A DNA stretch of 23,648 bases, from positions 1 through 23,648 of the IMG/VR virus record IMGVR_UViG_3300014911_000468. One strand, 5' to 3'. The notes beneath the pieces were generated by a model, which saw only the letters and a list, made by a program, of their open reading frames with translations, searched no databases and was not told the DNA's origin. Below are positions 1 through 23,648 of this stretch, piece after piece. Each line of letters opens with the position of its first letter. Position 1 is the stretch's first letter. Source of the DNA: a virus. The position numbers and the translations under genes are program-made.

Positions 1-432
1 GATAGTCTCTCCCACAGCGTCAGCCGCCCTGAGAAAGCTGACAGCTCCTGAAGATGTCTCCCCATAGCCAGATATTGGAGAGCCTTTCGGCCTCAAAGTG
101 CTGAAATTACATCCTACACCTCCGCCATCACTCCATAATATCAAAGCGTTCTTGAGAAAATCACCTATCTCGGATATACTGTCCCCAATAGGCAAATGGT
201 AACAATTGAAAATACTCCCTCTCTGCCTTAAAGCATTCCTAAGTATGCGTCCTGCCGGTAAAAAGTGCATAGGGTAAATAATATTGAAGAACTTATCCTG
301 AAAAGTCTGCGGGTCTTTCTCAGGAATACTGCCCGCTTTCGCTACTCTGAGAGCACACTGTTCCCAGGATTCCTCTTCAGGTAAAAAATATCTGTCTTTC
401 AACAACTGCAACACTCGATCAGAAACTTTCAT
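1..432 (-). CDS. nrdJ: Class II (cobalamin-dependent) ribonucleotide reductase, N-terminal part, runs off the window
   Basis: Only the first 144 codons are present; the frame is open to base 1. I translated it directly: it starts MKVSDRVLQLLKDRYFL and ends at GETI. The motifs FLPAGRILRNA, NCYHLP, GGGVGCNFSTLRPKG and GETSSGAVSFL are the hallmark N-terminal blocks of vitamin-B12-dependent ribonucleotide reductases, which reduce ribonucleotides to deoxyribonucleotides using adenosylcobalamin. The Cys in NCYHL matches the conserved active-site disulfide cysteine. The start ATG is preceded by a near-perfect ribosome site, AAGGAGGTGCTT, at 433-444. It is the last gene seen in the left module, 20 bases after the HAD nucleotidase, so the two probably share a transcript and a role in dNTP supply. 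Class II rather than class I or III is inferred from the motifs; the rest of the protein is outside the window. Confidence 0.88.
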   Translation of the reverse strand, partial: MKVSDRVLQLLKDRYFLPEEESWEQCALRVAKAGSIPEKDPQTFQDKFFNIIYPMHFLPAGRILRNALRQRGSIFNCYHLPIGDSISEIGDFLKNALILWSDGGGVGCNFSTLRPKGSPISGYGETSSGAVSFLRAADAVGETI

Positions 433-452
433 AAGCACCTCCTTATAATTAT

Positions 453-1103
453 TCATTCCCATTCGATTACACTCCAATACTTCCTGATAAACTCCCTACG
501 ATTGAAAAAATAATTATACACCTCATACCAGCCATACATACGCACGATATTACAGACATGACCATCCCCATAATGATAACTTCTATCCTTAAAAGAGAAA
601 ACCTTTAAGTGTCGATTCCAGCTTCTGTCCATCAGAACGACTCGCACATCACCTCTGGCTATCTCCTTTGCATACTTAACCCTGTCCTCTATGTACACTT
701 CTATACCAAGGTCATTAATACAGCTCAACTTATCATTGCCTCTGACATAACATATATCTACCTTGCTGGCTGCTACACCGAACCACACATCAAACCACCT
801 TTTCGTGTAAACAGACGTAGAAGGACTTCTTGAAGTGATGACCACTGCCTTCTCTCCTCGATCCTGGATATAAGAATACAGAAACTCAAGAGCACCTGGA
901 TAAGGCTTGCACTCCGTATATCTGCTAATAGCTACATGCACCAAACTCCTGACTTGGTCTGGACTCAACTGATACTGTTTCTCCAACTCATACCTGACCA
1001 CTACTCCCATATCCAGGCCGTACAGCTCCCTAGCCACTTCCTTTATCACTGACACTAAATCAACCAAACAACCATCTAGGTCGAACCCTATTTTAGGTAA
1101 CAT
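453..1103 (-). CDS. HAD-superfamily 5'(3')-deoxyribonucleotidase-like phosphatase
   Basis: A 216-residue protein. HAD motif I is FDLDGCLVD at residues 7-15 (nucleophile D8, acid/base D10). Motif II is VVITSRS near residue 90, and motif IV is the acidic YIEDR near residue 138. The single-domain size and DLDG..VD motif fit the NT5C/phage deoxynucleotidase group, which dephosphorylates dNMPs; the substrate is inferred. The start is chosen at the ATG at 1103 because GGAGG lies at 1113-1109 with 5-nt spacing; a TTG four codons upstream would place that ribosome site inside the gene. It sits between a nucleotidyltransferase-fold gene and ribonucleotide reductase, consistent with nucleotide metabolism. 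Its leader is a 3-way-junction RNA (1129-1224) whose loop CCUCC is complementary to this gene's ribosome site, so translation may be regulated. Confidence 0.82.
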   Translation of the reverse strand: MLPKIGFDLDGCLVDLVSVIKEVARELYGLDMGVVVRYELEKQYQLSPDQVRSLVHVAISRYTECKPYPGALEFLYSYIQDRGEKAVVITSRSPSTSVYTKRWFDVWFGVAASKVDICYVRGNDKLSCINDLGIEVYIEDRVKYAKEIARGDVRVVLMDRSWNRHLKVFSFKDRSYHYGDGHVCNIVRMYGWYEVYNYFFNRREFIRKYWSVIEWE

Positions 1104-1128
1104 CTTAGCCTCCAAAAATTCTTTGAAG

Positions 1129-1224
1129 CCCCGGTTTGCTCAAACTCTCGGTAGAAAGGAGGAAAGACCCGAAAGCCTGGAGTACATTAATTAAAATGTA
1201 AATCTCCAAAGTCGCAAACCAGAG
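1129..1224 (-). promoter_or_regulatory. Candidate cis-regulatory three-way-junction RNA in the leader of the HAD nucleotidase
   Basis: On the minus strand the 96 nt fold by hand into a three-way junction. P1 pairs CUCUGGUUUGC (1224-1214) with GCAAACCGGGG (1139-1129), 11 bp. P2 pairs UUUGGAG (1210-1204) with CUCCAGG (1182-1176), then after a 3-nt bulge UACAUU (1200-1195) with AAUGUA (1188-1183) around UUAAUU. P3 pairs CUUUCGG (1175-1169) with CCGAGAG (1151-1145). The wobble pairs in all three stems are G-U on this strand and would be A-C mismatches on the other, which supports a minus-strand RNA. The 17-nt P3 loop contains CCUCC (1162-1158), complementary to the GGAGG ribosome site at 1113-1109. 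I do not recognise a known riboswitch class; junction strands are GA, none and UUUGA. Confidence 0.6.
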
Positions 1225-1237
1225 CCTCTTTTTCCGA

Positions 1238-2008
1238 TTAGTATTCGCCTGATAGAAATTTCCAACAACGACAATTTTGAGCCGACTCCAGCTCCTCTAT
1301 ACACTTCAACCTCTCACCCGCAGAATAAGTATCCAGCACTCTGAGTATCTTACCAAACTCCCTAGAACTTATACTATATCCCTTTTTGACATACTTATAC
1401 ACCCTGAATAGTATTTGAGGGACGTCGTATATATTCATAATAGTTATTCGTTTTGAAAATTCATCCTCGTTAAATTGCCTAGTGGCTAGCCCTGTAAAAG
1501 AAGGGAGTCCCGACTCTCCTTCAGCTATAAAAACTTGACAAACTGAAATATCGAACTGGGATATTACTCTAAGAGGAGCCCCCCACAATTTCCGACCCTT
1601 CCATTCCGTTGGCTTTATCAATTGCAAAACACATTCCCTATAACCTTCACAGACTGAAGGTATAGATAAATGCATCAAATAAGTTACCGAAAACTCAGAT
1701 TCAAACCGAAAAGACGCTTCCTCTTGCAGAAAATCATTAAGTTTTGTATAAGCTCTCTTATTCCAACTAAAGATGTCTATATCGTTAAAAGGCAACTTCT
1801 TATAAGAATGAGGAGAGACAAGAAAGCGTGCAAAACCACCAGCTATATAACCTCTCAAGTCGTATATCTTCTTTATAAAACTTCTAGTTTCCTCCACCAA
1901 GACCTTGTTTATATGGAGAGTTATAAGGTCATAGTCTGGGGTGGATCTCCAGATAGGAAACTCTTCAGATTTCTCTACTTTGCTATCTAGCAAAAGTTTT
2001 CTACTCAT
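1238..2008 (-). CDS. Nucleotidyltransferase-fold protein (Pol beta/poly(A) polymerase-head type)
   Basis: A 256-residue protein. The nucleotidyltransferase signature is visible: a GG loop in YIAGGFARFL (G57-G58), then NDIDIF with D76 and D78 as the metal-binding aspartates, and a third candidate aspartate at D153 in QFDISVCQ. This order is that of nucleotidyltransferases such as tRNA nucleotidyltransferase heads, which transfer NMP groups; the acceptor here is unknown. The C-terminal 80 residues are helical and basic with no motif I recognise. The start is the ATG at 2008, preceded by AGAGGA; it overlaps the stop of the zinc ribbon gene (ATGAGTAG), implying translational coupling. A longer form beginning upstream in the frame is unlikely because it lacks a ribosome site. 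It could be a toxin-like nucleotidyltransferase or an RNA-modifying enzyme. Confidence 0.65.
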   Translation of the reverse strand: MSRKLLLDSKVEKSEEFPIWRSTPDYDLITLHINKVLVEETRSFIKKIYDLRGYIAGGFARFLVSPHSYKKLPFNDIDIFSWNKRAYTKLNDFLQEEASFRFESEFSVTYLMHLSIPSVCEGYRECVLQLIKPTEWKGRKLWGAPLRVISQFDISVCQVFIAEGESGLPSFTGLATRQFNEDEFSKRITIMNIYDVPQILFRVYKYVKKGYSISSREFGKILRVLDTYSAGERLKCIEELESAQNCRCWKFLSGEY

Positions 2009-2282
2009 CTTTTTCCTCTCTACTAAATGGCTCCCAAAATACCTGCCTGTCATAATTCATATACTTTAGATGATGTTCGCCTTCCTTGATATACATAGCC
2101 CCGCAAGTCGCACACTTGTATCCAGAAATGCGGGCTATCGCAGAGCCTTCCACCAGACTACCATATACCTGATTCTCGGAAACTTTTTGAGTAAAAATCC
2201 TGCTAAAGACTACAAAGAACTCTCCTCCGCAGACTCTACACGTTCTAATATTGTGAGTATGTTTAGTTATTTGTTTTAACAT
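2001..2282 (-). CDS. Small zinc ribbon protein, unknown function
   Basis: A 93-residue protein with two CxxC knuckles, TCRVCGG (C15, C18) and KCATCGA (C57, C60), typical of a zinc ribbon. The C-terminus is charged (SREEKDE). It begins five bases after the stop of the head-morphogenesis gene with TAAGGAAATG, so the ribosome site touches the preceding stop. Its stop overlaps the start of the nucleotidyltransferase gene. The arrangement suggests one polycistronic message from the promoter at 4.8 kb. Zinc ribbons of this kind in phages are often transcription- or nucleic-acid-binding proteins, but nothing here points to a specific partner. Confidence 0.72.
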   Translation of the reverse strand: MLKQITKHTHNIRTCRVCGGEFFVVFSRIFTQKVSENQVYGSLVEGSAIARISGYKCATCGAMYIKEGEHHLKYMNYDRQVFWEPFSREEKDE

Positions 2283-2286
2283 TTCC

Positions 2287-3930
2287 TTACTCTCTTTTCA
2301 ACGACGACATAGGTTTGCCTATCTTCAAAGGCTTATTCAGAGCTAACTTCCTCAAAGGTCTGACATCGTAAAAATCCGTTATCTTCAGCTCTCCAGCCTT
2401 AAAAGCCTCATACCTTTTAGGACCCAGCCACTTCTTCTGCCAAGAAGCAGGCTGCTTCTTGAACCATTCCGCATAGGTCAAGGTCTCAGGAACTTCACCA
2501 TCCAAACTAGACCGAGTTCCAGGAGGCAACTCCCTGCCTTCGAGTCCTAACTCTTTCCAGGACTTGGTAAGTGGAACTACCAGACAACGGCAGTTGTGCG
2601 TTACAAACCCCTTAGCAACATAGGATTCATCCTCTTCAACTGAGAAATTATACAACCTGACCATTCCTCTCTTCACAGTATAGATAACATCCGCCACTTC
2701 CAATTCCATAAACCCGAATCCCGGATCTCTATACATCTCCTCCCTCGTAGCCCTACTCCTACAAACTACCGAGCAATACGTCCTATCATGCGGGATAACC
2801 TTACCACACTTGCGGCAAAAAGTAGATAGATAAGTAACCTTGTCCCCTATCCTGACTCTATTCGCTGGTATCCACTCGCCCTCTATCCACAAGGGGTGAT
2901 CTCCAGTCACTGTCAACTTAACGGTCTTCTTAATATTCCGACCCTCAAACTGAGGATAAACAACCTTGATAGTCACCAAGTCCACATCCTGCTCCTCATA
3001 CCTAATAAGACGAGTAACTCGCTTAATGTTTCCTGTATGAGTAAGCACTTTATCTCCTACCTGGATAGAACTCACTGGCTTCCAACCTTTTGTGGTAAGT
3101 ATAGGGACTAGTGAATCAGCAAAACAGCGAGGGTGGATCGGAACGTAGAGATTAAACTCACTCAATTTCCACACCCTGCCATCCAGGGAGGCACACTGGA
3201 CGCACGTCCTACGATCAATAGTAGCCACATACTGCACTCCCTTAATAATATCTGCATTATGTCGATAGCTTCTCAAAGCCACCGCATTGCTAACCCGTAT
3301 GGTCTCCGTCCTGACTATTCTATCTAAGTACATAGCCAGTGTCTTTCTGCTGATGTCCCTACCATACTTTTTCATCAACTTCTCGCTAACAGTTACCCCG
3401 ATAGCATTCCTCATCATCCTGCTGATCTCATCCACCCCAAGTCCCTGGGCTATGCCACGAGCAAGTATCCTATCCATAATCACTACAGTCTCCTCATAGG
3501 CAGTCTCCATAGCATCCCCATAGAACATGCTACCAATTGGATTATTCACTATCTCAATTACATGCTCCATAGGCAACCTGTCAAAAGTGACTCCTACCCC
3601 AGAAGGTAAAGCCCTGTCAAAGAAGTCCTTAGTAGTATCAGCCGTAAGCACTCCTATATCAGTTAAGTATCTCTCCACATCATCTTGCACAGCAGCTTGA
3701 GATAAGCTCATAACATCTCTAACATCCTTTCTTATCTGGACTACCCGCTCACGCTCCCATCTGCTGGCTTTCGTTCTACCGAGTCCCATCCTCTCCAGCC
3801 TGTCGTTCAAATCTCTCTCTGTATCCCTCAATATAGACCTGATCTCTCGAAGCTCCTTATCACCAAGGACTTCCAGCTGGTGGTAGAACCTGAGATAAGA
3901 ATTTTTTATACGTTCATTTGCTGATGTCAT
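2287..3930 (-). CDS. Mu gpF/SPP1 gp7-like minor head morphogenesis protein interrupted by an intein
   Basis: The 547-residue precursor would splice to 369 residues. Residues 1-230 are helical. Residues 230-268 plus 447-455 form the Mu-F-like head-morphogenesis core: ATIDRRTCVQCASLDG (C243, C246) followed by HPR at 266-268 and, after the intein, CRCLVVPL, which together restore the family's HPxCRC motif. The family contributes a minor head component associated with portal/procapsid assembly. The intein occupies residues 269-446 (see separate entry). The start ATG at 3930 overlaps the terminase stop by one base (TAATG) with GGGGAG upstream, so the two genes are coupled. No portal gene is visible between terminase and this gene, which is unusual for tailed-phage order; it may lie elsewhere. 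The C-terminal 90 residues contain a WFKKQPASWQKKWLGPKR segment also typical of these head proteins. Confidence 0.88.
   Translation of the reverse strand: MTSANERIKNSYLRFYHQLEVLGDKELREIRSILRDTERDLNDRLERMGLGRTKASRWERERVVQIRKDVRDVMSLSQAAVQDDVERYLTDIGVLTADTTKDFFDRALPSGVGVTFDRLPMEHVIEIVNNPIGSMFYGDAMETAYEETVVIMDRILARGIAQGLGVDEISRMMRNAIGVTVSEKLMKKYGRDISRKTLAMYLDRIVRTETIRVSNAVALRSYRHNADIIKGVQYVATIDRRTCVQCASLDGRVWKLSEFNLYVPIHPRCFADSLVPILTTKGWKPVSSIQVGDKVLTHTGNIKRVTRLIRYEEQDVDLVTIKVVYPQFEGRNIKKTVKLTVTGDHPLWIEGEWIPANRVRIGDKVTYLSTFCRKCGKVIPHDRTYCSVVCRSRATREEMYRDPGFGFMELEVADVIYTVKRGMVRLYNFSVEEDESYVAKGFVTHNCRCLVVPLTKSWKELGLEGRELPPGTRSSLDGEVPETLTYAEWFKKQPASWQKKWLGPKRYEAFKAGELKITDFYDVRPLRKLALNKPLKIGKPMSSLKRE
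2593..3126 (-). other. Mini-intein (178 aa) with a zinc finger in place of an endonuclease, inside the head gene
   Basis: The intein runs from C269 (block A: CFADSLVPILTTKGWKPV then QVGDKV) through block B VTGDHPLWI (T342..H345) to block F RLYNFSVEEDESYVAKGFV and block G THN, followed by +1 Cys of the C-extein. All residues needed for class 1 protein splicing are present: first Cys, block B T-x-x-H, penultimate H445, last N446 and +1 C447. Between the Hint halves, residues 372-390 form CRKCG...YCSVVC, a C4 zinc finger like those beside HNH nucleases, followed by only about 18 residues before the C-terminal splicing block. No LAGLIDADG or HNH motif is visible. It is inferred to be a degenerate, no longer mobile intein that still splices. 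Confidence 0.92.
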
Positions 3931-4775
3931 TATATTATCTCCCCAAATTCATCCACTTCTAAACCTACCATATCAAACACATCGCTAAGTTCGTCTATCT
4001 CTGAAGGGACTCTAATAGTCTCCTCCACTGGTTCTGTTCCTCCATAAAGACGGACGGCTTCCCTAGCAAACCAGCAGGCCATAACCGTATCACCTACTCC
4101 ATATAACTTAGTATAAGTACGCATCTCATTCACCCACGCACACCAAGCACAATCACAATCAGGAATGTGTCGCTCAGGAAAGGGTATCACCCAACCCCCC
4201 ACGCTGAACTCAGACTCCAGTGAAGGCAACCCAGACTCGTCCGCCCACTTCTGCTTGCCTGTAGTAAAGGAAACCACCTTGACCCAAAAGTCATATTGTT
4301 CAGGCAAAGCCTGTATCCACTGTATAATAGATTCCTGATAAGCGTTGTTCTCTACTACTATCACATGAGGCTTGTAATGAGCGTCCACCTCCGCCAGTTG
4401 CTGGGCTACCTGGGGAGAAGTCCAATTACCCTTTCTGATATCCAGTGGGACACGCCTGCTATTAGCTCCAACACCAAGTGTAAAAATCACATTCCCAGGT
4501 CTCTTTGGGGTAGAGAGATCCACTCCTACCGCTATAAACACTCGCTCCTTCTCTGGTAAAGCCTGCTCAATAGTTATCCCGTATCTCACACAATCCATAA
4601 ATGAAGGAAACATCCTTTCGGTATCGGATATAGGCTTCTGCCTGAAACCCTTATCGAAATGCCTCAAAGTAAGTGTATCCGCCTTTTTCCTGAGTGCCTG
4701 CTCATCAAACTTTGCCTCCCAAAGAGGCAACTTTCTTATAGTCAATCCCTTCTTCTTAGCCAAATCTTTTATCAT
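3930..4775 (-). CDS. Terminase large subunit, nuclease domain only (no ATPase half)
   Basis: A 281-residue protein matching the C-terminal half of phage large terminases. FRQKPISDTERMFPSF (44-59) is the linker sequence found after the ATPase domain. The RNase H-like nuclease follows, with acidic residues D86 (AVGVDLSTP), E142 (VIVVENNAY) and D229 (GVGDTVMACWF). In a normal TerL of roughly 450-600 residues these are preceded by a Walker A/B packaging ATPase, which is absent here. The frame is closed by a TGA directly before the ATG, and the next gene upstream is SbcC-like with a promoter between. The ATPase is presumably encoded elsewhere as a separate gene. The ribosome site is weak (AAAAAGGG about 12 nt upstream). 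The gene cuts the concatemer during DNA packaging, by family analogy. Confidence 0.85.
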   Translation of the reverse strand: MIKDLAKKKGLTIRKLPLWEAKFDEQALRKKADTLTLRHFDKGFRQKPISDTERMFPSFMDCVRYGITIEQALPEKERVFIAVGVDLSTPKRPGNVIFTLGVGANSRRVPLDIRKGNWTSPQVAQQLAEVDAHYKPHVIVVENNAYQESIIQWIQALPEQYDFWVKVVSFTTGKQKWADESGLPSLESEFSVGGWVIPFPERHIPDCDCAWCAWVNEMRTYTKLYGVGDTVMACWFAREAVRLYGGTEPVEETIRVPSEIDELSDVFDMVGLEVDEFGEII

Positions 4776-4801
4776 CTGTCAACACTACCCTTTTTGTATA
4801 T

Positions 4802-4827
4802 ATTATAACATAGATTTTCTTAATCAA
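4802..4827 (-). promoter_or_regulatory. Extended -10 phage promoter, TTGATTAAG-N8-TGTTATAAT
   Basis: On the minus strand TTGATTAAG (4827-4819), eight bases, then TGTTATAAT (4810-4802). The -10 is a perfect TATAAT with the extended TG motif. The same two elements with exactly the same 8-base gap occur at 14446-14471, which makes chance unlikely. It stands in the 72-base gap between the SbcC-like gene and the terminase nuclease gene and so should start the left module; a start point near 4795 is expected. The TTGATT to TATAAT spacing is 14 bases, too short for an ordinary sigma-70 -35 box, so the upstream element may be read differently. Confidence 0.7.
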
Positions 4828-4847
4828 AAGTTTTTTATTAGATAAAC

Positions 4848-6692
4848 TTACAATAAAAACGATTCACCATCTTCTTTAACCACCTTGATAGACTCGCTAA
4901 ACATAGATTTAAAATCGGACTGAGGAGAGGCAACTATAATCAATGGCTTGTAGCTAAGCATATTTAAGAATATCTCAAACAGTTTCTGCTGTCCAGCTCT
5001 GTCCAGTCCTCTATGAGGCTCATCTAACAGCATAAAACCCAATTCCTTACCACTTCTATTCTTACTCATCTCCGCAAGAGCCAATGAAGAGGCTATCCGA
5101 ACCTTCTGCCTCTGACCACCAGACAACCCTAGACACAACTCCCCGTTCTCATAGACATTAATCTCAAGACTCTCCAACACTGTCCCCTTCTTAGTCTCCT
5201 TCTGGGTAGTGTATTCCACTGACAGATCACTCCCTATGGTCTCCAGAACACTATTAGTCATAGACTGCAACTCAGAAACAAACTGATCAAACAAAGCCGC
5301 CTGAATCCCCGTAGAACCACACATATCTCTGATAATTTCCAGCACCTTCCTATCCTCTTCTATAGCTTCTAACTCCTCAGTCAATTTCTCCACTTCTGCC
5401 TCCAAAGCTACAACCTTCTTAACAGCTAGCCTTCTTTCCCGCTCCCATACATTATCGCTATTCTTTTTCTCTAAAATACGCTTGTCATACTCAATCTCAA
5501 CTCGCTCCAGCTCCTTCTTCAGCAACTCTTTCCTCTCCGTCAGCCTTTTTAAACTGCTATCCTTCCGTTCCAATTCAAGTTCCTTACTTCTCACATCTCT
5601 ATCAAGATCATTAACATCAGGCTCTATTTCAGCTATCTGTTTCCTCACTTTCTCAAGTTCCTTACTAATGCCCTCATATTCCTTCCTTTTAACACTTATT
5701 TTAGAATCCACTTCCTTAATACATTTCTTCTTATGCTCTTCAGTGACATCCGACTTGCAAACAGGACACTTACCCACCTTTAAATCCAATAACTTCTTCT
5801 TCTCTTTTTCCAGGATAGAAAGAACCGTCCTTACAGAAGTAAACTTCTGAAATAGCCCCAGCTCCTTACCCTTAATACAGGAAAAATCCTTCTGGAGTTG
5901 TATATAATGTTTATTCAGCTTGGTTAAAGTAGTTTTTAGTTTCTTTATCTCCGAACCAACCTCTAATAATTTCTTTTCAACTTTTTCAAGCTCAGCCCTT
6001 TTTTCCTCTTTCACTTTTTCCTTTTCTTTTTCCAGTCCTTTGATAAATTCCTCTTTTGACTTTTCAAAATTAAGGGATTTGTTTTTGAGATCGTCCACTC
6101 TTACCTTCAGCTCTTCCAATTGTCTCTTAGTCGTCTGCAACTTAGTCTCTATTCTTATCTTATCCTCAGCATCATCTTTCAACCACTTTTTAGCTCTATC
6201 ATACAGCAAGTTACACTCAGATATTATATCTCCCGGTAAGAAGTCCATCAGAAGCTCTTTGCGAGCAGCTGGCTTCATATCAAAGAAACTGATGAAATCC
6301 TGTCCTAAAAACGTTGAGCTGTAAAACAAATCGGGATCGATTCCAAACAGCTCATTCACTTCATCCTGAGTAGTCTTTCTACCATTAATGTAAATGCCTG
6401 CCTTAGAGCCTCGCCGACGCTCTAAAGAACATATATTAAAATCCAGCTTAACGGAAACTGACTTCTCTCCAGAAAAAATCACCTCATCATACCGCCTACC
6501 ATCTGGAGTCCTACCTGTTAGACACCACCCGATAGAGGACAGCAGATTGGACTTGCCACTGGCATTACTCTCAGCCGAGTCATCGTCCCTGTTCTCGCCT
6601 TCCACGAATAACAGACCTTTGTTATCTAAAATTAAATCAGCTTTCCTAAAAGAGGCAAAATTCTTTATATGTAGTTCTTTCAATTCAATCAT
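4848..6692 (-). CDS. SbcC/Rad50-like recombination ATPase subunit (T4 gp46-like)
   Basis: A 614-residue SMC-family ATPase. The Walker A region is split: GEN at 32-34 then NASGKSNLL (GKS at 46-48), with an acidic insert between. A long coiled coil (about 165-450) carries a zinc-hook CPVC at 309-312, which dimerises such proteins. The signature LSGGQRQKVRIA starts at 523, and Walker B is MLLDEPHRGLD (D557, E558). With the gp47-like nuclease directly upstream, whose stop overlaps this start by eight bases, it forms a Mre11/Rad50-type complex that processes double-strand ends for recombination and recombination-dependent replication. The phage-type length is shorter than bacterial SbcC (about 1,000 residues). 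The ATG at 6692 has GGAGG 13 nt upstream, so coupling to the preceding gene is likely important. Confidence 0.9.
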   Translation of the reverse strand: MIELKELHIKNFASFRKADLILDNKGLLFVEGENRDDDSAESNASGKSNLLSSIGWCLTGRTPDGRRYDEVIFSGEKSVSVKLDFNICSLERRRGSKAGIYINGRKTTQDEVNELFGIDPDLFYSSTFLGQDFISFFDMKPAARKELLMDFLPGDIISECNLLYDRAKKWLKDDAEDKIRIETKLQTTKRQLEELKVRVDDLKNKSLNFEKSKEEFIKGLEKEKEKVKEEKRAELEKVEKKLLEVGSEIKKLKTTLTKLNKHYIQLQKDFSCIKGKELGLFQKFTSVRTVLSILEKEKKKLLDLKVGKCPVCKSDVTEEHKKKCIKEVDSKISVKRKEYEGISKELEKVRKQIAEIEPDVNDLDRDVRSKELELERKDSSLKRLTERKELLKKELERVEIEYDKRILEKKNSDNVWERERRLAVKKVVALEAEVEKLTEELEAIEEDRKVLEIIRDMCGSTGIQAALFDQFVSELQSMTNSVLETIGSDLSVEYTTQKETKKGTVLESLEINVYENGELCLGLSGGQRQKVRIASSLALAEMSKNRSGKELGFMLLDEPHRGLDRAGQQKLFEIFLNMLSYKPLIIVASPQSDFKSMFSESIKVVKEDGESFLL

Positions 6693-7704
6693 TCTTTTTC
6701 AGTTCCTCCACTGCTTCTAAAATTACATTAACATCCAACTTATGCTCATTGCAATAATCCTTGACAAAATCCTCAAAAGTTTTCCTAAATACCTGTTCTT
6801 TAGTATATCTCACCTTCCGCTCCTCTCTATCCCGTTCCACACTCACCTTGACTCCCAAAGCTCCAGCCTCCAAAGCCTTCTTTCTCAATTCTCTAGCATT
6901 CACTGGAGGAGCATTCTTAGGCAACTTTATCTTATACTTGACATAACAGCCCTCCACATTCCTATCCAGCTCTATTCCTTCTATCTGAACCAGCTCTGGA
7001 TACCTGAAATAAACAGATTCCCATTTGCCGCTTTCAGTGTCAAGAACTATAAAACGCTTTCTTTCTCCAACTTCCCCAAAATCAGTCTGAAACATACTAC
7101 CTACATAAACTACATTACCTATCTGACAAGGTTTATGTATATGTCCGCTAAATATATACTTAAATTTATTCAGTATAGAATCTCCTTCTTTGAATATCCC
7201 TTCAAGCAGATGGCCAGAACCCAACCTGACATCCACTAGATTACAGTGAGTAAACAAATACTCACCTTCCATTCTTTCTAAAATCTTGATATACTCCTTC
7301 GTATCCTGAAGCCAAGATAAAAAACACATGTCCAGACCAACCTTTTTTGTCCATCGAGAAACGACTTCAAAATTAGGAACACCTCCAAAAGCCTTCTCAA
7401 GAGGAAAATTGGGATTAGAGAAATCATGATTGCCCACCACCCAAACATGGTAGATACCTGCATCACTTATAACAGCCAAAATATCTCCCACAGTGCACAA
7501 AATTTGATTGTCCACGTAATCTTTTCTCTCGCACATATCACCCAGACCTATCATGTAATCTATACCATGCTTCTCAGCATAATCCACCATCTGCATAAAA
7601 CAATCATATCCTATCTTGACCCAATTTGACAGCCCTCTCTCGTCAACTGTCAAAAAGTCTGGGTGATTCTTTATCTGAGGATCACCGTAAATAATTACTT
7701 TCAT
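6685..7704 (-). CDS. SbcD/Mre11-like nuclease subunit (T4 gp47-like)
   Basis: A 339-residue calcineurin-like metallophosphoesterase. Motifs in order: I, YGDPQIK (D8); II, GLGDMCERK (D56); III, VVGNHDFSN (N92, H93); IV, LFTHCNL (H153); V, FSGHIHKP (H188, H190). This is the metal-binding set of Mre11/SbcD nucleases, partner of the SbcC-like ATPase next to it. Motif I reads D-P-Q where canonical Mre11 has D-x-H; the loss of that His ligand is odd. The start is the ATG at 7704 with GGAGG four bases away; a TTG upstream would put that ribosome site within the gene. The GGAGGT is itself part of the last codons of the exonuclease gene, whose stop ends two bases before this start. Confidence 0.9.
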   Translation of the reverse strand: MKVIIYGDPQIKNHPDFLTVDERGLSNWVKIGYDCFMQMVDYAEKHGIDYMIGLGDMCERKDYVDNQILCTVGDILAVISDAGIYHVWVVGNHDFSNPNFPLEKAFGGVPNFEVVSRWTKKVGLDMCFLSWLQDTKEYIKILERMEGEYLFTHCNLVDVRLGSGHLLEGIFKEGDSILNKFKYIFSGHIHKPCQIGNVVYVGSMFQTDFGEVGERKRFIVLDTESGKWESVYFRYPELVQIEGIELDRNVEGCYVKYKIKLPKNAPPVNARELRKKALEAGALGVKVSVERDREERKVRYTKEQVFRKTFEDFVKDYCNEHKLDVNVILEAVEELKKND

Positions 7705-7705
7705 A

Positions 7706-8557
7706 TTAACCTCCAAAACACTTAGCCCACTTCTTCAGAACATCTTTTTTCAAGAAAGAGTAAAACCCGTAAGCCTCGCAGACCTGCTCAAACTCATCGA
7801 TATTGAAACTATCATTAAATATAGGAAAAGTTTTAACTTTCTTAGGCAAATGAACCAAAGGAAAATTGACTTCACAAAACTTGCTTTTCTCACTCTCTAT
7901 TTTCTTGTACACTTTCGAATTAGAAGAAAGCTCCTTCCGTAAATACTTAGCAGCTGTCTTATAACCTACTCCACTTATCCCTCTCACATTATCAGAACTG
8001 CAACCAGCCAGACACTTCACCATACTCCATTCAATAGGATCGATACCCCATTCCTTAATGAAATCAGCTCTAGTGTAGAGTCTCTTTTTATACGGATCCC
8101 ACAAGGAGCATAAATCCAACAATTGATACAAATCATCATCAGTCGTTACCACTACCATCTCTTTCTCAAACCGAAACCTCTCCTTAACTACATTAGCTAT
8201 AATATCATCAGCCTCATATCCCTCCCACATAAAGACATTTCTGAAGCCGATTCTCGGTAATACTCCTTCTCTTAATTCATCAAACTGAGCAAACGATACA
8301 TCAAGTAACTCTTTTTCTTCTTCAGATAAATCCGACTTCTTTCTGTTAGCTTTGTAATCAGGGTATTCCTTTTTGCGAATTGAGCTTTTGGAATCCCAAG
8401 CAAACACCACCGCATCAGGTTTAAATTGAACACCAAAACTTAACAACCTTTTCAAAAAGCCAAAGATCACGCCGGTCTGCTTGTCCTTATAGCTCAATCC
8501 CTTCATGATGTACATAGCTGCATGACATATACAATTACAATCTAAAATCAAAAGCAT
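7706..8557 (-). CDS. 5'-3' exonuclease / flap endonuclease (T5 D15, T4 RNase H family)
   Basis: A 283-residue protein with the FEN/PIN acidic ladder: ILDCN (D6), FAWDSK (D55), YEADDIIA (E115, D117, D118) and VTTDDDLYQLL (D140-D142). A helix-3-turn-helix follows, GCSSDNVRGISGVGYKTAAKYL (D189 and the GxGxKTA loop), which binds duplex DNA. Members remove RNA primers and 5' flaps in phage replication. The length matches stand-alone phage exonucleases (about 280-310). The start ATG at 8557 follows AAGGAGTCTTAA. It heads the exonuclease-gp47-gp46 block, which is contiguous with no gaps. The family polymerase in this window lacks its own N-terminal 5' nuclease, so this protein probably supplies that activity in trans. 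Confidence 0.92.
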   Translation of the reverse strand: MLLILDCNCICHAAMYIMKGLSYKDKQTGVIFGFLKRLLSFGVQFKPDAVVFAWDSKSSIRKKEYPDYKANRKKSDLSEEEKELLDVSFAQFDELREGVLPRIGFRNVFMWEGYEADDIIANVVKERFRFEKEMVVVTTDDDLYQLLDLCSLWDPYKKRLYTRADFIKEWGIDPIEWSMVKCLAGCSSDNVRGISGVGYKTAAKYLRKELSSNSKVYKKIESEKSKFCEVNFPLVHLPKKVKTFPIFNDSFNIDEFEQVCEAYGFYSFLKKDVLKKWAKCFGG

Positions 8558-8583
8558 TTAAGACTCCTTCTGTCATAGTGGCC

Positions 8584-8796
8584 TTACTTTTCTTTATCTG
8601 GTGGACATCCTTTCATCCAGTTTTGCCAGCAATGGAATCTATGAACCAAGACCCCATCACTGGCTATATAGCTGAAATCATGAAGCCTACCGCATTCCTT
8701 TTTTCTCTTACCACCACACCCAGGCCAAATATCGTGTCCGCCTTTTCGGTAAGCCTCCTCATAGCTTTTATAGTTACCTCTCTCTTTCTTTTTCAC
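8584..8796 (-). CDS. Small Cys/His-rich protein, unknown
   Basis: A 70-residue product if the GTG at 8796 is used; this start has AGGGAG six bases upstream. The frame is open for 22 more codons but that stretch is the tail of the radical SAM gene and a tRNA-like repeat, with no good ribosome site. Potential metal ligands are H21, C27, C35, H39, H52, H55, C56 and C64, with three tryptophans (IWPG, CWQNW). I do not recognise the family; it resembles small phage zinc-binding proteins. It lies between the radical SAM gene and the exonuclease. Its start lies about 16 bases beyond the tRNA 3'-end repeat, mirroring the spacing of the radical SAM start from the real tRNA, so it may be the gene that originally followed the tRNA. 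Confidence 0.55.
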   Translation of the reverse strand: MKKKERGNYKSYEEAYRKGGHDIWPGCGGKRKKECGRLHDFSYIASDGVLVHRFHCWQNWMKGCPPDKEK

Positions 8797-8811
8797 CTTA
8801 GACTCCCTACA

Positions 8812-8832
8812 GGCCAGAGGCAGAATTCGAAC
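8812..8832 (-). repeat. Copy of the tRNA-Trp 3' end (direct repeat, 20 of 21 bases)
   Basis: The plus-strand segment matches 9609-9629, the T-arm and acceptor 3' strand of tRNA-Trp, at 20 of 21 positions in the same orientation, 797 bases apart. The single difference is A for G at 8824. No D arm or anticodon arm accompanies it; the adjoining sequence is the end of the radical SAM coding region. The pair therefore brackets the radical SAM gene like the ends of an inserted cassette at a tRNA 3' end. Confidence 0.8.
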
Positions 8833-8836
8833 GCCT

Positions 8837-9592
8837 TTACCAGCCTCTTTCTCCTTCATCACCTAAACCTAAAGCTTTGTACCTTACTATCTTTATCTCA
8901 TGGACCTTACCCACCATACCATCACCATATTTAGCAGCAAGCCACTCTTTGAATTTGTCCACATTACTACGGGAGCATCCCGTTACAGTAATGTAGAAGT
9001 TAATACCAGACTCGTATATCCTGTCAAAATTTCGTCTCATTCTCATAAGATATGTTTTGGAAAGTCTAACGCCTGTGTTCCTTAGAAATTCTTCTGAAGC
9101 GAGGCCTTTTATGCTTACGCAGAACAACGTATTTTTATGTAACAACTGGCGTAAAACTTCTTTACTATATTTTCCCTCAATAAGTAGAAAATCACTCCTA
9201 AAAATACCGCCCATCTTAATTACGGCATGTGCAAGCTCTGGCCAGTGATCCAGATACAGGGCTGGAGCACCTCCCATCAGATGAAAAGTTCTGCATGAAG
9301 ACTCTTCATAGGAATTAACAAGTTCGTTAGTAGAAATTAATCTATATCCACCCCAAACCCCGCTCCTCGTCACATAGCAATACCAACAACTCAAAGGACA
9401 TCCATATAACTGGACAATGAACTCTACAGGCTCTACATCCATATTGTATAACCTTGCATACTTTAGAAATCCATCATCGAATTTCGTCCTTAGTATATCG
9501 CACTTTCTGTATAACCCTCCCTGTAGGAGGTCTTCGCTTCGGACGTCTAACCTTTGCCTCCTACAGATAGGCACAACTTGCCATTGATACAT
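8837..9592 (-). CDS. Radical SAM enzyme, unknown substrate
   Basis: A 251-residue protein with the radical SAM cluster motif CPLSCWYC (C65, C69, C72), which holds a 4Fe-4S cluster that cleaves S-adenosylmethionine to start radical chemistry. HLMGGAPAL near residue 104 corresponds to the family's GGEP motif. The rest is a short TIM-barrel-like core with no SPASM or other auxiliary Cys cluster. The compact form resembles activating enzymes and QueE-like proteins, but the substrate cannot be read from sequence. It starts at an ATG preceded by AAGGAGGTGA, 15 bases after the tRNA-Trp gene, and is flanked by direct repeats of the tRNA 3' end. A tRNA- or base-modifying role is a guess from position only. 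Confidence 0.8.
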   Translation of the reverse strand: MYQWQVVPICRRQRLDVRSEDLLQGGLYRKCDILRTKFDDGFLKYARLYNMDVEPVEFIVQLYGCPLSCWYCYVTRSGVWGGYRLISTNELVNSYEESSCRTFHLMGGAPALYLDHWPELAHAVIKMGGIFRSDFLLIEGKYSKEVLRQLLHKNTLFCVSIKGLASEEFLRNTGVRLSKTYLMRMRRNFDRIYESGINFYITVTGCSRSNVDKFKEWLAAKYGDGMVGKVHEIKIVRYKALGLGDEGERGW

Positions 9593-9607
9593 GCCTCACC
9601 TCCTTAA

Positions 9608-9682
9608 GGGCCAGAGGCAGGATTCGAACCTCCAACTTCCGGATTTGGAGTCCGGTGCTCTATCCGTTAGAGCTACTGACCC
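9608..9682 (-). tRNA. tRNA-Trp (anticodon CCA), with an atypical T-arm/acceptor junction
   Basis: On the minus strand: acceptor GGGTCAG, TA, D arm GCTC...GAGC, anticodon arm CCGGA-CTCCAAA-TCCGG giving anticodon CCA, variable AAGTT, T arm GGAGG-TTCGAAT-CCTGC, then acceptor CTGGCCC, which pairs fully with the 5' strand with one G-U. Two extra bases (CT) lie between the T stem and the acceptor strand, and the T stem has a G-G mismatch. CCA is not encoded. The 3' part is duplicated at 8812-8832. The gene sits in the transcribed strand between small Trp-rich genes and radical SAM, so it must be cut from a longer message. The junction anomaly could mean a recombined or impaired tRNA. Confidence 0.85.
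9609..9629 (-). repeat. tRNA 3'-end direct repeat, copy within the tRNA-Trp gene
   Basis: This is the tRNA-internal copy of the 21-base repeat also found at 8812-8832. It covers the T loop, the 3' T stem and most of the acceptor 3' strand. Such tRNA 3' ends are common crossover sites for integrating elements, which is why the pair is worth recording as a possible attachment-site duplication. Confidence 0.8.
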
Positions 9683-9715
9683 TCAACATTAACCAATTTA
9701 TCTAACCAAGAACCT

Positions 9716-9931
9716 TTATAATCTAATCCACACTTCTTTTTCATCATCCCAAACTTTATTATGTAACCTCTTCTGACAAAAGGCTAACCAAAGTTGTTCC
9801 ATTGAATCAAAAATTTCGTCTGGAATTTCATCTTCTTTATATTTGAAGTTGCTTATCCACTCAACGAATTCCCAAAACCAACCACTAGAACTTGGATTTT
9901 TGAGGCATTCTTTTTTCCAAACCTCTTGCAA
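9716..9931 (-). CDS. Small Trp-rich acidic protein, unknown
   Basis: Up to 71 residues from a TTG start at 9931; there is no ATG before residue 43, so TTG is the best choice, with AAAGAG nine bases upstream. It is in the same frame as the preceding 62-residue membrane protein, whose TAA stop lies three codons before this start, so occasional stop readthrough would give a fused product. Seven of about 71 residues are tryptophan (for example WFWEFVEW and EVWIRL), far above a typical one to two percent. It ends 33 bases before the tRNA-Trp gene. No family recognised. Confidence 0.55.
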   Translation of the reverse strand: MQEVWKKECLKNPSSSGWFWEFVEWISNFKYKEDEIPDEIFDSMEQLWLAFCQKRLHNKVWDDEKEVWIRL

Positions 9932-9937
9932 CTGAAA

Positions 9938-10126
9938 TTACTCTTTCCCCACTAACTGTAAAAGACCTTGAATTACAGAATGACCTACAACCCCACCCCC
10001 AATAATCCACCACCATGACTTCGGAGTCAGCCCCCAACCGTGTATCATAATGAGTATCGATAACGTTACAGCACAAGTTAATAAAAACAGATAAGCTAAC
10101 ATTTTTGATAAAGGATTTTTATTCAT
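9938..10126 (-). CDS. Small two-pass membrane protein
   Basis: A 62-residue protein. The start at 10126 is set by GGAGG eight bases upstream; longer versions in this frame lack a ribosome site and overlap the neighbouring gene. Two hydrophobic segments are visible at about 9-29 (MLAYLFLLTCAVTLSILIMI) and 38-58 (beginning WWWIIGGGVVG) with a short WGLTPKS turn, giving a hairpin in the membrane. Four tryptophans are present. Size and topology would allow a holin-like or host-membrane accessory role, but no lysis gene is nearby, so the function is open. Confidence 0.65.
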   Translation of the reverse strand: MNKNPLSKMLAYLFLLTCAVTLSILIMIHGWGLTPKSWWWIIGGGVVGHSVIQGLLQLVGKE

Positions 10127-10145
10127 TTCTTTTTCCTCCATTAAC

Positions 10146-10310
10146 TTAGTTTGCCTCCTTATCCATCTCTTCTTTGCGACGATAATAATAAATATCATGC
10201 CAAACTCCTTTTTCACCATACTTTTCCACCAACCGTTCGTATTCTTCCTGCTCTTCAATCGTATGAAAACACTCAGTGCAATTATATCCACCACATATTC
10301 TACACGCCAT
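10146..10310 (-). CDS. Very small zinc-finger-like protein
   Basis: A 54-residue protein I translated directly, starting MACRICGGYNCTECF and ending KEEMDKEAN. Two CxxC pairs (C3, C6, C11, C14) form a compact zinc-binding site at the N-terminus, followed by a charged helix. The ATG at 10310 has GGAGGG at 10323-10318, eight bases away. It is the gene directly upstream of the small membrane protein, whose own ribosome site starts right after this stop. The similar N-terminal CxxC genes at 11949-12173 and 2001-2282 suggest repeated recruitment of small zinc proteins; the function is unknown. Confidence 0.68.
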   Translation of the reverse strand: MACRICGGYNCTECFHTIEEQEEYERLVEKYGEKGVWHDIYYYRRKEEMDKEAN

Positions 10311-10327
10311 TTTTTACCCTCCTTCCA

Positions 10328-10615
10328 TTAATCTTGATACCCATCATCTTCAACAACTTCTACATCCTCTTTATAAAAAGCCTCGAACATCACATTGTTA
10401 ATAGCCAGCCCACCCGCTTCCTGTAACATCACATAATCCCTACTGTCACATCCCAACAAGCCGTATATCAGATTCCTAAAAGTCCCTTTACCCGCATTCT
10501 TCATAATACAAGCAAACACAAAAGCTATTTGCTCAGGAGTTGGTTTTGGCTGACCTTGTAAGAACTTCTCTGGATTCATTTTCCCTAATCTTTTATAATC
10601 TTCTTCCTTTATCAT
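10328..10615 (-). CDS. Hypothetical phage protein, 95 aa
   Basis: A soluble protein of 95 residues with an acidic tail (EDVEVVEDDGYQD) and a predicted mostly helical core (PTPEQIAFVFACIMKNAGKGTFRNLIYGLLG). The start chosen is the ATG at 10615, overlapping the stop of the preceding 49-residue gene as ATGA and preceded by GGGGGTGG; an ATG five codons upstream has no ribosome site. No domain recognised. It has no tryptophan, unlike many of its neighbours. Confidence 0.68.
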   Translation of the reverse strand: MIKEEDYKRLGKMNPEKFLQGQPKPTPEQIAFVFACIMKNAGKGTFRNLIYGLLGCDSRDYVMLQEAGGLAINNVMFEAFYKEDVEVVEDDGYQD

Positions 10616-10761
10616 TGATTCCACCCCCATCTTCTGGCTACTCTAATGAGTTGAAAAGTATAACATTCCTCTAATGGAACGCCTTCGATCTCAGTTATTC
10701 CCCTATCCTCAAGAAATCGAATAAGATTCCTTCTAGTTTGTTTGAGTATCAAATTTGACAT
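10612..10761 (-). CDS. Very small basic protein, 49 aa
   Basis: A 49-residue frame (MSNLILKQTRRNLIRFLEDR..., ending ARRWGWNQ) that fills the space between two larger genes. It begins within the last 29 bases of the 143-residue gene and ends in an ATGA overlap with the next start. The tight packing and coding-like composition argue that it is real, but the ribosome site (AATGGT) is poor, so expression would rely on coupling. Unknown function; basic, possibly nucleic-acid binding. Confidence 0.5.
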   Translation of the reverse strand: MSNLILKQTRRNLIRFLEDRGITEIEGVPLEECYTFQLIRVARRWGWNQ

Positions 10762-11164
10762 AACCATTCTCCACTAACCAGATTAGCATTTTAGCACGAG
10801 CATCAGGTTCGGTATCAGCCCAAACCCATTCTTTATCTACTTTCCCATAACAAACCGTCCACTTATCTACTGACTCATCATAACCTATAAACAAATCTCC
10901 CAATTCTAACAAAATAGATTTTTTGATTAACCACTCCCCCAGCTCCCGGCAGGTGGGGGCCCTGACAAAGTCGGTGCTACTCAAAAGTAACTGTCTATTC
11001 TCTTCTCTAACAAAATCTACGTCCCAATTTTCCCAGTCTTTCCATTTGGTCCAGTTCCATGTTTTCCAATATAACCCATCTCCTTCCTGAGGGTAACCGA
11101 GTTCTTCTAGTTTCTTACAAAGCTCTAATAAAGGCACTTCTTCTTCAAGATTCCAGTTACTCAT
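10733..11164 (-). CDS. Trp-rich phage accessory protein
   Basis: A 143-residue soluble protein with about 12 tryptophans, most in YWKTWNWTKWKDWENW (residues 32-47). The C-terminal segment ADTEPDARAKMLIWLVENGYV resembles a motif common at the end of small hypothetical proteins in phage early regions; I cannot name the family with confidence. The start ATG at 11164 has GGAGAAAGAGG upstream and overlaps the stop of the preceding 58-residue gene (ATGA). It is acidic overall. Given its position among small non-core genes it may modify host functions, which is inference only. Confidence 0.7.
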   Translation of the reverse strand: MSNWNLEEEVPLLELCKKLEELGYPQEGDGLYWKTWNWTKWKDWENWDVDFVREENRQLLLSSTDFVRAPTCRELGEWLIKKSILLELGDLFIGYDESVDKWTVCYGKVDKEWVWADTEPDARAKMLIWLVENGYVKFDTQTN

Positions 11165-11337
11165 CCTCTTTCTCCTTTCTTCTCTTCAATTAGGTTCTTC
11201 CTCCACATTTTGAGTGCCTCCTCTTCCTCCTTATTGCAAAACAAACTGCAATATAAGTCGAACTCTCTATCAGACATACTCTCCAATGCCCAAGAATGTA
11301 GTAAGGTCACCATGTAAGCATCTAACTTCATTTCCAT
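11161..11337 (-). CDS. Small charged helical protein, 58 aa
   Basis: A 58-residue protein translated from the sequence (MEMKLDAYMVTLLHSWALES..., ending NLIEEKKGERG). It has a good ribosome site, GGGAGG six to seven bases before the ATG at 11337, and its TGA overlaps the next start. It is predicted to be two or three amphipathic helices, rich in Glu and Lys, with one Cys pair separated by three residues (CSLFC). No family recognised. Confidence 0.66.
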   Translation of the reverse strand: MEMKLDAYMVTLLHSWALESMSDREFDLYCSLFCNKEEEEALKMWRKNLIEEKKGERG

Positions 11338-11349
11338 TTCTTTTCCTCC

Positions 11350-11757
11350 CTATTTTACTAAATCACAAGGAGCTGAATTGGGTTTTGTTTCAATACTTAA
11401 CACTCCATTTAATTCATCAATTAGCTCCCATTCATAGTGGTCAAATACTTTCTCCTTTTTTATTATCTCTTTCTTTATCTCCTTTTGTTTAATCCGATAC
11501 TGCTTTCCTTTTTTGACATCTATAAGAATTGAGCCATCTGCATTGTTATACTTCAAGTATTTTTCCAATGATTCCCTATCATAAAACAACACGGCCTTAT
11601 AATGACATTTCACCGTATATAAAGCATCCCCTTCAGACTGTAGAGTCCTCCACTCATCTACCATACCGCTTTCTTCACTTTTCATTAGAGGCACATTTTG
11701 AAAAGACAAAACAGGATTGCAAATACTTATCAATAAGATAAACAAAATTTCTTTCAT
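11350..11757 (-). CDS. Exported small protein with signal peptide
   Basis: A 135-residue protein starting MKEILFILLISICNPVLS, a clear N-terminal signal: one charged residue pair, a hydrophobic core and a small residue before a probable cleavage near residue 18. The mature part is hydrophilic and ends with one cysteine (APCDLVK). A lipobox reading ISIC is possible but poor. The start at 11757 follows GGAAAAGAA and overlaps the preceding stop. Secreted or surface-exposed phage proteins made from early regions can act in superinfection exclusion; that role is not demonstrated here. Confidence 0.65.
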   Translation of the reverse strand: MKEILFILLISICNPVLSFQNVPLMKSEESGMVDEWRTLQSEGDALYTVKCHYKAVLFYDRESLEKYLKYNNADGSILIDVKKGKQYRIKQKEIKKEIIKKEKVFDHYEWELIDELNGVLSIETKPNSAPCDLVK

Positions 11758-11933
11758 TTCTTTTCCTTTTCTGTAATGAATTTGTATATTTCTTCAGATA
11801 GATGTTTGGAAAAGGATTGGATAGGAACGCAAGCCCATCCCATAGGAATCCATGCCTCTTTGAACTTGCAGTTCCTTGTTTCTTCCAGTTTATCCCTTAT
11901 CAAGCCTTCTATATCTATCTTATTCACATTCAT
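11754..11933 (-). CDS. Small hypothetical protein, 59 aa
   Basis: A 59-residue protein (MNVNKIDIEGLIRDKLEETR..., ending KFITEKEKK), amphipathic, with two cysteines and two tryptophans in WIPMGWACV. The ribosome site GGGAGG lies about 10 bases upstream of the ATG at 11933; a GTG two codons later is also possible. The stop overlaps the start of the exported protein as ATGA, arguing for coupled translation. Not recognised. Confidence 0.62.
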   Translation of the reverse strand: MNVNKIDIEGLIRDKLEETRNCKFKEAWIPMGWACVPIQSFSKHLSEEIYKFITEKEKK

Positions 11934-11948
11934 AATTTACTTGCCTCC

Positions 11949-12173
11949 CTAACAACAGCAATGGTCAGAAAGTTCCATAAACCAAGCTACTTTATATTTC
12001 TTTCTTTCTCTGTCGTCCAGTTTTCTAACCTTAACATCTTTTGGATGGACATAAACATCTATTCCACCGAGCTCCCAATTGCTCTGTAAAAGAGTTACTT
12101 TAAGATTATTTTCTTTTGCTCGCTGTTTAATAGCTTGTAGTGAGCAATAATTACATGTAGTCAATTCTCCCAT
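11949..12173 (-). CDS. Small CxxC protein with Cys-Cys-Cys tail
   Basis: A 74-residue basic protein with an N-terminal CNYC (C7, C10) and a terminal HCCC (C72-C74), so the two ends could jointly hold a metal ion. In between, KENNLKVTLLQSNWELGGIDVYVHPKDVKVRKLDDRERKKY suggests an alpha/beta fold with a basic face. The ATG at 12173 has GAGG six bases upstream. No family recognised; nucleic-acid binding is possible. Confidence 0.68.
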   Translation of the reverse strand: MGELTTCNYCSLQAIKQRAKENNLKVTLLQSNWELGGIDVYVHPKDVKVRKLDDRERKKYKVAWFMELSDHCCC

Positions 12174-12250
12174 ATTAACCTCATAATGTATTTTTGAATC
12201 TGTTTAGAATTGAGATTTTTGTATTCAGGTTTGCTCTTTTCACTACTCAT
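12161..12250 (-). CDS. Possible micro-ORF, 29 aa
   Basis: A 29-residue frame (MSSEKSKPEYKNLNSKQIQK..., ending RLIWEN) filling the 86-base gap after the recombinase gene and overlapping the next gene by 13 bases. AGGAGG lies 12 bases before the ATG, inside the recombinase stop region, which is a long spacing. It may be a real micro-protein or just the leader of the CxxC gene. Confidence 0.35.
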   Translation of the reverse strand: MSSEKSKPEYKNLNSKQIQKYIMRLIWEN

Positions 12251-12259
12251 TTCTATTAA

Positions 12260-13315
12260 CTACCTCCTCTTCTGTTTTCTCGCTACTTTGGTTCTAAATT
12301 TGTCCTCAATCTCCAGCCAGAGATCGATGGTTTTTTCCCTGAGCTCTTTCTCTAAATCGTTTTCCTCTATATAAGCAATAGCCTTGTCTATAAAACCTAT
12401 TTCCTTATTCACACAATCATACTTTGTATTGCCTGTAACCTCTTTGATAAACATCAAGTTGCCTCGAATATCATCAATCCCATACCCGAATATAATGTAT
12501 ATATTAGCCTCCCGATAGGGGTCATCAACTGTATTCTTCTTCACTATGCAAGTGGACTTGATTCCAATGATCTTCTCCAGCGACTTCCTGCTCCCTTCCA
12601 GAGTTATGTTAGATTTTATCTTGCTCCCAGACGCCGGCTTCCCTACCCGTATCCTGACAGAAGAGTAGAAAGGGATACCGTGACCTCCAGGGACAAACTC
12701 ACCACCAGCACCTCCCCGTATCTGATTACTGCACAAGATAATCCAGTTGTTATTCCTAATCATCCGACAGGTCTTTCTCAGCTCCTGTGAGAACTCCTTA
12801 GCTCGCCTCATCCCATACTCGTCCTTGTCCTCCAGCTCCATCTTAGTACTAAGGGCAGTAAGAGAATCGCCCGCTACCACATTAATGGCTTCTGGATTGG
12901 AAGGTTTCCAAGAACGTATATTATCGAAGAATTCCATAACCGTATCCGGTCTCCCATACTTCCCCTTCTCTTTCAAGTCCATCCCATATATTCGACTATA
13001 TTCCATATCGAGACGAGCTTCCGGATCCTGGAAATAAGCCTCTCCACCTTTCGCTTGAGCCGAGGCGCAAGCTTCAGCCAGCAGAGCCGTCTTCCCGACA
13101 CCACTGGGACCGAAGAACTCCACTATGATCCCTGCTGGTATCCCTCCTCCTCTGATTCTCTTGCCCGATATGGCTAAATCCAACAAGGTAGAGCCGGTAG
13201 AAATAACTTTATCAAAAGATACATCATTACTACCAGTATCCACAACTGGCTCGCCTTCAATAGCTTCTTTCACTTCTCCAGCAATATCTTCAGATTTCTT
13301 AATCTTTTTCCTCAA
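12260..13315 (-). CDS. RecA/UvsX-like recombinase
   Basis: A 351-residue strand-exchange ATPase. Walker A is GPSGVGKT (69-76), the catalytic Glu lies in FQDPEAR (E99), Walker B is NVVAGDSL (D150), and the DNA-binding loop region follows CSNQIRGGAGGEFVPGGHG (195-213). It forms filaments on ssDNA and drives homologous recombination and recombination-primed replication. No ATG exists near the N-terminus; the TTG at 13315 is chosen because GGAGG lies seven bases upstream, in the last codons of the SSB gene, whose stop is one base away. It is co-transcribed with the SSB from the promoter at 14446-14471, matching the known functional partnership. The C-terminal tail is basic rather than acidic as in bacterial RecA. 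Confidence 0.92.
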   Translation of the reverse strand: MRKKIKKSEDIAGEVKEAIEGEPVVDTGSNDVSFDKVISTGSTLLDLAISGKRIRGGGIPAGIIVEFFGPSGVGKTALLAEACASAQAKGGEAYFQDPEARLDMEYSRIYGMDLKEKGKYGRPDTVMEFFDNIRSWKPSNPEAINVVAGDSLTALSTKMELEDKDEYGMRRAKEFSQELRKTCRMIRNNNWIILCSNQIRGGAGGEFVPGGHGIPFYSSVRIRVGKPASGSKIKSNITLEGSRKSLEKIIGIKSTCIVKKNTVDDPYREANIYIIFGYGIDDIRGNLMFIKEVTGNTKYDCVNKEIGFIDKAIAYIEENDLEKELREKTIDLWLEIEDKFRTKVARKQKRR

Positions 13316-13316
13316 C

Positions 13317-14399
13317 TTATCGCCTCCTCAGTGGTTTTCTCTTCAAGGAAGTTGCCTTCTTTTCCTGTTCCTCTTTTTCCTTCAACAGCCTTTGCTCTTC
13401 ACGAGCACACTCGTCCCAAACCTCACACTCAGCACACTCTGGCAACTTCTCTATGTCCACCCCAAATCTCCCTCCAGCAGGACAAGGATTATCAGAAACA
13501 GACTTGCTCTTTTCAGCCTCAGAATCGACTTCTGTGCTGGTTTCAACACTTTCCTCTTTCTCTTCTTTTCTAACAACTCTCGACCTCGAAGGAGCTGCTC
13601 TCCTGCTTTCTTCCCTCTGTTCCTCCCTAGTCGTCCTATCAGGAGGAGCTTCACCGAAAAACGCCTCATACAGCTCCTCATAAGTCGGCACGTGTATGAT
13701 TTGATCCAAAGGCAATGCCTGTTCCAGAATCTCATCTGGAATCACATATTCCTGCCCATCCACTACCCTATCCACGAACTCATGACCCTTAAACGTAGTG
13801 TTCAACTTGCCAGTCCCCTCCCGAATAAAACTAATGCTCTTACCTACCTCAGGATCGGCAAAGATAATCGGTTCGCCCGTCCTCTTCTTCTTGGAACGAG
13901 CCAACAATTCTTCCTCCATATACTGATACGCAACATCCCAAATCTGAACACCTTTCCGCTCCTCCTCCTCACTATCATAGCAGACTATATTATAAATTGT
14001 CCTTCTGCTCCTATTCAGCTTCCTTATCTCATCATCCGAGGCATCCTGATCCCTCAACTCCTTTCTATACTCACATATAGGACAAGGTTTTCCGTAATTA
14101 GCAGGACACACATAACTGTCCTCATTGACGCCGACACCCCTATGAACCCAAATATCGAGTACATAAGCATACTCACCCTCCTCGGCTTGCTTACGTCTTG
14201 TCTTGGGATCTAGAGGCATATCGGGGCCAGCCACAAAAGGTATAATGTCTATAAGGTGCTCATCAGCAGAACACTTCCAGAAAGGTCTTGAAACATCTTC
14301 TTTAAAAATAGTCCCAAACCTACCAGTAGCATCCTTCCTATTATGACTCTCCTCAATACGCTTCTTCATCTGCTCTCTAATGCTTTTTCTATTAACCAT
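13317..14399 (-). CDS. Single-stranded DNA-binding protein, gp32-like, with extra C-terminal Cys cluster
   Basis: A 360-residue protein. The core contains a zinc site WVHRGVG...CPANYGKPCPIC (H86, C98, C106, C109) as in T4 gp32-type proteins, within an OB-fold region (about 30-245). A charged linker (250-303) follows, then a second metal-like cluster NPCPAGGRFGVDIEKLPECAEC...DEC (C306, C322, C325, C331), and finally a highly basic tail (SLKRKPLRRR). Classic gp32 ends in an acidic tail that binds partners; here the last residues are basic while the linker is acidic, which is unusual. It coats ssDNA during replication and recombination. It is the first gene after the promoter at 14446-14471, with AGGAGG before the ATG, in line with the high expression such proteins need. 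Confidence 0.85.
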   Translation of the reverse strand: MVNRKSIREQMKKRIEESHNRKDATGRFGTIFKEDVSRPFWKCSADEHLIDIIPFVAGPDMPLDPKTRRKQAEEGEYAYVLDIWVHRGVGVNEDSYVCPANYGKPCPICEYRKELRDQDASDDEIRKLNRSRRTIYNIVCYDSEEEERKGVQIWDVAYQYMEEELLARSKKKRTGEPIIFADPEVGKSISFIREGTGKLNTTFKGHEFVDRVVDGQEYVIPDEILEQALPLDQIIHVPTYEELYEAFFGEAPPDRTTREEQREESRRAAPSRSRVVRKEEKEESVETSTEVDSEAEKSKSVSDNPCPAGGRFGVDIEKLPECAECEVWDECAREEQRLLKEKEEQEKKATSLKRKPLRRR

Positions 14400-14445
14400 A
14401 ATTACCTCCTAACTTCTATTAGTTAACCATTTTGCTCTTACTTAT

Positions 14446-14471
14446 ATTATAACACAACTTTCCTTAATCAA
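14446..14471 (-). promoter_or_regulatory. Extended -10 phage promoter for SSB-recombinase operon
   Basis: On the minus strand TTGATTAAG (14471-14463), eight bases, TGTTATAAT (14454-14446), the same composite motif and gap as at 4802-4827. It lies in the 167-base gap between the coiled-coil gene and the SSB gene, about 50 bases before the SSB start. The rest of this gap (14472-14566) shows a short weak inverted repeat, TCCTTATATAGGA, but no convincing terminator. Confidence 0.72.
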
Positions 14472-14566
14472 GATTTTCACTGCAACTTTTATTTACTCTC
14501 TTCTGGAGAAAACCGCTAATGAAACAAGTCAAAACTGGCTTAATCCTATATAAGGAACGTTAATCA

Positions 14567-15142
14567 CTAATTGCCCTTCATTCGCTCATTTAAAGCTACT
14601 TTTTGAGCTTCACGTGTTTTTGAACTGCTTACTTCCTTAGCTTCCTGTGGAATGTCAGGTTCAGAATAATAACTCCCTAACCAAAGCTTAGCCAAAGTCT
14701 CCAGTGCTGACTTCTTATGATTCATACCCTCTTTAGCTCCAGCGAGTATATTGACGACTTCCGCAGCCCTGATCAACTGCTCACTAACTTTCCTGACTTT
14801 CTCATCGGAGATAACTGCTGCATGTACAGCCGCCTCAGTCAACTTTTCTATACTGTAATCAGCAGGATTCCTTCTGACGTCAGCACTGACCTCCGCCTTA
14901 ACCAGCTCAAGTCTCTCCTTCAGTCTGTCCCTTTCTGCAATAGCTTTAGCATGCCTCTCCGCCCACTTCATATACAACTGAGGCTGTATAGCCCACAAGT
15001 GATCCAGACTATGTATATCCACCTTTAAATCCTCATAATATTCATTACTATCAGGATCACTAATCCTATTTACTTCCACACTAACCTCGGACTTTTTAAC
15101 TTCTTCTTGTTCCGTCTTAACTAATTTTTTTCTGGCTCTCAT
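14567..15142 (-). CDS. Coiled-coil phage protein, possible recombination mediator
   Basis: A 191-residue, highly charged, helical protein. The middle (65-140) is long helix (ERHAKAIAERDRLKERLELV) and ends in AKEGMNHKKSALETLAKLWLGSYYS, a motif that recurs in small phage proteins next to recombinases. The small, charged, helical design and its place just before the SSB and RecA-like genes are reminiscent of a UvsY-type mediator that loads the recombinase; this is inference, with no diagnostic residue. The ATG at 15142 has AGGAGG five bases upstream. It is the last gene of the clamp-polymerase operon. Confidence 0.6.
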   Translation of the reverse strand: MRARKKLVKTEQEEVKKSEVSVEVNRISDPDSNEYYEDLKVDIHSLDHLWAIQPQLYMKWAERHAKAIAERDRLKERLELVKAEVSADVRRNPADYSIEKLTEAAVHAAVISDEKVRKVSEQLIRAAEVVNILAGAKEGMNHKKSALETLAKLWLGSYYSEPDIPQEAKEVSSSKTREAQKVALNERMKGN

Positions 15143-15152
15143 AAATACCTCC

Positions 15153-16088
15153 TTAGATTAAGCATGCTGTATATAATTGGTAAACCAGCCCGGCTTTTCC
15201 TGAATCATAAGTAGAATCAAGAAAGCAACCCAATAACCCATATACACGAGAATCACCATTGACTCTATTAAGCAGAACCTTTGCAAAGTACCCACAAAGC
15301 CCTCGCCTGATCTCCTCAGCATCCACGTCCATAGCTGACAAGACTTTAACCACCTCCCCCCACTTATAACTGCTTGAATTCTTAGACATGAGTATTCGAG
15401 CTAACTCAGATATAGATCCAGACTCTACCGATGTATGTCTTATTATATCGAGAGCTTCTTCCTCAGTATCAGCTCCTATTATCATATCCAAAGTAACCAG
15501 TATCTGACGGGGACAACCTTCAGCCACCGTATATATTTCACGCTTAACCCTAGTGGACAACTCCCAACCTTCTTGCTCACACACCCAGTCAATCAACTTG
15601 AATGACTCTAACCTGTTAAGCCTTTTGACTTCAAACGAGTGGCATCGATTTCTAATTGTAGGAATTAGTTTCCCAGGATCAGTGGTACAGAGTATAAAAT
15701 ACACGTGATCAGGAGTATCCTCCAGTATCTTCAGCAAAGCGTTCTGAGCATCACTCGTAAGTCGGTGAGACTCGTCTAACAAGAAAATCCTCACTTTACC
15801 AGACAAGGGAGCGTAATTACAAATATTTATAATCTCCCTTATAGTATCAATCCCTCTTGTATTAGCTACATTGAACTCATGAAAATCCCTATCCCCACAT
15901 CCCAGCTTGTTCTTCAATATACGAGCCAATGTAGTCTTGCCACATCCAGATGGCCCTTTAAATAAGAATGCATGGGGTATGCCTTCTTTCCTCTCCACTA
16001 TCTCAGAAAGAGACTTGACCACTGAACTGTTACCTACGAATTCAGTAAAATCTTTTGGTCGATATTTTAAATGCAAAGGCTGATCCAT
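15153..16088 (-). CDS. AAA+ clamp loader (DnaX/RFC-small/T4 gp44-like)
   Basis: A 311-residue ATPase. The N-terminus LKYRPKDFTEFVGNSSVV is the box found at the start of DnaX/RFC subunits. Walker A is GPSGCGKTT (45-53), Walker B FLLDESHRL, sensor 1 ILCTTDP, and TIRNRCHSF is the SRC-like motif supplying the arginine finger. It opens the sliding clamp and loads it on primed DNA. Only this one loader subunit is seen, so it may work as a homopentamer or with a small subunit elsewhere. The start is the ATG at 16088, sharing one base with the polymerase stop (TGATG), with AAGGAG eight bases upstream. It has no bacterial tau-like extension. Confidence 0.9.
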   Translation of the reverse strand: MDQPLHLKYRPKDFTEFVGNSSVVKSLSEIVERKEGIPHAFLFKGPSGCGKTTLARILKNKLGCGDRDFHEFNVANTRGIDTIREIINICNYAPLSGKVRIFLLDESHRLTSDAQNALLKILEDTPDHVYFILCTTDPGKLIPTIRNRCHSFEVKRLNRLESFKLIDWVCEQEGWELSTRVKREIYTVAEGCPRQILVTLDMIIGADTEEEALDIIRHTSVESGSISELARILMSKNSSSYKWGEVVKVLSAMDVDAEEIRRGLCGYFAKVLLNRVNGDSRVYGLLGCFLDSTYDSGKAGLVYQLYTACLI

Positions 16089-18631
16089 CAATTAATCTCC
16101 TTTTTATAATACCAAGATTGATCCACTCCCGTAAGCTCTATATCTATATCCAGAGGCACTATTATCCAATCAAACTCCTTCCTTATATCCTCACACATTA
16201 CCTTCTTCACAACACCAATTACATGCTCCTCTTCATCAGGACTAAGATCAAACAGAATCTCATCATGTATTTCCCCAAGAATCTTAGTCCTCCAACCCTC
16301 TTCTTTTCTAATTTTATTTATCTTAATATAACTCCATAGCAGACAATGAAAAGCAGTCCCTTGTATAGGAGTATTGATAATGATATTTCTACGCAAATAT
16401 CCACCTCTTCTAAAGCCGAAAGGCATCTCCACATAACCTGTTTTCAGATATTTCTCTACCACCTCCTCTTGCCACTCTCTAAAAACCTTAAATCTTGACC
16501 AGAATCTATTTTCCACTTCCCTAACATGCTCCTCAAAATCCCTGTAAACTTTTATCCCCTTCCTCTCAAGATGATCTCTCACCAAAACCCCACTCTCTGT
16601 TTCCTTTCCCTCTATGCCATTCCATATGTCTTTAGCACAAGACTTCCAATAACTTCCGTAGAACTCCGGAAATACAAACCTATTCTTAGCCAAGTACCTC
16701 AACTCACTAGACACTTCAGACTTTTCCAAAAGAAATATATTGCTTGCCTCATCTTTGTGCATATCAGATTTAGGATCACATATATACCCCACCAGGACTG
16801 GGTCTTTGGTGATACAAGCAGCTATGCAGACCTCTATCCCTTTATAATCACAGCTCATTATTTTATTTCCTCTCGAAGGCACTATGCCTTTACGCACCGA
16901 AGCTTTAGCCAACTCATCCCTGACCGGAATGTTCTGAAAGTTGGGCATAGAGGAACTCGATCTATAAGAACGAGCTATATGGAGATCATAGAAAGGGTGA
17001 ATCTTACCGTTGACGACTTCCCTCTCAAATTGAGCCAAGTAAGTATCCCTAATTTTTGTTAGTTTTCTCTTCAAAAGGAGATTCCTAGCGAACTCAGAAT
17101 CGATCTTCGATAACGTTTCCTCATCAACAGAGGCATTACTAGCTTGGGTAAGTTTAACTGGCTTTAGACCCAAAATATCAAAAAACAAGATTCTCAAATC
17201 TTTGGTGGAACTCGTGTTAATCTCCTTTCCTACCTTCTCAACAAATAATTTAGCTTCCCGACTACTAGCCAGCACTTTGTCCAACCTATCTATACGCTTA
17301 GTCAGACGAATTTTTTCTCTCTCATAATAACCCTCATCCACACATATTCCCTGGTGCTGAGCATCAGCCAGAGCCAATATCCCCTCATGAAACAAAGCAT
17401 AAGCCTCTCTTCTTTTATCACCGAGAGGCAACTCCTTCAATTGTTCTTCTTTCAATTTTCTAGTAAACAAAACGTCAAGTCCATTATACTGGCCTAACTC
17501 ACTCAAAGGGACGCCATCTACAGAATTAATCTTATTATTCACGCTTACTCCTAAAAACTTTTTAACACCTTTATCATACTCATCAACACCCCACCTGACA
17601 TAAGACTGGAACTTCAGCGATGTTATCCCATGCCTGTCATCTATAATATGCTGAGCTATCATAGTGTCCCAGACCCATCCTACAGGCTCGACTCCAAATA
17701 TCTCCATTGACCAACAATGCTCAAACTTAACATTATGAGCGGTCTTCTTTATCTCTGGATCAGTAAGAACCTTTTTCCATAGATCACTTACGCAATTTAT
17801 TTCATCCGAATCCAACTTGCCTTCTTTTCCATTATATTGAAACGGGAAAGAATATACCTCACTCGAATCCTCACAACCTACGCCTATAACCACTACACGA
17901 TGGAACGTCTCATAAGGCTTTAACCCCGTAGTTTCATAATCAAATACTATCGGCTCTTTATTATCAATTATACGTCTAAGTAAACTGCAAATATCTTCAA
18001 ATCCAGTCAATGTATTAACTAAACTACTATAATCGACTCTCTCAGGCAACTTCTTCCCAATACAAGAGACAGCAAACTCAAGATCACGATCAAAGACCAT
18101 CTCCAGATACTTATCATCCCGATTATGTAACAGGGCAGAAGGGTGATACATAGGTATCAAAAAAGCATTACAGTCGTAGTCTGGTATGCAGTGCCGACGC
18201 CACCTTGAAACACTCAAATCAGAGAACCTTCCCATAAAGAACGACTCTATAGCAGCTCCTCCAAAAAGCCATATATACTTAGGCTTCAACTCCTTCATTG
18301 CTTTATCCAACATGGGACGACAACACTTCAGCTCCTTACGAGTCGGCTTGCGATTATTAGGAGGACGGCAATTAACAGCGTTAATCTTCCAACAATCCCT
18401 ATCCAAGCTAATACCATGCCTTCTAAGTTTCTGTCTCAACAACTGACCAGCTTCGCCTACAAGCTGTTCACCTCTCTCGTCTTCCTCAGCTCCAGGAGCT
18501 TCAGCTACTACCAGTATCCCCTTCTTACCTTTACCTGTCACTGGCATACGAGGAGACTTGCAACCCCTATCTAACCCACAACTAGAACAATTAGGCTTAC
18601 TAATATCTTTATTAATCAGCTGATACACCAT
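16088..18631 (-). CDS. Family A DNA polymerase with N-terminal uracil-DNA glycosylase-like domain
   Basis: An 847-residue fusion. Residues 1-195 are a family 4 UDG-like domain: likely Fe-S cysteines C15, C18, C88 and C103/104, motif VVAEAPGAEEDERGEQLVGEAG (42-62), and HPSALL (H163). Residues 215-400 are the proofreading exonuclease: Exo I FDYETTG (D231, E233), Exo II HNVKFEH (N300, E304 where Asp is usual), Exo III YNGLD (Y382, D386). Residues 410-847 are the polymerase: motif A SCDYKGIEV (D595, E600), motif B RYLAKNRFVFPEFYG (R645, K649, Y658) and motif C GEIHDEI (H789, D790, E791). It lacks a 5' nuclease, supplied by the exonuclease gene at 7.7-8.6 kb. It is the replicative polymerase, between the clamp and clamp loader. 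GAGG precedes the ATG by eight bases. Confidence 0.93.
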   Translation of the reverse strand: MVYQLINKDISKPNCSSCGLDRGCKSPRMPVTGKGKKGILVVAEAPGAEEDERGEQLVGEAGQLLRQKLRRHGISLDRDCWKINAVNCRPPNNRKPTRKELKCCRPMLDKAMKELKPKYIWLFGGAAIESFFMGRFSDLSVSRWRRHCIPDYDCNAFLIPMYHPSALLHNRDDKYLEMVFDRDLEFAVSCIGKKLPERVDYSSLVNTLTGFEDICSLLRRIIDNKEPIVFDYETTGLKPYETFHRVVVIGVGCEDSSEVYSFPFQYNGKEGKLDSDEINCVSDLWKKVLTDPEIKKTAHNVKFEHCWSMEIFGVEPVGWVWDTMIAQHIIDDRHGITSLKFQSYVRWGVDEYDKGVKKFLGVSVNNKINSVDGVPLSELGQYNGLDVLFTRKLKEEQLKELPLGDKRREAYALFHEGILALADAQHQGICVDEGYYEREKIRLTKRIDRLDKVLASSREAKLFVEKVGKEINTSSTKDLRILFFDILGLKPVKLTQASNASVDEETLSKIDSEFARNLLLKRKLTKIRDTYLAQFEREVVNGKIHPFYDLHIARSYRSSSSMPNFQNIPVRDELAKASVRKGIVPSRGNKIMSCDYKGIEVCIAACITKDPVLVGYICDPKSDMHKDEASNIFLLEKSEVSSELRYLAKNRFVFPEFYGSYWKSCAKDIWNGIEGKETESGVLVRDHLERKGIKVYRDFEEHVREVENRFWSRFKVFREWQEEVVEKYLKTGYVEMPFGFRRGGYLRRNIIINTPIQGTAFHCLLWSYIKINKIRKEEGWRTKILGEIHDEILFDLSPDEEEHVIGVVKKVMCEDIRKEFDWIIVPLDIDIELTGVDQSWYYKKEIN

Positions 18632-18634
18632 TAA

Positions 18635-19648
18635 CTAATCCTCACAACACAAAGCTACTACACTCCCAAGATTCCCCTGTTCAAATTTCACCTTATCATC
18701 TCCAACACACATAGAACCTGATTTCACTACCTCTAGAAAATACTTAGGATTCACCAAGAACTCTATCTCCCTACCCCTGTATCCCACAGGTATAGGTTTG
18801 CTTTCCAATCCTCCAACTCCCACACGAGAACAGCTACAAGCAAGACCCTCATCAGAAATCCTAACTCGCACTAATTGATCAAGAAAATCCATCCCTCTAA
18901 GAAAAATATCCATCTTACTCAGAACTTTTTCTATTTCTCCCACATTCTCAAAATCAACCTCCACACCATCAAAGCTAAATAAATAATCACAATCAGGATA
19001 ATCCCCCAACAAGCACGAAATCCTTACAAAAGCTCCCGAACTGCTTTTAAAATAAGCCAAATTATCCTTATAGAAGTACTCACTCACTCCAAGATCAACT
19101 AGCAAAGGTGCATACAAAGAAGGGACAATAAACTTATCACCAACTTGACTCTCTAGCTTACACCTACTACACCGTAGATTATCCATACCTACAATCTTAT
19201 CACCTCCTATATATACACCAGTCAAATTACCAGAAGTAGGATCAGTCGAAACAGCCTTAACACAGAAGCTTAACCCATCTAAAAACCCAGGTGGTAACTC
19301 TTTCCAAGCAGGCTCTTCTAAATCAACTGCACCTTTCCCCAAACCTAAACTCACCAACTCCAGCTTCCCTACCAACAAATCTCCCAGCTCAACTCTTAAC
19401 ACTTTTTCATCAAGAACACTCAATTCAACATCTCCCTCTACCTTACTAACCATATCCAACAATAACTTCAAAGAAACTATACAATTCAGATCAGACTGCA
19501 ATGGATACTTAATACAAATCGGAGAAGAATAAAACAAACAACTACCTTCCTCAAAAAAACAATATTTAGCTTCTTCGTCAAAAGAACCTCTACTAGCCTG
19601 AGAAAAAATCTGAAGTACGTTATACAACTTAGACGCCTCTATTTTCAT
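18635..19648 (-). CDS. DNA polymerase sliding clamp (DnaN-like)
   Basis: A 337-residue protein similar in layout to bacterial beta clamps: N-terminal MKIEASKLYNVLQIFSQASRG, a middle domain with SGNLTGVYIGGDKIVGMDNLRCSR (the beta-clamp pattern of a substrate-presenting strand then a conserved aspartate), CLLGDYPDCDYLF, and the C-terminal SVVALC ending near the partner-binding pocket. It encircles DNA as a ring and tethers the polymerase. It is a little shorter than the usual 365-375 residues. Position directly upstream of the polymerase and close to the clamp loader supports the call. GGGAGG sits eight bases before the ATG at 19648. The protein is strikingly cysteine-rich for a clamp, for example CSRC, SCSC-like runs and ALCCED at the end. 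Confidence 0.82.
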   Translation of the reverse strand: MKIEASKLYNVLQIFSQASRGSFDEEAKYCFFEEGSCLFYSSPICIKYPLQSDLNCIVSLKLLLDMVSKVEGDVELSVLDEKVLRVELGDLLVGKLELVSLGLGKGAVDLEEPAWKELPPGFLDGLSFCVKAVSTDPTSGNLTGVYIGGDKIVGMDNLRCSRCKLESQVGDKFIVPSLYAPLLVDLGVSEYFYKDNLAYFKSSSGAFVRISCLLGDYPDCDYLFSFDGVEVDFENVGEIEKVLSKMDIFLRGMDFLDQLVRVRISDEGLACSCSRVGVGGLESKPIPVGYRGREIEFLVNPKYFLEVVKSGSMCVGDDKVKFEQGNLGSVVALCCED

Positions 19649-19662
19649 TTTTCAATCCTCCC

Positions 19663-20181
19663 TTACTTTACAAAGCTTAAAATCCCTTTCCCATTCTTAA
19701 CCACCAAAGATGAGAACTTATTATACTTGGGATTCATACCATGATACAACAAAGTCCTTACAGTAATTGGCTCACCACCAAAACGAGCTACATATTTCTC
19801 CACTATCTCATTTATGGTATATTTCCCCTTCCTGATAAGCCTTTCCAAATATTTCTTTTTCTCTCCCTTAGCACCACTACTCTTTTTCTTACGTGCTTTT
19901 TTCTCACCTCCCTCACACTCTTTTTTTTCCTCAACCACTACTTCCTCACCACCCTCTTCAACTTCATCCTCAATCAAGAAATTATACATCTCAATGACCT
20001 TATCGGGAAGATTAACCTGAACTTCCTCGTCAAGGCTATCGATGGCTATCACGAAATTATCCGCAATATTAGCCACCGATTTCCCTTTCACCACAATCGG
20101 TTCATCCAGCAGTTCCGTCTTATTCAATAATAAGACGGCTTCCTTTAAATCCTTTACATCAATCAATTCTGCTTCTTTCAT
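19663..20181 (-). CDS. Unknown protein with charged low-complexity linker and winged-helix-like C-terminus
   Basis: A 172-residue protein in three parts. The N-terminus (1-75) is acidic alpha/beta. The middle (76-112) is low complexity, first acidic (EEGGEEVVVEEK) then basic (KKARKKKSSGAKGEKKK). The C-terminus (113-172) is IRKGKYTINEIVEKYVARFGGE followed by a VRTLLYHGMNPKYNK segment, compatible with a winged-helix nucleic-acid binding fold. It lies just upstream of the clamp and overlaps the preceding stop by four bases (ATGA), so it is probably co-translated with it. A replication accessory or regulatory role is inferred from position; I do not recognise the family. Confidence 0.65.
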   Translation of the reverse strand: MKEAELIDVKDLKEAVLLLNKTELLDEPIVVKGKSVANIADNFVIAIDSLDEEVQVNLPDKVIEMYNFLIEDEVEEGGEEVVVEEKKECEGGEKKARKKKSSGAKGEKKKYLERLIRKGKYTINEIVEKYVARFGGEPITVRTLLYHGMNPKYNKFSSLVVKNGKGILSFVK

Positions 20182-20567
20182 AATATCTGACTCCTTACTC
20201 TTTGTTGAAAATTACTACTATTCGAAAACCCAAAACCCGGTAACAACCCTTTACCCTCCATACTCAATATCAGCCCATATATGTATTTTAACTTGTCCTC
20301 CCTGGACTTCACCCTTCCAAAACGAAAAAGTATCTTATCTTTTAACTTAAGAAAATTACTATACCTAATTCTTTTCGAACCCAACCTATCGTTATTTTCC
20401 CTAATCATTTCCTTTGAATATTGAGACACTATATCCACACATCCATACAGTAACTTTTCCAAAGCATCCTCCGACCAAAACTTCAACAAAGGAACTGAAG
20501 ATAACAAATTACCTAATAATATTCGAGGGTTTTCACCCTCTAAAAGGACACCGTTTATTTTATACAT
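20178..20567 (-). CDS. Hypothetical helical protein, first gene of the clamp-polymerase operon
   Basis: A 129-residue basic helical protein (GENPRILLGNLLSSVPLLKFWSEDALEKLLYGC...). It has no recognisable domain. It is the first gene after the promoter at 20592-20617, with GGAGG nine bases before the ATG at 20567, and its stop overlaps the next start (ATGA). Being the leading gene of an operon that goes on to clamp, polymerase and clamp loader, it is likely to be replication-linked. Confidence 0.65.
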   Translation of the reverse strand: MYKINGVLLEGENPRILLGNLLSSVPLLKFWSEDALEKLLYGCVDIVSQYSKEMIRENNDRLGSKRIRYSNFLKLKDKILFRFGRVKSREDKLKYIYGLILSMEGKGLLPGFGFSNSSNFQQRVRSQIL

Positions 20568-20591
20568 GTAATTTATCCTCCTTCTTCCTTT

Positions 20592-20617
20592 ATTATAACA
20601 TAACTCTTCTTATTTTT
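20592..20617 (-). promoter_or_regulatory. Extended -10 promoter for the clamp-polymerase operon
   Basis: TGTTATAAT (20600-20592) on the minus strand is identical to the -10 element at 4802-4810 and 14446-14454. At the same 8-base distance upstream is AAAAATAAG, matching five of nine positions of TTGATTAAG, including the TAAG end. It lies in the 56-base gap between helicase and the 129-residue gene, about 25 bases before the start codon. Confidence 0.62.
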
Positions 20618-20623
20618 TATTTT

Positions 20624-22138
20624 TTATTTTAAATTTTTTCTATCCTGATCGGAATCAAGAACGGTTTGCCCCAGTTCAAACTGATATAATACCCGCACCT
20701 GATCAGATTCACTAAACTGCATATGTCTATGAAGCATCACACCCACCCTCATTATACTCAGCTTCTTCTCGTCCTCTGTCTGGTTGAGCACGTACATAAC
20801 GTCCACATGCCCAAGTTTACCTACCCAGCGGGACGTGTGTCTCTGCTTTATGTCTCTAGCATCCAGTGAGTCCCTAGTACCCTGTGTAGCAGTCACCACA
20901 AGACAGTGGAGCTCCCTTGACAAAGCCTCCAGAGCTATCCAGGTCTTATCCTCTTTCTCGATACCAGTCAATCCTTTATCTTCTGGCCCCATTATGTCCG
21001 CATAATCCACTATCAACACATCAGGCACAAAATCCTCCGAATATTCCAAGACCTCTAAATCCCTTCTTATCACCTCGGAGTTAGCATAAAACGGAGGATG
21101 GGATATAATCCTTATGTTATCCCCATACATCATCTTAAAGCCTCTGGAATACTTAGTCAAAATCTTCAGATTCAGCTTTTCCCGCTCGTAAGAAGCAAAC
21201 CAAGTGGACTGCACGTAGTCATCCAACCCCTTCTCCTTACAATAAGTACAAGGTCGATACTCCATATCAGGTCTGTACTCAGGAAGAGTTTCCCCTTCCC
21301 TCATCAAAGGTATCCTGTTACATCTTTCCTTTCTAGTGCAAGTCCCATACTGGTTCTTCTCACAATCCCAGACCGGGTACACATACACCCTCTTCTCATT
21401 ACCCAAAGCCGTCAGCCTTCTATACAGTCTCTCTGACACCTGTCTATCAGGCATCTCCAGAGTAAAGACAACTACCTTCAAGCGGCTGAACAAAGCCTCT
21501 ACCCCTATCTCCAACAGAAAATGACTTTTACCTCGCTTAAATGGAGCTGTTATCCCCACCAGCCAGTCTCTCTTAAACTTCATCAACCTACCCAGTTCCC
21601 CAGGCATCTGGAAAAGATAATGATCAGAAGTCTCAAGCACCGTCTTCTGATAATCCTCATCAAACGGATTAACCCACTCGCTGGTATGCTTGACAACCTG
21701 CCTGTAGTGGCGTATCTCATCCTCGGCGGCATCTAACTTACCCAATTCAGTCAGTCTCCGCACCGTAGATTGTAACACCTCCAGTGATCTCCTCTTCAAA
21801 TACTCCCTAGAACTGTCCACCAGATAATCTATGTTTAATTCCTCATCAGAGGCAATCACCTTGTCCAAAAAATCTCCTACCAGCTCGCTCTCAGTACTGC
21901 TCAGATTGATTTTCTTATCGTTATAAATGTCAATTATATGGCCCTTTGGAGCTCTTTTGTACTCAGAATAAAAGTCTGATACCCATCGAAACACCTTCCT
22001 CACATTCTCCACTTCAAAATAATCCTTACGAATCAGTGGAATCAGCTCTCGACAGACCTGATCGGACATAATCAAACCTTTTAGAATCTTCAACTCCATC
22101 TCACTATTCAATGATGAAAGCTTCAATCGTCTAGACAT
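20624..22138 (-). CDS. DnaB-family replicative helicase (T4 gp41-like) with a Cys-rich insert
   Basis: A 504-residue RecA-fold hexameric helicase. An N-terminal helical domain (1-150) is followed by Walker A ITAPFKRGKSHFLL (GKS at 203-205), VVVFTLEMPDRQVSERLYRR, and Walker B VLIVDYADIM (D378). Then come VVTATQGTR and RWVGKLGHVDVMYVLNQTEDE, the DnaB-type sensor and R-finger regions. Between the Walker motifs an insert holds C259, C267, C273, C297 and C300 (WDCEKNQ, CTRKERC, CTYC), likely a zinc site not found in ordinary DnaB. The start ATG at 22138 has GGAGG eight bases upstream; a TTG two codons earlier is too close to it. It follows the initiator gene, the usual order for loading a helicase at an origin. 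No primase motif is present, so priming is encoded elsewhere. Confidence 0.88.
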   Translation of the reverse strand: MSRRLKLSSLNSEMELKILKGLIMSDQVCRELIPLIRKDYFEVENVRKVFRWVSDFYSEYKRAPKGHIIDIYNDKKINLSSTESELVGDFLDKVIASDEELNIDYLVDSSREYLKRRSLEVLQSTVRRLTELGKLDAAEDEIRHYRQVVKHTSEWVNPFDEDYQKTVLETSDHYLFQMPGELGRLMKFKRDWLVGITAPFKRGKSHFLLEIGVEALFSRLKVVVFTLEMPDRQVSERLYRRLTALGNEKRVYVYPVWDCEKNQYGTCTRKERCNRIPLMREGETLPEYRPDMEYRPCTYCKEKGLDDYVQSTWFASYEREKLNLKILTKYSRGFKMMYGDNIRIISHPPFYANSEVIRRDLEVLEYSEDFVPDVLIVDYADIMGPEDKGLTGIEKEDKTWIALEALSRELHCLVVTATQGTRDSLDARDIKQRHTSRWVGKLGHVDVMYVLNQTEDEKKLSIMRVGVMLHRHMQFSESDQVRVLYQFELGQTVLDSDQDRKNLK

Positions 22139-22177
22139 AAACAAATCCTCCAGAGTTACTCACTTTCTAACTAAAAC

Positions 22178-23425
22178 TCAATTATTAATCAATGCTTGTT
22201 TGTGTAGATAAGCAGGCAGTAACTTATTGAAAGTGTACTCAGAACAGAAACTCCCCACCTCTATACCCCCCTCCCCGTACCTGTCCACTAGGGCTTTGTA
22301 AAGCAATTCAGCCAGCTCACCTACCGATATTCTAGTCACTAACTTATTACACACCTTATCATAAAAAGCTTTCAACTTGACACTAGCTATAATAAATTTC
22401 CTTTGCTGTTCTATGGTGTATTTCTCAGGAGAAATCCCTCCGAGGGATTTCTCATATAAAGATTTGATTTTATTCACTAGGGCCGGGTATTTGTTCTCTG
22501 CAGTAAGAGGTGTGCTTGGATCATTTTCCAAATAGAAGATGAATAAACTTTTGTAACCTTCCCTGAAGTCGCAATAAAGAAAATCTAACAAAGAAGTAGA
22601 TTTTACTCTTTTAACATGGGCTTTAGTAGGCTTATACTCTAGATTAGTAGAAGCTACAAAGTTATCTATAGATTTAAGTATATCTTCCTTCTTAAAAGGT
22701 CTATCTCTATAGAACTCAAATCCTTCTTTGTTATTAAAAAAAGTGCCTTTAATAAGCTTTTTAAGAGCAAGTACTATTTCTTGGTAAATCTTAGTACTAG
22801 GGTCTTTATGCCTACGTAACCCTTTCTTGTTCCAATAAGAAATTATTTCCTTTATTACTTTGGGAATAAAAAAGTTATTAGACGGTGGTTCAAGGGTGAA
22901 GTTTTTTACTTCACCCTTACTATCTTTTAATAATATATCTCTAGATATATTATTAAAAGTAGTACTAGTAATACTAGTATTATTCGGCTTTGACTCGTCG
23001 TCTAAAACTTCTTTATTTTCAATAGGTTCTGCCGTTTTTTGGGTGGGGGGGTATACGCATTTTTGCGTAGGGTATACGCATTTTTGCGTAGGGTATACGC
23101 ATTTTTGCGTAGGGTCTTTAACTTTTCTTAAAAACCTCTCTATAGGGTATATTTTCCTCAAGTGGCCTTGAGTTTTATTAACGTCTATTTCTATGTATTT
23201 CTCTTTTTTAAGTTGTGCAATTATCCGGGTGACTTGAGACTTACTGATTCCAAACAGCTCGGAAAAGTATCCATTCGTAGCCCAGCAGTAACCTTCCTTG
23301 TTACAAAGAGCTATTATTTCAGAATAGATCAATTTAGCTGTAGAAGACAGATTTGGATCATATCTCACGTCTGCCGGCATTACAGAATAGTAATTAGGTT
23401 TACTTTGGATGTATTTTTTAGCCAT
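22178..23425 (-). CDS. Winged-helix replication initiator with an embedded iteron origin
   Basis: A 415-residue protein. Residues 20-95 are a winged helix like those of phage O/RepA-like replisome organisers (LSSTAKLIYSEIIALC then NGYFSELFGISKSQVTRIIAQLKKEKYIEI). Residues 104-130 are three copies of PTQKCVY, the translation of three exact 21-bp DNA repeats. Residues 130-185 are a low-complexity linker, and 190-415 a helical C-terminal region that may contact the helicase. Phage initiators such as lambda O bind iterons placed within their own gene and recruit the helicase; here the helicase is the next gene. The ATG at 23425 has GAGG six bases upstream. The codon content of the linker appears constrained by the DNA repeats rather than by the protein. 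Confidence 0.72.
   Translation of the reverse strand: MAKKYIQSKPNYYSVMPADVRYDPNLSSTAKLIYSEIIALCNKEGYCWATNGYFSELFGISKSQVTRIIAQLKKEKYIEIDVNKTQGHLRKIYPIERFLRKVKDPTQKCVYPTQKCVYPTQKCVYPPTQKTAEPIENKEVLDDESKPNNTSITSTTFNNISRDILLKDSKGEVKNFTLEPPSNNFFIPKVIKEIISYWNKKGLRRHKDPSTKIYQEIVLALKKLIKGTFFNNKEGFEFYRDRPFKKEDILKSIDNFVASTNLEYKPTKAHVKRVKSTSLLDFLYCDFREGYKSLFIFYLENDPSTPLTAENKYPALVNKIKSLYEKSLGGISPEKYTIEQQRKFIIASVKLKAFYDKVCNKLVTRISVGELAELLYKALVDRYGEGGIEVGSFCSEYTFNKLLPAYLHKQALINN
22429..22453. repeat. Perfect inverted repeat, 12-bp arms, in the initiator gene
   Basis: GAGAAATCCCTC (22429-22440) and GAGGGATTTCTC (22442-22453) are perfect complements around one base. A further TTTCTC at 22421-22426 can pair with the left arm, so overlapping hairpins are possible. 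It lies in the part encoding the C-terminal region (KSLGGISPEK). Confidence 0.7.
22892..22918. repeat. Perfect inverted repeat, 11-bp arms, T5 loop
   Basis: AAGGGTGAAGT (22892-22902), TTTTT, ACTTCACCCTT (22908-22918). It lies within the initiator linker coding region, six bases from the next inverted repeat. It is not followed by a T tract on either strand, so it is not a simple terminator. Confidence 0.75.
22924..22959. repeat. Perfect AT-rich inverted repeat, 17-bp arms
   Basis: CTTTTAATAATATATCT (22924-22940), CT, AGATATATTATTAAAAG (22943-22959). The arms are exact complements and almost all A/T, a plausible duplex-unwinding or cruciform element about 90 bp from the iterons. A 12-bp palindrome, AATACTAGTATT, follows at 22970-22981. 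Confidence 0.78.
23049..23114. repeat. Three exact 21-bp palindromic iterons, probable replication origin
   Basis: Units at 23049-23069, 23070-23090 and 23091-23111 are identical, followed by another GGG. Each unit contains the perfect palindrome TACGCATTTTTGCGTA (TACGCA, TTTT, TGCGTA). The 21-bp period equals two helical turns, so bound dimers would line up on one face of the DNA. A G-rich run (TGGGGGGG) adjoins at 23044-23051 and AT-rich inverted repeats lie at 22.92-22.98 kb. Location inside an initiator gene, upstream of a helicase gene, is the lambda-like origin arrangement. Confidence 0.8.
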
Positions 23426-23565
23426 ATTCTGCCTCTTTCTGATAAGACTGCTTCAGGTTTGTGTACTCTACGGTTGCGACCTTTATCAGATTTCCCTCTA
23501 AAACGCTTATATTTCCGTTTTAACGGGTTATCTGACTCTCGGATAAGTATTGTATGTACACCCAA
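23380..23565 (-). CDS. Possible small basic protein overlapping the initiator start
   Basis: An open frame of 61 residues from a TTG at 23565 (MGVHTILIRESDNPLKRKYK..., very Lys/Arg-rich), with AAGGG six bases upstream. It overlaps the first 46 bases of the initiator gene, more than other neighbours in this genome. No family recognised. It may be a short leader gene or a chance frame in the initiator's upstream control region. Confidence 0.3.
   Translation of the reverse strand: MGVHTILIRESDNPLKRKYKRFRGKSDKGRNRRVHKPEAVLSERGRIWLKNTSKVNLITIL
23438..23547. promoter_or_regulatory. Repeated GATAAG/TTATC sites in the initiator leader
   Basis: TCTGATAA at 23438-23445 is the complement of TTATCAGA at 23483-23490; further TTATC at 23528-23532 and GATAA at 23542-23546 form a second inverted pair, and CCGTTTTAACGG between them is a palindrome. 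These are spaced about 40-60 bases apart upstream of the initiator ATG. They could be operator or initiator binding sites; support is from sequence repetition only. Confidence 0.3.
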
Positions 23566-23591
23566 TCACATCCCTTTAAAACGGGAATATG

Positions 23592-23615
23592 AGCGTCTGA
23601 GACGCTATTTTTTTT
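23592..23615 (+). terminator. Rho-independent terminator for plus-strand transcription
   Basis: AGCGTC (23592-23597), TGA, GACGCT (23601-23606), A, then eight Ts (23608-23615). This is a compact GC stem followed by a T run, reading left to right. No plus-strand gene in the window precedes it, so it would stop antisense transcription or an unannotated plus-strand RNA from the initiator leader. Confidence 0.6.
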
Positions 23616-23626
23616 GACTAGGAAAA

Positions 23627-23645
23627 ATGAAGTCACTGACTTTTT
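23627..23645. terminator. Weak hairpin flanked by A/T runs, possible bidirectional terminator
   Basis: AAGTC, ACT, GACTT with As on the left and five Ts on the right of the plus strand, and the mirror on the minus strand. The stem is short (five pairs). It may mark the boundary with the next gene block beyond the window. Confidence 0.35.
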
Positions 23646-23648
23646 GCA

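Follow-up and report, generated by a model that had tools for sequence, protein, structure and literature searches.

Genes around the leader

The window, meaning the whole stretch of DNA that was analyzed, is a 23.6-kb IMG/VR phage fragment in which the minus strand carries nearly all of the genes. At its low-numbered end lies the N-terminal part of a class II-like ribonucleotide reductase gene (1-477, minus strand; Pfam Ribonuc_red_lgN/lgC), which overlaps the end of a 5'(3')-deoxyribonucleotidase-like gene (453-1103, minus strand; Pfam NT5C, 3.2e-08; phrog_420). The nucleotidase open reading frame opens at a TTG at 1115, and the ATG at 1103, preceded by a GGAGG Shine-Dalgarno (SD) sequence at 1113-1109, is the likelier start. 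Relatives of this protein in viral and genome collections share about 30% identity or less with it. A gap of 122 nt separates the nucleotidase frame from the end of the upstream gene (1238-2053, minus strand), the stop codon of which adjoins the leader; this gene matches phrog_4400 (8.8e-08, function unknown) and, from a GG..DIDIF motif, may be read as nucleotidyltransferase-like.

Several other features of the window were recorded. Throughout, the plus strand has a very strong GC skew, between about -0.3 and -0.48, and purines are unusually abundant in the coding strand. A Hint/intein-like domain of ~150 residues, with C..HN/C borders, interrupts a Mu F-like head morphogenesis protein (2287-3930, minus strand). 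The neighboring terminase large subunit frame (3930-4775, minus strand) aligns to the C-terminal part of its family only (486-628 of 760), and the gene may be split, as the ATPase half was not seen adjoining it. A uracil-DNA-glycosylase domain is fused to a family A DNA polymerase (16088-18631, minus strand), a module common to a large IMG/VR lineage, and in IMGVR 3300028840_008186 the polymerase of this module is split over two frames. The sequence TGTTATAAT is repeated in the intergenic gaps at 4776-4847, 14400-14566, and 20568-20623 (minus strand), probably as extended -10 promoters. A match to the mir-1012 model at 22916-22969 is spurious and lies on a tandem repeat coding for PTQKCVYP within a coding region.

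Fold of the leader

The intercistronic leader (1116-1237, minus strand) forms a three-way junction with a minimum free energy (MFE) of -45.3 kcal/mol and a z score of -4.67, and none of 200 shuffled sequences was as stable; the plus strand of the same interval reached a z score of merely -1.14. No other gap of the window falls below a z score of -2.3, and the model fold survives 70-80 °C. A closing stem, P1 (1125-1228), pairs 1228-1214 with 1139-1125 over 15 bp, of which three are G-U, and P2 (1177-1209) has 6+6 bp, a bulge of 3 nt, and a 6-nt UUAAUU loop; both are taken from the MFE pair list of a single sequence. The third stem, P3 (1141-1179), pairs 1179-1169 with 1151-1141, is 8 bp long within the MFE structure and up to 11 bp when folded alone, and scores 46.1 bits with the R2 model. 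The preliminary description had thus placed the gap and the junction correctly, with stem lengths slightly different from those found here (15, 6+6, and 8-11 bp). It had also noted that the wobble pairs are G-U only on the transcribed strand, and every stem does contain minus-strand G-U pairs, which in the plus strand would read A-C. The leader fold is real. A function of the plus strand was ruled out by the fold z score and the wobble pairs, and a minus-strand terminator by the U run, which begins 6 nt beyond the stem.

Searches for the junction as a whole

Rfam 15, which includes the cobalamin, purine/2'-dG, and THF riboswitches and 6C, gave no match to positions 1050-1300 at E values up to 5, in agreement with the earlier statement that the element resembles none of these riboswitches. 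A model of the whole junction found no match in 55 loci, 29 viral records, 50 polymerase-relative records, and further fetched pieces, and a pattern of P1 plus junction gave 11 chance-level matches, none of which was scored by the model. The polymerase relatives, at up to 56% identity, have replication genes in common with the window and lack the nucleotidase and the leader RNA. The junction was seen in none of 22 folded regions upstream of nucleotidase relatives; one such region (L010) had a moderate z score. In two others of the 22 (L032 and L033, z -5.7 and -4.0), strong, simple terminator-like hairpins lie directly upstream of the phage nucleotidase gene, in both cases just before position 3000.

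As no homologue was found in the sequences searched, P1, P2, and the junction remain single-sequence predictions. The conserved aptamer across homologues that would mark a metabolite riboswitch was likewise not found among these sequences for the junction, P1, or P2, and nothing was found in support of the ligand sensing or the link to B12 that had been suggested.

The P3 loop and ribosome-binding sites

The 17-nt loop of P3, GUCUUUCCUCCUUUCUA (1152-1168, minus strand), carries CCUCC. As first reported, this can pair with the GGAGG at 1113-1109; exactly five Watson-Crick pairs are possible, and there is no 6-mer match. Since CCUCC occurs in 6% of composition-shuffled loops and in 0.5% of random minus-strand 17-mers, the pairing alone is weak evidence. 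Other ribosome-binding sites (RBSs) of the window were compared with the loop in two counts: in one, 5 of 23 were as strong as the nucleotidase site or stronger, and in the second most paired more strongly than it did. Many of these RBSs pair strongly with the loop, at up to -18 kcal/mol. The complementarity is therefore that of a general anti-SD sequence and not of a gene-specific lock, and the proposal of a loop specific for the nucleotidase ribosome site is not supported, as other sites pair as well or better and the loop precedes different genes elsewhere.

Copies of the hairpin in other phages

A sensitive DNA comparison placed the loop in about 144 mycobacteriophage records, and the records examined were all Kostyavirus (cluster E). 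The matches lie mostly in annotated gaps, and the Kostyavirus match is weak on its own, as its best E value was only 0.4. In phage Quink, the loop is identical at 17 of 17 positions and is borne flush by a different stem of 13 bp; within Kostyavirus, stem changes from G-U to A-U and from U-A to U-G preserve the pairs. The Brevundimonas jumbo phage Kikimora carries the loop GUGUUUCCUCCUUUCUA in the gap that leads up to its major capsid gene, on a third stem, of 10 bp. Two further copies were seen in IMG/VR records that had been retrieved for other reasons. In 3300010413_000191 (L183, 7403-7435), the loop GUUUUACCUCCUUUCUC closes a stem of 7 bp, a bulge, and ~13 bp (z -5.85) within a 111-nt gap preceding an SbcC-like gene. 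In 3300028840_002716 (L249, ~13118-13152, minus strand), the loop GUUUCCUCCUUUCUC has an inner stem of ~4 bp within a 14-bp stem, and the hairpin lies before a 303-residue gene, after a TATAAT-like sequence and ahead of a terminator-like hairpin.

Relative to the window, the loops of the Kostyavirus, Kikimora, and two IMG/VR copies have 0-3 changes (none in Kostyavirus, 1-3 in the others) and their stems are completely different. In all copies, CCUCC is on the coding strand upstream of a gene, and in each the following gene has an SD able to pair with the loop. The genes themselves differ, encoding a nucleotidase, an SbcC-like protein, a major capsid protein, a putative secreted protein, and an unknown protein, and the hairpin lies ~80 nt from the start codon in Quink and 220-240 nt from it in Kikimora.

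The distribution is patchy, with no copy in phiCbK or CcrColossus, which are related to Kikimora; Giles and one Gordonia phage also gave no match, and SPO1L5 gave a match at chance level only. BLAST matches in Enterococcus and Streptomyces phages were dismissed because they lacked the hairpin. Among bacterial genomes, there were no matches in 396 of one phylum and a single antisense-RBS match in 398 of another. Rfam gave no match to the other copies, the mycobacteriophage one included, apart from a microRNA model that scored below threshold at another place in L203.

Two neighboring or similar structures were also noted. Kostyavirus alone has a second hairpin with CCCUCCUUCCC, 15 bp long and with the C-rich loop GGUUCCCUCCUUCCC, which follows the first and stands just before the gp68 SD (L203, 2542-2586). 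IMGVR 3300009506_000008 has a terminator-like hairpin of 13 bp followed by TTTTT, with a UCCCUCCUUUCCC-like loop (L253, ~4964-4992), and may put an anti-SD loop to a related use.

Match of the loop core to the 16S rRNA tail

The core of the loop, CCUCCUUUCU (1153-1162, minus strand), is invariant in all copies and is that of the 16S rRNA 3' tail, the anti-SD. The tail has been mapped in many bacteria as GAUCACCUCCUUUCU(A) (PMC6288834), and the invariant phage core UU[U/A]CCUCCUUUCU equals this tail from CCUCC onward. The element was for this reason named the 16S-tail-mimic (anti-SD) hairpin, defined as a flush stem of at least 7 bp with the loop UU[U/A]CCUCCUUUCU, on the coding strand and before a gene. 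Hairpins of this form are present in the window, Kostyavirus, Kikimora, and IMG/VR 3300010413_000191; the IMG/VR 3300028840_002716 copy falls short in its inner stem. The UUUCU part is invariant beyond what the phages' own SDs require, these SDs varying between copies. The loop length and the closing G.A or G-C are nearly fixed, and the bases 5' of CCUCC depart from the GAUCA of 16S rRNA in most copies.

Covariation and controls

Across four independent copies, 8 of 8 stem pairs are changed on both sides, and 96.9% of cells pair, vs 57% in shuffles. Sliding the stem partner abolished the signal, and an alignment of seven rows, four of them Kostyavirus variants, left the result unchanged. The compensatory changes called for in the preliminary description were therefore found for P3, in unrelated phages, but not for P1, P2, or the whole junction, for which the searches gave no homologue.

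When 17-nt stretches were drawn at random from phage DNA 2 million times, stems flush with them reached at least 7 bp at a rate of 1.4e-3, at least 10 bp at 1e-4, and at least 13 bp at 9e-6. Note that the Kostyavirus and Kikimora copies had been found via the loop, and that the L183 copy was chosen among ~30 loose loop matches because a stem was present. Antisense-RBS matches do occur by chance, as the reverse complement of the loop is a good natural SD; L206 and L212 are of this kind and have no hairpin. CCTCCT and other anti-SD words show no general excess in phage hairpin loops, so the hairpin is a specific and sparse motif. Taken together, a recurrent motif, in which a 16S-tail loop is carried on varied stems, is strongly supported. 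Because the loop precedes unrelated genes in unrelated phages on differing stems, it looks like a recurring phage device acting on translation start.

Interpretation

The functional core would be P3, whose stem is free in sequence and whose loop displays the 16S tail, UUUCCUCCUUUCU, unchanged and unpaired, next to a closing pair that is G.A or G-C. Since it copies the ribosome's own anti-SD, the loop can pair with any strong SD. The most likely interpretation of these data, to which we give an even chance, is that the phage-borne hairpin and the 30S tail compete for one SD, that of the next gene on the mRNA that carries the hairpin. Anti-SD pairing is known to block translation in NfeR1/alpha-r14 (PMC10746234), B11 (PMC10470900), and icaR (PMC3868564). 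Such competition would lower or time translation of the downstream gene; in the window the target would be the nucleotidase, to which the gene overlap may couple the reductase, and P1 and P2 may hold P3 back toward the SD. The stability of the fold on the coding strand only (z -4.67) is in favor of this mechanism. Of the translational leader first proposed, the transcribed-strand structure and its anti-SD loop stand, and a role at translation initiation is probable. Action in cis is probable too; that the loop pairs in the cell, that it represses, and that it does so in cis and not in trans are what we infer. Against pairing in cis, the own SD does not stand out among the RBSs of its genome in complementarity to the loop, the loop is constant while the own SDs differ, and ~80 nt (Quink) and 220-240 nt (Kikimora) lie between the hairpin and the start codon. 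Given the constant loop, the hairpin may instead act in trans or be bound by a protein that recognizes the 16S end.

Candidates for such a protein are platform ribosomal proteins, nucleases of 16S maturation (YbeY, for example), and proteins of the phage itself; the loop would be a decoy of the 16S 3' end for a tail-binding or tail-trimming protein, which would then regulate or cleave the mRNA. The invariance of the entire tail, UUUCU included, and the nearly fixed loop length and closing pair fit such a decoy, which we nevertheless think rather unlikely, the bases 5' of CCUCC being unlike GAUCA in most copies. It is less likely again that the hairpin, alone or excised, pairs with the SDs of many host and phage mRNAs in the way of cuckoo/alpha-r14 or 6C: many window RBSs pair strongly with the loop, and the hairpin of IMG/VR 3300028840_002716 does stand between a promoter-like and a terminator-like element, but the window leader has no promoter-like site directly before it and lies inside a same-strand gene series, and all copies found precede a gene.

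The 15-bp P1 and 12-bp P2, stacked within an intercistronic gap, might instead form an RNase III-type cut site for mRNA processing or stability, with the loop incidental. This appears very improbable, as conservation is in the loop and not in the long helix, and P1 and P2 have no counterpart in other copies. That pyrimidine loops are complementary to SDs by mere coincidence would be consistent with the antisense-RBS matches, the lack of a general CCTCCT excess, and the first BLAST E value; it is scarcely credible, given that the chance matches L206 and L212 have no hairpin while the real copies share exact loop borders and covarying stems. A farther-reaching proposal, which we consider somewhat probable, is an undescribed phage RNA family of stem-loops with an exact copy of the 16S 3' tail, which would control translation start by ribosome mimicry, whether by SD pairing or by capture of a factor that recognizes the 16S end, and would have been picked up by phages that are not related to one another and that infect Actinobacteria, Alphaproteobacteria, and unknown hosts.

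Comparison with known systems

The literature searched, which left out most subscription journals, holds no description of a phage 16S-tail-mimic hairpin. The closest systems are the alpha-r14/cuckoo sRNAs of Alphaproteobacteria, such as NfeR1 (PMC10746234), in which an ultraconserved anti-SD loop is likewise borne on stems of unrelated sequence; the phage hairpins show the same feature, with 8 of 8 pairs changed and the core invariant. However, the alpha-r14/cuckoo loop is CCUCCUCCC, whereas every phage copy has CCUCCUUUCU, and three hairpins make up each free-standing host sRNA, whereas the phage element presents one loop in gaps before genes. The 6C/B11 sRNA of mycobacteria (PMC10470900) also pairs ribosome-binding sites through C-rich loops and represses, but it is a host sRNA with C-run loops on two hairpins, and the phage copies have no Rfam 6C match. 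The phage hairpin would work like the cuckoo/alpha-r14 and 6C RNAs and belongs to neither, as its loop sequence and the Rfam result show.

In the icaR 3'-UTR of Staphylococcus aureus (PMC3868564), an anti-SD motif keeps ribosomes from loading on the mRNA that contains it and creates an RNase III site; there, the motif is UCCCCUG in a 3' UTR, whereas the phage element is a conserved stem-loop in a 5' leader. The purS motif riboswitch candidate (PMC11109978) is similarly a complex leader with a loop that possibly acts as an anti-SD, but it belongs to Corynebacterium and precedes a purine operon, and the phage leader has no Rfam match. Anti-SD loops in bacterial sRNAs were already known; that phages without visible kinship share a conserved mimic of the 16S tail, in gaps preceding genes, suggests a portable way to compete with the mRNA-binding end of the ribosome or to borrow its recognition.
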